DNA of 64,000 nucleotides from contig CAJXVZ010000010.1 of the NCBI GenBank assembly GCA_913062845.1, positions 1-64,000 on the forward strand. The letters are read 5' to 3'. Under the pieces are notes generated by a model, which had not been told where the DNA came from, did not search any database, and saw only the letters and a list, made by a program, of their open reading frames with translations. Below, one piece after another: positions 1 to 64,000 of this stretch (the stretch's first letter is position 1; each line of letters opens with the position of its first letter). The DNA is from an uncultured Psychroflexus sp. (lineage in GTDB: Bacteria > Bacteroidota > Bacteroidia > Flavobacteriales > Flavobacteriaceae). A program made the translations under genes and the position numbers.

Positions 1-1
1 A

Positions 2-475
2 GATAAATTTATTTCTCTGGCAGGCGTCAGTGAGACAATTGATAAGACTATCGTAAGGCAGGTTAGCAATCAAAGTGCACAACTTGGTAAGGTAGCAGAA
101 GCACACTTTAAGGAATTAAGAGAAACTGGAGAAATCAAAGAACTCAACCCTATGTTGGTATCTATTTTTGCAAAACAAAATCTGGAATTTATAAGATCTT
201 ATATGACTTACGATCCTGTAGAAGAAATAAAAAAGCTGGACTTACCAATTTTAATCATCAACGGAACCAAGGACTTGCAGGTGTTGGAAAGTGACGCCAA
301 GGCATTATATGAAGCTGATCCTGATGCAGAACTCAAAATCATTGAAGGTATGAATCATGTTCTCAAAACCATTTCCAAAGATGAGGATAATTTAAAATCT
401 TATACTTCACCTGGTTTTCCAATTTCAGAAGAGTTAATTATAGTAATTACGTCCTTTGTGAAAAGTGATAAATAA
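2..475 (+). CDS. alpha/beta hydrolase, C-terminal part (5' end outside window)
   Basis: The frame is open from the first bases of the window, so the start lies upstream; 157 codons are visible. The segment with ILIINGTKD (Asp at visible residue 91) followed by GMNH (His at 119) has the spacing of the acid and histidine of the catalytic triad in serine-type alpha/beta hydrolases. The nucleophile region is missing because it is outside the window. Substrate cannot be told from this part; peptidase S9-like or esterase-like relatives are both possible. A small DNA-binding-like gene follows after 5 bases, suggesting cotranscription. Confidence 0.75.
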   Translation, partial: DKFISLAGVSETIDKTIVRQVSNQSAQLGKVAEAHFKELRETGEIKELNPMLVSIFAKQNLEFIRSYMTYDPVEEIKKLDLPILIINGTKDLQVLESDAKALYEADPDAELKIIEGMNHVLKTISKDEDNLKSYTSPGFPISEELIIVITSFVKSDK

Positions 476-480
476 CGATT

Positions 481-648
481 ATGCCCAAGAAGAAAGCCTT
501 TGCACTCAGAGTAAATGAAGATATGATGAAAGCCATCGAAAAATGGGCTGCGGATGAATTCCGTAGTACAAATGGTCAACTGGAGTGGATGCTGATGCAA
601 CAGCTTAAAAAACATAATCGGGAGCCAAGGACGCAAAGAGATGAATAG
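481..648 (+). CDS. small Arc/ribbon-helix-helix-like protein (55 aa)
   Basis: The ATG lies 5 bases after the hydrolase stop and reads 55 residues. The N-terminus KKKAFALRVNEDMMKAIEKW looks like the beta strand plus first helix of a ribbon-helix-helix domain. It is followed by a second predicted helix with RSTNGQLEWMLMQQLKK, the pattern of the Arc-type mini proteins widespread in Bacteroidota. Such proteins normally bind DNA as dimers; the target is unknown. It is probably cotranscribed with the hydrolase. The function is inferred from pattern only. Confidence 0.7.
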   Translation: MPKKKAFALRVNEDMMKAIEKWAADEFRSTNGQLEWMLMQQLKKHNREPRTQRDE

Positions 649-908
649 TGGCTATTTTACGGGAATTATATTTTCTAATAGCTATCATTTTTTTAATCCT
701 GTCAATAGAAAATATATTGCTCCATTAGGCTTTTCCTTTAATATTGTAACTCAACTTTCAAGAATTGCACAGCTATGAATTCAAAGTTGTACGTTGAATT
801 ATCCCGATTTTACAGAGAAATCTTGGGTTTAATACATCGACGCTCAACTTCGAAATTTTTAAAAGAGTATTCTTATTTGATACAGTAATGGCTCTGCCTC
901 GGGGCTAT

Positions 909-1760
909 TCATTTTAATTGAAAATGTATGTGGTCATCGTGCCGTACGGCCTGACAACCGTGAAATCTTACTTTATCACTGTTTAAATTTAATCGATTTT
1001 TTAAATGTGGCTCGATGAATAATTTACCAATATTATTTTGTTTTATAATTAATTCTATTAATTGCTGGGTTCCTTTTTCGGAAAATTCAATCTCTTTATT
1101 GATTTTTCCTAAGGTCAGATATTTTGGGAAGTCATATTGCCAATTACCATTTTTCTTACAAACAGCATTTTGGTCATATTCTGCATACGTTGACATTTCA
1201 TAAACGCCATATCCACTCACAGATGGTTTTTTATTAGTTAGTTGTCCGGTCGCATTTTCGTAAATAAAAGAAATGTCAATTTTTTCTCCATCATTATGAC
1301 TTAAATGTGGCAACAGCGGAATTTTGTCTATAAATGGAAAATTTGCATCCAGATATACCATTTTTATATCCGGATTTAATTTTTCGAACTCTTTTGCTAT
1401 TTGCTCAATCGATTTGTTTAATTCAGGCTTTACATAGTTTCTATTGGCAAGTTTATAAAAGATGGAATGCGCTTTTATAAATTTAGTTTCTTTAATTTTT
1501 TCACGTCCAAAGATTGGTGCAACATTTGGAATAATTAAAAATGTAGTAATCAAATAGAGAAATGTGAAAATTCCAATCTGTTTTAACCATCTCCTTTTAG
1601 AACTTTTTTTAACCAACAAAATTGTCATCAAATATATTATTCCGCCTACCTGAGTTATGACAGTCAAAAAAATAAAGATTATTATATGAAGCAGTAATTT
1701 CAATGCGTAGTTCAGCCTATTGCTTTTTTTGTAATAATTATTTAAATTCCAATAACCCAC
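909..1760 (-). CDS. membrane-anchored LAS/MepA-like zinc peptidase domain protein
   Basis: 283 residues from a GTG start. Hydrophobic segments at about 20-50 and 60-82 anchor the protein; the rest should lie outside the cytoplasmic membrane. The C-terminal half carries H155-N-D-G-E-K-I-D162 and, near the end, HDDHIHF (H277, H279). This matches the HxxxxxxD plus HxH zinc-ligand layout of LAS-type murein endopeptidases such as MepA (peptidase M74), so cleavage of peptidoglycan peptides is the best guess. The start overlaps the end of the GH92 gene by 23 bases. A TTG at 1703 is an alternative start. No close family was recognised for the N-terminal part. Confidence 0.6.
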   Translation of the reverse strand: MGYWNLNNYYKKSNRLNYALKLLLHIIIFIFLTVITQVGGIIYLMTILLVKKSSKRRWLKQIGIFTFLYLITTFLIIPNVAPIFGREKIKETKFIKAHSIFYKLANRNYVKPELNKSIEQIAKEFEKLNPDIKMVYLDANFPFIDKIPLLPHLSHNDGEKIDISFIYENATGQLTNKKPSVSGYGVYEMSTYAEYDQNAVCKKNGNWQYDFPKYLTLGKINKEIEFSEKGTQQLIELIIKQNNIGKLFIEPHLKNRLNLNSDKVRFHGCQAVRHDDHIHFQLK

Positions 1761-3879
1761 CGTCTAGGATATTCTCATGTTTAAGCGTTCTGTTAATGGC
1801 GCTCTTATTAAGAAATATCTCCGGATTTGTTAATTTATTTTTTGTCTTCACTATCTCTAAGTTTTTTCCATTATTCAAATTTATGGTAGCTTTTTTAACT
1901 TGAGGTATTCCTAAAACATATTCCGCATTTGCTGGATTTACCGGATAAAAGCCTAAGGTTGAGAATATATACCAGGCACTCATCTGTCCGCAGTCATCAT
2001 TTCCGGTGATGCCTTCAGGTGTTTCATCGTAGAACTTGTTGTAAATTTCAGTTATAAGTTCATTTCCTCTTTCGGGCGTATTTGAATAGGCATACAAATA
2101 AGCAATGTGATGGCTTGGTTCATTCCCGTGGGCATATTGCCCTATTAAGCCTTCTTGTCCCAAATGCTTATTGTCGCCATCACCTGAAATAGAAAAGAAC
2201 GTATTTAATTGTTCTGTGAATTGGTCTTTGCCACCGAGCAGTTTTGTATAATTTTCTACATCATAATGCGACGTCGTCCAGGTGTACTGCCAGGCATTTG
2301 CCTCTGTATAATCACCCGGATTATTCATAGGAGATGTGGCATCAAGCGGTTCAAACGGGGTTCTAAACCTTCCTTTGGAATCTTTACCACGCATCAAACC
2401 TGTTTCAGGATCGAATAAATTTTCATAATATCTTGCTCTTTTTGCAAATACAGATGATATACTATCCATGCCAATATCTTCTGCCATAATGGAAATGGCA
2501 TAATCGTCAAACCCGCTTTCCAGAGTTCTAGAAACGGCTTCGTTGTCCAGATAATCAAAAGGATAATAGCCGTATTTGTTATAAAGCTCCCAATCTGAAT
2601 TCAGGTGATTTTCTGTAGACGATTCTACCATGGCTGTCATGGCTTCATTATAGTCAAAACCATCAAAGCCTTTGTTGTAAGCATCCACAATAACTGGTAT
2701 GGAATGGTTACCAATCATACAGTGGTTTTCCTGTCCCCAAGCGGTCCAGATCGGTAAATAGCCTTGCGCTTTATGATGGGCCAAAAATGTATTTACAAAA
2801 CCATCAATACGCTCCGGTACCAAAATAGTATATAAAGGATGTGCAGCCCTATACGTATCCCAAAGTGATAAAGTTGAATAGTATTCTCCATTTTTAGCCA
2901 TAGAAATTTTATCGTCAGCACCTCTGTACTTTCCGTCGACATCGGCTATATTTGATGGTTGTAAAAATAAATGGTACATAGCCGTGTAGAAAATGGTTTT
3001 TTGCGTGTCGTCTGCTTTAATATCAATTTTACTTAAATACGTATTCCAAACCTCTTTGCTTTCTTTTCTTACTTGTTGAAAATCCCAGTGATCGAGCTCT
3101 GAGTTAAGGTTCTTTTTTGCGCCATCGACGCTTACAGAAGATAAAGCGACTTTAGCTTTTAAAATGTTGTTCTTAAGTGTAAAGTCTAAAATGTACTTTG
3201 GTGCATTTTCTTTTGGTCCAAGAGGTAATTGTCTGATGGTATCATAAGTCTGGTCGAAAGTGAGGGTAAAAAAGTACTTTCGCTCTACCCAGTTGCTGGT
3301 ATGGCAATAGCCGGAAATGGTTTTTTTATCTTCTTCAATTGTAATGTCGCTATCCAAAACCAAACTGTCTGTAATAAAACGTAAACCATGTTGTAGGTTA
3401 ACCAATAATTTTGCTTTCTGGCTTGGGTAAGTATATCTGTGAAAACCAACACGGTCTGTTGAAGTGAGTTCAGCCTGGACACCATTATTTAAATCTACCT
3501 TGTAGTAACCCACTTCAGCGGTTTCGTCTGTTTTTCTGGCTGAAAGGCTATCAGATGCTTTTGTAAATGGGAAAAGTAACACATCTCCAAATTCACTGAT
3601 ACCTGTTCCACTGGCTCTTGTGTTTGAAAATCCAATTATGGTTGAGTCTTTTAATTGATAACCGCTTGTATAATCCCAACCTTGGTCTGTATTGTCAGGG
3701 CCGGGCTGCACCATGGCAAAAGGTCTGCTTGGTCCGGGAAAAGTATGCCCGGTTCCGTCAGTTCCAATAAATGGATTCACAAATTTAGTGTAATCAGTAG
3801 ATGTGATTTCAACTTTCTTTTCGTTAATGCAACTTACAAAAATTGAAAAAGCAAATAATAGTAATAGGTATTTATGCAT
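1738..3879 (-). CDS. GH92 family alpha-mannosidase lipoprotein
   Basis: 713 residues when started at the ATG at 3879. The longer frame to 3927 is rejected because MHKYLLLLFAFSIFVSC is a lipoprotein signal peptide with its lipobox Cys at residue 17. FVNPFIGTDGTGHTFPGPSRP and QPGPDN near the N-terminus, GNEPSHH near residue 585 and GNDDCGQMSAWYIFS near 626 are hallmarks of calcium-dependent GH92 exo-alpha-mannosidases. It probably trims mannose from alpha-mannan or N-glycan type substrates at the cell surface. The C-terminus stops right after the usual last strand (GGLLEFK) and overlaps the start of the peptidase gene. No SusC/SusD pair lies nearby, so this is not a full polysaccharide locus here. 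Confidence 0.93.
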   Translation of the reverse strand: MHKYLLLLFAFSIFVSCINEKKVEITSTDYTKFVNPFIGTDGTGHTFPGPSRPFAMVQPGPDNTDQGWDYTSGYQLKDSTIIGFSNTRASGTGISEFGDVLLFPFTKASDSLSARKTDETAEVGYYKVDLNNGVQAELTSTDRVGFHRYTYPSQKAKLLVNLQHGLRFITDSLVLDSDITIEEDKKTISGYCHTSNWVERKYFFTLTFDQTYDTIRQLPLGPKENAPKYILDFTLKNNILKAKVALSSVSVDGAKKNLNSELDHWDFQQVRKESKEVWNTYLSKIDIKADDTQKTIFYTAMYHLFLQPSNIADVDGKYRGADDKISMAKNGEYYSTLSLWDTYRAAHPLYTILVPERIDGFVNTFLAHHKAQGYLPIWTAWGQENHCMIGNHSIPVIVDAYNKGFDGFDYNEAMTAMVESSTENHLNSDWELYNKYGYYPFDYLDNEAVSRTLESGFDDYAISIMAEDIGMDSISSVFAKRARYYENLFDPETGLMRGKDSKGRFRTPFEPLDATSPMNNPGDYTEANAWQYTWTTSHYDVENYTKLLGGKDQFTEQLNTFFSISGDGDNKHLGQEGLIGQYAHGNEPSHHIAYLYAYSNTPERGNELITEIYNKFYDETPEGITGNDDCGQMSAWYIFSTLGFYPVNPANAEYVLGIPQVKKATINLNNGKNLEIVKTKNKLTNPEIFLNKSAINRTLKHENILDGGLLEFK

Positions 3880-3927
3880 CTTGTTATAATTTTTTACCAC
3901 GGCTCTGTTATGGGCAGTAGCGCGCAA

Positions 3928-4048
3928 ACCAACCTTATTTTATAATTTTATTCAGCTAATTTAGCAAATAATCTTGAACTTACTCTTTTAAGCCCAAACC
4001 CGAGCTATTGCTTAGAGCTATTGTTGTAGCAAGTGCTTCCACGTTCTG
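3928..4048. other. non-coding spacer with short direct repeats between GH92 and hicB
   Basis: No reading frame is supported. The 9-base word GAGCTATTG occurs twice 13 bases apart (4002-4010 and 4015-4023). The block separates two accessory-type modules, so a recombination junction is possible but unproven. Confidence 0.3.
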
Positions 4049-4441
4049 CTATACGGTTTGCAATAAATTAATTCCAGATAATTCTTGTCCGATTTGGTGA
4101 ATTCCGCTTAATATTTTTTCAGATTGTTTCCGTGATGGTTTTTTCGTTCCGGAAACATATTGAGAAAGCAAAGTAGCGTTCATACCAATTTTTTCAGCGA
4201 GGAATTTTGCATTTATTACTTTATAATATTTAAAAAACTGCTTAAAGTCTATTTCGAATTGGATATCATTCGCATCTGCTTTTACTTTTTCATCCTCAAA
4301 GTAAAATTCAGTCGCTTCATACGCGCTATTTATTAATTCAGGAATTGATTTTCCAGTGGTGAAAATCGGATAATCCTTTGCATATGCAGAAAAACCAGTA
4401 TCAGTTTTCTCAACAGTCAATATGATTTTCTTTTTTGCCAT
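4049..4441 (-). CDS. hicB: HicB-type antitoxin with HTH domain
   Basis: 130 residues from the ATG at 4441 (an ATG two codons upstream is equally possible). The N-terminal 60 residues follow the HicB pattern (ILTVEKTDTGFSAYAKDYP, then SIPELINSAYEATEFYFED). The C-terminal half has a helix-turn-helix of Xre type (LAEKIGMNATLLSQYVSGTK). In this family the N-domain blocks HicA and the HTH represses the operon. Its start lies inside the end of hicA (overlap about 32 bases), so the two are translationally coupled with the toxin first. Confidence 0.88.
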   Translation of the reverse strand: MAKKKIILTVEKTDTGFSAYAKDYPIFTTGKSIPELINSAYEATEFYFEDEKVKADANDIQFEIDFKQFFKYYKVINAKFLAEKIGMNATLLSQYVSGTKKPSRKQSEKILSGIHQIGQELSGINLLQTV

Positions 4442-4634
4442 AATCATATAATTTAATTCCAGCGTCTTTGAAAATTTTCTTTTCCAATCCTTTACCCATT
4501 TCTTGACCCCTGTGATTTGGGAATATTATTATTTCTTTTTTCGTTTCGTGATGCATTTTCACGTGTGAACCTTTTTGAGAAACTGTATACCAACCATCTG
4601 TGGTCAAAATTTTATAAAGTTTTGAACATTTCAA
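4410..4634 (-). CDS. hicA: HicA-type mRNA interferase toxin
   Basis: 74 residues, the usual HicA size. KGSHVKMHH contains the GSH motif with the expected catalytic His24 of the dsRBD-like fold, and GWYTVSQ precedes it as in the family. HicA cleaves mRNA and is neutralised by HicB encoded just downstream. The only in-frame start is TTG at 4634: an in-frame TGA lies directly upstream and the nearby ATG at 4629 is out of frame. A weak start codon fits low toxin synthesis. A primary-type promoter sits 27-57 bases upstream. Confidence 0.88.
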   Translation of the reverse strand: MKCSKLYKILTTDGWYTVSQKGSHVKMHHETKKEIIIFPNHRGQEMGKGLEKKIFKDAGIKLYDYGKKENHIDC

Positions 4635-4660
4635 TCAGTTTTTCCTCTTCAAACACATCA

Positions 4661-4691
4661 CAAAGGTAAACTATTATTTACTTTTTAACAA
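4661..4691 (-). promoter_or_regulatory. promoter of hicAB (Bacteroidota type)
   Basis: On the minus strand TTG (4691-4689), 20 bases, then TACCTTTG (4668-4661) match the -33/-7 consensus TTG-N19-TAnnTTTG. It ends 26 bases before the hicA TTG start. HicB may bind here, but no clear palindrome was made out. Confidence 0.5.
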
Positions 4692-4778
4692 TAATTTTTA
4701 TATTGAAAACGGAAGTTTTTTAGCATTTGTTACAACTAATTATTATCCTGAAAAACAGACCACTTTTTTGAAGTTTTT

Positions 4779-5576
4779 TTAGAAACTCGACTTCAACTCC
4801 TCGGGAATCTCACAAACCGGAATTGGCTGCATCTTGTGTTGGTTTTTGGTATTATAATCCATAAAAATATCAAAAACCTCTTTTTCTCGGTCTTTAAAAT
4901 TTGCTGAGGTTTTACCTTCGTCTTTCATTCGCATGGCCCATTCCAGTTCAGGATAACTTGCGCCTATCTGATCTTCATCAGTACGACTGTCACCCCAAAG
5001 GCCGTCGGTTGGTGGGGCTTCCAGAATTTCTTCATTTACGCCTAGAAATGCTGCAAGCTGAAAGACTTCGGTTTTCAATAGGTCTGCTATTGGACTCAAA
5101 TCCACTCCGCCATCACCGTATTTGGTATAAAAGCCAACGCCAAAATCTTCAACTTTGTTACCGGTGCCGGCAACAAGATAGTCTTGAAGTGCCGCAAAAT
5201 AGTATAGGGTTGTCATTCGTAAACGCGCTCTTGTATTGGCTAAGGACATCAAACGCTCTTCTTCATTATCCACTTTGGGTAGTTCTTCAAGCAAGCTATC
5301 AAAAACAGGGGTAAGGTTCACCTGTACCATTTCTACATTATCGTAGTTGTTTTTAAGCCATTTGATATGATTAAGAGCTCGGCTCACCTGATTTTCAGAT
5401 TGGTGAATGGGCATTTCAAGGCATAATACAGGTAAGCCTGTTTCTGCACATAAGCTAGAGGTCAATGCTGAGTCTATGCCTCCGGAAACGCCAACGACAA
5501 ATCCTTTTTGACGATTATTTTCAGCATAATCTTTCAACCAATTTACGATATGATTAATAATAGCTTGAGTTTTCAT
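4779..5576 (-). CDS. nadE: NAD(+) synthase (ammonia-dependent)
   Basis: 265 residues, the normal length for the single-domain NH3-dependent enzyme; no N-terminal glutaminase domain is present. SGGIDS (31-36) is the PP-loop that binds ATP pyrophosphate. GTGNKVEDFGVGFYTKYGDGG and the later LWGDSRTDEDQIG segment are typical of NadE. It converts deamido-NAD to NAD in the cytoplasm. It is divergent from gldB, an arrangement common in flavobacteria. The intergenic region holds two facing -7-like elements (TATATTTG on plus at 5592-5599, TAAATTTG on minus at 5607-5600). Confidence 0.96.
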   Translation of the reverse strand: MKTQAIINHIVNWLKDYAENNRQKGFVVGVSGGIDSALTSSLCAETGLPVLCLEMPIHQSENQVSRALNHIKWLKNNYDNVEMVQVNLTPVFDSLLEELPKVDNEEERLMSLANTRARLRMTTLYYFAALQDYLVAGTGNKVEDFGVGFYTKYGDGGVDLSPIADLLKTEVFQLAAFLGVNEEILEAPPTDGLWGDSRTDEDQIGASYPELEWAMRMKDEGKTSANFKDREKEVFDIFMDYNTKNQHKMQPIPVCEIPEELKSSF

Positions 5577-5591
5577 GCGTTTTTATTTAAG

Positions 5592-5607
5592 TATATTTGC
5601 AAATTTA
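5592..5607. promoter_or_regulatory. back-to-back -7 elements for gldB and nadE
   Basis: TATATTTG on the plus strand (5592-5599) points toward gldB, and TAAATTTG on the minus strand (5607-5600) points toward nadE. Both match TAnnTTTG. The -33 boxes are weak, so this is a moderate call. Confidence 0.4.
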
Positions 5608-5658
5608 ATTTTAAAAATAACTAAAACTCAAGATAGGGCTTTTATATAATCTCGATTT

Positions 5659-6621
5659 ATGAAAAAAATATCATTTGTAATTATATCCATTCTTTTGATT
5701 TTCAGTTATAGTTGTAAGGATAGCATTGAAGTAAAGCCTGAGGTAAAGCGTATTGAATTAGATATGCAATTCATTAGATTTGACAGTATTTTTTCAGAAG
5801 CAGATCCTGAAGACCTGGAAAGTCTGAAGAAAAGTTATCCGTTTATGTTTAAGACTAATATCCCTGATAGTTTATGGAAAATTAAAATTCTGGATACTTT
5901 ACAGGAAGAAATTGAAAAGGAGGTTTACCAAAAATTTAAAGATTTCGGAAGTTATAAAGACGATATAGAATTATTTTTCAAACATCTAAAATATTTTTTT
6001 CCAGAACAGCAACCGCCAACAGTGATTACCCTCGCAGAATATGTAGATTACAAGGCTAAAGTGATTTTGGATAATGACATGCTTTTTATTTCTTTAGATA
6101 ATTATTTGGGAGAAGACCATAGATTTTATGAAGGTTTCCAGGATTACATAGCACAACAACAGGCTCCTCATCAGATATTGCCCGATATTGCAGAGCAATA
6201 CGCCAATCGACTGGTACCGCTTCCACAAAGCCGTGATTTTTTAAGTCAATTGGTTTATGAAGGGAAGAAGCTATATTTTAAACAGCAAACATTGCCTTTA
6301 GCAGAGCCTCATCATACCATGGGTTACAGTAAAGAAGAATTAGCATGGGCAGACGAATATGAGTTTATGGTTTGGCAGTATTTTGTAGAACGAAATTTGT
6401 TGTACAGTACAGATTCAGACCTGAAAAGAAGATTCCTCAGGCCGGCTCCATTTACTAAATTTTATCTGGAGGTAGATAGCGAATCTCCACCAAGGTTAGG
6501 TCAGTTTATTGGCTGGGAGATTGTGAGAGCTTATGCAGAACGCCATCCTGAAAAAGAATTGAAAGATATTTTAAATTTAAATGAACAGGAATTATTTAAT
6601 CAATCAAAATACAAACCTTAG
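5659..6621 (+). CDS. gldB: gliding motility lipoprotein GldB
   Basis: 320 residues, the usual GldB length. The N-terminus is a lipoprotein signal peptide with a Cys at about residue 19 (FSYSCKD). The sequence IELDMQFIRFDSIF and the later LPDIAEQYANRLVPLPQSRDF region follow the GldB family. GldB is required for gliding in Flavobacterium johnsoniae and is linked to T9SS assembly. gldC starts 2 bases after its stop, giving the conserved gldB-gldC order, and nadE is divergent upstream. Confidence 0.94.
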   Translation: MKKISFVIISILLIFSYSCKDSIEVKPEVKRIELDMQFIRFDSIFSEADPEDLESLKKSYPFMFKTNIPDSLWKIKILDTLQEEIEKEVYQKFKDFGSYKDDIELFFKHLKYFFPEQQPPTVITLAEYVDYKAKVILDNDMLFISLDNYLGEDHRFYEGFQDYIAQQQAPHQILPDIAEQYANRLVPLPQSRDFLSQLVYEGKKLYFKQQTLPLAEPHHTMGYSKEELAWADEYEFMVWQYFVERNLLYSTDSDLKRRFLRPAPFTKFYLEVDSESPPRLGQFIGWEIVRAYAERHPEKELKDILNLNEQELFNQSKYKP

Positions 6622-6623
6622 TT

Positions 6624-6962
6624 ATGAGTAAAAAGACATCTGATATTGTATTGAGTGTCACAACAGACGAAAACCGTATTCCGGAGAGTATAGAATGGAC
6701 AGCAGAAGATGGAGGCGTCGAGAAGGAAGCTGCAAAAGCCGCTTTTTTAAGCGTATGGGATCATAAAGCTAAAGAAAGTCTGCGTATAGATTTATGGACC
6801 AAAGACATGCCCGTAGATGAGATGAAACATTTCTTTCATCAGACCCTGGTGAGTATGAGTGATACTTATTACAGGGCTACACAAGATGAAAAAATGAGTG
6901 AAACCATGAAAGATTTTTGCAGTTATTTTGCCGAAAAACTTGAGTTGTACAATGACAAGTAA
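6624..6962 (+). CDS. gldC: gliding motility protein GldC
   Basis: 112 residues, right for GldC. The pattern SDIVLSVTTDENRIPESIEW, then KAAFLSVWDHKAKESLRIDL and MKHFFHQTL is family-typical. It has no signal peptide, so it is cytoplasmic or membrane-associated. In F. johnsoniae loss of GldC impairs but does not abolish gliding. It is 2 bases after gldB and overlaps the next gene by 11 bases, so the three genes form one operon. Confidence 0.94.
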   Translation: MSKKTSDIVLSVTTDENRIPESIEWTAEDGGVEKEAAKAAFLSVWDHKAKESLRIDLWTKDMPVDEMKHFFHQTLVSMSDTYYRATQDEKMSETMKDFCSYFAEKLELYNDK

Positions 6963-7341
6963 AGCTGTAAAACCAAAACTTATCTTTGTTTACAATGCAG
7001 ATTCAGGTTTTAAAAACCTCATGATAGATGCTGCACATAAAATTTTTAGTCCAAAAACCTACCCCTGTAAATTATGCGATCTCATTTATGGCAAATTTGG
7101 AGAGAGAAAAGCCTGGAAAAGATTTAGAAATGAAACGGAAGCTCAAATGAAATTTCTGCATGCCGATGAGTTTAAGGCTTTGTATAAATCAAAATTCCGT
7201 CCTTCATTCGATTTGCCTGTCATTTTGATTGAGGAACAATACGAGCTTGAAGTTTTGCTGAGTGCAAAAAGTCTGGAGGAGATAAATGATGTAGATCAAT
7301 TGATTTCTACACTAAGAGATTTCCTTAATAAGGAAGACTGA
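6952..7341 (+). CDS. conserved hypothetical protein downstream of gldC
   Basis: 129 residues from the ATG at 6952, which overlaps the gldC stop and is preferred over the ATG at 6928 because that would overlap gldC by 35 bases. It begins KPKLIFVYNADSGF and has a C39xxC42 motif (PCKLCDL) that could bind a metal or form a disulfide. It lacks a signal peptide. I do not recognise a function; homologues of this type are often labelled GTPase, but no P-loop or G motifs are visible. Position suggests a role tied to the gldBC operon or simple cotranscription. Confidence 0.8.
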   Translation: MTSKAVKPKLIFVYNADSGFKNLMIDAAHKIFSPKTYPCKLCDLIYGKFGERKAWKRFRNETEAQMKFLHADEFKALYKSKFRPSFDLPVILIEEQYELEVLLSAKSLEEINDVDQLISTLRDFLNKED

Positions 7342-7376
7342 GGCCATTAAATTATAGCGAACATCACAAAGCACTC

Positions 7377-7409
7377 AAAAAAAATCCTTCACAAAACAGC
7401 GAAGGATTT
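7377..7409 (-). terminator. terminator after the 7438-7719 gene
   Basis: Stem AAATCCTTC (7382-7390) / GAAGGATTT (7401-7409) with an eight-A run on the plus strand, i.e. a T run on the minus strand. It lies between convergent genes and can also help end the gldBC transcript. Confidence 0.75.
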
Positions 7410-7437
7410 ATTTTAGGTTATGATATAAACCTTTAGT

Positions 7438-7719
7438 TCAGCAATCGTCTTTATCAGATAGGCTAGAGTCAATTTTATTGATATTATTCTTGTTTTCTGT
7501 CATCCATTCTTCAATGCCGGTTCTGTCTTTGGCTATACTTTCTGCTTCCAGTGCCGAAGATTCTGCTTCCCAATAATCTGCCGTTTTTTCAAAGGTTTCA
7601 CTAAAAGTGTCCCAATACTCAAACTCTCTTACTTCTTCAGCCTGATCATTTGTGTTCTCGAAGCTCAAATGATTTTGAGCTAGGTTCGCTAAAATGAATA
7701 ATAATACTAATTTTCCCAT
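7438..7719 (-). CDS. small exported protein, paralogue 1 of a tandem pair
   Basis: 93 residues from the ATG at 7719; the frame upstream lacks features and the twin gene has the same start context. The N-terminus (MGKLVLLFILANLAQ) is a short hydrophobic export signal. The mature part carries EYWDTFSETFEKTADYWEAE, then SALEAESIAKDRTGIEEWM, an aromatic and acidic helical block shared almost residue for residue with the gene at 8037-8318. No known family was recognised. A conserved ECF-like promoter lies upstream and a strong terminator downstream, so it is monocistronic. It is probably periplasmic or surface-exposed; the function is unknown. Confidence 0.85.
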   Translation of the reverse strand: MGKLVLLFILANLAQNHLSFENTNDQAEEVREFEYWDTFSETFEKTADYWEAESSALEAESIAKDRTGIEEWMTENKNNINKIDSSLSDKDDC

Positions 7720-7787
7720 GATTTTTGATTTTTTATTTATTGATTTGGTTTTAGAAATACTAAGAAATGTTCTTAAATACACTTCCT

Positions 7788-7821
7788 ATTTATATGACGG
7801 ATCAAAACCAGTTCTGTTACA
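7788..7821 (-). promoter_or_regulatory. ECF-sigma-like promoter of small gene 1
   Basis: On the minus strand TGTAACA (7821-7815), with 16 bases between TGTAAC and CGTC, then CGTCATATAAAT (7799-7788). The twin gene has TGTAACA and CGTCTTATAAAT with the same spacing and nearly the same distance to its ATG. TGTAAC/CGTC is the box style of extracytoplasmic-function sigma factors and differs from the TAnnTTTG promoters elsewhere in the window. Confidence 0.65.
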
Positions 7822-7977
7822 ATAAAAATCAGGAAATGTCAATATTTATGAAATATTTTAAATTATGAGTATTTTTATCACTCTAAAATATAGAATAGTA
7901 AAATAATTAAGTCAAATAAATATCAATTATTTATATAGGCTTTTTTAGTTTAATCAATCAGCTGGTAAGCTAAAACC

Positions 7978-8006
7978 AAAAAAAAGCCCCAACTATTGTC
8001 GGGGCT
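7978..8006 (-). terminator. terminator after the 8037-8318 gene
   Basis: Stem AGCCCC (7985-7990) / GGGGCT (8001-8006) with an eight-base A run (7978-7985) that reads as T on the minus strand; located 31 bases beyond the stop of the gene. Confidence 0.85.
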
Positions 8007-8036
8007 CTTTACTAAATTAAAATTAACTCAAACAAA

Positions 8037-8318
8037 CTAAATGTTTTCTTTTGTAGATGAACAAGAATCTTCGGTTTTTGGTGCATACACTTGCATCCAT
8101 TCTTCAACACCGGTTCTTTGTTCTGCTATTTCCTCTGCTTCCAAAGCCGCAGATTCTGAAGCCCAGTAGTCTGAAGTTTTATTAAACGTTTTGCTGAAAG
8201 CATTCCAATACTCCCATTGGCATATTTCTTCTTTCTCTAATGGTTTTTCCTTAGGCATTGCATCTGTATTATTATAAGAAGTCAATGCGATTATAAATAT
8301 TAAAACGAGCTTATACAT
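8037..8318 (-). CDS. small exported protein, paralogue 2 of a tandem pair
   Basis: 93 residues from the ATG at 8318, identical in length to its neighbour. Signal-like N-terminus MYKLVLIFIIALTSYNNTDA. The core EYWNAFSKTFNKTSDYWASE, then SAALEAEEIAEQRTGVEEWM aligns without gaps to paralogue 1, with most changes conservative. Both genes also share 16 bases at and just before the ATG (minus strand AAAATCAAAAATCATG) and the same ECF-like promoter, so the whole unit was duplicated. The N- and C-terminal ends have diverged. Family and role are unknown; stress-induced envelope protein is an inference from the promoter. Confidence 0.85.
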   Translation of the reverse strand: MYKLVLIFIIALTSYNNTDAMPKEKPLEKEEICQWEYWNAFSKTFNKTSDYWASESAALEAEEIAEQRTGVEEWMQVYAPKTEDSCSSTKENI

Positions 8319-8385
8319 GATTTTTGATTTTAGGTTAAAATGGTTTGGCTGATTATAACTTTTAAAAGATTTATCACACGTGCTC

Positions 8386-8419
8386 ATTTATAAGACGAAC
8401 CTATTTAAGATATGTTACA
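8386..8419 (-). promoter_or_regulatory. ECF-sigma-like promoter of small gene 2
   Basis: Minus strand TGTAACA (8419-8413), with 16 bases between TGTAAC and CGTC, then CGTCTTATAAAT (8397-8386). The spacer sequence differs from that of the twin while both boxes are kept, which argues for function. Confidence 0.65.
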
Positions 8420-8445
8420 GAAAAAATCAATTTTTTTGTAATAAT

Positions 8446-8480
8446 AAAAAAACCGCTAACTCATATACTGAATTAGCGGT
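8446..8480 (-). terminator. terminator of the aconitase gene
   Basis: Perfect 8-bp stem ACCGCTAA (8452-8459) / TTAGCGGT (8473-8480) with a T run on the minus strand, 22 bases after the aconitase stop. Confidence 0.85.
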
Positions 8481-8501
8481 CTGAAAGTTTAATAAATTTG
8501 A

Positions 8502-10766
8502 TTAGGATTTGTTTTGCTTTTTAATCAAATTCAGAGCGGAACCTTCTTTATACCATCTGATCTGCGCTTCATTATAGGTGTGATTTACAGTAATTGTATC
8601 TGTACTATCATCACTATGCACAATTTCTATGGTCAACGGCTTGTCTTCTGCAAACTCGTTAAGATCAAGGAAGTTAAATGTGTCGTCCTCCTTAATTAAG
8701 TCATAATCGCTTTCATTTGCAAATGTTAGAGCCAGCATACCTTGTTTTTTAAGGTTAGTCTCGTGTATTCTCGCAAATGATTTTACAATGACTGCTGCAA
8801 CACCAAGGTGTCTGGGTTGCATTGCAGCGTGCTCTCTTGAAGAACCTTCACCATAATTATGGTCACCAACTACAACAGATAAAATGCCATTCTTTTTGTA
8901 CTCTCTTTGTGTGTCCGGTACTCCGGCATATTCTCCTGTAAGTTGATTTTTTACAAAATTGGTTTTTTTATTGAAAGCATTTACTGCACCTATCAGTGTG
9001 TTGTTGGCGATATTATCTAAGTGCCCTCTGTACTTTAACCATGGACCTGCCATTGAGATATGGTCTGTTGTGCATTTTCCAAATGCTTTGATGAGCAATT
9101 TTGCACCTTTTATTTCATCACCTATTGGTTCAAAAGGTGTTAGTAACTGAAGTCTGTCAGACGCTTCAGAAACTTTCACTTCAACGCCACTACCATCTTC
9201 TCGTGGCTCAACATATCCGTTATCTTCAACATCAAATCCTTTTTCAGGAAGTTCAATCCCTTTTGGCGCCTCTAATTTAACTTCTTCACCATCTTCATTA
9301 ATGAGCGTATCATTCATTGGATCAAAGTCTAAACGTCCGGAAATTGCTATTGCAGCAACCATTTCGGGCGAACCTACAAAGGCGTGAGTATTTGGGTTAC
9401 CATCTGCTCTTTTTGAAAAGTTTCTGTTGAAAGAGTGAACAATTGTATTTTTTTCTTCTCCTTTGAGATCACTTCTGTCCCATTGACCAATACATGGTCC
9501 GCAGGCGTTGGTGAAAATTGTTGCACCCAGATCTTCAAAAACCTTTAAAAGCCCATCTCTTTCTGCTGTAAATCGAATTTGTTCCGATCCCGGATTTATA
9601 CCAAAATCTGATTTCGGTTTAAGCTTTTTCTTAACGGCCTGTTCAGCTATGGACGCTGCACGCGTTAGGTCTTCATAAGATGAGTTTGTACAGGAACCAA
9701 TTAATCCCCAGTCTACTTTTATCGGCCAGTCGTTCTTCTTAGCCTTTTCTCCTAATTCTCCAACCGGTGTCGCTAAATCTGGTGTAAAAGGTCCATTGAG
9801 ATGAGGTCTTAATGTTGACAGATCAATTTCAATGACCTGATCAAAATAAGTGTCCGGATCTGCATAAACTTCTGGATCTCCAGTCAAATATTCTCTTAAT
9901 TTATTAGCCTCGTCGGCAATTTCATTTCTGTCTGTCGCTCTAAGGAATCGCTCCATAGAATCATCGTATCCAAATGTAGATGTGGTTGCTCCGATTTCAG
10001 CTCCCATGTTACAGATGGTTCCTTTACCCGTGCAGGAAAGGTTTTTTGCGCCTTCTCCAAAGTATTCAACTATACACCCTGTTCCGCCTTTTACAGTTAG
10101 GATTTCTGCAACTTTAAGAATCACATCTTTTGCTGCCGTCCAACCTTGAGGGCTGCCTGTGAGTTTAACACCTATGAGTTTCGGAAATTTTAACTCCCAT
10201 GGCATTCCGGCCATCACATCTACGGCGTCTGCACCTCCAACACCAATGGCTACCATTCCGAGTCCGCCGGCATTAACCGTGTGCGAATCTGTTCCTATCA
10301 TCATTCCTCCTGGAAATGCGTAGTTTTCTAAGACAACCTGGTGAATAATACCTGCACCGGGTTTCCAAAATCCAATACCATATTTATTTGATACAGACTC
10401 CAGAAAGTCAAAAACTTCATTACTGGTTTCATTTGCTCTGGCAAGGTCTTTGGCTGCACCTTGTTTAGCTTGTATTAAGTGGTCACAATGCACTGTTGTT
10501 GGCACAGCAACTTTGTCTTTTCCGGCTTGCATAAACTGAAGTAAAGCCATCTGAGCGGTTGCATCCTGACAAGCAATTCTATCGGGATTAAATTCTACAT
10601 AGTCTTTAGCTCTGGTGAAAGCCTTTGTGGGTTCACCGTCTGATAAGTGAGAATAAAGTATTTTCTCTGAAAGCGTTAAGGGTTTTCCAACGATTTCCCG
10701 GGCTTTATCTACTCTTCCGGCCATTCTTGAGTAAACGGCCTTAATCATATCAATGTCAAATGCCAT
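8502..10766 (-). CDS. acn: aconitate hydratase
   Basis: 754 residues, the length of the mitochondrial-type aconitase found in Bacteroidota. The [4Fe-4S] ligands are visible as C359 ([11 protein letters not shown]), C422 and C425 ([10 protein letters not shown]). [13 protein letters not shown] (158-170) and [14 protein letters not shown] in the C-terminal swivel domain are further hallmarks. It interconverts citrate and isocitrate in the TCA cycle. It is a single-gene unit: a terminator follows, and 237 AT-rich bases precede it with a -7-like TACTTTTG (10809-10802, minus). Confidence 0.97.
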
Positions 10767-10939
10767 AATTTATAATTTGTTTAGTTGTTTTAAAAGTGAA
10801 ACAAAAGTAAACAATTTTCATCAAATTTGAAATATCTTAAATTTAAAGCCTTGTTAATTGCATATTGTTTAAATATGTGATGAAAAAAACCTGATTATTG
10901 CATTAAAATGATAATTTTAGGTCTGTAATATTATCAATG

Positions 10940-10978
10940 TGAAAATAAAATATAACTATACGTTATAATTTATTTTCA
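10940..10978. repeat. 17-bp inverted repeat between moxR and acn
   Basis: Left arm TGAAAATAAAATATAAC (10940-10956), loop TATAC, right arm GTTATAATTTATTTTCA (10962-10978); 16 of 17 positions pair. It lies 26 bases beyond the moxR stop, with no T run, so it may be an mRNA 3' hairpin or a protein-binding dyad upstream of acn. Confidence 0.55.
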
Positions 10979-11003
10979 TTTTAATTAAGGCAGCTTCAGA
11001 TTT

Positions 11004-11957
11004 TTACAATAATTGCTTAATTATTTCTTCAATAGAGTAGCCTTCTGCTTCAGCTTTGTAGTTTTTGATTACCCTGTGTTTCAGAACGCTGTATGCAATA
11101 GCCTGGACATTCTCTATATCGGGTGAGAATTTACCTTTGGTAGCGGCATGGGTTTTGGCTGCAAGGATTAAGTTTTGTGATGCCCTTGGTCCGGCGCCCC
11201 AGTCTACAAATTCCTTGACAAATTCCGAAGCATTTTCATCATTTGGTCTGGTTTTGGCAACTAACCTCACTGCATATTCAATAACATTATCTGCAACAGG
11301 CATCCTTCTTATGAGTTGCTGTATGTCTATAATCTCATTTGCATCAAATAAGTGTTTTATGTTTTCACTCTGCACGTTTGTTGTACTTTTTACAACTTCG
11401 ACCTCTTCTTTAAAGCTAGGATACTCCAGATTTATTGCAAACATAAAACGATCGAGCTGAGCTTCCGGAAGCGGATAGGTTCCTTCTTGTTCAATCGGGT
11501 TTTGCGTGGCTAATACGAAATAAGGCTCACTGAGCTTATGGTGCTGCCCTGAAATGGTCACGGCTTTTTCCTGCATCGCTTCCAATAAAGCAGATTGTGT
11601 TTTCGGCGGTGTACGATTGATCTCATCTGCAAGAAGAATATTTGTGAAAACCGGACCTTTTATGAATTTAAAATTTTTATTGGCATCCAATATTTCAGAC
11701 CCCAATATATCACTCGGCATTAGATCCGGTGTAAACTGAACCCTTTTAAATTCTAGGCCTAATGCTTTTGATATTGTATTTACCATAAGGGTTTTAGCTA
11801 ATCCCGGCACACCAATAAGTAAAGCATGACCACCAGAGAATATGGCAATAAGTATTTGATCTACTACTTTTTCCTGACCTATGATGACCTTCGATATTTC
11901 CCTTTTTAATAGGTCGTGTTTCTCTACAAAACGTTCAATTCCTTTTACGTCCGACAT
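11004..11957 (-). CDS. moxR: MoxR-family AAA+ ATPase
   Basis: 317 residues. Walker A GVPGLAKT (49-56), Walker B ILLADEIN with D111 and E112, and the later sensor and lid regions fit the MoxR group (AAA_3 plus AAA_lid). MoxR ATPases act as chaperones for maturing enzyme complexes or envelope proteins, usually with von Willebrand-type partner proteins; none is encoded next to it here. It starts 22 bases after the SurA-like gene, so it is the last gene of the folding operon running down from 16199. Confidence 0.93.
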   Translation of the reverse strand: MSDVKGIERFVEKHDLLKREISKVIIGQEKVVDQILIAIFSGGHALLIGVPGLAKTLMVNTISKALGLEFKRVQFTPDLMPSDILGSEILDANKNFKFIKGPVFTNILLADEINRTPPKTQSALLEAMQEKAVTISGQHHKLSEPYFVLATQNPIEQEGTYPLPEAQLDRFMFAINLEYPSFKEEVEVVKSTTNVQSENIKHLFDANEIIDIQQLIRRMPVADNVIEYAVRLVAKTRPNDENASEFVKEFVDWGAGPRASQNLILAAKTHAATKGKFSPDIENVQAIAYSVLKHRVIKNYKAEAEGYSIEEIIKQLL

Positions 11958-11979
11958 AAATTTTTTGGTTTAGATTTAC

Positions 11980-13407
11980 TTACTTAAGCCAATCTTTGGC
12001 AAATTCACAGGATTTATAATCTTCACTAATCTTGATGTAAGTATCCTTCATTTTTATCTTTTGCCATTTTTGTACCTCTTTTACCTTTTTTTGTCTCAGT
12101 GCCAATTCACTTATTCTCGCATAATCTTCGTTAAAATCTGCTTCGTGTTCCTCCAAACGTTTTGTTATGGTGAGCATTTTAAAAAATGGTTGTTGTCTTC
12201 GATTGGTTTCAGTATAAACAGGTGACACTTCCATTTCATCCAGATTTATGATCTTGTTGTATAAGTCAGGGTCCATTTTACTCAGGTCAAAACGTTTATC
12301 AAGAGTCATATCGTTAATGAGTTGCCCGCCGCTTTCTTTTGTTTCATCCTCATCAGAAAACTCTCTGGCGGCTTCATCAAAACTAATTTCACCTTCAATG
12401 ATTCGTTTCCTAAGCAAATCAATCTCTTCTCTTGCCTTTTGAATCGCATCATCTGTTATTTCCGGAAATCTTAGAATGTGTCTTACATCAACATATTGAC
12501 CTCTTATTTTTTCTACCATAAGAATGTGCCAGCCAAATTCTGTTTTAAAAGGTTTGCTGATTTCCCCTTCTTCAAGGCTGAATGCCATATCTTTAAACTC
12601 TTTAGCCATTGGGGAATTTCTTTCTATGTTAGGAATAAGTCCACCCTGACTTCTCGATCCTCTGTCATCTGAATATAATACTGCTCTGGAAGAAAAACGA
12701 GAACCATTGATCACATCTTCTCTTATCTTATTCAAGAAGTCTATGGTTTTTTGGGTTTGTTCTTCAGAAACTTCCGGCTTAATAACGATTTGTGCAACTT
12801 CAACCTGTGTTCCAAAAAACGGCTTTTCATCTTTGTCTATATTGTCATAAAATTGCCTGACTTCAGCCGGTGTGACCTCTATTTCTTCTACAATGCTACC
12901 CTGCATTTCCTGTGCCAGGACAGTTTCAAAGTTGATATCAAACAACTCTTTTCTCAATTCAGCCTCGGTATTTTTTCCATAAAATTCCAGTATTCTTTTG
13001 ATGCCGCCAGCCTGATTTATCATATACTGTAGTTGCTGATCTGTTCTGCTTTGCACCATATCTTCCTGAATTTCTATACTGTCCTGTATGGCATGATGCG
13101 CAAACAATTTATTTTCCATAATTTGCTTCAGGATAAAACACTTACTGACTTCTTCGCCCGAATACCCTTGTGCTTTCTGGTCTTCCTGCGCTTTGGCAAT
13201 ATCACTTTCAAGGATCAGATACTCTCCAACAACGGCAGCTATACCATCAACTTTTACCCTTTGATTGTCGATATTTTCTGCAATAACATTTGTTTTTTCT
13301 GCTTCATCCTTTATGAGATTATCTTTCTCATCTATCGTTATCTGTGACCAAGAATTTATTACCAAAAAGGTAAAAGTCAGGGTCAAAATCTTATTCAAAC
13401 TTTTCAT
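11980..13407 (-). CDS. SurA-like periplasmic peptidyl-prolyl isomerase
   Basis: 475 residues from the ATG at 13407 (an ATG at 13413 is an alternative), chosen because MKSLNKILTLTFTFLVINSWSQ is a clean signal peptide. A SurA-type N-domain (VDGIAAVVGEYLILESDIA) is followed by two parvulin domains beginning near VEVAQIVIKPE and VDVRHILRFPE. Both contain the G-rich GWHILMVEKI or ESGGQL-type features of PpiC domains. It should help outer-membrane proteins fold. It overlaps the preceding lipoprotein gene by 17 bases. Confidence 0.92.
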   Translation of the reverse strand: MKSLNKILTLTFTFLVINSWSQITIDEKDNLIKDEAEKTNVIAENIDNQRVKVDGIAAVVGEYLILESDIAKAQEDQKAQGYSGEEVSKCFILKQIMENKLFAHHAIQDSIEIQEDMVQSRTDQQLQYMINQAGGIKRILEFYGKNTEAELRKELFDINFETVLAQEMQGSIVEEIEVTPAEVRQFYDNIDKDEKPFFGTQVEVAQIVIKPEVSEEQTQKTIDFLNKIREDVINGSRFSSRAVLYSDDRGSRSQGGLIPNIERNSPMAKEFKDMAFSLEEGEISKPFKTEFGWHILMVEKIRGQYVDVRHILRFPEITDDAIQKAREEIDLLRKRIIEGEISFDEAAREFSDEDETKESGGQLINDMTLDKRFDLSKMDPDLYNKIINLDEMEVSPVYTETNRRQQPFFKMLTITKRLEEHEADFNEDYARISELALRQKKVKEVQKWQKIKMKDTYIKISEDYKSCEFAKDWLK

Positions 13408-14242
13408 ATTCATTATTTTTAATCGCATTTTGAAGAATTTGTTTTTCTAAATCTGACTTAAGTTCTAACTCTTTTTTATTTCTCAAAATTTGTTCAATAG
13501 TAGGCCTAATATAGCTTACTGGGGCTGTAGAATTAGGTTTTAGTACATCTTTAACATAAATAAGGTAAGTCCCAATACTGTCTTCGATCTCAAAATAGGT
13601 TTCCCCGGAATAAATCTGATTTTTAAATTTATCTTCCAGTTTTAAATTTTTGAAAACGTCAATAGATTTAACCCATATTGAGTCATTGAGTTTTGCTTTA
13701 TCAAATTTTAATTTCTGATTATCTATATAAATTTGATCATCAAGCTCAAAACGTTTGAAACTTTCTTTTATTTTATCAATTTCGTTCATGTCATTTCGTA
13801 CGTACAAATATCTTAACTTAAGCAGATATTGGTTGATCTTAAAAATATCCTTGTTGCTTTCGTAGTATTGAAAAACAGCAGTTGAATCTATAATACTATC
13901 AACTTGTTTTGCAGCCAGAGCATTCATATAAGCTTTTTTGTATAACTCGTTCTTGTATTGCTCGACCATTTTGTCATAACGCTGCTGTTCTTCAATAGGT
14001 AAATTGAATTTAGCCTTATCTAATATCAATTTGTCCATTGCCCATTTATCGACATAAGCTCTTACGAAAGCCATACTGTCCTCTTTCGATAAGTTACCCG
14101 GGATGATTTCTGCTAAGTTATCCTGATATAATATGTGATTATTAACTCTTGCGATAATTTTACGCTGCTCTTCAGTCTTGAAATAGTCACAACTGACTGA
14201 AAATAATAAAATTATGAAGATGTGAATCAAATTAGTTCTCAA
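13391..14242 (-). CDS. lipoprotein related to SurA-type chaperones, no isomerase domain seen
   Basis: 283 residues. The signal peptide IFIILLFSVSC gives a lipidated Cys at residue 18. The sequence IIARVNNHILYQDNLAEIIP resembles the start of SurA/PpiD N-domains, followed by long helices (MVEQYKNELYKKAYMNALAA). No parvulin signature follows, so it may be a chaperone-only member anchored to a membrane. It sits between two PpiC proteins and overlaps both (11 bases upstream, 17 downstream), which supports a shared role in outer-membrane protein folding. Confidence 0.82.
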   Translation of the reverse strand: MRTNLIHIFIILLFSVSCDYFKTEEQRKIIARVNNHILYQDNLAEIIPGNLSKEDSMAFVRAYVDKWAMDKLILDKAKFNLPIEEQQRYDKMVEQYKNELYKKAYMNALAAKQVDSIIDSTAVFQYYESNKDIFKINQYLLKLRYLYVRNDMNEIDKIKESFKRFELDDQIYIDNQKLKFDKAKLNDSIWVKSIDVFKNLKLEDKFKNQIYSGETYFEIEDSIGTYLIYVKDVLKPNSTAPVSYIRPTIEQILRNKKELELKSDLEKQILQNAIKNNEYEKFE

Positions 14243-16199
14243 GAGACTGATTTAGATTTTCAACAAGTTTTCTGTTCATGTAGATATCATACAGTGATTT
14301 TAATTGCACTATCCAATCTTCTTCTTTTTCTTTTTGGAGTTGATCTATTACTTTTCCTCTTACATTTTCAAAAGGCATAACTTCCGGTGGATAAATTTTT
14401 GTAATGTAAATGGCTACAAACTGACCATTATGTTTATAAACACGCCCGTTTTCAAGCTCTAATCTGAGTTCATAAGGTAAAAAACCTGAATTTATTTCAA
14501 CTTTATCCAGTTTTTTGAAAATACTTTTAGGAAATTGTGTTTCTATATTGGAAATAGAATCTTTTCCTAGGAGTTTTACAATTTCTTCAATGTTTTCCTT
14601 GTTTGAGTCGGACACAATAATACCGTCAATACTGGTCTCTTTTGTGAACTTATCTCGATTTAGTTCATAATACTTTTCCAAAGCCAGAGTATCTGCCTGG
14701 ACAGGTTTCCAGATTTTCTGTTCCATGATTTCAAACAATAATAGGCCATCATAATAGGTCTTGATCTCTGCTGCAAATTCTGGAGAAATATTTTCCAGAT
14801 TCTTGTTGTGAATGCTAATTAGTTTGGCGTAAGTAAACTTATCTATCGCTGTGTTGATCTTTTCAACCACAGAATTACCATCCAGGCTTCTTTGCTGTTT
14901 CTGAATGTAATTTAAAAATTCTTGAAGATCAAATTTGCTATCGCCAATTTGTAAAATAGTATAATTGGCATCGTTGTTGTCGGTCTCATATTTCCATTTA
15001 TAATTCAAAAGGCTTTCATCAATTCTTTCCTCCAAAGAAGAGAGTAATTCATAATTGGTGTCAACATCGTAAATTTTCAGCAGGTCTTTTTTGATATTAG
15101 ATATTAATCTTTTTGAGCGGTCTGAGGTTTTAATTTTTCTGACGACTTCCTGCTCTATTTCCGGTAGTGGTTTCACCGGAATATTACCCATATATTTGAT
15201 GATATGCCATCCAAATTTTGTTTCAAAAGGTTCTGAGATAGAATTTTTTTCATCAAGACTGAAGGCGTTTTCTTCAAATCTTATAGAATTCATATCTCCA
15301 ATTCCAAATGGTGCAAGCTCTCCACCTTTGGACGCCGTAGGTTGGTGATCAGAAAACTGCTTGGCCAGATCGCTAAAGTCTTCACCATTTCTGACCTTTT
15401 CATAAATTTTAAAGATTTCTTTTTTTACAGCTCCTGTACTATCATTGGGTATATGCCTTTTCATGATATGGGCTACCTTTATTTTACCTTTGGATGGTCT
15501 TTCGGCATTTTTTTTAATAATATGATAACCAAATTTTGTTCTAATCGGTTTTGATACCTCTCCAACTTCTATACTATATGCCTCATCTTCAAATGGATAC
15601 ACCATTTTATAGGCTTTAAACCAGCCAAGGTTACCTTTATTTGTTCTTACTGATGGGTCTTTCGAATAAGTCATGGCGAGATCTTCAAAAGGCTCTCCCT
15701 GCTTAATTTTCTTTAACAGGTCAATTGCCATATTATATGATTTAAGTGTATCCGCAGGCGTTGCATCAGGAGCCAGGGACAGTAAAATATGGCTTGCATT
15801 CACTTCAGTTGTCATTCTATGATAGATCTCGTCTACCATTTCCTGAGTAACCTTGCCATTTGAAATGTATTTATCAGCGAGTTGTTTTCTGTACCTTTTG
15901 TATTCATTCAAAAACCCGGGTAATGTATCAAGACCTTGGTCTTTTGCAGCCTGAACCTTGAGTTTGTATCTGAGGTAAAGCTCAGCGTAGTCCTGAAGAC
16001 TGGTTTTTTGGCTTACTACAGATGCAGAATTATTCTTCTGATATTGATTTAAAAATTCGGTGACATACACAGGTTCATTATCTATACTGAAAATTATGCT
16101 GTCCGTGCCTCTAACCTGAGCATAGGAAGTATTAAGCGTTGCATAAACTAAAATAAATATGTAAGCTAACTTTAAACTTTTACGATCTATCTTTGTCAT
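14232..16199 (-). CDS. periplasmic PpiC-type isomerase with two parvulin domains
   Basis: 655 residues from the ATG at 16199; a TTG three codons upstream is less likely. Signal peptide through AYIFILVYATLNTSYAQ. The parvulin domains begin near EVNASHILLSLAP (about 135) and KIKVAHIMKRHIP (about 240), each ending in a GYHIIKK or GWHIIKYM signature. The C-terminal third is helical with a further SurA-like part. First gene of the operon with the lipoprotein, the SurA-like protein and moxR; likely an envelope foldase. Confidence 0.93.
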   Translation of the reverse strand: MTKIDRKSLKLAYIFILVYATLNTSYAQVRGTDSIIFSIDNEPVYVTEFLNQYQKNNSASVVSQKTSLQDYAELYLRYKLKVQAAKDQGLDTLPGFLNEYKRYRKQLADKYISNGKVTQEMVDEIYHRMTTEVNASHILLSLAPDATPADTLKSYNMAIDLLKKIKQGEPFEDLAMTYSKDPSVRTNKGNLGWFKAYKMVYPFEDEAYSIEVGEVSKPIRTKFGYHIIKKNAERPSKGKIKVAHIMKRHIPNDSTGAVKKEIFKIYEKVRNGEDFSDLAKQFSDHQPTASKGGELAPFGIGDMNSIRFEENAFSLDEKNSISEPFETKFGWHIIKYMGNIPVKPLPEIEQEVVRKIKTSDRSKRLISNIKKDLLKIYDVDTNYELLSSLEERIDESLLNYKWKYETDNNDANYTILQIGDSKFDLQEFLNYIQKQQRSLDGNSVVEKINTAIDKFTYAKLISIHNKNLENISPEFAAEIKTYYDGLLLFEIMEQKIWKPVQADTLALEKYYELNRDKFTKETSIDGIIVSDSNKENIEEIVKLLGKDSISNIETQFPKSIFKKLDKVEINSGFLPYELRLELENGRVYKHNGQFVAIYITKIYPPEVMPFENVRGKVIDQLQKEKEEDWIVQLKSLYDIYMNRKLVENLNQSLEN

Positions 16200-16390
16200 G
16201 TGTTGCAAAATTTAATTCGCAAATTTACTAAAAACTTAGTTCTGTTTACTTAAAATTCTGTAAAGTGTTGATATTAATAAGAATTAATAAAATTAGAATT
16301 ATTTGATCTTTTCATTTGATAACTTATAATTAATCTTAAAGAAGTTCAGATCAGGACTATTGTACGGTAAAATTCTGCTTTATTTGTCGC

Positions 16391-18459
<2,069 letters not shown>

Positions 18460-18604
18460 TTACGGGATGCAAAAATAAAGATTAAACTTAAGTTAGTGAG
18501 ATTTACTAATGTTTAATTTTATATTTTATTAATATTTTTATATCCAATGAATATTATTTATGCATATTTAGTCTTGATTTTTTTTACATTTAATTGGTAG
18601 TATG

Positions 18605-18627
18605 TTTTTTTTTTTTTTTTTTTTTTT
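18605..18627. repeat. 23-base poly-T tract
   Basis: An uninterrupted run of 23 T lies between pyrG and the lipoprotein gene. On the plus strand it is 35 bases before the lipoprotein ATG. It could be a slippage-prone site or an assembly artefact. Confidence 0.9.
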
Positions 18628-18661
18628 ATTTGTAAATAAAATATTCTTAATTAAAACTACT

Positions 18662-19129
18662 ATGAAAAATAATTTTAAATTTTTCTTTTTATTAAGCTTG
18701 TTTATGACGTTTGCAAGCTGTTCACAAGACAATGATTCTCTTGTTGAGGAGAATTCATTTGATGTTGATGAATACATTTCTTATTTGATAGGAGAAAAAG
18801 GTGTAGAAAAAATTGGTGGTCCAGCAGCACCAACGATTGAAACAGAATCAGATATTATAAGTTGGGATAAGGGATGCTATACGGTAAATGTAAGAGTTTA
18901 TATCACAAATGGTGATGGAACTAGATATTTAGTAGCAATTGATGATGTGCGTCTAGGAGATTGTAAAGAAAAGAGTTTAACTAATAACACTCATTGTGAA
19001 GGACAATTGCCAGACGGAAGTAGAGTTTTTGAAAATGGAACATATGGCCGCATTTGTTTGTTTGAATTACTGACTAAAAGCGATGTTGTTTACAATTTAT
19101 ATCTAGTAGAAATTCAACAATACCAATAA
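18662..19129 (+). CDS. unknown small lipoprotein
   Basis: 155 residues from the ATG at 18662; the ATG at 18602 is rejected because it reads through the poly-T run. The signal peptide ends in MTFASC, giving a lipid-anchored Cys. The mature part has an acidic start, a GGPAAPT turn and four further Cys residues (KGCYT, GDCKE, HCEG, RICLF), which could form two disulfides. The pattern looks like a small beta-rich domain. No family was recognised. It is monocistronic with its own terminator. Confidence 0.8.
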   Translation: MKNNFKFFFLLSLFMTFASCSQDNDSLVEENSFDVDEYISYLIGEKGVEKIGGPAAPTIETESDIISWDKGCYTVNVRVYITNGDGTRYLVAIDDVRLGDCKEKSLTNNTHCEGQLPDGSRVFENGTYGRICLFELLTKSDVVYNLYLVEIQQYQ

Positions 19130-19152
19130 ATTTATATTACAATTCTGACTAT

Positions 19153-19180
19153 ATCCCGTTGTAAATAGCGGGATTTTTTT
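19153..19180 (+). terminator. terminator of the 18662-19129 lipoprotein
   Basis: ATCCCG (19153-19158) / CGGGAT (19169-19174) followed by seven T. Confidence 0.85.
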
Positions 19181-19285
19181 ATTTATAACAAATCGGATAT
19201 TTGTAAAGGCTTTAACTGATTTTATGATTTCCAAGTTACTAAGAGTTTAATTTAAATTCTTTGATTTTAAATGGATTTTTGATGT

Positions 19286-19498
19286 TCAAACTCTCAAATT
19301 CTTCAATAGCTCTTCCAATCCATTAATTTTAATCTCATAAATTTCTTGCATCTGCAATCCTAATTTTCCTTTTGGAAACCCTTTTTGTCGAAACCAGACA
19401 TAATAATATTCTGGAATATCAATAAGGTATCTTCCTTTGTACTTTCCAAATGGCATTTTGGAATTGGCTAGTTTTTTTAAATGGTTTACAGAATTCAT
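19286..19498 (-). CDS. DUF3820 family small protein
   Basis: 70 residues from the ATG at 19498, which overlaps the stop of the preceding sulfotransferase gene by one base (ATGA); upstream starts would run further into it. MPFGKYKGRYLIDIPEYYYV followed by WFRQKGFPKGKLG is the DUF3820 signature. The biochemical function is unknown. A related module forms the C-terminus of the exonuclease encoded two genes upstream, so a shared nucleic-acid-linked role is plausible. Confidence 0.88.
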   Translation of the reverse strand: MNSVNHLKKLANSKMPFGKYKGRYLIDIPEYYYVWFRQKGFPKGKLGLQMQEIYEIKINGLEELLKNLRV

Positions 19499-20127
19499 CA
19501 GGATTTGAACCATTGATCTAAGTATAGTTTAGATTTTAAAATGGCATGCTTAAAACTATAAGTTAAATTGATATTTCTTTTTTTTGATCTGTTGTGTTTT
19601 TTGTCTAACTCCCTCAGTGCTTTTTCTAAATCACCTTCCGCTTTTATGCTTTTCCAAAACATTTTGAAACCTGAATGAATGTCTTCCAGTTCTATACTTA
19701 GTTGATTTGGTTTATCTTTCAGAAATAAATCAATATTACTGTTCACAGTATCTACGTAGTCGATACAAATCTTAAAGTGTTGCTCACTATTTAATATTTC
19801 AGGTGGTAACTTTTTTATGCCATTGGCATAAGCATAAATCATGCTTTTTGGCATTAGAAATCGATTCATAAAGCTACGTGCGGTTAATTCCTTATTGCGC
19901 TTAAGATGGACGTAAAAAGCGTTTTTACCGTAGTGTTTTTCAAGTTGCCCTAACTGCCAGCTTAGTCTGTTGTCGGCTTCTATGTGTGATTTCGGAAAGT
20001 CAAAACGTGCTGAACCTAAGGCTTCTGATAAGGATTCGTGCGCTGAAGAATAATTAGAAATATGCTTACAGGCTTTAATAAAGCCCGAAGATCCGCTTCT
20101 CCCGGTACAAAGCACAAACACGTTCAT
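19498..20127 (-). CDS. sulfotransferase-like P-loop protein
   Basis: 209 residues. The N-terminus FVLCTGRSGSSGFIKAC holds the PAPS-binding P-loop form (TGRSGSS, 8-14) of sulfotransferases. The later YVHLKRNKELTARSFMNRF resembles the 3'-phosphate-binding region. It probably transfers sulfate from PAPS to an unknown acceptor, or is a nucleotide-binding relative. It begins 2 bases after the exonuclease stop and is coupled by ATGA to the DUF3820 gene, so the three are one operon. Confidence 0.75.
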   Translation of the reverse strand: MNVFVLCTGRSGSSGFIKACKHISNYSSAHESLSEALGSARFDFPKSHIEADNRLSWQLGQLEKHYGKNAFYVHLKRNKELTARSFMNRFLMPKSMIYAYANGIKKLPPEILNSEQHFKICIDYVDTVNSNIDLFLKDKPNQLSIELEDIHSGFKMFWKSIKAEGDLEKALRELDKKHNRSKKRNINLTYSFKHAILKSKLYLDQWFKS

Positions 20128-20129
20128 TT

Positions 20130-20900
20130 TTACTTAGTTGAAAGTTTTCTCAATTTTATTGCAGTCAGTACTTTTTTAGTGTACAAAGGAAAATTATTGT
20201 TCTGTATCCAGGCGTAATAGCCGGGTTCTTTTTCTAAAATATCCTCTACTTTTTTACCCTTGTGTTTGCCGAAGCCAAATACTTCATCTCCTTTCTTATT
20301 ATACACAACCATACCGGCAAAATCTACAGTTTTTTTATGAGCAGAATATTCAGCCAGCCATTTTGTATTATTTTCCAAATCGTCGTAGTGGTCTAATTGG
20401 GATAATAAAACCTCGTAGGTGGCATTTGTATCTGCAGCTGCTGAGTGTGCTTCATCCAGATTTTTATTGCAATAAAATTTGTAGGCTGCCTCCAGTGTTC
20501 GTTTTTCCTTTTTATGAAAAATGGTTTGAACGTCAATCTTCTGTGTATTTTTCAGATCAAAATCAACGCCGGCGCGTAGCATCTCTTCGGCTAGCAGAGG
20601 TACATCAAAACGATTGGAATTATAACCCGCAAGATCTGCATCTTTGATTAAATTATAAACTTTTGGAGCCAATTCCTTAAAAGTAGGTTCATTGGCCACA
20701 TCTTCATCAGAAATACCGTGAACAGCAGTTGTCTCTGCCGGGATCGGTACAGTTGGATTTACACGCCAGGTATAGCTTTCTTTGTTTTGATTTGGATGAA
20801 CTTTGAGAATTGATATTTCAACGATGCGGTCTTTGGCAATATCAGTACCTGTGGTTTCGAGATCAAAAAAGCAAAGCGGTTTATGCAGAATTAAATTCAT
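20130..20900 (-). CDS. DnaQ-like 3'-5' exonuclease with C-terminal DUF3820-like module
   Basis: 256 residues. FFDLETTGTD gives the first DEDD pair (D13, E15); GYNSNRFDVPLLAEE is motif II and EAHSAAADTNAT motif III with the active His and Asp. Residues 208-240 (FGFGKHKGKKVEDILEKEPG, then YYAWIQNNNFP) match the DUF3820 pattern of the small neighbour. It removes 3' nucleotides, as DNA polymerase III epsilon or RNase T-like enzymes do. First gene of an operon with the sulfotransferase and DUF3820 genes. Confidence 0.9.
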   Translation of the reverse strand: MNLILHKPLCFFDLETTGTDIAKDRIVEISILKVHPNQNKESYTWRVNPTVPIPAETTAVHGISDEDVANEPTFKELAPKVYNLIKDADLAGYNSNRFDVPLLAEEMLRAGVDFDLKNTQKIDVQTIFHKKEKRTLEAAYKFYCNKNLDEAHSAAADTNATYEVLLSQLDHYDDLENNTKWLAEYSAHKKTVDFAGMVVYNKKGDEVFGFGKHKGKKVEDILEKEPGYYAWIQNNNFPLYTKKVLTAIKLRKLSTK

Positions 20901-21001
20901 GAATTTTTTTAAACAAAGTTAAAATTTTAGCGACATTATCCGATGCATTATCTCATTTCTTTCAAATCATTAAGTATTAAAAAAAGCTTTAGACATATAA
21001 T

Positions 21002-21631
21002 CTATGCTTTATATTTCATTGGTAAATACACGATTTTTTTAGTTTGAAAGAAATCTTCTTTAAAGTAATCTGTTATCGGGATGATTTTTACATTTCTATA
21101 AGGTTGAAGTTCATCAGTTAAATCACCACCTTTCAAGTAAATGATACCATTTTTAATAGAGTGAAGGGAGTTTTTAGCAATTTTGCCTTTTACCCAATGT
21201 ACAAAGGTAGGCATGGCTGCCACTGCCCGGCTGATGATAAAATCATAATGACCTTTCACGTTTTCAACCCTGTCATTAATAGATGTTACGTTTTTCAATT
21301 CAAGTCCTTCTACGACCTCGTTTACGACTTTGATTTTCTTTCCTATACTGTCCACAAGGGTGAACTCGACTTCAGGGAACAATACAGCCAAGGGAATCCC
21401 GGGAAACCCGCCACCGGTTCCGACATCAATAATCTTTGATCCGGGCTTAAAGCTTATAAATTTTGAAATAGCCAGACTATGTAAGACATGACGCAGATAG
21501 ATCTCATCAATGTCTTTTCTGGAAACCACATTGATTTTTTGGTTCCAGTCTTTGTATAATTCTGCTATCTTTTTAAATTGATTTTCCTGTTCTTCAGTAA
21601 GATCAGGGAAATAAGTTCTGATGTATTCCAT
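21002..21631 (-). CDS. rsmG: 16S rRNA (guanine527-N7)-methyltransferase
   Basis: 209 residues, normal for RsmG. KIIDVGTGGGFPGIPLAVLF is the SAM-binding motif and ISRAVAAMPTFVHW the family motif downstream. It methylates G527 in the 530 loop of 16S rRNA; loss gives low-level streptomycin resistance in other bacteria. It appears to be monocistronic. The region between it and the divergent glnN holds the glnN promoter. Confidence 0.96.
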   Translation of the reverse strand: MEYIRTYFPDLTEEQENQFKKIAELYKDWNQKINVVSRKDIDEIYLRHVLHSLAISKFISFKPGSKIIDVGTGGGFPGIPLAVLFPEVEFTLVDSIGKKIKVVNEVVEGLELKNVTSINDRVENVKGHYDFIISRAVAAMPTFVHWVKGKIAKNSLHSIKNGIIYLKGGDLTDELQPYRNVKIIPITDYFKEDFFQTKKIVYLPMKYKA

Positions 21632-21787
21632 GGTGTTGCAAAACTAACATTTAAGATCATTTAACTACAATATGAGCGTCATAAGTTTAATTGCTACACT
21701 CTTTATTAAATTGATTTTATTTGAATTTTTTGTCTTCTTCTGTTTTTTATAGCCTTGTTAATAAAATGATGATATTTTTTAAATATA

Positions 21788-21832
21788 CACCCTTGTTTAT
21801 TTAAGGGTGAAATCAAAAAAAGTCTATTTTTG
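21788..21832 (+). promoter_or_regulatory. glnN promoter region with an operator-like dyad
   Basis: TATTTTTG (21825-21832) fits the -7 element, 26 bases before the glnN ATG. A perfect 7-bp dyad CACCCTT (21788-21794) - N8 - AAGGGTG (21803-21809) covers the place where a -33 box would be, so a regulator could act there. Confidence 0.45.
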
Positions 21833-21857
21833 CGTTCATTAATCAAAAACAATTAAA

Positions 21858-24047
21858 ATGGCAACTTTAAGGTTTAATGCATTAAAAGAATCTTTAAAAC
21901 GTCCAAAAGTTCAGGTACAGGAATCAACCAGACGCTCTGAATTATTTGGCAGGAACGTTTTCAACCGTCAGGCAATGCGTCAACACTTGACGAAGAGCTC
22001 ATACGAGAGTGTGATAGACGCCATAGAGAATGGTACCAAAATTGACAGAAATTTGGCTGACCATATTTCAACCGGCATGAAAGAATGGGCTATTTCAAAA
22101 GGCGCAACGCACTACACCCATTGGTTTCAGCCGCTGACAGGCTTCACAGCAGAGAAGCATGATGCTTTTTTCGAAACGCTTGGAGATGATGGTACAGCTA
22201 TAGAAAAATTTACCGGTGGACAGCTGGTACAACAAGAGCCTGATGCTTCAAGTTTGCCAAGTGGTGGTATTCGAAATACTTTTGAAGCCAGAGGATATAC
22301 AGCATGGGACCCAACTTCTCCTGCTTTTGTGTGGGGAACAACACTCTGTATACCAACTATTTTTGTGTCCTATACCGGGGAAGCATTAGATTACAAAACT
22401 CCTCTTTTGAGGTCGTTACAATCTCTTGATAAAGCCGCTACAGAGGTCTGTAAATACTTTGACAAAAAAGTCACTAAGGTTAACGCAACTCTGGGTTGGG
22501 AGCAGGAATATTTTCTTGTAGATAAAGCCCTGGCAGAATCTCGTCCTGATTTAATTTTGTCAGGAAGAACGCTTTTGGGACATGCGCCTGCTAAAGGTCA
22601 ACAAATGGACGACCATTACTTTGGGTCAATACCTACACGTGCTCTTGATTTTATGAGAGATCTGGAAACAGAATGTATGAAATTAGGTATTCCTGTGAAA
22701 ACGCGTCATAATGAAGTTGCTCCAAACCAGTTTGAGTTGGCCCCAATTTTTGAAGAAGCTAATTTGGCTGTAGACCATAATTCTTTGATTATGGATATAA
22801 TGGACAAAGTAGGGGAGCGCCATAACTTTAAAGTGTTATTCCACGAGAAACCATTCAAAGATGTTAATGGTAGTGGTAAACATAATAACTGGTCTATGAG
22901 TACTAATACTGGTGTCAATTTATTAAGCCCCAGCAAAAAACCTATGAAAAACCTTCAGTTCCTGACCTTCTTTATTAATACCATTAAAGCGGTCTATGAA
23001 TATGAAGAATTGGTCAGAGCTACAATTGCTTCAGCTTCTAACGATCACCGATTGGGAGCAAATGAAGCACCGCCTGCAATTATATCTGTATTTATAGGTT
23101 CTCAATTGACCAAAGTACTTGACGAACTTGAAAAAGTGACTGATGGCAAATTGTCACCTGAAGAAAAAACAGATCTTAAACTGAATGTAGTTGGTAAAAT
23201 ACCCGAAATTTTACTCGATAATACAGACAGAAACAGAACTTCACCTTTTGCTTTTACAGGTAATAAGTTTGAGCTAAGAGCTGTTGGTTCCACAGCCAAT
23301 TGTGCAGAACCAATGACAATGCTTAATGCCATAGTAGCTAAGCAGTTGAGAGAATTCAAAGTTGAAGTCGATGACTTGGTGAAAAACAAAAAAATGAAAA
23401 AAGACGATGCCATTTTCAACGTCTTGAGAGAGTATATCAAGCAATCTAAGCATATCCGTTTTGAAGGCGATGGTTATGGCGAGGCCTGGGAAAAAGAGGC
23501 AGCCAAGCGCGGACTTAGTAATAATAAAACAACCCCTGAAGCGCTAAAAGCTAAAGTTGCTGAAAAGTCAATTAGCCTTTACAAAGAGCTTGAGATCATG
23601 AATGAGATCGAAGTGAAAGCCAGATACGATATTCAGGTTGAGGAGTACTCAAAACATATTCAGATTGAAGCGAGGTTATTGGGTGACATTGCGAGAAATC
23701 ATGTTATTCCAACAGCTATTGCTTATCAGAATATCCTGATTGATAATGTTAAAGGATTAAAAGATATATATGGCGATGACTTTAAAACAATTGCCAAAGA
23801 GCAAATGAATATTATCGAGTCTATCTCCGGGCACATAGAGCACATTAACAAAGGGATTGATGAAATGATCGAAACCCGTAAAAAAGCTAATGCTATGGAA
23901 GATGAAGTTGAAAAGGCTTTTGCTTATTGTAATGAGGTAAAGCCATATTTCGATACTATCAGATACCATTGCGACAAATTAGAATTGCTGGTTGATGATG
24001 AGATGTGGCCTTTGACCAAGTACAGAGAAATGTTATTTATAAGATAA
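21858..24047 (+). CDS. glnN: glutamine synthetase type III
   Basis: 729 residues, the size of the large GSIII class of Bacteroidota and cyanobacteria. The catalytic region shows TLGWEQEYFLVDK, PTRALDFMRDLE, RHNEVAPNQFELAPIFEEAN, HNNWSMSTNTG and LGANEAPPA motifs that bind glutamate, ATP and metal. It makes glutamine from glutamate and ammonia, the main nitrogen entry together with gdhA at 46.1 kb. Monocistronic, with a dyad in the promoter and a terminator at its end. Confidence 0.97.
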   Translation: MATLRFNALKESLKRPKVQVQESTRRSELFGRNVFNRQAMRQHLTKSSYESVIDAIENGTKIDRNLADHISTGMKEWAISKGATHYTHWFQPLTGFTAEKHDAFFETLGDDGTAIEKFTGGQLVQQEPDASSLPSGGIRNTFEARGYTAWDPTSPAFVWGTTLCIPTIFVSYTGEALDYKTPLLRSLQSLDKAATEVCKYFDKKVTKVNATLGWEQEYFLVDKALAESRPDLILSGRTLLGHAPAKGQQMDDHYFGSIPTRALDFMRDLETECMKLGIPVKTRHNEVAPNQFELAPIFEEANLAVDHNSLIMDIMDKVGERHNFKVLFHEKPFKDVNGSGKHNNWSMSTNTGVNLLSPSKKPMKNLQFLTFFINTIKAVYEYEELVRATIASASNDHRLGANEAPPAIISVFIGSQLTKVLDELEKVTDGKLSPEEKTDLKLNVVGKIPEILLDNTDRNRTSPFAFTGNKFELRAVGSTANCAEPMTMLNAIVAKQLREFKVEVDDLVKNKKMKKDDAIFNVLREYIKQSKHIRFEGDGYGEAWEKEAAKRGLSNNKTTPEALKAKVAEKSISLYKELEIMNEIEVKARYDIQVEEYSKHIQIEARLLGDIARNHVIPTAIAYQNILIDNVKGLKDIYGDDFKTIAKEQMNIIESISGHIEHINKGIDEMIETRKKANAMEDEVEKAFAYCNEVKPYFDTIRYHCDKLELLVDDEMWPLTKYREMLFIR

Positions 24048-24072
24048 TAATCTGTTTTTAAGTTGATACAGA

Positions 24073-24101
24073 AAGCCATCTCAATAAGGGATGGCTTTTT
24101 T
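24073..24101 (+). terminator. terminator of glnN
   Basis: AAGCCATC (24073-24080) / GATGGCTT (24090-24097) followed by a T run to 24101. Confidence 0.85.
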
Positions 24102-24162
24102 ATGCACTTTATATTTTTGTAATTTCAAATGTAAAGTTGTAACATTACCCTTTATTTTAAAT

Positions 24163-25635
24163 ATGGAAAATTCAAAGAAGGAGATCAATTCTGACAATCT
24201 ACCACAAATTAGTCTTTTTAAGTCTCTTATTCCAGTTGTAATACTCGTTGCTCTACTGGCATTTAATGTGATTGAAATTTACGGAGATGATGCATTGTCG
24301 GGTGCAAATCAATTTGCTTTGTTGATTGGTGCAGCAGTTGCTGGTATAGTAGGTGTTTTTAATAAAACTTCCTACAAGACTATCATGGAATATATTGCAA
24401 AGAATATTAAATCAACTGCAGGTGCAATATTAATTTTATTGATGGTTGGTGCTTTAGCAGGTACATGGTTGCTCAGTGGAATTATTCCTGCTATGGTGTA
24501 TTACGGTCTTCAGGTTTTACACCCTTCTATTTTTTTGGTGGCATGTGTAATTATATGTTCATTAATCTCAGTTTCCACAGGGAGTAGCTGGACAACCTCT
24601 GCTACAGTTGGGATAGCATTGATTGGGATTGCTGAGGTTTTAGGAATCTCAACAGGAATGACTGCCGGTGCGATATTGTCAGGGGCTTATTTTGGCGATA
24701 AATTATCACCGATGAGTGATACAACCAATCTCGCACCCGCTATGGCAGGTACTGATTTGTTTACCCACATCCGTTATATGACCTTAACCACAGTTCCATC
24801 AATTTTAGTTACACTCATAGTTTTTTTGATTATTGGTTTTACTTTAGATACTTCTCAAATCGGAGACCAAAGAGAAATATTGGATGCGATTAGTGTTTCA
24901 TTTAACGTGACACCATGGCTTTTTGTTGTACCTGTTTTGGTTATTGTAATGATTGTAAAAAAAACACCACCATTAATAGCGTTGTTAGTTGGTACTCTTC
25001 TTGGTGCAGTTGCTGCTTTAGTGTTTCAGCCTGATTTGGTTGTTCTGGTCGCTGAAGAAACAGCCTTTAATTTAAATTCAGCTTATAAAGGCATCATGAA
25101 TGCCATTACGGTTGATATTACTATCCCAACTGAAAACAAGTATTTAATTGATCTTTTTTCCGCATCCGGGATGAGCGGTATGCTGGGTACCATCTGGCTC
25201 ATTCTATGTGCTATGGTTTTTGGCGGAGTTATGGAGGCTATTGGCGCACTGGCTGCTATTAGTAGGGCCTTACTCAATTTGTTTCATACCACCTTTGGTC
25301 TGTTTGCCTCTACTGTGGCCAGTTGTTTAGCATTGAATGCTACGGCTTCAGATCAATATCTGGCGATCGTTGTACCCGGGAAAATGTTTAGCAAAGCGTA
25401 CAGAGATAAGGGACTTGCTCCAGAGAATTTGAGTCGTGCGCTTGAAGATTCGGGAACGGTAACTTCAGTATTAATTCCTTATAACACTTGTGGTGCTTAT
25501 CACAGCGGTGTTTTAGGAGTTAGTGTAGCTGACTATTTTGTGTACGCGATCTTCAATTACATAAGTCCTTTTATGACTCTTATTTTTGCCGCTTTCAATA
25601 TAAAGATCAGACAACTAAAAAACGCTAAGGCATGA
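24163..25635 (+). CDS. nhaC: Na+/H+ antiporter, NhaC family
   Basis: 490 residues from the ATG at 24163. The in-frame ATG at 24091 is rejected because it lies inside the glnN terminator and would add a Cys-rich stretch. About eleven hydrophobic segments are visible. GSSWTTSATVG, GAYFGDKLSPMSDTTNLAPA and PYNTCGAYHSGVLG are NhaC-type motifs, with the conserved Asp residues in the second. It should exchange sodium for protons across the inner membrane, useful for a marine-type lifestyle. bshB1 follows with a 4-base ATGA overlap. Confidence 0.92.
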   Translation: MENSKKEINSDNLPQISLFKSLIPVVILVALLAFNVIEIYGDDALSGANQFALLIGAAVAGIVGVFNKTSYKTIMEYIAKNIKSTAGAILILLMVGALAGTWLLSGIIPAMVYYGLQVLHPSIFLVACVIICSLISVSTGSSWTTSATVGIALIGIAEVLGISTGMTAGAILSGAYFGDKLSPMSDTTNLAPAMAGTDLFTHIRYMTLTTVPSILVTLIVFLIIGFTLDTSQIGDQREILDAISVSFNVTPWLFVVPVLVIVMIVKKTPPLIALLVGTLLGAVAALVFQPDLVVLVAEETAFNLNSAYKGIMNAITVDITIPTENKYLIDLFSASGMSGMLGTIWLILCAMVFGGVMEAIGALAAISRALLNLFHTTFGLFASTVASCLALNATASDQYLAIVVPGKMFSKAYRDKGLAPENLSRALEDSGTVTSVLIPYNTCGAYHSGVLGVSVADYFVYAIFNYISPFMTLIFAAFNIKIRQLKNAKA

Positions 25636-26348
25636 AATTAGATATTTTGGCTTTTGGAGCCCATCCTGATGATGTAGAGCTCAGCTGTTCAGGAACCCTT
25701 GCGCTTGAAATAAGCAGAGGAAAAACTGCGGGAATCATTGATTTAACCCGAGGAGAAATGGGAACCAGAGGTACAGCCGAAACCCGTGAAGCAGAAGCTC
25801 AAAAAGCAGCTGGAATCATGGGTGTAAAAATTCGTGAAAATCTGGGTTTTAAGGATGCTCTTTTCACAAATGACGAAGACCACAAGAGAGAAGTTATCAA
25901 AGTACTTAGAAAATATCAACCTGACGTTGTGTTTTGTAATGCTATAAAAGACAGACATATCGACCATGCCAGAGCAAGTACGCTGGTAAGTGAAGCCTGC
26001 TTCTTAAGTGGCTTACAAAAATATAAAACGGAAATAAACGGTAACGAACAGGAAAAATGGCGCCCAAAGCGGGTATACCATTATATCCAATGGTATGATA
26101 TAGAACCGGATTTCGTTGTAGATATTTCAAGTACAATTGAAACAAAAATACAAGCCGTAAAAGCCTATAAAACACAATTTTATGATCCCGACAGTAAAGA
26201 ACCGGAAACGCCCATATCCAGTTCAAATTTCATGGAAAGTATAAGCTACCGTGCAAGAAATTTTGGTCGAATCATTGGTGTTGACTATGCCGAAGGTTTT
26301 ACCGCAGAAAGGCATATTGGCATCAAGTCTGTGTTCGATCTTATTTGA
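25632..26348 (+). CDS. bshB1: bacillithiol biosynthesis deacetylase BshB1
   Basis: 238 residues. GAHPDDVE (9-16) is the zinc-binding motif of the LmbE/PIG-L deacetylase family and DRHIDHARAS supplies the third ligand and catalytic region. LTRGEMGTRGTAETREAEA is typical of BshB1. It deacetylates GlcNAc-malate, the second step of bacillithiol synthesis. The start overlaps the nhaC stop (ATGA), so both share one transcript. bshA and bshC are not in this window. Confidence 0.95.
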   Translation: MKLDILAFGAHPDDVELSCSGTLALEISRGKTAGIIDLTRGEMGTRGTAETREAEAQKAAGIMGVKIRENLGFKDALFTNDEDHKREVIKVLRKYQPDVVFCNAIKDRHIDHARASTLVSEACFLSGLQKYKTEINGNEQEKWRPKRVYHYIQWYDIEPDFVVDISSTIETKIQAVKAYKTQFYDPDSKEPETPISSSNFMESISYRARNFGRIIGVDYAEGFTAERHIGIKSVFDLI

Positions 26349-26422
26349 AAATCGATTGAAATTTTTCATACTTTTGCTTAAAAGATATATTGAAAGTTAG
26401 CCTAAATAATATTAAAAAAGAT

Positions 26423-26452
26423 TTTGCGATACATTAAATTTAAGTAAATTTG
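26423..26452 (+). promoter_or_regulatory. promoter of tRNA-His
   Basis: TTTG (26423-26426), 18 bases, TAAATTTG (26445-26452): a near-perfect Bacteroidota promoter ending 25 bases before the tRNA. Confidence 0.75.
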
Positions 26453-26477
26453 CAAGCGCTTTAAGCAAATCAAAAAC

Positions 26478-26552
26478 GGTGGCTGTAGCTCAGTTGGTTA
26501 GAGTATTGGTTTGTGGATCCAAGGGTCGCCGGTTCGAACCCGGTCAGCCACC
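26478..26552 (+). tRNA. tRNA-His (anticodon GTG)
   Basis: The cloverleaf folds with an extra G(-1) facing discriminator C73, the identity mark of tRNA-His. Acceptor GTGGCTG/CAGCCAC, D stem GCTC/GAGT, anticodon loop TTGTGGA, T stem GCCGG/CCGGT. The pair closing the anticodon loop (31/39) is T-T, a mismatch. CCA is not encoded. A promoter and a terminator flank it. Confidence 0.95.
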
Positions 26553-26553
26553 C

Positions 26554-26587
26554 AAAGCCTTCAGGAATTACCTGGAGGCTTTTTTTG
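26554..26587 (+). terminator. terminator of tRNA-His
   Basis: AAAGCCT-TCAGG paired with CCTGG-AGGCTTT, followed by a T run to 26587. Confidence 0.8.
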
Positions 26588-26640
26588 TTAAATTGTGTTA
26601 TGATTTTCTGGGTGAAGAAAACTTATTGATCTGTTTTTCA

Positions 26641-26672
26641 AAAAAAAATCCCTTCCAAAAAGAAAGGGATTT
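26641..26672 (-). terminator. terminator of the thrS-infC-rpmI-rplT operon
   Basis: Stem AAATCCCTT (26646-26654) / AAGGGATTT (26664-26672) with eight A on the plus strand (T run in the minus direction), 28 bases past the rplT stop. Confidence 0.85.
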
Positions 26673-26699
26673 TTAAGCGATAATAAGGTTAACTAAGAT

Positions 26700-27044
26700 T
26701 TACTTTACTTTTTCTACTACAGCTTTAAAAGCTTCCGGATTGTGCACTGCAAGATCAGCAAGAACTTTTCTGTTAAGTTCTATATTGCTCTTCTTGAGTT
26801 TACCCATGAATTGTGAGTAAGACATACCGTGCATTCTTGCAGCAGCATTAATTCTTACAATCCATAATTTTCTAAAGTTTCTTTTCTTTGCTCTTCTGTC
26901 TCTGTAAGCATAAAGTAAACCTTTTTCTACTGCATTTTTTGCAACAGTCCAAACGTTTTTACGTCTTCCGTAATAGCCTTTGGCCAGCTTCATTATTTTT
27001 TTTCGTCTCGCTCTTGAAGCGACTGAATTTGTTGATCTTGGCAT
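26700..27044 (-). CDS. rplT: 50S ribosomal protein L20
   Basis: 114 residues. [20 protein letters not shown] and [11 protein letters not shown] are the L20 signature, and [20 protein letters not shown] follows. L20 is an early assembly protein of the large subunit and in other bacteria also represses its own operon by binding the leader mRNA. Here 94 bases separate it from rpmI, room for such a site, though no convincing L20 mimic was made out. Last gene of the thrS operon. Confidence 0.98.
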
Positions 27045-27138
27045 AATTTTTTGTTTTTTGTAGCAGGCGTCCTTTTTTCAGGAACTTTTTTGAGCCATAC
27101 TCCAGGGTTAATAATTTATTGTTATTACCTGAGAAATA

Positions 27139-27345
27139 TTATTTCAAGCCGAGTTGCTGCTTGATGTTTTTCTCATCTGACTTGTCCACAATCGCATCGT
27201 GAGTAAGTCTTAGCTTTCTTTTCTTAGACTTCTTCGTAAGAATGTGTCTTTTGAAAGCATGCTTTCGCTTTAATTTACCGCTTCCGGTCAACTTAAAACG
27301 CTTTTTAGCACTTGATTTTGTTTTAAATTTAATTTTCTTTGACAT
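27139..27345 (-). CDS. rpmI: 50S ribosomal protein L35
   Basis: 68 residues, extremely basic. [20 protein letters not shown] and the later [16 protein letters not shown] are the L35 pattern. The N-terminus [12 protein letters not shown] is a few residues longer than the common MPKMKTKSS form. It starts 24 bases after infC, in the classical order infC-rpmI-rplT. Confidence 0.97.
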
Positions 27346-27369
27346 TGTTTATATTGATTTATTATCGCT

Positions 27370-27924
27370 TTATTTTTTGGTGGTGGTCGGCGCAATCATC
27401 ATGATCATTCTTTTACCTTCCAATTTAGGCATTTGTTCAACCTTACCATAATCTTCTATATCCTGGGCGAGTCTTAAAAGTAGTATTTCACCTTGCTCTT
27501 TGAAAACTATAGAACGTCCTTTAAAGAAAACAAAGGCTTTTAACTTCGCACCATCTTTAAGGAATTTTATGGCATTTCTCTTTTTAAACTCGTAATCATG
27601 GTCGTCTGTATTTGGGCCAAAACGTATTTCTTTGACTACAACCTTTGAAGCTTTGGCTTTGAGTTTTTTCTCGCGCTTTTTTTGCTCATAAAGGTACTTT
27701 TTATAGTCCATTATTTTAGCTACAGGCGGCTCTGCATTTGGTGAGATTTCAACCAAATCCAAGCCTTGCTCTTCAGCCATGCTCAAAGCTTTCTTTAACG
27801 GATAAATGTCCATTTCAACATTATCTCCGACTACTCTCAATTCACGTGCTCTGATTTTGTCGTTTACACGATGCTTATCCTCACGTTTTTCTCTACGACC
27901 GTAATTTGTATTTCTTCTTCTAAT
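27370..27924 (-). CDS. infC: translation initiation factor IF-3 (ATT start)
   Basis: 184 residues when started at the ATT at 27924-27922. The frame runs on above the Leu-Arg-Val-Val-Gly segment as [20 protein letters not shown], which is conserved IF-3 N-domain, up to I-R-R-R. An in-frame TAA lies seven codons further upstream, and there is no ATG, GTG or TTG between it and the N-domain. ATT (AUU) is the known autoregulated start of infC in E. coli, so the same control is likely here. IF-3 binds 30S subunits and proofreads start codons. It lies 30 bases after thrS. Confidence 0.93.
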
Positions 27925-27954
27925 TTTTAATGTAGGTTTTAATTAAACTTCAAT

Positions 27955-29895
27955 TTATATTTTAAAGGTCTTCTTATCAGCTTCTATTTCAGACTGGATC
28001 AAATTTACAAAATCCTCAATAGGCATTTCACCCAGATCTTCACCACCGTGTTTCCTTATTGAAACTGTCTGATTTTCAGACTCATTTTCGCCGACAATAA
28101 GCATGAAAGGGATTTTTTGAGTTTCCGCATCACGGATTTTCTTACCCATAGTTTCACTCCTGTTGTCAGAACGGGTGCGAATTTCGTGATTTTTAAGCAA
28201 TTTTAAAACATTTTGGGAATAATTTTCATATTTCTCACTGATAGATAATATGATAGCCTGTTCATTGGTTAACCAAAGCGGGAAATTACCACCTGTATGT
28301 TCAAGTAATATAGCTATAAAACGTTCCATACTGCCAAATGGTGCACGGTGGATCATCACAGGTCTGTGTAATTCATTATCACTGCCCTTGTAAGTAAGAT
28401 CGAATCTTTCCGGTAAATTGTAGTCTACCTGAATTGTTCCTAATTGCCATTCACGTTGTAGGGCATCTTTAACCATGAAGTCTAGTTTTGGACCATAAAA
28501 TGCGGCTTCACCGGTTTCAATCTTATAGTTCAGGCCTTTGTCTTTTGCGGCTTTTATGATCGCATTTTCTGCTTTTTCCCAATTTTCATCAGAGCCAATG
28601 TATTTTTCCTTGTTTTCAGGATCTCTCAAAGAGACTTGTGCCGTAAAGTTTTCAAAACCAAGCGAACCAAAGACATAAAGGACAAGGTCAATCACATTTT
28701 TGAATTCTTCGTCAAGTTGGTCTGGTGTACAGAATATGTGGGCATCATCCTGAGTAAATCCTCTTACTCTTGTTAAGCCATGCAGTTCTCCGCTTTGTTC
28801 GTATCTGTATACTGTCCCAAACTCAGCATATCGTTTAGGTAATTCTCTGTAGCTCCATGAATAGGAATTGAAAATCTCACAATGGTGAGGGCAGTTCATC
28901 GGTTTTAGCAAAAACTCTTCATCTTCCTTAGGTGTTGAAATGGGTTGAAAACTGTCTTCCCCGTATTTAGCATAGTGACCGGATGTCACATATAAATCTT
29001 TGTGACCAATATGTGGTGAAATAACCTGTTCATAACCGGCTTTCATTTGGGCATCTTTAAGGAAATTTTCTAATCTTTCCCGTAAGGCCGCGCCATTCGG
29101 TAACCATAGTGGTAAGCCCTGTCCAACCTTTTGAGAAAAAGTGAACAGCTCTAAGGCTTTACCTAACTTTCTGTGGTCTCTTTTTTTAGCTTCCTCCAAT
29201 AACTCCAGATGTTCCGTTAGCATTTTTTGCTTAGGGAATGCAATGCCATAAATTCGTGTAAGCTGTTTATTTTTTTCATCTCCTCTCCAGTATGCACCTG
29301 CAGCTGATAATAATTTTACTGCTTTTATAAAACCCGTGTTTGGAATGTGACCGCCACGGCACAAATCAGTAAAGTCGTCATGATCACAAAAAGTGATCTC
29401 GCCATCTTCAAGGTTTTCAATCAATTCTGTTTTGAATGGATTGTCTTTGTAATACGCCAGGGCATCATCTTTTGTGACTTCACGCAGTTTAAACTCGTGC
29501 TTTTGTCTTGCAGTTGCAATGATTTCTTTTTCGATCTTTGGAAATTCTTTTTCAGAAATATTTTCATTTCCAAAATCTATATCATAGTAAAATCCTTGAT
29601 CAACCGGTGGACCGATGGTCAATTTGGCTTCAGGATAAAATTTTAAAATCGCTTGTGCCATCAAATGTGCAGCTGAGTGCCATAGGGCTTTTTTACCTTC
29701 TTTACTGTCAAAAGTGTGTAAAACCAAGTCACCGTCCTGTTTTAAAGGAGTTGTAACCTCTACCGTTTTATCATTGAATGAGGCCGAAATTACATTTCTG
29801 GCTAAGCCATGACTAATGCTTTTTGCAACATCAAAGGGCGTGGATCCGTTTTCTACCTGTTTTACACTACCATCTGGTAAAGTTATATTGATCAT
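27955..29895 (-). CDS. thrS: threonyl-tRNA synthetase
   Basis: 646 residues. An N-terminal TGS domain (INITLPDGSVKQVENG) is followed by the editing domain with HSAAHLMAQAI and the later CRGGHIPNTG. The class II core has the zinc-site motif MNCPHHCEIF and GLTRVRGFTQDDAHIFC, and a C-terminal anticodon-binding domain ends the protein. It charges tRNA-Thr. First gene of the operon with infC, rpmI and rplT; a -7-like TATCTTTG lies at 29920-29913 on the minus strand. Confidence 0.98.
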   Translation of the reverse strand: MINITLPDGSVKQVENGSTPFDVAKSISHGLARNVISASFNDKTVEVTTPLKQDGDLVLHTFDSKEGKKALWHSAAHLMAQAILKFYPEAKLTIGPPVDQGFYYDIDFGNENISEKEFPKIEKEIIATARQKHEFKLREVTKDDALAYYKDNPFKTELIENLEDGEITFCDHDDFTDLCRGGHIPNTGFIKAVKLLSAAGAYWRGDEKNKQLTRIYGIAFPKQKMLTEHLELLEEAKKRDHRKLGKALELFTFSQKVGQGLPLWLPNGAALRERLENFLKDAQMKAGYEQVISPHIGHKDLYVTSGHYAKYGEDSFQPISTPKEDEEFLLKPMNCPHHCEIFNSYSWSYRELPKRYAEFGTVYRYEQSGELHGLTRVRGFTQDDAHIFCTPDQLDEEFKNVIDLVLYVFGSLGFENFTAQVSLRDPENKEKYIGSDENWEKAENAIIKAAKDKGLNYKIETGEAAFYGPKLDFMVKDALQREWQLGTIQVDYNLPERFDLTYKGSDNELHRPVMIHRAPFGSMERFIAILLEHTGGNFPLWLTNEQAIILSISEKYENYSQNVLKLLKNHEIRTRSDNRSETMGKKIRDAETQKIPFMLIVGENESENQTVSIRKHGGEDLGEMPIEDFVNLIQSEIEADKKTFKI

Positions 29896-30041
29896 GAATT
29901 TTAAAATTTGGGCAAAGATAATTAAGAGAAACTTATTGATGAATTGAGAACCTATTTAATTTGTATCAAATGATGATATTACAGAAAAGCTAATGTCCAA
30001 TTTATTTTATATTTGTTGATGACACATTGAATGGAGTTTAC

Positions 30042-32017
30042 TTGAAAAGATATTGTTTTACCATATTATTATTTATCAGTTTTTTTTGCCTGAATGAAAT
30101 ATCAGCACAAGATGTCATTGTATCTTCTACTAAACTAGATCAAAACACAAAGGGTGAAAGCTTAAATCAGCTTAATTATAAGCCTTCAAAAGATGGCGTA
30201 TTAAAATTCGATAATGGAAACTGGGTAACTGTCAAACTTGATATTCCCGGCGCTTTGGCGCAAGATGATAATTTTATTCATCTCTCTTATTCACTTTTAG
30301 ATACCATAGAGCTCTGGACAAAAGATAGGAATGGTAAACTTAAAATGCAGACTCAGACAGGACAAGCTTTTAAATTTAATACCAGGCCTTATGCCAGTAC
30401 AGATTTTGTGTTTCCTGTATCTCAAAATATTCAGGATTATTATTTTAGGATTTATAGTTCTAAGCCAATAGTTATTCCAATAGACGTTGTTAAAAACGAC
30501 AAACTCATAGAAAGATTAACACTTAAGGACTATTTGTACGGTATATTTTCCGGTATTATACTCGTGATGTTTCTCTATAATTTTGTGCTTTATTTTCTAA
30601 CGCGAGACAAAAGCTATGCTTATTACGTAACTTATCTTTTTACTTTAATCTTTGCTCAGCTTGCGTTGTTTGGCTACACTGATCGATATATAACTTATGA
30701 CTGACCTTTAATAAACAGTAAATTCACCTTAATTTCTGCTGCATTTGTTGTAGTTGCTACGGTGTTTTTATCATAAATTTTTTAAACCTAAGACAAAAGC
30801 TTCCTAAATACGCAAAGTTACTCTATGCTATACATTTGCTTGTAGCTTTTGGTGTTTTATGCCTGATTTTGGATTGGGATGTTCTGGCTTTTCATTGGAT
30901 CAACCTCACTGCGCTCTACGGCTCTTTTATTGACTTGATTGCCTCAGTAAAATTGACTTTAAGAGGCTACAGACCGGCAAAGATATTTCTTCTGGCCTGG
31001 TTGATATTTTTGATTAGTGTTATCATTTTTGCCTTGATGAATATAGGAGTCTTGCCTTATCGGTGGTATTTTCAGGCTTCTATGACATTTGGATCTGCAA
31101 TCGAAGCCGTTTTACTTTCTATAGCTTTAGCGGAAAAGATTAATAGCTTAAGAAGACAAAATGAGGCTTCTCAAAAGAAAAACCTGGAAATGGCAAAAGA
31201 AAACGCAAGAATAATCAATGAGCAAAATATAATTTTGGATCAAAAGGTTCAACTGAGAACAAAAGAGTTGCAAAGGTCTAATAAAGAATTAAAAATAGCC
31301 CTGAATGATTTAAAGGCTACTCAATCCCAACTCATTGAATCTGAAAAAATGGCTTCATTAGGAATTCTGACTGCTGGTATAGCTCATGAATTAAATAACC
31401 CTCTTAATTATATTCATGGCGGAATAAGAGTAATATATCAGGAACTCGAAAAGTCTAATGGCATAAATGAAGAAGAATTAAAAGAATACCTGAGTTGGAT
31501 AAAATCAGGGGAAGAACGTGCAACAAAAATTGTAAAAAGCTAAAATAGCTACAGTAGAACGGGTAAGGGTTCGAAGGAATCATGTGATATGCATAAGATC
31601 ATTGAGGATTGCCTTTTGATTATGCAACATAAGATTGTTGGAGAGATCAGCATTATAAAGGAATTTAAAGATAAAGTTTGTCTTGTCCATGCTAATATTG
31701 GTGAATTACAACAGGTGATATTAAATCTTCTAAGCAATGCTCTGGATTTTATTGATGATCATGGTATTATTAGGATCAAAACCCTGAATGAGGCTGATAA
31801 ATGCACAATATGTATTGAAGACAATGGCTCTGGTATACCAAAAGAGCATCTCAATAAGGTTTTTGAACCATTCTTTACAACAAAAACCTTTGGACAAGGA
31901 ACAGGCCTGGGTTTATCTATGGTTTATTCAATCATAAAAAAACACCATGGAGAGATAAAAATAGAATCTGAGGTGGATCAAGGTACAAAAGTAACCTTGT
32001 CAATTCCAAATGAATAA
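30042..32017 (+). pseudogene. broken 7TMR-DISM sensor histidine kinase
   Basis: One kinase can be read across three lesions. It begins with a signal peptide (KRYCFTILLFISFFCLNEIS) on a TTG codon where ATG would be expected. An extracellular sensor domain and transmembrane helices follow. TGA at 30702-30704 interrupts [14 protein letters not shown] (most likely a former Trp TGG). A one-base loss near 30773 shifts the frame inside [17 protein letters not shown] at 31541-31543 interrupts IVKS-NSYSRTGKGSKE (likely a former Leu TTA). Between them are the HisKA box [12 protein letters not shown] and the HATPase motifs EDNGSGIP and GQGTGLGLS. With all three lesions no active kinase can be made. Confidence 0.88.
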
Positions 32018-32104
32018 TTCATGAAATTCAGCTGAAGGTATTTCAGGATTTTTACCAGTTTAGAAAACGGCTATTGATAATAGTGAAGACTTTTGTTCAA
32101 GGAC

Positions 32105-32926
<822 letters not shown>

Positions 32927-34240
32927 CTAATCATAACGATGAATCTTAGCCCCGATGGCCTTTAAACGTTCATCTATATTTTCGTACCCACGGTCTATTT
33001 GCTCAATATTGTGAATGGTGGAAGTTCCTTTGGCTGAAAGTGCAGCAATAAGTAAAGAAATTCCCGCTCTGATATCCGGACTGGTCATGGTTGTCGCTTT
33101 AAGCTGAGATTTGAAATCGTGACCTATAACCGTAGCCCTATGTGGGTCACACAAAATGATCTTAGCGCCCATGTCTATTAATTTATCAACGAAGAATAAA
33201 CGGCTTTCGAACATCTTTTGATGGATAAGCACACTGCCTCTGGCTTGTGTGGCGACTACCAGCATAATACTCAGTAAATCCGGAGTAAATCCCGGCCATG
33301 GTGCATCGGAAATATTCATTATAGAGCCGTCAATAAAGCTTTTTACCTCGTATCCTTTTTTATGTTCGGGGATAAAAATATCATCTCCCTTTTTCTGTAG
33401 TTTAATACCGAGTTTTTCAAATGTTGAAGGTATCAGGCCTAAGTTTTCCCAGCTTACATTTTTAATTGTAATCTGGCTTTTCGTCATTGCTGCAAGTCCT
33501 ATCCATGAACCAATTTCTATCATATCAGGCAAAACAATATGCGAGCAACCTTTCAATTCTTTCACGCCTGTGATACGCAGTAGATTCGAACCAATGCCTT
33601 CTATCTGAGCGCCCATCCCATTCAGCATTTTGCAGAGTTGCTGGATGTATGGTTCGCATGCGGCGTTATAAATCTCTGTTTCGCCTTCGGCAAATACAGC
33701 AGCCATTACAATATTGGCTGTACCAGTTACCGAAGCTTCCTCAAGTAACATTTTTGTACCGGTTAAGCCTTTCGGGGCTTCAACACCGTAAAATCGTTCT
33801 TCTTTATTGTAACGAAAATTAGCACCTAATTTAATAAAGCCTTCAAAATGTGTGTCAAGTCGTCGTCTACCGATCTTATCTCCACCAGGCCTTGGTATAT
33901 AACCTTTTCCAAAACGACCCAATAGAGGGCCAACAATCATTATAGAGCCTCTGAGGCCACTTCCTTCTTTTTTAAATTGATCACTTTCCAGATATTCCAG
34001 GTTAAGACTATCACTTTTAAAGGTAAAATGCCCCTTACCTAATTTTTGAATTTTTACACCCAGATTTTCAAGAATATCTATTAGTTTATTGACATCTCTG
34101 ATGTCTGGTATATTATTTATCTCCACCTTTTCAGGTGTCATTAATACAGCACATAAAATCTGTAAAGCTTCATTTTTGGCACCCTGTGGAGTTATTTCTC
34201 CTTTGAGCTGGTGACCACCTTCTATAACGAATGAACTCAT
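32927..34240 (-). CDS. murA: UDP-N-acetylglucosamine 1-carboxyvinyltransferase (MurA), Asp variant
   Basis: 437 residues. FVIEGGHQLKGEITPQGAKN is the MurA N-terminus with the conserved KN pair, and RGSIMIVGPLLGRFG the following helix. In the catalytic loop RPGGDKIG, Asp121 stands where most MurA enzymes have the Cys (Cys115 in E. coli) attacked by fosfomycin. It transfers enolpyruvate from PEP to UDP-GlcNAc, the first committed step of peptidoglycan synthesis. Its start overlaps the DUF4290 gene by 4 bases (ATGA). Confidence 0.96.
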   Translation of the reverse strand: MSSFVIEGGHQLKGEITPQGAKNEALQILCAVLMTPEKVEINNIPDIRDVNKLIDILENLGVKIQKLGKGHFTFKSDSLNLEYLESDQFKKEGSGLRGSIMIVGPLLGRFGKGYIPRPGGDKIGRRRLDTHFEGFIKLGANFRYNKEERFYGVEAPKGLTGTKMLLEEASVTGTANIVMAAVFAEGETEIYNAACEPYIQQLCKMLNGMGAQIEGIGSNLLRITGVKELKGCSHIVLPDMIEIGSWIGLAAMTKSQITIKNVSWENLGLIPSTFEKLGIKLQKKGDDIFIPEHKKGYEVKSFIDGSIMNISDAPWPGFTPDLLSIMLVVATQARGSVLIHQKMFESRLFFVDKLIDMGAKIILCDPHRATVIGHDFKSQLKATTMTSPDIRAGISLLIAALSAKGTSTIHNIEQIDRGYENIDERLKAIGAKIHRYD

Positions 34241-34869
34241 TTTCTTTGGCGTTTTCTACCTTTATTGCGATAGTTCTTTTTATATTTTTTTGAGTGATTT
34301 TGCCTTACAAGATTAGAAGATTCACTCAGAGTTTCGTCATCTGTTTTTAGACTTAATTTACCATCACTTAACTCTTCAAGATGTTTGAAAATTACGCTAT
34401 CCTTTACGGAATCCCGGTTCCAGTTCAGAAAGCATTTTTTCATGTGGTTGGCAATATTGTAGACCAGTGCTTCCTTGAGTTTACCATCTTCAACTTTTAT
34501 AGCTTCATCTATCATTAAACTGATATTGTTACCATAAAATCTGTATTTAGGATGATTTTGAGGATACTTTAAGGGTTCAGGTTTTTTAAAAATCTCTTCT
34601 CTGTCAGGCATAGGGTAAGGAGCGTTCACGTCGAGTGAAAAGTCGCTGATAATGTACAATTGGTCCCAAAGTTTTTGCTGATAATCATTAGCATCCTTGT
34701 GATTTGGGTTCATGTTGGCCATAACATCTACCACTGCATAAGCCATTTTTGTTCTTTCTTCTTTGTCTTTTTCTTCGAGACAATGTTCAACCATTTTTTG
34801 AACATGTCTTCCATACTCAGGAATCACTAGTTGATTTCTGTTTGAATTGTATTCGAGATATTCTGTCAA
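34237..34869 (-). CDS. DUF4290 protein
   Basis: 210 residues. LEYNSNRNQLVIPEYGRHVQ and the following KMVEHCLEEKDKEER match DUF4290, a Bacteroidota-specific family of unknown function usually placed before murA as here. It is helical and soluble; the C-terminal 30 residues are very basic (KKYKKNYRNKGRKRQRK), suggesting RNA or DNA contact. The only start before the in-frame TAA is TTG at 34869. It is coupled to murA by ATGA and follows the DUF493 gene after 42 bases. Confidence 0.92.
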   Translation of the reverse strand: MTEYLEYNSNRNQLVIPEYGRHVQKMVEHCLEEKDKEERTKMAYAVVDVMANMNPNHKDANDYQQKLWDQLYIISDFSLDVNAPYPMPDREEIFKKPEPLKYPQNHPKYRFYGNNISLMIDEAIKVEDGKLKEALVYNIANHMKKCFLNWNRDSVKDSVIFKHLEELSDGKLSLKTDDETLSESSNLVRQNHSKKYKKNYRNKGRKRQRK

Positions 34870-34911
34870 AATTTAATATTTAGGACTGCAATTTATAAAA
34901 TTAAAGCTAAG

Positions 34912-35199
34912 TTATAGTGAAATTACACCTTCAATTTGGTACCCAACTAATTTGTATTTTTTGATAATTTGCTCGGGAGATTCCATTTCCAACCTGATAG
35001 AGAGACTTGTGTAATTTCCTTTTGAGGATTGTTTGGTCTCAATGACAGCACCGGAATGATTAAAGAAGCCTGATATTTTATCTATTTTATCTTTTTCAGT
35101 GGGAACAATGAATTTGAAAACATATTCGCTTGGCCAGTCTGAAGTTTCTTCCAAACGCTGTTCTAATTTTTTATAAAATTCGTTTGATTTAGTGCTCAA
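34912..35199 (-). CDS. DUF493 family protein
   Basis: 95 residues. EYVFKFIVPTEKDKIDKISG and VIETKQSSKGNYTSLSIRLE fit the DUF493 (YbeD-like) ACT-type fold. Relatives are small cytoplasmic proteins of unknown, possibly regulatory, function. The only start is TTG at 35199, since a TAA lies four codons upstream. A -7-like TATATTTG is at 35221-35214 (minus). It is divergent from the ATPase-recQ-fmt operon and probably heads the DUF493-DUF4290-murA unit. Confidence 0.88.
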   Translation of the reverse strand: MSTKSNEFYKKLEQRLEETSDWPSEYVFKFIVPTEKDKIDKISGFFNHSGAVIETKQSSKGNYTSLSIRLEMESPEQIIKKYKLVGYQIEGVISL

Positions 35200-35299
35200 A
35201 ATAACTTTTTATGCAAATATAAGCCTTACTATTATTTTGGGATAGCTATCTAACCAAATATAATTAATTTGCAAAATATAATTATTAAGTAGTTTATAA

Positions 35300-35848
35300 A
35301 TGCAAAAACAGGCTAAGCTGATTCTTCTTATAGGAGCGCCATCTACTGGAAAAACTTCAGTTTTGAAGCACCTTTCGGATATTGGTTATGATTGTTTTGA
35401 AGAGATTTCAAGAGAAATTGTTCAGGAAGCCAGACAAAACGGTATATCACACTTATTTCAGAAAGAGCCTTTGCTTTTTAGTGATAAGCTTCTTGAAAAA
35501 CGTAAGGAACAATTTTATTCTGCAAAGCAAATTGACTCAAAGTTTGTTTTTATTGACCGAGGTTTGCCGGATATCACAGCCTATCTTGATATGGTAAAAA
35601 CCAGTTATCCCAGTCGTTTCACTGAGGCCAATCGGTTATATAAATACGACAAAGTCTTTTGGTTTCCTATCTGGCAGGATATTTATACGTCAGATTCTGA
35701 AAGATATGAAGATTTACGTTTGGCCACGCAGATACAACATTTTCTCATTGAGACCTACTCCGCTTTAGGATATGATTTGATTGAAGTGCCTAAGTCAAGC
35801 ATAAAAAACAGAGCAGAATTTATGCTCTCATACTTAAATGATAGATGA
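35300..35848 (+). CDS. AAA_28-type ATP-binding protein
   Basis: 182 residues. LILLIGAPSTGKTSVLKHL is the P-loop (GAPSTGKT) of the AAA_28/NadR-kinase-like family. FVFIDRGLPDITAYL gives the Walker B and lid region. The fold suggests a small-molecule kinase or NTPase; the substrate is unknown. The stop overlaps the recQ start (ATGA), so the two are translated together. First gene of a three-gene operon. Confidence 0.88.
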   Translation: MQKQAKLILLIGAPSTGKTSVLKHLSDIGYDCFEEISREIVQEARQNGISHLFQKEPLLFSDKLLEKRKEQFYSAKQIDSKFVFIDRGLPDITAYLDMVKTSYPSRFTEANRLYKYDKVFWFPIWQDIYTSDSERYEDLRLATQIQHFLIETYSALGYDLIEVPKSSIKNRAEFMLSYLNDR

Positions 35849-37743
35849 TTTCGCCCCAGGACATACTACAGAAATACTGGAAATATAATGAGTTCAGAGG
35901 TTTTCAGGAAGAAGCAATAATTTCGTGTGTGAATAACCACGATACATGTGTGTTTTTTCCAACCGGAGGAGGTAAATCTGTATGTTTTCAAATTGCCGGT
36001 TTATTGAAAAAAGGCGTCTGTCTTGTAATTTCACCTCTCATAAGTCTGATGCAGGACCAGGTTCAGGCTTTAAACAGTAAAGGTATTAAAGCAATGTACC
36101 TCAAAGGAGGATTAAGCTATAATGAAACCGGAATTATTTTTGATAATTTAAGGAATGGTGAATTCAAGTTTCTTTACTTGTCTCCTGAAAAATTACAAAA
36201 CTCTGTATTACAAGAGCGCATAAAATACTTGAATATAAGCATGGTTGCAGTAGATGAAGCACATTGCATATCACAGTGGGGACATGATTTCAGACCGGCA
36301 TTTTTAGAAGTCTCGGTCCTGAGAGACCTGCATCCTCAAGTGCCATTCATGGCATTGACAGCAACAGCCACGCCAAAGGTTCAAAAGGATATTGAAGAAC
36401 AACTAAAACTCAAAAATCCCAGGGTATTTAAATCAAGTTTTAAAAGAGATAACATAGCCATACACATAAAACAAACAGATAATAAATGGCGTGCTCTGTT
36501 AGATGAAGCAAATGCATGTAAATCCTCTGGAATAGTCTACGTGAGAAGTAGAAAAGCAACCGTTGACTATACCAGACTTTTAAATCAAAACCATAAAAGT
36601 TCTGTCGCTTTTCACGGCGGCCTTAGGAACTCAGAGAGACAGGATATTCTTGAAAAATGGCTGAGTGGAAGCTATAAAATTGTTGTAGCTACAACCGCTT
36701 TTGGTATGGGTATAGACAAACCCGATGTAGATATGATCTTTCATATAGATTTACCGGAATCACTGGAAAGCTATTATCAGGAAATAGGTAGAGCAGGTCG
36801 AAATGGTAATATGGCCAAAGCTGTTTTGACATACAACCAAACAGATTTCAAGAGATTAAAATATCAGTTTTTAGATAAAATACCGGATATAAATGCTGTA
36901 AAGCAGGTTTACAGGCATTTAATGAGCTACCTTCAAATTGCCTATGGAGAAGGTTCAGGAGAAAATTTTGGAATAGACCTGGCTCTGTTCTGTAAAAGAT
37001 ATAAATTAGATCTGAGCCTTAGTTATGAAGTTTTAAAGATTCTGGATAAATTAAGTGTAATAAGCTTAGAACAACATTATCAGATTTTTGCAAAAATCCA
37101 GATCATTATTTCACACGAACATCTCTTTGATTATTTGAGAAAATACCCCAAATACCATCGGTTTGTTACTATGATTTTACGAAATTACTCCGGAATATTT
37201 GATTTTATGACAAATATAAATTTTGCTTATTTGTCTAAATATGCAAAAATTTCTGAAAAGCAGATTATGATTCAACTCAAGGAACTTGAAGAGCAGCGCA
37301 TTATAAATTTAAAGCTCATGCAGCATGACCTGAGTTTTAAAATGCTTCAACCAAGAGAAGATGATAGGGGAATAAACATTCACTCCAAAAATATCTCGGC
37401 CTACAGAAATCAAAAAATAAAACAAATAGAGGCTGTCGTTGCCTTTATCAAGGATGGCAACATATGTTATCAGGTCAAGTTGCTGGAGTATTTCGGAGAA
37501 GTTGCTGAAAAACCTTGTGGAATATGTTCAATATGTACTTCAAATTCAATAAAAAATGATGAACTTTCTCAAAAAGAAGTTGAAAGTAAAATTCTGAAAA
37601 TACTTAAAGAAGAGCGTATTACCTCTGCGGATATTGCTAAAAAAATTGATACAAGCAGCGAAGTAATATTTTTGGTGCTGGAAAAATTACTCGAAAAAAA
37701 TGAAGTGGAATTAACTTCAAATAATTTATATAAAAAGATATGA
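35845..37743 (+). CDS. recQ: ATP-dependent DNA helicase RecQ
   Basis: 632 residues. Walker A PTGGGKS (39-45), DEAH box (137-140) followed by CISQWGHDFRPAF, the arginine-finger motif EIGRAGRNG, and a zinc-binding CGICSIC near 550. It has a winged-helix-like region but no obvious HRDC domain, so it is a short RecQ. It unwinds DNA in repair and recombination. Overlaps the ATPase gene upstream and fmt downstream by 4 bases each. Confidence 0.96.
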   Translation: MISPQDILQKYWKYNEFRGFQEEAIISCVNNHDTCVFFPTGGGKSVCFQIAGLLKKGVCLVISPLISLMQDQVQALNSKGIKAMYLKGGLSYNETGIIFDNLRNGEFKFLYLSPEKLQNSVLQERIKYLNISMVAVDEAHCISQWGHDFRPAFLEVSVLRDLHPQVPFMALTATATPKVQKDIEEQLKLKNPRVFKSSFKRDNIAIHIKQTDNKWRALLDEANACKSSGIVYVRSRKATVDYTRLLNQNHKSSVAFHGGLRNSERQDILEKWLSGSYKIVVATTAFGMGIDKPDVDMIFHIDLPESLESYYQEIGRAGRNGNMAKAVLTYNQTDFKRLKYQFLDKIPDINAVKQVYRHLMSYLQIAYGEGSGENFGIDLALFCKRYKLDLSLSYEVLKILDKLSVISLEQHYQIFAKIQIIISHEHLFDYLRKYPKYHRFVTMILRNYSGIFDFMTNINFAYLSKYAKISEKQIMIQLKELEEQRIINLKLMQHDLSFKMLQPREDDRGINIHSKNISAYRNQKIKQIEAVVAFIKDGNICYQVKLLEYFGEVAEKPCGICSICTSNSIKNDELSQKEVESKILKILKEERITSADIAKKIDTSSEVIFLVLEKLLEKNEVELTSNNLYKKI

Positions 37744-38687
37744 GAAACCTAAGAATCCTATTTATGGGCACGCCAGAATTTTCCGTACCTATGTTAGAAG
37801 CTATTTATAAGTCAAAATATAAGCTGGTTGGTGTTGTAACTGTAGAGGATAAACCAGCTGGAAGAGGAAGAAAAATCAAGGCCTCTGCGGTTAAAGAGTA
37901 TGCTGTAAAACAAGGTATCACTGTCCTTCAACCAAAAAACTTAAAGTCCGATGAGTTTTTGGTGGAAATTAAAGAGTTAAACCCAAATCTTATTGTCGTT
38001 GTGGCTTTCAGGATGCTTCCCAGGCAGATATGGGAATTTCCGGAATATGGTACATTTAATCTTCATGCTTCTTTATTGCCTCAATACCGTGGAGCAGCTC
38101 CAATAAATTGGGCAATAATGAACGGAGAATCAAAAACAGGATTAACGACATTTTTTATTGATGACAAAATTGATACCGGCGAAATTATAGACAGTGTTGA
38201 TTTAAAAATTGAGCATGAAGACAATTTGGAAAGTGTATACAACAAAATGATTCCTACAGGTGTAGAACTTGTTTTAAAGACCATTAGGGATATTGAACAT
38301 AATGTAGTAAAACCTAAAAAACAGAATCAAAGTGATGATTTGAAAATTGCACCTAAACTTAACAGGGATAATACGAGGATTAATTGGCAAAGCAGTGCAA
38401 AAGCAATCTATGATTTTGTGAGAGGACTTTCACCATATCCTTTGGCATGGACCAACATAATCTCCGGAGACCAGACAATTTCATCAAAAATTGCCAAAGT
38501 TGATTATTCGATCATAACACATAGTTATCCTGTCGGTAAAATCATAGAAAAGGATAAATCTCTTTTTGTAGCTGTAAATGATGGTTTAGTAGAAATATTA
38601 GAACTCAAATTATCAGGAAAAAAACTAATGAAGACCAGGGATTTGCTCAATGGTTTTAAGTTGGAAAACGACTCTAAAGTACTTTAA
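37740..38687 (+). CDS. fmt: methionyl-tRNA formyltransferase
   Basis: 315 residues. The N-terminal Rossmann domain has FMGTPEFSVPMLEAI; the catalytic part shows FNLHASLLPQYRGAAPINWA with N107 and H109, then DTGEIID with the third catalytic residue. A C-terminal OB-fold domain follows. It formylates initiator Met-tRNA. Its ATG overlaps the recQ stop, so it is translationally coupled to recQ. Confidence 0.97.
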   Translation: MRNLRILFMGTPEFSVPMLEAIYKSKYKLVGVVTVEDKPAGRGRKIKASAVKEYAVKQGITVLQPKNLKSDEFLVEIKELNPNLIVVVAFRMLPRQIWEFPEYGTFNLHASLLPQYRGAAPINWAIMNGESKTGLTTFFIDDKIDTGEIIDSVDLKIEHEDNLESVYNKMIPTGVELVLKTIRDIEHNVVKPKKQNQSDDLKIAPKLNRDNTRINWQSSAKAIYDFVRGLSPYPLAWTNIISGDQTISSKIAKVDYSIITHSYPVGKIIEKDKSLFVAVNDGLVEILELKLSGKKLMKTRDLLNGFKLENDSKVL

Positions 38688-38762
38688 TCTATAGAAAAGT
38701 GTCTTAAGTGTTAATAAAAAGTTAAATTATTTAACAATATATTAGATTTATGCTTCAAAGTC

Positions 38763-38792
38763 TTGCATAGGTTGATATTACGTATAAATTTG
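38763..38792 (+). promoter_or_regulatory. promoter of hup
   Basis: TTG (38763-38765), 19 bases, TAAATTTG (38785-38792): an exact fit to the Bacteroidota consensus, 40 bases before the ATG. Confidence 0.75.
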
Positions 38793-38832
38793 TAGATGAA
38801 TTTTTGTATAAATAAATCCTAAAACAATTATT

Positions 38833-39105
38833 ATGAACAAAACAAACTTAATTGATGCTATGGCAGAAGATGCTGGTGTATCAAAGGCAGCGGCTAAAAA
38901 GGCTTTAGAATCATTTTTAAACCATGTGGAAGGTGCATTGGCAAAAGGTGATCGTGTGTCTTTAGTAGGTTTCGGATCTTGGTCTGTTTCTAAAAGAGCA
39001 GCCCGTGAAGGTAGAAATCCACAAACAGGAAAAACTATCAAAATTGCAGCTAAAAATGTTGTAAAGTTTAAAGCTGGTTCTGAATTACAGAAAGCAGTAA
39101 ATTAG
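38833..39105 (+). CDS. hup: HU family DNA-binding protein
   Basis: 90 residues. MNKTNLIDAMAEDAGVSKAA is the HU dimer helix region, VSLVGFGSWSV the strand turn, and GRNPQTGKTIKIAA the DNA-binding arm with its NP tip. HU bends and packs DNA. It is a single-gene unit with a consensus promoter and a strong terminator, consistent with high expression. Confidence 0.98.
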   Translation: MNKTNLIDAMAEDAGVSKAAAKKALESFLNHVEGALAKGDRVSLVGFGSWSVSKRAAREGRNPQTGKTIKIAAKNVVKFKAGSELQKAVN

Positions 39106-39130
39106 TCTAAGACCTGATTTAAAACATTTA

Positions 39131-39160
39131 AGGCCTTATTTTTAATAAGGTCTTTTTTTT
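39131..39160 (+). terminator. terminator of hup
   Basis: AGGCCTTATT (39131-39140) pairs with AATAAGGTCT (39144-39153, one G-T pair) and runs into eight T. Confidence 0.85.
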
Positions 39161-39185
39161 GTACTTTTAATTTTAAATATAGTGT

Positions 39186-39749
39186 ATGGCAGCAGATCTA
39201 AAAATAGAAAAAGGTAGCGTTCTTATTGGAAAACCAAACATCTTAGGCGATGTGACTTTCAACAGAGCAGTTATTTTAATCGCTGATTTTAATAAAGATG
39301 GTGTTGTAGGATTTATTATTAATAAACCTATAGAAGACAATTTAAAAGATCTGCTACCCGAAGTTGAAAAAGAATTTATGGTTTTTGATGGTGGACCAGT
39401 TGAAAAGGATAAGCTTTATTTCCTGCACAATAAGCCAAATCTTATTGAAGGTGGTGTAAAAATTACAGAAGAATTATATTGGGGTGGCGACTACAAAAGG
39501 GTTATGGCCTTAATTAACAATGCAGAAATAGATCATCAGGATATTAAGTTTTTTCTCGGATATTCTGGCTGGGGAGAAATGCAGTTGGAAGACGAGATAC
39601 AAAATGAAGTATGGTATCTGGAGAACCAATTGAAATCTTCAGAAATACTTGCATGTGACAGACCATCCTACTGGAATGCAAAAGTCAGAAAGATTGGCGG
39701 TGATTTCTTAATATGGTCTAATGCACCTGAAAATTACAACTATAATTAG
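39186..39749 (+). CDS. YqgE/AlgH family protein
   Basis: 187 residues. KGSVLIGKPNILGDVTFNRA, VVGFIINKP, FDGGPVEKDKL and the final FFLGYSGWGEMQLEDEI are the conserved blocks of UPF0301/AlgH. The fold is known but the function is not; in Pseudomonas the name comes from alginate regulation. Its stop overlaps the stop of the convergent aminotransferase gene by 4 bases (39746-39749). Confidence 0.93.
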   Translation: MAADLKIEKGSVLIGKPNILGDVTFNRAVILIADFNKDGVVGFIINKPIEDNLKDLLPEVEKEFMVFDGGPVEKDKLYFLHNKPNLIEGGVKITEELYWGGDYKRVMALINNAEIDHQDIKFFLGYSGWGEMQLEDEIQNEVWYLENQLKSSEILACDRPSYWNAKVRKIGGDFLIWSNAPENYNYN

Positions 39750-40588
39750 GCGAGTCTGGCTTGTGCATTCAATTTTCCAACTAAATTTTGAGCAGCTTCA
39801 GAGCTGTATTCTTTTTTCCGATACTTGCTTATTGGCCTGATTCCGGTTATGGCATTTGTCATAAACATTTCATCAGCTTTTTGAAGTTCAAAAGGTGAAA
39901 TGCTTTCCTGTTGTAGTTCAAATTCCGTAGATTTTTCGAGAATATTTATAATTTTCTCTCTCGCAATACCTTTTAAACATCCATCTGACAGTGGCGGCGT
40001 CTTGATAATCTTATCCTTTACAAGAAAAATATTACCATTAGAAAATTCAACTACATTTTTTTTCTCATTGAGTAGAAGGCAGTTGTGATAACTATTTTCG
40101 TGAGCGTAAATACTGGCTAATATGTTTATAATCTTGTTATTTGTTTTTAGTGTGGAAAGTAAACCCGAATTCACAAAATGATCTTTAAAAAGTTCAATTT
40201 CATAAAAACTTTTATCTAATGTAAAAAAAGGACTTTCCAGTGGCATACATGAAATGACATAATCAACATTTCTATCTTCAGGATAATATAATCCGCCGGT
40301 TTTTCTGTTGATATTTATCTTTACCTTAGCCGGAGAGTTTTCCAGACTATTTGCCTTGACCGTTTCTATAATTAGATTTTCCAGATTTTCAGGAGAAAAC
40401 GCCATAGGAATCTGCATCCTTAGCAACCTCATTGAAGACATTAACCTGAAATAGTGGGATTCCCAGAAAATAACCTTGGAATTGATGACTCGTATACTTT
40501 CAAAAAGGGCATCACCGTATTGATAACCTCTGTTATTAACGGAAATTTTAGAGTTATTATCTAAAATTTCGCCATTAATGTTGACCAT
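39746..40588 (-). CDS. class IV aminotransferase / aminodeoxychorismate-lyase-like protein
   Basis: 280 residues. NNRGYQYGDALFESIRV is the fold-type IV PLP enzyme start. STLKTNNKIINILA carries the PLP lysine (K148), and EFSNGNIFLVKD plus TPPLSDGCLKGIAR follow as in PabC and branched-chain aminotransferases. The spacing resembles 4-amino-4-deoxychorismate lyase (folate synthesis) more than BCAT, but the choice is not certain. It starts 10 bases after the START-like gene upstream, suggesting one operon. Confidence 0.85.
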   Translation of the reverse strand: MVNINGEILDNNSKISVNNRGYQYGDALFESIRVINSKVIFWESHYFRLMSSMRLLRMQIPMAFSPENLENLIIETVKANSLENSPAKVKININRKTGGLYYPEDRNVDYVISCMPLESPFFTLDKSFYEIELFKDHFVNSGLLSTLKTNNKIINILASIYAHENSYHNCLLLNEKKNVVEFSNGNIFLVKDKIIKTPPLSDGCLKGIAREKIINILEKSTEFELQQESISPFELQKADEMFMTNAITGIRPISKYRKKEYSSEAAQNLVGKLNAQARLA

Positions 40589-40598
40589 AAATTATAAG

Positions 40599-40985
40599 TT
40601 ATTTTGAACCAAGTACCTGCTTAAGATCTGAGATCATATTTTCCCAAAGCATTTTGCTTTCTTCAATCTCATCTTCTTCTGCAAAATCCGTGATCATTAG
40701 GGAAACATCTTTGGTAATTTCATCGACCTGGATTCTCATTTCAAAATAGTATGAGGTATCTTCATCATCAAGCCAACGCATTTTTATGCGTTCTCCGCTT
40801 TTTTTAGTAAGCAATTTGGCTTCTTCTTCACTTTCGCCCCAGATAAAAGTAAAGATTTCTCCCCTTGAATTTATGTTATCTGCAAACCATTCACTCATTC
40901 CGGAGGGTGTTGAAATATATTGAAATAACAAGCTCGGTGAAGCCTGTATAGGAAATTCTAACTCATACTTTTTTTTCTCGCTCAT
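40599..40985 (-). CDS. START-like/SRPBCC domain protein
   Basis: 128 residues from the ATG at 40985 (upstream ATG at 41018 gives an unlikely hydrophobic tail). KKYELEFPIQASPSLLFQYI and the later GMSEWFADNIN, FTFIWG are the AHSA1/START-like pattern common in Bacteroidota. It is probably a cytoplasmic ligand-binding or chaperone-linked protein; the ligand is unknown. It precedes the aminotransferase gene by 10 bases. Confidence 0.85.
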   Translation of the reverse strand: MSEKKKYELEFPIQASPSLLFQYISTPSGMSEWFADNINSRGEIFTFIWGESEEEAKLLTKKSGERIKMRWLDDEDTSYYFEMRIQVDEITKDVSLMITDFAEEDEIEESKMLWENMISDLKQVLGSK

Positions 40986-41125
40986 GAATCGTGATTTTAA
41001 GAAAAGCAATATATGCATTTATTTGAAAGAGCAAAAGTATTTGTTTAAAATTCGAATTTAATTTGCAGGAATCCCAGGTTATGATAAAAATATTACAGCA
41101 TCCTGAATTTATTCTAAAGAATAGA

Positions 41126-41155
41126 TTGCTAAAAAATAATATAATTTTATATTTG
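41126..41155 (+). promoter_or_regulatory. promoter of tRNA-Met
   Basis: TTG (41126-41128), 19 bases, TATATTTG (41148-41155), an exact consensus match 53 bases before the tRNA. Confidence 0.75.
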
Positions 41156-41208
41156 CAAGCTCAAAAACGAAGGTGCTTGTTTTTTTCAAAATTTGTACCT
41201 CCAGTTTT

Positions 41209-41282
41209 GGCGAGGTAGCTCAGATGGTTAGAGCGTCGGATTCATAACCCGGAGGTCGGCAGTTCGATTCTGCTCCTCGCTA
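41209..41282 (+). tRNA. tRNA-Met (anticodon CAT)
   Basis: Full cloverleaf: acceptor GGCGAGG/CCTCGCT with a terminal G-T pair, D stem GCTC/GAGC, anticodon loop TTCATAA, T stem GGCAG/CTGCT with loop TTCGATT, A73; CCA not encoded. The first pair and D-arm suggest the elongator rather than the initiator form. Its 3' tail is repeated downstream. Confidence 0.94.
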
Positions 41283-41291
41283 CATAAAAAG

Positions 41292-41313
41292 CCCAGTGAA
41301 AACTGGGTTTTTT
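41292..41313 (+). terminator. terminator of tRNA-Met
   Basis: CCCAGT (41292-41297), loop GAAA, ACTGGG (41302-41307), then six T. Confidence 0.85.
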
Positions 41314-41368
41314 CATTTGAGGTCGGCAGTTCCCCCGACACTTCGGGGCTGCTCCTCGCTACATAAAA

Positions 41369-41395
41369 AGCTCAGTGTAAACTGAGCTTTTTTTT
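41369..41395 (+). terminator. second, duplicated terminator
   Basis: AGCTCAGT (41369-41376), loop GTAA, ACTGAGCT (41381-41388), then a T run to 41395. It is a diverged copy of the first terminator with compensated stem changes (GGG to GAG with CCC to CTC). Confidence 0.85.
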
Positions 41396-41621
41396 ATTGA
41401 AGCTCGGCAGTTCTTCCATATAGACAGCTTCTTTTTTTTAATATTTCATTTTTACCACTTCAATGGAATGCCCAGAAAAGATTTAGGCTAAGAAAAACCT
41501 TTTAAACTATTTTATATATTTATTGAACAATAGTCGTATTTAGAAGTTGAATCTCCTATCTTAATTATTTTTAAAATTTAATGCTGGATATTATTATATG
41601 TTTAGCTTTGATTAAAAAAGT

Positions 41622-42401
41622 ATGAAAAAGACACTATTATTTTTTGCTTTCATTCTTATTATTGCCTGTAAATCAGATAAAAAAGAAAGTGAAGCTTCGT
41701 TAAAAGAAAAACCTGAAAACACAGACAATCCAAAAATAACGGCAATTCAACATGCTACATTTGTAATGGAATGGGGAAAGGAGGTTATTTATGTGGATCC
41801 GGTTGGAAATGAGGACACTTTTGCGAACTTACCTGATCCTACGTTGGTGCTGATTACCGATATTCACGGTGATCACTTTAATAGAGAAACTTTAGAGTTT
41901 TTACCTCAAACTTTCCAAATCATTGCACCGTATGCAGTTTTTGATAAATTATCGGATGATCTGAAGGAAAGCGCTAAGGTGCTCAAAAACGGTAAATCCA
42001 TAACATACAATAATATGGATGTAGAGGCGATACCAATGTACAATACGACCGAAGAAAGAAAAAAATTTCACGAAAAGGGCAGAGGTAATGGTTATGTGCT
42101 TACGAGAAACAGCTACAGAGTTTACATAAGCGGTGATACTGAGGATATACCTGAGATGAGACAGCTCAGAGACATAGATCTGGCTTTTGTATGTATGAAC
42201 TTACCTTACACCATGCATCCAGAAATTGCAGCAGATGCCGTTTTAGATTTTAAACCGAAAAAAGTTATTCCATACCACTACAGAGGCCTTAAAGATGGCG
42301 ATACTTTCTATTACAACACAAAGGAATTCAGAAGCGTTGTGAACTCTAAAAGCGAAGAGATTGTGGTAGAATTCATGGATTGGTATCCTGAAAAATCTTA
42401 A
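41622..42401 (+). CDS. metallo-beta-lactamase-fold lipoprotein
   Basis: 259 residues. Signal peptide KKTLLFFAFILIIAC with lipobox Cys at 16. ITAIQHATFVMEWGKEVIYV and LITDIHGDHFN show an MBL fold in which the first His of HxHxDH is replaced by Asp (D-I-H-G-D-H). YRVYISGDTED and IPYHYRG give the remaining metal-site segments. It resembles UlaG-like hydrolases; the substrate is unknown and the protein should face the periplasm or surface. It converges on recO across a palindromic element. Confidence 0.87.
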   Translation: MKKTLLFFAFILIIACKSDKKESEASLKEKPENTDNPKITAIQHATFVMEWGKEVIYVDPVGNEDTFANLPDPTLVLITDIHGDHFNRETLEFLPQTFQIIAPYAVFDKLSDDLKESAKVLKNGKSITYNNMDVEAIPMYNTTEERKKFHEKGRGNGYVLTRNSYRVYISGDTEDIPEMRQLRDIDLAFVCMNLPYTMHPEIAADAVLDFKPKKVIPYHYRGLKDGDTFYYNTKEFRSVVNSKSEEIVVEFMDWYPEKS

Positions 42402-42632
42402 ATTTTTATTGACTTAGGTATATAATTAATAATTTTAAATGTTTGATATTGTGTATTTTAACTATGGAATTACTCTCTGTGTAGCTTTGGGTCTTCCCTG
42501 AGTTACTCTGTGTTATAGCTGTACCACAAAGGAAAAACTAAGAAAGCACAGAGTTTCGCAGAGTTATATTCATTCTTATTAATTGGAAATCAAACTAATT
42601 TTATTTCCTATGTGCCTAAGTCAAAATTTTTA
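42401..42632. repeat. imperfect long palindromic element between convergent genes
   Basis: The outer arms are near-complementary: left ATTGACTTAGGTATAT (42408-42423) and the complement of right ATGTGCCTAAGTCAAAAT (42610-42627), sharing GACTTAGG. Inner parts CTCTGTGTAGCTTT on the left and, inverted, CTCTGTGCTTTCTTAG on the right also match partly. The element fills the whole gap and touches both gene ends. It looks like a MITE-like or repeat-derived relic. Confidence 0.55.
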
Positions 42633-43349
42633 ATTGAAAATGCTGTTTAAAACCTCTAATGATTTGGGAGACTTAAAGCTTTCAATTTGTAATTCATAAT
42701 ATACAATTATCAAACTCAACAGTTTTCTTCTGTCCTGTTTACTCAGTTTGATCTCATGACTTTTTTCTAGGTCTTTTTTTAAAAAACCACTGAGGTAGTT
42801 AGAATTTGTCAAGCTAAGACTGTACTTCGTTTCTGTATTTTCAAAATAGCCTTCATTAAGATTAAAGTATTTGTCATTAGACTGAACCGGATCATGTGGA
42901 GAGAATCCTAAATATGATGATAATTTTATTAAAAAGGCTATATGGAAATTTGAATACTGTTGGCTTTCTTCAAGATGCAGTATACTATCTTCAAGAAAAT
43001 TATAAAGAGACTTATTGGGTTCTTCTTCGTAAATTACCGATTTCATAATCTCGGAAAGAAACATTACAACTGCAGACTTGTAAATATCAGTATTAATGGA
43101 GTTGAGGTGTTTTTCTACTTTTACCTCTTTAAAATACTCCAGTTTACCTTTGTTTCTATACATAAATTCAATATTCAAAATATTGAACATTTGAAACATG
43201 GCTGGTTTCAACTTTCCTTTTTTTGATTTCAATACGCCTTTAACGATGAAACTTATAATACCCAATTCCTCGGTGTAACATTTTACTATAAGATCGGCGT
43301 CTTTAAATTTTATAGTGGAAAGGACAATGGCTTTGGTTTTGATAAACAT
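42630..43349 (-). CDS. recO: DNA repair protein RecO
   Basis: 239 residues. IKTKAIVLSTIKFKDADLIV is the RecO OB-fold start, KSKKGKLKPAMFQMFNILNI the following conserved stretch, then the helical C-terminal domain. RecO loads RecA with RecR and RecF. No zinc-finger cysteines are seen, as in many Bacteroidota RecO proteins. Its ATG overlaps the porZ stop by one base (TAATG), so recO is coupled to porZ. Confidence 0.93.
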   Translation of the reverse strand: MFIKTKAIVLSTIKFKDADLIVKCYTEELGIISFIVKGVLKSKKGKLKPAMFQMFNILNIEFMYRNKGKLEYFKEVKVEKHLNSINTDIYKSAVVMFLSEIMKSVIYEEEPNKSLYNFLEDSILHLEESQQYSNFHIAFLIKLSSYLGFSPHDPVQSNDKYFNLNEGYFENTETKYSLSLTNSNYLSGFLKKDLEKSHEIKLSKQDRRKLLSLIIVYYELQIESFKSPKSLEVLNSIFN

Positions 43350-45667
43350 TATCGTATGACCATTATTTTTGCAGTTTGTGTTTCCAGTTGATCTTCACTT
43401 GTTATCAAGACCATGTATACACCGGAAGCGACTTTATGTTTTCCAAATGCTCTGGTATCCCACTGAATACTTCCGCCGGAGGCAAACTCTTCATAAACGA
43501 GATTTCCGGTTATATCTGTAATTTTTACATTGGCATCATCAGTAAGTCCGTCAATAGTGACCACACCAGTATAATTTGGTCTTACCGGATTAGGAAATAC
43601 CCTGACATTTTCAAGATTGTCTACACCCTCTGTAATTCTGCTTTGAAAGGAAACAAGACCCCTGGAGGTTCCAAAAAAAACTTCTCCTGTATTACCATTG
43701 ATATCAACACTTATAACGGCATTGGACGGAAGTGGCGAATTATCCTGATTGAAAACATTGAGAATATCCTGGCCTGTAGAGCTTACCTGAAAAACACCGG
43801 AATCTGCTGTAGAGATCCACATATTTCCGGCTCCATCTGTTTTTAAGTCAGTAATAAACTGTTCAAAGAGTAACTCCTGAGCTACGCCATCCTCTAAAAA
43901 GATAATTGGGGAAACATTAAGTTGTGCGTTTTCATCAAACATCGCCTGCGGATTGAAACAAACCCTGAGGCCGTCATTTGTTCCTATCCATAATCTGTTG
44001 CTGTTATCAAATTCAAGAGCGGTAATAGGAGGATTCACATTAAAAACTTCAGGGAAATCCACACCTTCGACATCAGAGGCAATCCTGCCGGATCTTCCTG
44101 TAGAGGGTTGATAGCCAAATATACCCAGATCGAAAGTAGCTAAATAAACATTCCCGGAATTGTCTGCAACCACCTTTGCAGAACTGGTTTCAAGAGGTTC
44201 AACAAGATCTTCAGAGATATCGGCAATCTGAACCTGATTATTTCCTGATAGCCTCTTTAATGGATTTTCAGTCAATGCATTGCTAAAGTATAAGTCACCA
44301 TTTGAATTAAAAACTGAAGCTCCAACTCTGTTATCGCCTTCAATTTCCTGGCCATTTCCGCCAACGGTATTATCAATACCCGAGTTGGATGAGTTTATGA
44401 CATCAATGACCTCTTCATTTTCAAGAACCAAAAGACCATCATAAAAGCTCGACAAATAGATCCTTTCGGGGTTGTTCTCATCTACTGTGGCATCTACAAT
44501 AACTCTGGTTTGATTCAGGTCGTTGAAGCTAAGGTTAGACCAACTTTCTCCCGTAAAGTGACTTATACCTCTTTCATTCAAAGGAAACGGATTGAGAAAC
44601 TCAGTATATTCACCATATACTACCCATAATTCATCATCAAAAGCCGTTAAACTAAATACGGAATTTAATATTGGGCCATCTGGACCAACAGCTGTAAATG
44701 ATGAAGAATTGAAATCTTCCATTTTTAACAAGCCGAGTTCAGTGTCTCCGACGTAGAGTATTTCGTCAACAATTACAGCACTTGAAAAATTGGTATCAAA
44801 ACTATTTTCACCATCAAAAAGACTATTAACAAAACCGATTTCCGTTAAACTGTCATTAAACACATGGACGCTACTCTTGGTAACCACGACCAGAAATCCC
44901 TCATAGTTTTCCAGTTGTATGATGGTTTCATCAAATTGCCGGACCAGTGTCGGAATATTATTTTCAATGCTCATAAGTCTGTTACCAAATTGGATACCAA
45001 GTAACTGACTGTTAAAATTTAAAACACCTCGCCAATTCGGTGTGCCAAAGCCACTCCACGAATCAAAATCAACCAGGTTAGGATCGTTTACATCAGCAAA
45101 TCTTATTCCGCCACCAATTGTTGATGCAAAAATTGTATTGCCTATGATTGTAGTTTCAGTAATATCTAGTTGCTGCCCGTTATTTCCAATAAAAAATGAA
45201 TCACCAAACTCCAGGTTTGCCAAATTGTATTCAGCTATACCAAATTCTGTAGAAATAAATAATTTATCTTCAAATTCATAAAAATGATTTATTCTTTTAG
45301 CATCAGGAGAAATGGTTTGTTTATTCAGGATATCAACAATTGTGAAAACCTGTCCATTATTGTCCATAATAACCTGGAGCAAACCATTTTCAAATCCAAC
45401 CATGGACAAACCAAAATTTTCAGAGTAATACAATGCTGAGATCTCACTGCCATCCAGACCATTGATGGCATCGGTTGTACGGGTTGTTTCAGACAGAGGA
45501 TCATATTCAAATAGCGCGTTTTGGGCTGCTGCATAAACTTTGTTGTTGCCAACTGAAAGATCTCTAATGTCCAGGTAGGAAAAGTAGCCCGTCCATTGGT
45601 TTGTGAAATCCTGTGCCAGCATTAATGTGCTGCAGCAGAAAAATATTAAGCAAAAATGCCGTTTCAT
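43349..45667 (-). CDS. porZ: T9SS surface component PorZ
   Basis: 772 residues. Signal peptide MKRHFCLIFFCCSTLMLAQ. Two beta-propeller-like regions with repeats of the two-component-regulator propeller kind (ISALYYSENFG, NRLWIGTNDGLRV, GNMWISTADSG). The C-terminus from NVRVFPNPVRPNYTG to the end is a type IX sorting domain (CTD). PorZ is part of the T9SS attachment complex and delivers anionic LPS to PorU. It sits just upstream of recO, an order often seen in flavobacteria; a -7-like TATATTTG is at 45758-45751 (minus). Confidence 0.92.
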   Translation of the reverse strand: MKRHFCLIFFCCSTLMLAQDFTNQWTGYFSYLDIRDLSVGNNKVYAAAQNALFEYDPLSETTRTTDAINGLDGSEISALYYSENFGLSMVGFENGLLQVIMDNNGQVFTIVDILNKQTISPDAKRINHFYEFEDKLFISTEFGIAEYNLANLEFGDSFFIGNNGQQLDITETTIIGNTIFASTIGGGIRFADVNDPNLVDFDSWSGFGTPNWRGVLNFNSQLLGIQFGNRLMSIENNIPTLVRQFDETIIQLENYEGFLVVVTKSSVHVFNDSLTEIGFVNSLFDGENSFDTNFSSAVIVDEILYVGDTELGLLKMEDFNSSSFTAVGPDGPILNSVFSLTAFDDELWVVYGEYTEFLNPFPLNERGISHFTGESWSNLSFNDLNQTRVIVDATVDENNPERIYLSSFYDGLLVLENEEVIDVINSSNSGIDNTVGGNGQEIEGDNRVGASVFNSNGDLYFSNALTENPLKRLSGNNQVQIADISEDLVEPLETSSAKVVADNSGNVYLATFDLGIFGYQPSTGRSGRIASDVEGVDFPEVFNVNPPITALEFDNSNRLWIGTNDGLRVCFNPQAMFDENAQLNVSPIIFLEDGVAQELLFEQFITDLKTDGAGNMWISTADSGVFQVSSTGQDILNVFNQDNSPLPSNAVISVDINGNTGEVFFGTSRGLVSFQSRITEGVDNLENVRVFPNPVRPNYTGVVTIDGLTDDANVKITDITGNLVYEEFASGGSIQWDTRAFGKHKVASGVYMVLITSEDQLETQTAKIMVIR

Positions 45668-46102
45668 AAATTCATAACTTCTTCAAAATCCAATTTATTG
45701 TAAATACAACTATCAAATTGATCTGGTATGATTGGAAAATATATTCAGAACAAATATAAATTTTAACCGCTTGATTTTAGGCTTATGTGACTTTTTAATT
45801 GAAAAATTATTAACCTGAAACCAAAAAGGTCGTGACTTGAAACTTCAATTTTTGGTCCATTAATAAAACAAATTGTTATTTGTAAATTTTACCGTTTAAA
45901 AAGTAAAGGGTGTTGAATTAAAATTGAAAATAATTATCGAAGGACCCCCTAAATTTATAGTCTAAGCAGTATTTATTTATTGTTTTAAAACATCTCAAAA
46001 TTCGTAAAATTTGAATTGTTAATTTATTAAATAAAGATGCTAAAATTCGTTTATATTTGCATATTATTAAAAAACGTCTAATTTTTTATTATATCGACAT
46101 TT
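45668..46102. other. divergent intergenic region porZ-gdhA
   Basis: 435 bases without a gene. The left part holds the porZ -7-like element, the right part the gdhA -7 element. The middle is AT-rich with a short GC patch (GGACCCCCT near 45943); no hairpin or small gene was made out. Confidence 0.6.
46052..46059 (+). promoter_or_regulatory. -7 element of gdhA
   Basis: TATATTTG matches TAnnTTTG, 43 bases before the gdhA ATG. No clear TTG lies at the right distance upstream, so activation by a regulator is possible. Confidence 0.45.
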
Positions 46103-47446
46103 ATGAAATCAAAAATTGAAAAATTTGTAAAATCGGTTGAAGAGCGTAATCCTAACGAGCCCGAATTTATTCAGGCTGTAAGAGAGGTTGCTGAAGCCGT
46201 AATTCCTTTCGAAAATGAAAATCCTGAGTATAAAGGCCATAAGCTGCTTACCCGTATGACCGAACCTGAGCGTGTAATTATGTTTAGAGTAACATGGTTA
46301 GATGATAACAATAAAGTACGCGTAAACAAAGGTTACCGTGTTCAAATGAATTCTGCTATTGGACCATATAAAGGCGGTTTGAGATTTCACCCGACAGTAA
46401 ACCTTAGTGTTCTTAAGTTCTTAGCTTTTGAACAGGTTTTCAAAAACAGCTTAACCACTTTACCATTAGGCGGTGGAAAAGGTGGTTCAGACTTTGACCC
46501 GAAGGGCAAGTCAGATTTTGAAGTGATGCGTTTTTGTCAGAGTTTTATGACAGAGTTGTATAAGCATATTGGTAAAGATACAGATGTACCTGCCGGAGAT
46601 ATTGGTGTTGGTTCCAGAGAGATCGGTTATCTTTTCGGACAATACAAACGCCTTCAGAACGAATTTAACGGTATTCTTACAGGAAAAGGTTTGTCATTTG
46701 GAGGTTCAATGATCAGACCAGAAGCGACAGGTTACGGAGCAGTCTATTTTGCAGAGAGTATGCTTAAGACAAAAGGAGAAACTTTAGAAGGTAAAACTGC
46801 TTTGATATCCGGTTCGGGTAACGTTGCACAATACGCCACTGAGAAAGCCATTGAGCTGGGTGTAAAAGTCCTAACCATGTCGGATTCCCAGGGCTGTATG
46901 TATGACCCTGATGGCATAGATATGGACAAACTGAAATTCATCAAGGACCTTAAGAATAATAAGCGTGGCCGTATTAAGGAATATTTAAATGAATATCCTC
47001 ATGCTAAATTTCATGAAGGTATTGTGCCATGGATGATAAAAGCCGACTTGGCTTTTCCATGTGCTACACAAAATGAATTGTGTGAAGATCATGCTGAAAA
47101 ACTAGTTGAAAACGGAATTCTTTTGGTAGCTGAAGGCGCAAACATGCCATGTACTGCTGAAGCTGTTGAAGTGTTCAAAAAAGCTAAAATTCTATTTGCG
47201 CCTGGTAAAGCAGCAAACGCTGGTGGTGTAGCTACATCTGGTCTGGAAATGACCCAGAATGCTATGCGTTACGGATGGACGTCCAAAGAAGTTGATAAAA
47301 AGCTGAAAGACATCATGCATAGCATACACGATTCTTGTGTGAAATACGGTAAGCAGGAAGATGGTTATATAGATTACGTTAAAGGTTCAAACATAGCCGG
47401 CTTTGTTAAAGTAGCAGACGCTATGATGGCACAAGGCGTAGTTTAA
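46103..47446 (+). CDS. gdhA: NADP-type glutamate dehydrogenase
   Basis: 447 residues, the size of the hexameric class I enzyme. NSAIGPYKGGLRFHPTVNLS and PLGGGKGGSDFDPKGKSDFE hold the substrate lysines (K90) and catalytic K126. The nucleotide domain has ISGSGNVAQYA (GSGNVA). It fixes ammonia onto 2-oxoglutarate and complements glnN. The length and motifs fit the biosynthetic NADP-linked form, but coenzyme choice was not tested. Monocistronic, ending at a shared terminator. Confidence 0.97.
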   Translation: MKSKIEKFVKSVEERNPNEPEFIQAVREVAEAVIPFENENPEYKGHKLLTRMTEPERVIMFRVTWLDDNNKVRVNKGYRVQMNSAIGPYKGGLRFHPTVNLSVLKFLAFEQVFKNSLTTLPLGGGKGGSDFDPKGKSDFEVMRFCQSFMTELYKHIGKDTDVPAGDIGVGSREIGYLFGQYKRLQNEFNGILTGKGLSFGGSMIRPEATGYGAVYFAESMLKTKGETLEGKTALISGSGNVAQYATEKAIELGVKVLTMSDSQGCMYDPDGIDMDKLKFIKDLKNNKRGRIKEYLNEYPHAKFHEGIVPWMIKADLAFPCATQNELCEDHAEKLVENGILLVAEGANMPCTAEAVEVFKKAKILFAPGKAANAGGVATSGLEMTQNAMRYGWTSKEVDKKLKDIMHSIHDSCVKYGKQEDGYIDYVKGSNIAGFVKVADAMMAQGVV

Positions 47447-47470
47447 ATAAACAACAAAGTGAACATATAT

Positions 47471-47502
47471 AAAAAAAGCCCGGAATTTCCGGGCTTTTTT
47501 TT
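47471..47502. terminator. bidirectional terminator of gdhA and sucD
   Basis: AAAGCCCGGA (47475-47484) pairs with TCCGGGCTTT (47488-47497), with A runs before and T runs after, so it works on both strands between two convergent genes. Confidence 0.9.
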
Positions 47503-47519
47503 TCAAACTATTTGATTTA

Positions 47520-48392
47520 TTATCCTAAGACTTCAGCTACTTTTTTTCCAATCATTGCAGGTGAGTCCACAACGTGAATTCCACTTTCTTTCAATATTTT
47601 CTTTTTAGCCTGAGCCGTGTCTTCACTTCCGCCAACTATAGCGCCTGCGTGTCCCATTGTTCTTCCGGCAGGAGCTGTTTCACCAGCTATGAACCCTACA
47701 ACCGGTTTTTTGCTTCCGCTCTCTTTGTACCATTTAGCAGCTTCTGCTTCTAACTGTCCTCCAATTTCACCAATCATCACAACACATTCAGTTTCAGGAT
47801 CATTAACAAGAAGTTCTACCGCTTCTTTGGTCGTGGTTCCAATAATTGGGTCACCACCAATACCAATGGCTGTTGTAATCCCTAAGCCTTCTTTCACGAC
47901 CTGGTCAGCAGCTTCGTAAGTCAAAGTTCCTGATTTTGATACGATACCAACTTTTCCTTTCTTAAAAACAAAGCCTGGCATGATACCAACTTTGGCTTCA
48001 CCCGGAGTAATAACACCAGGACAGTTGGGACCTATAAGTCTGCAATCTTTATCCTTAATATAATTTGAGGCTTTAATCATATCAGCAACAGGAATACCTT
48101 CTGTAATGGCAATGATCACCTTTATACCGGCATCTGCTGCTTCCATAATGGCATCAGCTGCAAAGGCAGGTGGTACAAAAATGATACTGGTGTCTGCACC
48201 TGCCTCCTTAACCGCTTGTTCAACTGTATTGAAAACCGGTTTATCCAAATGCGTGGTTCCACCTTTTCCCGGCGTAACACCACCGACAACATTGGTACCA
48301 TAATCTATCATTTGACCAGCGTGAAATGTACCTTCACTACCTGTAAAACCCTGTACTATAATTTTAGAATCTTTGTTGACTAAAACGCTCAT
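47520..48392 (-). CDS. sucD: succinyl-CoA ligase, alpha subunit
   Basis: 290 residues, standard length. [20 protein letters not shown] is the CoA-binding start, and GHAGAIVGG carries the phosphorylated His248. It joins the beta subunit (SucC, not in the window) to convert succinyl-CoA to succinate with ATP or GTP formation. The lack of sucC next to it is usual in flavobacteria. A -7-like TATTTTTG lies at 48423-48416 (minus). Confidence 0.98.
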
Positions 48393-48474
48393 GTTATAAT
48401 TTTAAAAATTTGAAACAAAAATAATTTTTTTATATGATTTCGTATAGTTATTAAGTGTCTTTTAGTATTGAAAT

Positions 48475-48873
48475 TTATATCGTAAGATAAGATGTAAGAT
48501 TTTCAGGTGTCTCATCTGCAGGATGACTCATTAAATAGATCTTGAACAATTTATCATCCTTGATTTCCCAAAAACTAAAAAAATGCGCCAATGCAATGCT
48601 TTCAGGATGCTCCAAAGTTTCTACATGATAAGTAAATCGAACGGATACTTTTTTATCCTCTGCTATGGCATGGCTAATTTCCGCTGTTAGGGTATCAAAA
48701 CTTTTACCCATTCCCAAAACAATTTCTTTAAATTCTTTAAAGTCCAGTTTTGAAAAACCTTCGCTGCTATTCCAACTTATTGTTACGTCCGGGTGTATGA
48801 ATTTCTCATAAACACTTTCATCCTTATAATAGTCTGAATTTAAGAACTCTAATACCAATTCTTTATTGCTCAT
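48475..48873 (-). CDS. NTF2-like (SnoaL-type) protein
   Basis: 132 residues. KELVLEFLNSDYYKDESVYE followed by FIHPDVTISWNSSEGF and the strand-rich end fit the NTF2-like cone fold. Such proteins range from enzymes to binding proteins; no catalytic residues point to a reaction. It overlaps the end of the LpxD-like gene by 4 bases (ATGA), so it is the last gene of the lipid A operon. Confidence 0.82.
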   Translation of the reverse strand: MSNKELVLEFLNSDYYKDESVYEKFIHPDVTISWNSSEGFSKLDFKEFKEIVLGMGKSFDTLTAEISHAIAEDKKVSVRFTYHVETLEHPESIALAHFFSFWEIKDDKLFKIYLMSHPADETPENLTSYLTI

Positions 48874-49811
48874 TTCAAATGTTTTTTCAATTGGTTCATT
48901 ACATCAGGCAGCCTGCTCACTGAAGCCAATTCTCTGTATTTTTTTCTGATATCTGCAGCCGGTGATCCAAAATAGGTTGTCCCCGGTTCACAATTTTTAC
49001 TTACTCCGGATGTCGCTAAAATAACTGACTTCCTGCCTATGGTAAGACCACTGGCAATACCTACCTGTCCCCATATTGTCACTTCGTCTTCAACTACAAC
49101 ACAGCCCGCAATACCAACCTGTGCAGCAATAATACATCTTTCGCCAATTATGGTATCATGACCAATCTGGACTTGGTTGTCTATCTTTGTTCCTTTTTTG
49201 ATAATCGTTTTTGCTGTAACACCTTTATCTATTGTGGTGTTAGCGCCCAATTCAACATCACTTTCAATCATTACACTACCACCGGACTTTAACTTATCAT
49301 GGTAGGTTTGTCTGTTTTTGTAGTAAAAAGCATCAGCACCTAAGACGACACCAGAATGTATGATCACGTTATCTCCGATTTCAACACCATCATAAATTGA
49401 TACATTTGAGTGTATCAAACAGTTCTTGCCAATTTTCACATCATGTCCTATGAAGACATTCGGCTGTACAATTGAGCCTTCTCCTATTTCTGCAGTCTCG
49501 CTTATGTCTTGACTGGCCTTTTTAAATCCGCCAAAATAATCTGTAAGCTTATTAAAATCTCTAAAAGGGTCATCTGAAATCAAAAGAGCCTTTCCCTCAG
49601 GACACTCCACTTCCTTATTGATAAGAATCACGCTGGCTTTGGATTGTAAGGCTTTGTCATAATATTTAGGATGATCCACAAATACGATCTCACCGTGACC
49701 GATTACATGAATCTCATTCATGCCTACAATTGGAAATTCATCTTCCCCAACATATGAACAATTCAATATGGTGGCAATTTGCTTTAAGGTATGTGGAGAT
49801 GGAAATTTCAT
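48870..49811 (-). CDS. LpxD-like hexapeptide acyltransferase (second copy)
   Basis: 313 residues. An N-terminal LpxD-type domain (HTLKQIATILNCSYVGEDEF, then MNEIHVIGHGEIVFVDHPKY) precedes hexapeptide repeats from about 105 to 265 (IGKNCLIHSNVSIYDGVEIG, IDKGVTAKTIIKKGTKIDNQ, VQIGHDTIIG). The C-terminal helices are shorter than in the lpxD at 53.2-54.2 kb. It may be a divergent N-acyltransferase for a lipid A variant or another sugar nucleotide. Placed between efp and the NTF2-like gene. Confidence 0.88.
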   Translation of the reverse strand: MKFPSPHTLKQIATILNCSYVGEDEFPIVGMNEIHVIGHGEIVFVDHPKYYDKALQSKASVILINKEVECPEGKALLISDDPFRDFNKLTDYFGGFKKASQDISETAEIGEGSIVQPNVFIGHDVKIGKNCLIHSNVSIYDGVEIGDNVIIHSGVVLGADAFYYKNRQTYHDKLKSGGSVMIESDVELGANTTIDKGVTAKTIIKKGTKIDNQVQIGHDTIIGERCIIAAQVGIAGCVVVEDEVTIWGQVGIASGLTIGRKSVILATSGVSKNCEPGTTYFGSPAADIRKKYRELASVSRLPDVMNQLKKHLK

Positions 49812-49870
49812 TTTCAGCTAAATATTTTGGGTATTGTTTTTTCAAAAGTGAGCCATACTCGAAGTGATGA

Positions 49871-50437
49871 CTACTCTTTGACTCTTTCTTTGTAAGTTCC
49901 CTTTTCGGTTTCTATTTTTATTTTATCACCTTCATTTATAAATAAGGGAACATTAACTTCAAAACCAGTCTCTACTGTTGCCGGTTTTGTAGCATTGGTT
50001 GCTGTGTTCCCTTTGACACCGGGTTCAGTATGTGTTACTTCTAAAATAACATTAGGTGGCATTTCTACAGATAAGGGTTCATTGTTCTCTGTATTTATCA
50101 TTACTGTAACGACCTCGCCTTCTTTCATTAAACCGGGCATGTCCAAAGCAGCTTCTAATAATCTTATTTGTGTGTAGTCTTCTTCATTCATAAAATGATA
50201 AAACTCACCATCATTATATAAATACTGAAACTTATGTGTTTCTACACGAACATCATCAATTTTATGTCCTGCTGAAAAAGTGTTTTCAATGACTTTGCCT
50301 GTTGTTACACTTTTTAATTTTGTTCTTACAAATGCTGGACCTTTTCCTGGTTTTACATGAAGAAATTCTACAATTTTAAAAATATCATGATTGTATTTGA
50401 TGCACAATCCGTTTCTTATATCACTTGTTGTTGCCAT
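49871..50437 (-). CDS. efp: elongation factor P
   Basis: 188 residues. MATTSDIRNGLCIKYNHDIF and VEFLHVKPGKGPAFVRTKLK are the EF-P start; the loop KPGKGPA carries Lys32 at the tip that is modified in some bacteria. Two OB domains follow. EF-P relieves ribosomes stalled on proline runs. It sits 60 bases before the second LpxD-like gene and is separated from lpxA by the four-helix-bundle cassette. Confidence 0.97.
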   Translation of the reverse strand: MATTSDIRNGLCIKYNHDIFKIVEFLHVKPGKGPAFVRTKLKSVTTGKVIENTFSAGHKIDDVRVETHKFQYLYNDGEFYHFMNEEDYTQIRLLEAALDMPGLMKEGEVVTVMINTENNEPLSVEMPPNVILEVTHTEPGVKGNTATNATKPATVETGFEVNVPLFINEGDKIKIETEKGTYKERVKE

Positions 50438-50442
50438 TATTT

Positions 50443-50478
50443 AGTGTTAAGTAATTAGTATTTAGTGTCAAGTTTTTA
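50443..50478. repeat. TTAGTGT-type repeat, left flank of the four-helix cassette
   Basis: Units TTAGTGTTAAG, TTAGTATTTAGTGTCAAG lie between the efp start and the end of the four-helix-bundle gene. The complementary pattern (ACACTAAACACT and similar) lies on the other side of the gene. Confidence 0.6.
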
Positions 50479-50850
50479 TTAAGATGATTTTGAGCCAAAT
50501 TTTTCTGGATTCAAGATCATAAAATTTATGAGTTTTGATATTTCAATTGATTCATTTTTTAGGTTTTCGAAGGTCTGCTTCTCAATATACTCACATGAAA
50601 AGGCAAATTCTAACCAGGTTTGCGTTTCAGCATTTTCAGCGTCACAATCTGTTAATTTACTAATAAAATGTTTTTGATAACGGCGTTTGCAATAGGCTTC
50701 CGACAAGTTAGCACAAACACTTCTTGAGGATCTTCTTATCTGGTCTGTAAGTGAGTAAGTTTCTTCTTTCGGGAATTCTTTAGATATCTTAAAAATGCTC
50801 ATGGCCAGATCGAAACCTTTCTTGTAAGCTATTAAATTTTGAACTCTCAT
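50479..50850 (-). CDS. four-helix-bundle protein (23S rRNA intervening-sequence type)
   Basis: 123 residues. NLIAYKKGFDLAMSIFKISK, then FPKEETYSLTDQIRRSSRSV, CANLSEAYCKRRYQKHFISK and DAENAETQTWLEFA are the conserved blocks of the S23/IVP four-helix family, first found in intervening sequences of 23S rRNA and related to the Avd accessory protein of diversity-generating elements. Its function is unknown. It interrupts the lpxA-efp gene order and is bracketed by TTAGTGT-like repeats, which suggests a mobile or formerly mobile cassette. Confidence 0.9.
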   Translation of the reverse strand: MRVQNLIAYKKGFDLAMSIFKISKEFPKEETYSLTDQIRRSSRSVCANLSEAYCKRRYQKHFISKLTDCDAENAETQTWLEFAFSCEYIEKQTFENLKNESIEISKLINFMILNPEKFGSKSS

Positions 50851-50961
50851 GTACTTTAAACTTTAATTAATATTGATGTAATCCCTGTTGTATATGCCAA
50901 CAATTTAATTACAAACTCAAAATTTGACTTATCTGCGGAAATTCTCGAATTCAAATTACAC

Positions 50962-51032
50962 ATTCGACACTCTCTATTCCACACTGAACATTCCTCACTA
51001 TACACTAAACACTCCACACTATATACTAATTT
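50962..51032. repeat. ACACTAA-type repeat, right flank of the four-helix cassette
   Basis: A run of near-heptameric units (GACACTCTCTATTCCACACT, then GAACATTCCTCACTATACAC, TAAACACTCCACACTATATA, CTAA) directly before the lpxA stop. Read on the other strand it is TTAGTATATAGTGTGGAGTG and so on, the same type as the left flank. Confidence 0.65.
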
Positions 51033-51815
51033 TTAATTCGAAAAGTATCCTTTCATTATGCCACGCTGAGAATCTTTGATAAATTGAAGAATCTCGTCTC
51101 GCTCCGGTGTAGCTTCCATTTCAGCTTCTATGATTGAAAGTGCCTGAGTATTATTAAAGTTTTTTTGATAAAGTATTCTATAAATATTTTGTATCTCTCT
51201 GATCTTTTCGGTCTCAAAACCACGTCTTCTTAATCCAACCGAATTTATACCTACGTAAGACAGAGGTTCTCTGGCTGCCTTTACGTAAGGCGGAACGTCT
51301 TTTCTCACCAATGACCCACCTGTTATAAAAGCATGTTGCCCAATACTGCAAAATTGTTGTACTGCGGCCATACCTGCCAATACAACATGATCTCCAACGG
51401 TAATGTGACCGGCTAGAGTACTATTATTTGAGAAAACGCAATTATCTCCAACAATACAGTCGTGCGCTATATGGCAATAAGCCATGATCCAGCAGTTTTT
51501 ACCAACTTTAGTTTTGTATCGGTCTGAGGTTCCTCTGTTTATAGTAACACATTCTCTGATAGTGGTGTTATCTCCGATTTCGGTAACTGTATCTTCGTCT
51601 TCAAATTTTTTGTCCTGAGGAATTGCAGAAATTACTGCACCAGGAAAAATACTTACATTCTTTCCTATTCTTGCCCCTTCCATGATGGTTACATTAGAAC
51701 CGATCCATGATCCCTCGCCAATAACAACATTGTTGTGTATTGTCGTGAAAGGTTCGATGACTACATTTTTTGCGATCTTTGCTCCAGGATGAACGTAGGC
51801 TAGCGGTTGATTCAT
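51033..51815 (-). CDS. lpxA: UDP-N-acetylglucosamine acyltransferase LpxA
   Basis: 260 residues. Hexapeptide repeats from residue 5 on (YVHPGAKIAKNVVIEPFTTI) and the catalytic region VGKNCWIMAYCHIAHDCIVG with the active His, then the C-terminal helical part (LSYVGINSVGLRRRGFETEK). It performs the first step of lipid A synthesis in the cytoplasm. It starts 6 bases after lpxC-fabZ in the order lpxD, lpxC-fabZ, lpxA. Confidence 0.97.
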   Translation of the reverse strand: MNQPLAYVHPGAKIAKNVVIEPFTTIHNNVVIGEGSWIGSNVTIMEGARIGKNVSIFPGAVISAIPQDKKFEDEDTVTEIGDNTTIRECVTINRGTSDRYKTKVGKNCWIMAYCHIAHDCIVGDNCVFSNNSTLAGHITVGDHVVLAGMAAVQQFCSIGQHAFITGGSLVRKDVPPYVKAAREPLSYVGINSVGLRRRGFETEKIREIQNIYRILYQKNFNNTQALSIIEAEMEATPERDEILQFIKDSQRGIMKGYFSN

Positions 51816-51821
51816 AAATAA

Positions 51822-53222
51822 TTATTTTTGTTTTACAATTTGAGCCATGAGTTCTGCTTCTGAGGCAAGTTTTCCATTAACGTATGTGTAACCCTGCATG
51901 TGACAAATGCCTCGCCTGATTGGCGATATGAGTTCCAGCTTGAAGATTAAAGTATCACCTGGAGTCACTTTTTGTTTAAATTTCACATTGTCCATTTTCA
52001 TGAAGAATGTCAAATAATTTTCAGGATCAGGAACAGTGCTTAAAGCCAGAATTCCACCGGTTTGAGCCATAGCTTCTACCTGAAGTACACCAGGCATGAC
52101 TGGCTGACCAGGGAAGTGACCAACAAAAAAAGGCTCGTTCATCGTGACATTTTTTATGCCAACGACATATTTGTCAGTGAGTTCATAAATTTTGTCTACC
52201 AATAAAAAAGGAGGTCTGTGTGGTAACCTCTTCATTATTTCTGTAACGTCAAAAAGAGGTTGAGCGTTCAGATCTATCTGAGGGACTTTATTCCTTTTTT
52301 CTGTTTTTATAATTTTTGCTAATTTTTTAGCAAATTGTGTATTTACTGTATGTCCTGGTTTATTAGCAATAACTTTTCCACGTATTCGCGTTCCTGTAAG
52401 TGCTAAGTCTCCAAGAACGTCTAAAAGTTTATGCCTGGCCGCTTCATTTGGGTAATGAAGTGTGAGGTTATCAAGTATGCCATTAGGTTTGATACTTATT
52501 TCATCTTTACCAAAGGCTTCTTTAAGTTTTTCAACAGTTTGCGGATTAAGTTCTTTGTCTACATATACTATGGCGTTGTTTAGATCGCCACCTTTGATGA
52601 GGCCGTTATCCAGTAACATTTCTATTTCATGCAAGAAACTGAAGGTCCTTGAATTAGAAATTTCTTTTTTAAATTCTTTGACAGATTTGATAGATGCATT
52701 TTGAGTACCTAATACTTTCGTGCCAAAGTCAACCATCGTTGTAACCTGATAATTTTCAGCAGGCATCAAAATAATTTCCGAACCATCTTCATCTGCAAAT
52801 GAAATTACATCTTTAACGATATATTCCTCTCTCTCGGCATCTTGTTCGACTTTTCCTGCTTTTTCCAATGCTTCTACAAAGAATTTTGATGACCCGTCCA
52901 TGATCGGCGGTTCTGAAGCATTAAGTTCTATCAGAACATTATCAATATCTAATCCTACACATGCGGCAAGAACATGCTCAGTGGTTTGAATTTTTACACC
53001 ATTTTTTTCTAATGTGGTTCCCCGTTGGGTATCTGTTACCAGATTGGCGTCGGCTGGTATGATTGGTTTTCCTTCCAGATCAATTCTTTGAAAGGCAAAA
53101 CCATGATTAACATCGGCTGGTTTAAAGGTGATTTTTACGTTTTCACCCGTATGAAGTCCTACGCCTTCTAAGCTGACTTCATTTTTAATTGTGGTTTGGT
53201 TACTGGGTTTGCTTTTCTTCAT
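51822..53222 (-). CDS. lpxC-fabZ: bifunctional LpxC-FabZ
   Basis: 466 residues, a natural fusion typical of Bacteroidota. Residues 1-300 are the zinc deacetylase LpxC (SLEGVGLHTGENVKITF, EHVLAACVGL, HKLLDVLGDLAL). Residues about 330-466 are the FabZ dehydratase (RLPHRPPFLLVDKI, then GHFPGQPVMPGVLQVEA with H369 and E383). It joins the committed step of lipid A synthesis to 3-hydroxyacyl-ACP dehydration, balancing lipid A and fatty acid production. Its start lies 23 bases inside lpxD. Confidence 0.97.
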   Translation of the reverse strand: MKKSKPSNQTTIKNEVSLEGVGLHTGENVKITFKPADVNHGFAFQRIDLEGKPIIPADANLVTDTQRGTTLEKNGVKIQTTEHVLAACVGLDIDNVLIELNASEPPIMDGSSKFFVEALEKAGKVEQDAEREEYIVKDVISFADEDGSEIILMPAENYQVTTMVDFGTKVLGTQNASIKSVKEFKKEISNSRTFSFLHEIEMLLDNGLIKGGDLNNAIVYVDKELNPQTVEKLKEAFGKDEISIKPNGILDNLTLHYPNEAARHKLLDVLGDLALTGTRIRGKVIANKPGHTVNTQFAKKLAKIIKTEKRNKVPQIDLNAQPLFDVTEIMKRLPHRPPFLLVDKIYELTDKYVVGIKNVTMNEPFFVGHFPGQPVMPGVLQVEAMAQTGGILALSTVPDPENYLTFFMKMDNVKFKQKVTPGDTLIFKLELISPIRRGICHMQGYTYVNGKLASEAELMAQIVKQK

Positions 53223-54243
53223 AAGTATGAAGTTTTTTTTCTAGGGTTTCTATTTTTTTGATGAGTTTTGGTAAATTCTTAAAATGAACGTAAGATTTAT
53301 TGAAATCGCCGTATCCTAAAGCTGGAGTACCTTGTAAAACCTCATCATCTTTGACGTTTCTCCCTATGCCAGTCTGCGCCTGTATTTTTACCCGATTTCC
53401 AATGGTGATATGACCAACTATGCCTACCTGGCCACCAATGAGACAGTTTTCACCTATTTTGGTAGAGCCGGCAATTCCGGTTTGGGCAGCAATAGCAGTG
53501 TGTTTGCCTATTTCTACATTATGAGCAATTTGTATCTGATTATCCAGTTTTACTCCGTCGTGAATAACCGTTGAGCCGAGAGTTGCTCTATCTATGGTTG
53601 TTCCGGCACCAACATCTACATAATTACCGATGATAACATTTCCAATCTGGGGAACTTTTTTATAAACACCTGACTCGTCAGGCGAAAAGCCAAATCCATC
53701 AGCACCAATAACAGCATTACCATGTATTACACAGTTATTGCCAATAATTGTTTCTGAGTAGACCTTACAGCCAGGAAATAATATGGAATTGTCACCTATA
53801 CTTACATTGTCTCCAACATAAGTTTCGGGATATATTTTTACGTTTTTTCCAATTTTTACATTATCTCCAATAAAAGCAAATGTACCTACATATATATTTT
53901 CTCCGAGTTCTGCGGACTCCGAAATATGAGCACGTTCGTCTATTCCTGTCTTGTTAAGTTTGATTTGATTATAATATTCAAGTAATTTGGAAAATGAGTC
54001 GTAAGGATTCTTTACTTTTATCAGTGTAGTAGATAAGTCCTGGGTTTTCTCAAAATCATCTGCAACTATACATACACTGGCCTTGGTTGTATAAATGTAT
54101 GAAGTATATTTAGGATTGGCAAGAAACGTCAAAGACCCCTTTTCTCCTTCTTCAATTTTAGAAAGTTTAAATACTTCAGCGTCTTCGTCTCCGATGATTG
54201 TGCCCTCGAGCAATTCTGCTATTTGACTTGCTTTAAATTTCAT
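53200..54243 (-). CDS. lpxD: UDP-3-O-acylglucosamine N-acyltransferase LpxD
   Basis: 347 residues. N-terminal uridine-binding domain (FKASQIAELLEGTIIGDEDA, GSLTFLANPKYTSYIYTTKA), then hexapeptide repeats from about 105 to 310 with NAVIGADGFGFSP and the catalytic IQIAHNVEIGKH motif, and a C-terminal coiled helix. It adds the second acyl chain in lipid A synthesis. First gene of the lipid A block, overlapping lpxC-fabZ by 23 bases. Confidence 0.97.
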   Translation of the reverse strand: MKFKASQIAELLEGTIIGDEDAEVFKLSKIEEGEKGSLTFLANPKYTSYIYTTKASVCIVADDFEKTQDLSTTLIKVKNPYDSFSKLLEYYNQIKLNKTGIDERAHISESAELGENIYVGTFAFIGDNVKIGKNVKIYPETYVGDNVSIGDNSILFPGCKVYSETIIGNNCVIHGNAVIGADGFGFSPDESGVYKKVPQIGNVIIGNYVDVGAGTTIDRATLGSTVIHDGVKLDNQIQIAHNVEIGKHTAIAAQTGIAGSTKIGENCLIGGQVGIVGHITIGNRVKIQAQTGIGRNVKDDEVLQGTPALGYGDFNKSYVHFKNLPKLIKKIETLEKKLHTYEEKQTQ

Positions 54244-54418
54244 TTTGGCAAAAATAGGAAAAAAACTTTACTCAAGAAATAGAATAGAATTTTACAGTCA
54301 CTGCCCTAACCAACTATCTATTCTTTAAAAAGGAGATGACAGTTTAAATGAGCATATGAAAGACTAAATGATTAATGTAGCAATCTTCGGCACTTTAGTG
54401 ATTTATAATATTGTATAA

Positions 54419-55648
54419 CTAATGGATATCTTTCGGATAGCATAAGTAATACTTCACAACCGGTTTTGCCAGAGTTTTTAAATTGAGCTGATCTGAAATT
54501 TCTGAAACTTCTTTAATTTTTCCATTTTTATATAAGATCATAATTCTCTGATAATCGTAATTGTAAGCCTGATTAGAGGTGCTACCCTTGAAAATAAAAT
54601 AATTGACTTCTTCATCAGTCAGGTGGTACTTTTCTTTGATCTTTAATTTTAGATCTTCAATTTTTGATGGTTTTATGTCTTTTTTTTTGAGCTTCACTTT
54701 AAAAAGCTTTCGGTTTATCACCATCTTACACAACGTACTCAGTACTTTGTCCGGATGACTCTGCCATTCTTTGATAGCCATTACAATATCGTAGTCGTCA
54801 AGTTTGGCAAAATCTTTCATAATATGCTCATCAAAAAAATCTTTAGTGATGTTGTGTTGTAGAAAATAGTTTAATGTTTTATTTGAGCATAAATTTTGAT
54901 CTGTGCTGATCAGGTCTTTAGCTCTTTTAAGGATCTTGATAAGAATGAGCTCTGCGCCAAGTCCGGCTTTATGCAAATAAACCTGCCAGTACATTAATCT
55001 TCTGGCAAGCAGAAACTTTTCAACTGAATAGGCGCCCTTTTCTTCAATAAGCAGTTGATTGTCCTTTACATTCAACATAGCGATTAGCCTGTCAGAATTG
55101 ATGTTTCCTTCAGCAACTCCTGTGTAAAAGCTATCTCGTTTCAGATAATCCAGTCTGTCTATGTCTAATTGGCTTGATATTAACTGGTTTAAAAATGTTT
55201 TCTTGTAGCTGCCTTTGAATATTTTAATGGCCAAATCTAATTTCCCATGAAATTCTTCATTGAGCTTTTCCATAAACTTGACAGATAGCGTTTCATGACT
55301 TAAGCCTTCTATCAGGCTATTTTCCAAAGCGTGTGAAAAAGGACCGTGACCAATATCGTGCAGTAAAATGGCTATCAGTGTGGACTCTTCTTCAGTTTTT
55401 GAAATATCAACACCTTTAAACTTCAATGTATTTATGGCTTTTTGCATTAAATGAAGACAACCTAGTGCATGTTGAAATCGGGTATGTTGTGCGCCGGGAT
55501 AAACCAGATGAGATAATCCCATTTGTGATATCCTTCTAAGTCTCTGAAAGTAAGGGTGCTCAATAATATCAAAAATCAGTTCACTTGGAATGGTAATAAA
55601 TCCATATATTGGGTCGTTTATAATTTTGAGTTTGTTTTGTTTTTTCAA
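54419..55648 (-). CDS. HD-domain phosphohydrolase
   Basis: 409 residues. INDPIYGFITIPSELIFDII and QRLRRISQMGLSHLVYPGA lead into the HD metal site: HTRFQHALG, then LLHDIGHGPFSHALEN and later DIDRLDYLKRDSF with the last Asp. This is the dGTPase-like family (COG1078 type), probably hydrolysing a nucleotide phosphate. The only start after the in-frame TAA is TTG at 55648. It is divergent from porX with 35 bases between. Confidence 0.9.
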   Translation of the reverse strand: MKKQNKLKIINDPIYGFITIPSELIFDIIEHPYFQRLRRISQMGLSHLVYPGAQHTRFQHALGCLHLMQKAINTLKFKGVDISKTEEESTLIAILLHDIGHGPFSHALENSLIEGLSHETLSVKFMEKLNEEFHGKLDLAIKIFKGSYKKTFLNQLISSQLDIDRLDYLKRDSFYTGVAEGNINSDRLIAMLNVKDNQLLIEEKGAYSVEKFLLARRLMYWQVYLHKAGLGAELILIKILKRAKDLISTDQNLCSNKTLNYFLQHNITKDFFDEHIMKDFAKLDDYDIVMAIKEWQSHPDKVLSTLCKMVINRKLFKVKLKKKDIKPSKIEDLKLKIKEKYHLTDEEVNYFIFKGSTSNQAYNYDYQRIMILYKNGKIKEVSEISDQLNLKTLAKPVVKYYLCYPKDIH

Positions 55649-55683
55649 GATAAATTCAACTTAATTTCAACAAATATAAGCAT

Positions 55684-57240
55684 ATGGGCAATATAAAGAT
55701 ACTTTGGGTAGATGATGAAATAGATTTACTTAAACCACACATCATGTTTTTGAACAAAAAGAATTATGATGTCACTACATGTCAAAGTGGGATGGAAGCC
55801 TTGGAAGCGATGGACGAAGAACGCTTTGATATGGTATTTCTGGACGAAAACATGCCCGGACTATCAGGTATTGATACACTGGCAGAAATAAAATCCAAGC
55901 AGAATAATCTGCCAGTGGTTATGATAACTAAAAATGAGGAAGAGTACATTATGGAAGAGGCCATTGGTTCTAAAATCGCAGATTATCTGATAAAACCGGT
56001 AAACCCGAACCAGATCTTATTGAGTTTAAAGAAAAATTTAGATCATAGTCGTTTAGTTTCAGAGCATACCACCTCTCAGTATCAACAGGCTTTTAGAAAG
56101 ATATCCATGGACTTATCGATGGTAAACTCCCATGAAGACTGGGTTGAAGTTTATAAACAACTACTCTATTGGGAAATGGAACTCGATCAGCTTGATGATA
56201 CGTCTATGATTGAAATTTTAGAAACCCAAAAAAAGGAGGCCAATGCTGCTTTTTTTAAATTTATTTCTAAAAATTACGAATCCTGGTTTGATAAAAATTC
56301 GGAGGATTCACCGGTCTTGTCACATCAACTTTTCAGAGAAAAAGTATTACCTGAATTAAGTGATAATCAACCCACATTACTGGTCGTTGTGGATAACTTA
56401 AGATATGACCAGTTAAGGGCCATTGAGCCTATTATCAATAACCACTTCAGAAAACAAAAGGAAGAATCTTTTTACAGCATTTTACCAACGGCGACACAGT
56501 ATGCCAGAAATGCAATTTTTTCGGGCCTGATGCCTTTGGATATGCAAAAATTATATCCAGGATTATGGTTGAATGATACGGATGAAGGTGGTAAAAATCT
56601 TAATGAAGATAAATTTCTTGAACATCAGTTGAAGCGCTTAGGTCAGAACATCAAGCATTCCTATCATAAAATTACTTCTTTGGACGGTGGAAAGCAATTG
56701 GCAGATAATTTCGCAAAATACAAGAATGATGACCTTACGGTTGTAGTTTACAACTTTGTAGATATGTTGTCTCACGCTAAAACGGAAATGCAGGTTATCA
56801 AGGAATTAGCTTCAAACGATAAGTCCTACAGGTCTTTGACGAAGAGTTGGTTTCAGAACTCTCCACTTTTAGACATGATCATCAAGGCACAAAGGCTTGG
56901 ATTTAAGCTTGTTTTAACTACAGACCATGGTACAATAAACGTCAAAAATCCTTCAAAAGTTATTGGAGACAAAAATACCAGTACCAACCTTAGGTATAAG
57001 ACAGGAAGGAGTTTGTCTTTTAATGAGAAAGAAGTTTATGCCGTAAAGGACCCATCTTCAATCAGACTGCCGAGTATCAATATGAGCAGTTCTTTTGTCT
57101 TTGCCAAAGGTGATTATTTCCTGGCTTATCCAAACAACTTCAATTACTATGTTCAGTATTACAGAAATACCTTTCAGCATGGTGGTATATCTTTAGAAGA
57201 AATGATCATTCCGTTTACAGTATTTTTGCCTAAAGCATAG
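55684..57240 (+). CDS. porX: T9SS response regulator PorX
   Basis: 518 residues. A CheY-like receiver (KILWVDDEIDLL with D10 and D11, phospho-acceptor D54 in VFLDENMPG, K104 in DYLIKPVNP) is followed by helices and a large PglZ phosphodiesterase-type domain from about residue 220 (LLVVVDNLRYDQLRAIEPII, YNFVDMLSHAKTEM, LTTDHGTI). PorX with the kinase PorY and sigma factor SigP controls type IX secretion genes in Porphyromonas. It starts 35 bases from the divergent HD gene. Confidence 0.95.
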   Translation: MGNIKILWVDDEIDLLKPHIMFLNKKNYDVTTCQSGMEALEAMDEERFDMVFLDENMPGLSGIDTLAEIKSKQNNLPVVMITKNEEEYIMEEAIGSKIADYLIKPVNPNQILLSLKKNLDHSRLVSEHTTSQYQQAFRKISMDLSMVNSHEDWVEVYKQLLYWEMELDQLDDTSMIEILETQKKEANAAFFKFISKNYESWFDKNSEDSPVLSHQLFREKVLPELSDNQPTLLVVVDNLRYDQLRAIEPIINNHFRKQKEESFYSILPTATQYARNAIFSGLMPLDMQKLYPGLWLNDTDEGGKNLNEDKFLEHQLKRLGQNIKHSYHKITSLDGGKQLADNFAKYKNDDLTVVVYNFVDMLSHAKTEMQVIKELASNDKSYRSLTKSWFQNSPLLDMIIKAQRLGFKLVLTTDHGTINVKNPSKVIGDKNTSTNLRYKTGRSLSFNEKEVYAVKDPSSIRLPSINMSSSFVFAKGDYFLAYPNNFNYYVQYYRNTFQHGGISLEEMIIPFTVFLPKA

Positions 57241-57395
57241 AAGCCAAAGCCCCTCCATCCGGATAATTATCGGAATTCCTAAGGGTTAGACTTAAAAAAT
57301 TTCTTCTCTTGAAGGAACTAGTCTGCATTCAAAGGCAGGGATTAAGGTAGGTGTTAGATTTCTAAGTTTAAAAATAGTTAAATTGCATTTTAGTT

Positions 57396-57797
57396 ATGAC
57401 TTACGGATTAGATCAACTTGAAGACGTTTCAAAATATATTTTAAAACATTCTCAGTCGAATGTTTATCTACTCTTTGGTGAGATGGGAGTTGGTAAAACG
57501 ACTTTAATTAAAGCTTTGGTTAAAGCTTTAGGAAGCGAGGATAACGTCTCCAGCCCAACCTATTCCTTAGTGAACGAATACCATACCCAGGATAAGCCAA
57601 TTTATCACTTTGACTTTTACAGGATAAAAGATATAGAAGAAGTTTATGATATGGGCTTTGAAGATTACCTGGCTCAGGATGCTTATATCCTTATTGAGTG
57701 GCCGGAAATGATTGAAGAATTATGGCCGGAACATTATTCTAAGGTTGATATTAGTTTGAAAGATGATAAAAGAGTGTTTAAAATCGCCAGGATTTAA
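57396..57797 (+). CDS. tsaE: tRNA threonylcarbamoyladenosine ATPase TsaE
   Basis: 133 residues. GEMGVGKT (28-35) is the P-loop, VSSPTYSLVNEYHT and HFDFYRIKDIEEVYDMGFED the family motifs, and ILIEWPE the Walker B end. TsaE supports formation of t6A37 in tRNA together with TsaB and TsaD. It lies 155 bases after porX; alanine dehydrogenase, often next in flavobacteria, is not present here. Confidence 0.95.
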   Translation: MTYGLDQLEDVSKYILKHSQSNVYLLFGEMGVGKTTLIKALVKALGSEDNVSSPTYSLVNEYHTQDKPIYHFDFYRIKDIEEVYDMGFEDYLAQDAYILIEWPEMIEELWPEHYSKVDISLKDDKRVFKIARI

Positions 57798-58017
57798 ACT
57801 TTTGCTTACTTTCATACTTCTCCGCTCTTTGCCATTTAACTCCTTGATTTAAAATTAAAATAAAATCAATTGTTGTCAGGAGTTTTTGGTTCCTTACATT
57901 AATTATAACATTTATTAACATCTAAATTTATAATGTATTGTAATATTCTTAAATCTTTAACTAATTAACTTTAAGGATTAATTCATACTTTTACCATGTA
58001 TTATTAAAATATCAAGT

Positions 58018-59997
58018 ATGTTTAAGATTTATACTGCAACACTATTAATATTTATCATTTTCTCAGCAAAATCTCAAGTAGGCGTGGGCACGGTAAATCC
58101 CAATGCGGCTTTAGATATTTTATCAACTAATGATGGTTTATTAATTCCCAGAATTTCATTAACAGCAACTAATGTTCAAACCATAATAACTCCAACTGTA
58201 TCGGAATTAGTTTATAATACAAACACATCAGCTGTAGGACCTAACCAGGTTACACCAGGATTTTATTATTGGGATGGTGCTTCATGGATTCGCTTAAGCA
58301 CTTCATCAACGTCATCATCAAAAAAATGGGATTTTTCAGGAAATTCTGGTACGGACCCATCTATTGATTTTATAGGGACATCAGATGCAGAGGATTTGGT
58401 GCTTAGAACAGACAACACCGAAAGAATTAGATTAACAGCTAATGGTAATGTCGGTATAACAGAATCAGCACCTGGGGCGAAACTTGAGGTTCTTCAGGAC
58501 CAAAATTTTGGGAGTTCTCTAGAACTGAACCATAATAACAATTCTAATACTTCATCTGCTGCTTACATTAGAAATTCAGGATCAAGTAGGGGACTTCATG
58601 TCGTTAATTTAAATCCAACGGCTAATGCCGCTGTTGCTCGATTTTATCAGGCTGCCGATGGCAATAATGCTAACGGTATCAATATTGATATGGACATCAA
58701 TACGGCTGCAAATTCTACCGGATTATTTATAAACCAAGGAGGCGCAGGATTTGGTGAATATATTGAAATGACAAATAGCAATTCTTACCCTGGATTGACC
58801 ATAAATCATTTAGGAACAGGAATAGGAATAAGTAATATTATAGCATCAGGCAATGGAATTCTCAACGATTTAGGAGGTAATAGTACTGGAATTACAAACT
58901 TACTGGACGCTGCCGGTGGCACAGGAAGTTATACTTACCTCGCAGCCAATAATGGGACAGGTTCTTATGTGTTAGCCACAGACAATACAACAACGCCTTC
59001 TGCTGGAGCCGGTGGAGATGTGTTTGCCTACTTTGGAGAGGTTAACACAAATACTGCAATGGCCTCGGGTACCGTTTCTGGAGCTGTTTTTGGTGGTAAT
59101 CAATATGGTGTTGGGCATGGAATATACATTAACCATAGTGGTACAGAAGGCCGCGGCGCTGAATTTAATATTACAAATGCTAGTAACACCGATAGTACTA
59201 TATATGCAACTCATTCAGGTAGCCAAAGTGTAATTAATGCTCAAAGTAATCCAACAATTCCTGTAGGACAAATAATTGTGGCGGAATTTGAATATGTAGG
59301 TACACATAATTTTAATGACCATATTGGAGTAAGAGGTACTTCAACACCTGCAGTAAACTATGGTGTAGGAGTAAATGGTACAGGTAATTTTTACGGAGTG
59401 TTTTCTAATGGTAACTTAGGTGCAACAGGGACAAAAACATTTCTCATTGATCATCCTAAAGATCCGACCAACAAAATGTTGAAACATTTTTCTATAGAAT
59501 CCAATGAGGTACTGAATATGTATAGGGGTGTCGTGCCACTAGACAGTAATGGCGTAGCAACAATTAAACTTCCTGAGTATTTTGATTTGATCAATATCAA
59601 CTTCAGTTATCAATTAACTGCCATTGGTACCAGTCAAAATCCATATGTCCTGGAGGAAATTGATGGTAATCAGTTTAAAGTCGGTGGAGCGCCGAATACA
59701 AAGGTTTCGTGGACCGTTTATGCTAATCGTAATGATGCTTATATGCAGCAAAATCCAGAGGAAGGTAAAGATGTTCTGAATAAAAAAGGTCCGCGTAAAG
59801 GTAAATACATCTCACCTGAATTATATGGTCAGCCCGATTCTAAAGGTATGTTTTACGTTGATAATAAGGATAAGAAAACTGCTAATACTAAAGCTGAAAT
59901 TTCTGATAGTACCAGAATGCATGTTAAGGATGTTAAAGGCAGTAAGAAAAAAAAGATGACCAAGTCAACATCCAGCTCAGATACTATTGAAGATTAA
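58018..59997 (+). CDS. large secreted Gly/Asn/Thr-rich surface protein
   Basis: 659 residues. Signal peptide to about residue 19 (FKIYTATLLIFIIFSAKSQ), then VGVGTVNPNAALDILSTNDG, the start of many flavobacterial surface and tail-fibre-like proteins. The middle 350 residues are rich in N, G, S and T with repeated NHxGTG-like strands, probably a beta-helix or solenoid. Near 480 comes a compact module (GTKTFLIDHPKDPTNKMLKH, then PEYFDLININFSYQLTAIGT) and ISPELYGQPDSKG, a block that recurs in unrelated secreted proteins. The C-terminal 50 residues are Lys-rich. No S74 chaperone or T9SS CTD is visible. Confidence 0.8.
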   Translation: MFKIYTATLLIFIIFSAKSQVGVGTVNPNAALDILSTNDGLLIPRISLTATNVQTIITPTVSELVYNTNTSAVGPNQVTPGFYYWDGASWIRLSTSSTSSSKKWDFSGNSGTDPSIDFIGTSDAEDLVLRTDNTERIRLTANGNVGITESAPGAKLEVLQDQNFGSSLELNHNNNSNTSSAAYIRNSGSSRGLHVVNLNPTANAAVARFYQAADGNNANGINIDMDINTAANSTGLFINQGGAGFGEYIEMTNSNSYPGLTINHLGTGIGISNIIASGNGILNDLGGNSTGITNLLDAAGGTGSYTYLAANNGTGSYVLATDNTTTPSAGAGGDVFAYFGEVNTNTAMASGTVSGAVFGGNQYGVGHGIYINHSGTEGRGAEFNITNASNTDSTIYATHSGSQSVINAQSNPTIPVGQIIVAEFEYVGTHNFNDHIGVRGTSTPAVNYGVGVNGTGNFYGVFSNGNLGATGTKTFLIDHPKDPTNKMLKHFSIESNEVLNMYRGVVPLDSNGVATIKLPEYFDLININFSYQLTAIGTSQNPYVLEEIDGNQFKVGGAPNTKVSWTVYANRNDAYMQQNPEEGKDVLNKKGPRKGKYISPELYGQPDSKGMFYVDNKDKKTANTKAEISDSTRMHVKDVKGSKKKKMTKSTSSSDTIED

Positions 59998-60117
59998 TCT
60001 ATATATTCTATATTCTCATTTGTGTATTGTTTAAACTAGTTTGGAGAATGTAAGATAGCACAGAATCTTTTTTGCCTAATAAACCAAAAGATACTAAGTA
60101 TTGAGCACAATAAAATT

Positions 60118-60753
60118 TTACTTCTCCACCCTTTTTCCAGAATAGACTTTCATCATGTATCCAAAAACCAGACCTGCTATAACCCAAACAGTAATGTTAA
60201 TCAAAATTTGCTTTCTGTCTATGCCACCGTCTGTAAAAAAGGGAAATATAAAAGCCATGATCACAAACATAAGGCCGCCCCAAATCAATCCTATTTTTAT
60301 CCAGCATTTTCCTTCAAATGGATTTGAGACTTTGCTTATTTCTATTTTTTCAAATCGCTGAGGTTGTTTGGCGAGCCATTCTTCTTTTAACGACTTTCTA
60401 AACCAACCCCAAAGAGGATAGGTCAGTGCTAATACCAAAAAGCTGAAAATATTCATTAAACACGGAATAATACCGCCACATGTCGGGCAATAGAGTCCAA
60501 ACCAGTTTTTTAGATTTGTATTATTCTCATTAGATCAGGTTCTGGCATCGTGAATTGTCTGACATTGTGGACATGGAATTTTAATTCTTTCAAACTTAGG
60601 CTTGTCAGAAATTTTATCTTCTAAAGTAATTATTGGAGCACGCTGTCCCAGGATTAATTCACTGATTACAACACCCGGATTAATCAACCAAAGCAACATG
60701 GCCCAATGTTTCCAGGTATGGACTTTATATTTGTTTTTGTTAAATGTCATCAT
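60118..60753 (-). pseudogene. zinc-ribbon membrane protein split by an in-frame TGA
   Basis: The two frames 60538-60753 and 60118-60456 are in phase and join through the stop at 60537-60535. The first half ends PCPQCQTIHDART and the bridge reads SNENNTNLKNWFGLYCPTCG then GIIPCL, so two CPxC pairs form one zinc ribbon across the stop. The second half has two hydrophobic segments (MNIFSFLVLALTYPLWGWF and GLMFVIMAFIFPFF). TGA most likely replaces a Trp TGG. Without repair the first part makes a 72-residue fragment; the 112-residue part could start at its own ATG. Function unknown. Confidence 0.82.
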
Positions 60754-60775
60754 ATCTGTATTGGTTTTAAATCTT

Positions 60776-61192
60776 TCAGGTTTTATTAATTTTAAAATTT
60801 AAAAACCTCTTCCTGCCAAAAGTCATGTAATACAGATAATAAGCCAAAAACAATACCGGCCAAAAGAAAATTTCAAAGAGATTAAACTCAAATACGTACA
60901 ACAAAATAAGATTCAAAAATAATGCACCCAGAAAAGCCAATAGTAGCATATTTCCGTATTTAAACGATAGAAGTTTTAATTCAATAGTCTCATTTTTTTC
61001 AACTTCAATGTCAAAATCACGGCTGCCGCACCAGTCAATTTTTGCAGAAATACGATGTTTTCCAGGCTTTACATTAAATATTTTTAGTTCTCCATTGCCA
61101 ATTTTTCCACAGGCATTACCGTCTATGTAGATCACATAATTACGCATCATATTTATCAACTCAATAGGGCGTTCAATTCTTATAGAGGACAT
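60776..61192 (-). CDS. membrane protein with PEGA-like N-terminal domain
   Basis: 138 residues from the ATG at 61192 (SSIRIERP). The first 75 residues look like a small beta domain: YVIYIDGNACGKIGNGELKI, then VKPGKHRISAKIDWCGS is similar to PEGA-type repeats. Two hydrophobic stretches follow (LLLAFLGALFLNLILLYVF and FFWPVLFLAYYLYYM). The partner and role are unknown. It lies 22 bases before the split zinc-ribbon gene and probably shares its transcript. Confidence 0.72.
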   Translation of the reverse strand: MSSIRIERPIELINMMRNYVIYIDGNACGKIGNGELKIFNVKPGKHRISAKIDWCGSRDFDIEVEKNETIELKLLSFKYGNMLLLAFLGALFLNLILLYVFEFNLFEIFFWPVLFLAYYLYYMTFGRKRFLNFKINKT

Positions 61193-61271
61193 TACGGGAT
61201 TCTTAATCAAATATAAATATTACTGAGTTATTTTCAAATTCTAAATATTCTGTTTGTATATCAACAAGTAA

Positions 61272-61300
61272 ACCTCAAAGGTTTTCAAAACCTTTGAGAT
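61272..61300. repeat. CTCAAAGG/CCTTTGAG palindrome
   Basis: ACCTCAAAGGTTTT (61272-61285), one base, AAAACCTTTGAGAT (61287-61300), nearly perfect 14-bp arms between divergent genes, so it is not a terminator for either. Probably a dispersed palindromic repeat. Confidence 0.6.
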
Positions 61301-61432
61301 TTTTATAACGGATCCATAAAAACAGAACGACTATAAAAAAGTCTACTTTCTACAATTCATCCTCTTAATTCTACACCTCAGCATTTTCTATTGGTAAAGG
61401 CTTCAAAACTCATCCATATTTGTACTGTAAAA

Positions 61433-63598
61433 ATGATTAACATGAGAATATTAGTCACATGCATAAGTTTATTGGTAGCTTTTTCAGCAATGGCTCAAAA
61501 TGAGGTCAGCGGAACAGTAACCGACAAAAAAGGACAGGCTATTCTCGGCGCCAATGTATATCTCGAAGGGACTTATGACGGTGCTTCAACTGATGTTGAC
61601 GGTAAGTTTAACTTTAATTCTGCTGAAGAGGGAGAGCAGGTCTTAATCGTGACATTTTTATCTTATTTAGACTTTAGACTTACTGCCGATATTTCCAAAA
61701 TGAAAAATCTAAATATCATTCTAAAAGAAGATGTCAATACCCTGGATGCTGTGGTTTTAAGTGCCGGCATGTTTGAAGCCGGAGAAGAATCCAGAGTAAC
61801 AGCATTGAAACCCTTAGATATTGTGACCACAGCCAGTGCTTTAGGCGATTTTGTAGGTGCTTTGCAAACTCTGCCAGGAACTTCAACCAACGCAGAAGAT
61901 GGTCGGCTATTTGTAAGAGGTGGAAGCGCAGAAGAAACGCAGATTTTTATAGATGGTATTCGGGTATTTGCACCATTCACACCAACAGCCAATAATATTC
62001 CGACCCGCGGACGCTTTTCTCCGTTTTTGTTTAAAGGAATTTCGTTTTCAACCGGTGGTTATTCCGCTGAATTCGGACAGGCCTTGTCCGGTGTTTTGCA
62101 ACTCAATACCATAGATGAACCAGATCAGGAAAAAACCGATATCTCACTGATGACCGTTGGAGCAGGGGTTGGTAATACGCAAAAGTGGAAGAAAAGTTCT
62201 TTTAGTATAAACACGAGCTACATCAATCTGGCCCCTTATCTGGAAGCCATTCCGGACAGAAACGAGTGGATCAATCCCTTTCAGTCCGCTACCGGTGAAA
62301 TGGTTTACAGGTATAAAGTGAATGACAGCGATTTGTTGAAATTATACGGCGCTTACAGTTATACCAATCTTGATTTGATTCAGGATGACATCAATTTTGA
62401 AGATGGTTTTCGGTTTTCGAATGAAAACACAAACCTTTATTTCAATGGTTCTTACAAAAGTTTTTTGGGTCAAAAATGGATATTGTCCACAGGTTTTTCT
62501 TTTTCCTATGACAATACCGATTTTCAAATTGCAGAAGATATAGTTGAAAACAATGATAATTCAGCCCATGTCAAATTAAAACTCAGAAAACGCTTTGGCA
62601 ATCGTGTAGAGTTGAATTTTGGCGGTGAATATTTCATCACAGATTTTGAAGAAACATTTATCGGTCAGCAATTCGGTCAGTTTGATTATGGGTTTCAAAA
62701 CAACATTTCAGCGGGATTTGCAGAACTGGATATATTCTTTTCTAAAAAACTTGCGGCAAAAGCAGGCGCAAGGCTGGACCATTATGAATTATTGAACGAA
62801 ACTGTTTTCTCGCCAAGAGCTTCTTTGGCCTACAAATCTGGTGAATTTACCCAATTTGCCTTAGCTTATGGCGATTTTTATCAAAATCCTATACCGAATT
62901 ATTTGAAATTTGATTCTAACTTAAGACCTGAAAATGCTCAGCACTATATTGCGAACTTTCAGTTTGTTAAACCAAAGCAGATCTTTCGTGTAGAAGCCTA
63001 CCATAAGACTTACGATAATTTAGTGAAATTCGATGATGACTTTCCGGGTTTTACCACATCATATAATAACAACGGCGATGGATACGCTACAGGTGTAGAT
63101 GTCTTTTGGAGAGATAATGCCAATATCCGTAATTTAGAATACTGGATTTCTTACTCTTACCTGGATACTGAAAGAAATTTCAGAAATTTTCCAACTACGG
63201 CCAGACCAAATTTTGCAACTGCTCATAATTTTTCTGTTGTGACAAAATACTGGATTGAAGACTGGAACAGTCAGGTAGGACTGAGCTATACTTTTGCTTC
63301 GGGGCGAAACTATACAGACCCCAATCAACCGGGATTTTTAAACCGACAAACCAAAAGTTTTCACAACCTGAGTTTCAATTGGGCTTATCTGATAGACCAG
63401 CAGAAGATCCTTTATTTTTCAGCGGGTAATGTATTGAATACCAAAAATATTTTTGGGTACAATTATGCCAACCAACCGGATGTGAACGGCGTGTTTCAGC
63501 GTCAGGCTATAAGACCAAATGACGATCAGTTCTTTTTTGTAGGTTTCTTCTGGACCATCAGCGACGACAACAAATCCAATCAATTAAATAATCTATAA
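61433..63598 (+). CDS. TonB-dependent outer membrane receptor
   Basis: 721 residues from the ATG at 61433; an ATG three codons on is equal and the longer frame to 61391 is rejected because the signal peptide (MRILVTCISLLVAFSAMAQ) would be buried. A carboxypeptidase-regulatory-like domain (NEVSGTVTDKKGQAILGANV) precedes the plug (LQTLPGTSTNAEDGRLFVRG, then YSAEFGQALSGVLQLNT) and a beta-barrel of about 500 residues. No SusD partner follows. The substrate is unknown; a siderophore, cofactor or small peptide is possible. A DUF2141 protein follows. Confidence 0.93.
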   Translation: MINMRILVTCISLLVAFSAMAQNEVSGTVTDKKGQAILGANVYLEGTYDGASTDVDGKFNFNSAEEGEQVLIVTFLSYLDFRLTADISKMKNLNIILKEDVNTLDAVVLSAGMFEAGEESRVTALKPLDIVTTASALGDFVGALQTLPGTSTNAEDGRLFVRGGSAEETQIFIDGIRVFAPFTPTANNIPTRGRFSPFLFKGISFSTGGYSAEFGQALSGVLQLNTIDEPDQEKTDISLMTVGAGVGNTQKWKKSSFSINTSYINLAPYLEAIPDRNEWINPFQSATGEMVYRYKVNDSDLLKLYGAYSYTNLDLIQDDINFEDGFRFSNENTNLYFNGSYKSFLGQKWILSTGFSFSYDNTDFQIAEDIVENNDNSAHVKLKLRKRFGNRVELNFGGEYFITDFEETFIGQQFGQFDYGFQNNISAGFAELDIFFSKKLAAKAGARLDHYELLNETVFSPRASLAYKSGEFTQFALAYGDFYQNPIPNYLKFDSNLRPENAQHYIANFQFVKPKQIFRVEAYHKTYDNLVKFDDDFPGFTTSYNNNGDGYATGVDVFWRDNANIRNLEYWISYSYLDTERNFRNFPTTARPNFATAHNFSVVTKYWIEDWNSQVGLSYTFASGRNYTDPNQPGFLNRQTKSFHNLSFNWAYLIDQQKILYFSAGNVLNTKNIFGYNYANQPDVNGVFQRQAIRPNDDQFFFVGFFWTISDDNKSNQLNNL

Positions 63599-63638
63599 CA
63601 CATTATCTCCAAGCAATATCCTATATTTCAATAAAAAA

Positions 63639-64000
63639 ATGATGAAAAAGATTTCAATTTTATTATTAATCCTGATACAATCCACAAGTGTGATGTCACA
63701 AAATGAAGAAAAATTCGAGTTAACACTGACTTTTGAGATCACCAAACACGATAAAGGTCAGATACTTTTCGCCATTTACGATTCGGCTGAAAGTCATATG
63801 GAGAATGAATTAGAAACCATGAGTGCAAAAGTTGAAGATGGTAAGGCTTCAATCATTGTTAGCGATTTAAAGAAAGGCTACTACAGCTTTTCCTATTTTC
63901 ATGATCTGGATTCCAATGGTGAATTGGATACCAATTTTGTCGGTATACCTAAAGAACCTTATGGTTTTTCTAATGGTGAAAAAGGTCGAATGGGTCCACC
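63639..64000 (+). CDS. DUF2141 secreted protein, N-terminal part (cut by window end)
   Basis: 120 complete codons are visible and the frame is open at the window end. Signal peptide MMKKISILLLILIQSTSVMS. Then FELTLTFEITKHDKGQILFA, IYDSAESHME and GYYSFSYFHDLDSNGELDTN with GIPKEPYGFSNG, the conserved DUF2141 blocks. The domain is exported and often sits beside TonB-dependent receptors, as here (40 bases downstream). The function is unknown. Confidence 0.88.
   Translation, partial: MMKKISILLLILIQSTSVMSQNEEKFELTLTFEITKHDKGQILFAIYDSAESHMENELETMSAKVEDGKASIIVSDLKKGYYSFSYFHDLDSNGELDTNFVGIPKEPYGFSNGEKGRMGP

Follow-up and report, generated by a model that had tools for sequence, protein, structure and literature searches.

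The DNA analysed here, a stretch of 64,000 nucleotides from an uncultured Psychroflexus (the window), carries two adjacent genes, A and B. These likely encode tandem, clade-specific exported proteins that serve as outputs of a conserved, autoregulated regulon of an ECF sigma factor of the GFO_1088/PG0214 type. The argument is based on the conservation of the promoter boxes upstream of both genes, the distribution of these boxes in related genomes, and their presence at the promoter of one particular sigma factor gene.

Twin genes and their promoters

As described in the first-pass annotation of the window, A and B are adjacent genes for proteins of 93 residues (Table 1), similar over 75 residues. 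They are paralogues, and hence their promoter boxes are of common descent. In all 15 pairs of six homologues pN is lower than pS (0.20 and 0.59, respectively, for the cores of A and B), which shows that the reading frames are truly coding and evolve under purifying selection. As the genomes G303, G314, and G319 have one acn-linked copy each, A looks like a local duplicate. The name of the aconitate hydratase gene upstream of B was taken from its sequence and neighbours rather than from a family search.

Upstream of each gene, TGTAAC and CGTC are separated by 16 bases, TGTAAC is followed by A, and CGTC is followed by (A/T)TATAAAT, as reported at first pass. The distance from the end of the latter element to ATG, previously given as 68–69 bases, is indeed 68 bases for A, and 67 bases for B. 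The window contains two exact copies of TGTAACA-N15-CGTC vs. 0.01 expected, and none of 100 shuffles yielded two. The other promoters of the window had been described as TTG-N19-TAnnTTTG; this pattern turned out to be weak, with five matches vs. 2.41 expected, a number reached by nine shuffles.

The suggestion that the boxes are conserved while the spacers drift was borne out. An alignment of five upstream regions (A, B, and the homologues in G319, G303, and G314) shows no variation at any of the 11 box positions, whereas only two of the 15 spacer positions are invariant; this footprint excludes a dispersed second copy in G319, in front of which 260 bases contain no TGTAAC. The first-pass annotation had made its reading depend on the boxes being kept at orthologous loci. 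All three acn-linked relatives retain TGTAACA-N15-TCGTC, and the boxless G319 copy counts against the reading.

An additional element is a palindrome, ACACGTGT, close to the expected transcript start. In four of the five regions, (A/G)CACGTGT begins 10 bases (B) or 11 bases (G303, G314, and G319; loci L014, L015, and L016) after CGTC, while in A it is degenerate. Within 34 bases, CACGTG is found at one other of the 95 exact sites known in the genus, at a different distance; none of the other genus sites has the palindrome at the position seen in the twin genes. (A/G)CACGTGT is a candidate operator or 5'-UTR element of the acn-linked twin genes.

Table 1. Features of the twin-gene locus (positions in the window)
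Feature	Coordinates	Strand	Description	Basis
Gene A	7438..7719	-	93-aa predicted exported protein, core EYWDTFSETFEKTADYWEAESSALEAE	ORF; 52% identity to B; pN < pS
ECF-type promoter of A	7796..7821	-	TGTAACAGAACTGGTTTTGATCCGTC	No variation at the 11 box positions (alignment of five upstream regions)
Gene B	8037..8318	-	93-aa homologue adjoining aconitase	Same position as the one acn-linked copy that G303, G314, G319 each have
GCACGTGT	8376..8383	-	B form of the ACACGTGT palindrome	Near the expected transcript start
ECF-type promoter of B	8394..8419	-	TGTAACATATCTTAAATAGGTTCGTC	Exact match; same five-region alignment
Aconitate hydratase gene	8502..10766	-	Upstream neighbour of B, context only	ORF; same neighbour in G303, G314, G319

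Distribution of the motif and the candidate sigma factor

The first-pass annotation proposed to scan the whole genome and its relatives for the motif. In the genome of the window, TGTAACN{15,17}CGTC has ten matches, seven of them with 16 bases between TGTAAC and CGTC. All seven exact sites read TGTAACA, are intergenic, and lie upstream of an ORF; they precede A, B, and genes encoding an ABC ATPase, an M61 peptidase, a 29-aa membrane peptide, a GLPGLI (Porph_ging) protein, and a MacB-type ATPase. At one of these seven sites, the downstream ORF is just the 29-aa one. Looser patterns are not enriched in this genome: the N15-17 form has 10 matches vs. 21 for the reversed control, and allowing for up to one mismatch yields 27 (the seven exact sites among them) vs. 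49 for the reversed pattern. As these patterns stay below their reversed controls, the signal in this genome is carried by the exact form with the exact spacing alone. The one-mismatch sites were rejected as regulon members, as they are not enriched and most of them (14 of 20) are inside ORFs. Among the remaining six, the site at the sigma factor gene described below is plausible, and perhaps those at genes for a 140-aa membrane protein and a carboxypeptidase-regulatory-like protein.

The 27 genomes of the genus contain 95 exact sites vs. 24 for the reversed pattern. Judging by gene content, 88 of the 95 precede a recognisable product, a count that is a description rather than a test, since the product patterns were picked after the genes had been seen. 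The products are ABC ATPases (23), ECF sigma factors (20), carboxypeptidase-regulatory-like proteins (10), WNxxRR micropeptides (10), the twin family (5), M61 peptidases (3), the 29-aa peptide (3), a 490-aa exported protein (3), MacB (2), DUF4870 (2), and lipoproteins (2), with five singletons; of the seven sites left, five are inside ORFs. At the family level, the motif occurs in 268 of 299 genomes. In the first 100 of these 299 genomes, there are 639 sites vs. 79 for the reversed pattern, with 88 genomes above the control and two below. The family loci that we read number 58; they come from 18 genomes and correspond to 54 distinct sites, four of them inside long ORFs. A GFO_1088-type sigma factor gene is downstream of the motif in eight of these 18 genomes; for 14 of the 18, a single site was read. 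The family loci also show Pmp3, DUF456, DUF4870, ankyrin, rhodanese, and MacB-like proteins. The distribution of sites in the genus and the family points to a regulon. Since TGTAACA-N15-CGTC is found at an ECF sigma factor gene in 20 of the 27 genus genomes and is enriched across the family, we consider it to be an ECF promoter, which agrees with the regulation proposed at first pass.

The genome of the window has 15 genes with sigma-70 region 2. The gene on contig C5 (G000:C5) has AGTAACA-N15-TCGTC upstream, one mismatch away from the motif, and its product scores 206.3 bits on the NCBIfam model NF058625, "GFO_1088 family ECF-type sigma factor, sigma_PG0214" (cut-off 130). Counterparts were found in 26 of the 27 genus genomes, the gene itself included (E below 1e-23). 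Their promoters carry the exact motif in 20 cases and the motif with one mismatch in three, including the window's genome; the three counterparts lacking the motif are the most distant ones, 34–37% identical. In G314, the motif site of the counterpart is at locus L103, and in G302 and G320, the motif is present and the match contains stops. Directly downstream of the sigma factor gene on C5, there is a gene for a 150-aa protein with one hydrophobic stretch, as seen by eye, followed by two genes for DUF4252 proteins; the neighbouring DUF4252 protein scores 186 bits on NF058626 (cut-off 150). The 150-aa protein has no match in Pfam or NCBIfam, and this small transmembrane (TM) protein is a putative anti-sigma factor.

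The order of sigma factor, small TM protein, and DUF4252 protein is common to this genome and to PG_0214, PG_0215, and PG_0216 of Porphyromonas gingivalis, reported as an ECF sigma factor, a putative anti-sigma factor, and a DUF4252 protein, respectively (PMC10101095). Under H2O2, these three genes were 8–11-fold higher in FLL361, a PG_0686 mutant judging from the title of the paper (PMC10101095). In a PG0720 mutant, PG0214, PG0217, PG0218, a DUF4252 gene, and two GLPGLI genes were jointly lower (PMC8757827), and in strain W83, PG0214 is listed among six ECF factors (PMC9862357). The relevant passages of these three papers state no promoter motif for the PG0214 factor. Another ECF factor from the same phylum, SigP of P. 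gingivalis, is linked to secretion genes; its proposed motif, C(T)AAA(G/C/T)A(T)A(C)T(A/G)A, is unlike TGTAACA-N15-CGTC (PMC4800418).

A promoter class resembling the one described here, SM6, has been mapped in Flavobacterium psychrophilum (PMC9723704). It is of the ECF type and, like here, has a CGT box; an ECF/anti-sigma pair and an ABC-transporter ATPase are listed among its targets. By contrast, the SM6 targets include genes of the T9SS (GldN, PorU), none of which we recognised by eye among the downstream genes read here. The SM6 passages of that paper give no -35 sequence, and the comparison made here is one of promoters and their targets. In the open-licence part of PMC, we found no paper giving TGTAACA-N15-CGTC as the promoter of the PG0214/GFO_1088 factor or describing the twin family. 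Of the first-pass claim of an undescribed ECF-regulated protein family, the part concerning the proteins stands, whereas the promoter type (SM6, at least in the passages cited) and the sigma factor (NF058625) do not qualify.

We infer, with good support, that the GFO_1088-type sigma factor reads the promoters of A and B. It is unlikely that a different ECF factor, or more than one, acts on the boxes instead. There is no shortage of sigma factor genes in the genome, and a second ECF gene has TGTAACA-N15-TCGTA upstream (G000:C63:11932-11957; L179), with an almost identical -35 box. Moreover, the authors of the F. psychrophilum study left open which of seven ECF factors acts on SM6, and noted that the motif may serve several (PMC9723704). 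However, the promoter of the second ECF gene reads CGTA in the window's genome and at all four fetched lower-scoring ECF loci that have its downstream stretch (kinship judged by eye), whereas 20 of the 26 promoters of the GFO_1088-type gene have the exact CGTC motif. Because the four loci resembling relatives of the second ECF gene also keep CGTA, the last base of the -10 box (CGTC vs. CGTA) may separate the two factors.

The CGTC factor and the CGTA factor are perhaps a natural specificity pair. In G306, which has a decayed twin copy, there is no exact site in the genome and no motif at the sigma factor counterpart. This coincidence concerns one genome and is suggestive only.

The twin protein family

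A search of the genus with B (E up to 1) matched eight of the 27 genomes. Clear members are present in four, namely, the window's genome (G000), G303, G314, and G319, the latter with two copies. A decayed fragment, most similar to A, was found in G306 (L017, G306:C34). Weak matches with E above 0.01, including those in G301, G304, and G310 (E 0.28–0.52), were judged to be chance. The first contig scan, with A alone, had no matches, while a later one, with an alignment, yielded four loci; therefore, a search with a single sequence can miss members. A profile search had been recommended at first pass. A six-sequence profile was run in the genus, a profile was also run in the phylum, and no clear member emerged beyond the four genomes: in the same 27 genomes, nine were matched at E up to 5, and in a phylum sample of 395 genomes none of the 394 besides the window's own had a homologue. 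With one query sequence, the result was the same for 298 genomes of a family sample of 299. The family and phylum sets are samples, and G303, G314, and G319 are in neither.

In all four genomes with clear members, a twin gene follows aconitase. In 21 other genus genomes, where we read the end of the aconitase gene by eye, the next gene is thioredoxin-like in 14 and something else in seven. G317 has no twin gene, though it is about as close by sigma factor identity (70%); this and the stops in the sigma factor counterparts of G302 and G320 weigh slightly against the proposed regulon. The best reading of this distribution is that the twin family is clade-specific.

All proteins of the family start with a short hydrophobic, signal-like stretch. 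In four of the six homologues, Gln stands right after a plausible signal-peptide cleavage site, as judged by eye; B and one of the G319 copies lack it. Gln at the mature N-terminus following a signal peptide is known in Bacteroidetes as the Q-rule (PMC5837995, PMC10653852). A and B are probably exported. The assumed mature part (from residue 15 on, 74–79 residues) is acidic, with pI of 4.1–4.5. The residues Y, W, F, S, T, F, T, D, W, E, S, A, L, E, and A of the core are invariant in six sequences. The structure prediction recommended at first pass gave a helix at residues 3–16 and one long helix at residues 27–78, both at low confidence (AlphaFold, pLDDT 60, pTM 0.27). Amphipathicity is modest, being reached by 4–10% of shuffles in three sequences. 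The body of the twin proteins is acidic and probably helical, with invariant aromatic residues.

The earlier observation that the proteins match no known family holds for Pfam, NCBIfam, PADLOC, PHROGs, and PDB. In Pfam nothing exceeded the cut-off, the sole line being FMN_dh with E of 0.13, far below it; NCBIfam, PADLOC, and PHROGs yielded no matches, and the best E in the PDB profile search, 0.32, was read as chance. Several candidate assignments were rejected. A phage or mobile origin was discarded, as 41 pattern stretches in viral contigs included no relative and PHROGs had no match, and a defence role was discarded given the lack of PADLOC matches. Similarly, the proteins are not assigned by sequence family to Spy/CpxP-like periplasmic chaperones, as Pfam has no family above the cut-off.

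Proposed role and alternatives

In the proposed mechanism, the putative small TM anti-sigma factor encoded beside the sigma factor gene would hold the sigma factor at the inner membrane, and envelope stress would free it. RNA polymerase with the GFO_1088-type sigma factor would then recognise TGTAACA-N15-CGTC and transcribe the factor's own operon, the ABC-2 exporter, the M61 peptidase, the MacB-type system, small membrane peptides, and A and B. The latter two would be exported via Sec and cut after the short signal peptide. The mature acidic, helical, aromatic-rich domain of 74–79 residues would be active in the periplasm, where its most likely task is protection, by binding to hydrophobic surfaces exposed on the envelope or on proteins. 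The function is the weakest step of this reading, and the "envelope or stress" role would follow from the co-regulated genes. Spy/CpxP-type periplasmic stress proteins are small, helical, exported, and induced by envelope stress. The twin proteins would follow the same logic, and we claim no sequence relationship. Present in only a few related marine bacteria, and preceded by the promoter that a conserved stress-type sigma factor has at its own gene, A and B seem to have joined an old envelope-stress programme recently.

Alternatively, the twin proteins could be feedback regulators of the sigma factor pathway, that is, they would target the anti-sigma factor from the periplasm, as sensors or inhibitors, by the logic for which RseB and CpxP are models. 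They are small and probably exported, their promoter is of the type found at the sigma factor gene, and tandem duplication could tune the feedback. Still, we regard this as unlikely: the sigma factor is present in 26 of 27 genus genomes, while clear twin genes occur in four, with one more decayed copy, and the acn-linked twin genes lie outside the sigma factor operon.

Secreted antagonistic or signalling, bacteriocin-like peptides, for which the stress promoter is incidental, would also be small, exported, diverging, duplicated, and clade-restricted. This explanation is very unlikely, as the ORFs flanking the twin genes, which we read at the loci, look ordinary, with no immunity gene, protease, or exporter recognised among them, and PADLOC and PHROGs had no match. 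Finally, it is hardly credible that the promoter similarity is due to chance or is a by-product of tandem duplication: A and B are paralogous and their boxes share descent, but the spacers have diverged around boxes intact in all five aligned regions, the number of sites expected in the window is negligible, and the sites recur in the genus and the family.

If A and B are outputs of the GFO_1088-type regulon, a sigma factor that we found only in expression tables would be tied to a precise, testable promoter sequence, and genomes would suffice to read its regulon. Moreover, several unannotated small proteins would be placed in an apparent envelope-stress programme, where their function is assayable. 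We see even chances for a broader reading, in which the conserved ECF stress regulon of Flavobacteriaceae is a platform that goes on recruiting unannotated small proteins, and CACGTG adds a second layer of control at the acn-linked twin genes. The recruits would be the EYW twins (in one clade), WNxxRR micropeptides of 28–41 aa (across genera), and the 29-aa membrane peptide.

The 29-aa peptide has a single TM segment and starts with MS(S/A)K(Q/K)LDF; it follows the promoter in the window's genome (L074:5308-5333, minus strand) and at two sites in G319 (L110 and L111). The window's copy has no match in Pfam. The WNxxRR micropeptides come directly after the exact promoter and have WN(S/L/N)(K/L/I)RR or WNxKRR near the C-terminus; two representatives had no match in Pfam or NCBIfam. 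They were found in eight genomes of the genus (L049, L063, L066, L077, L081, L100, L105, and L119, the last with three copies) and in three genomes from other genera (L189, L288, and L296). One member of the SM6 class in F. psychrophilum is Rfp11, a putative regulatory RNA (PMC9723704, Table 2C), which, as a guess, might be the mRNA of a micropeptide of the WNxxRR type.
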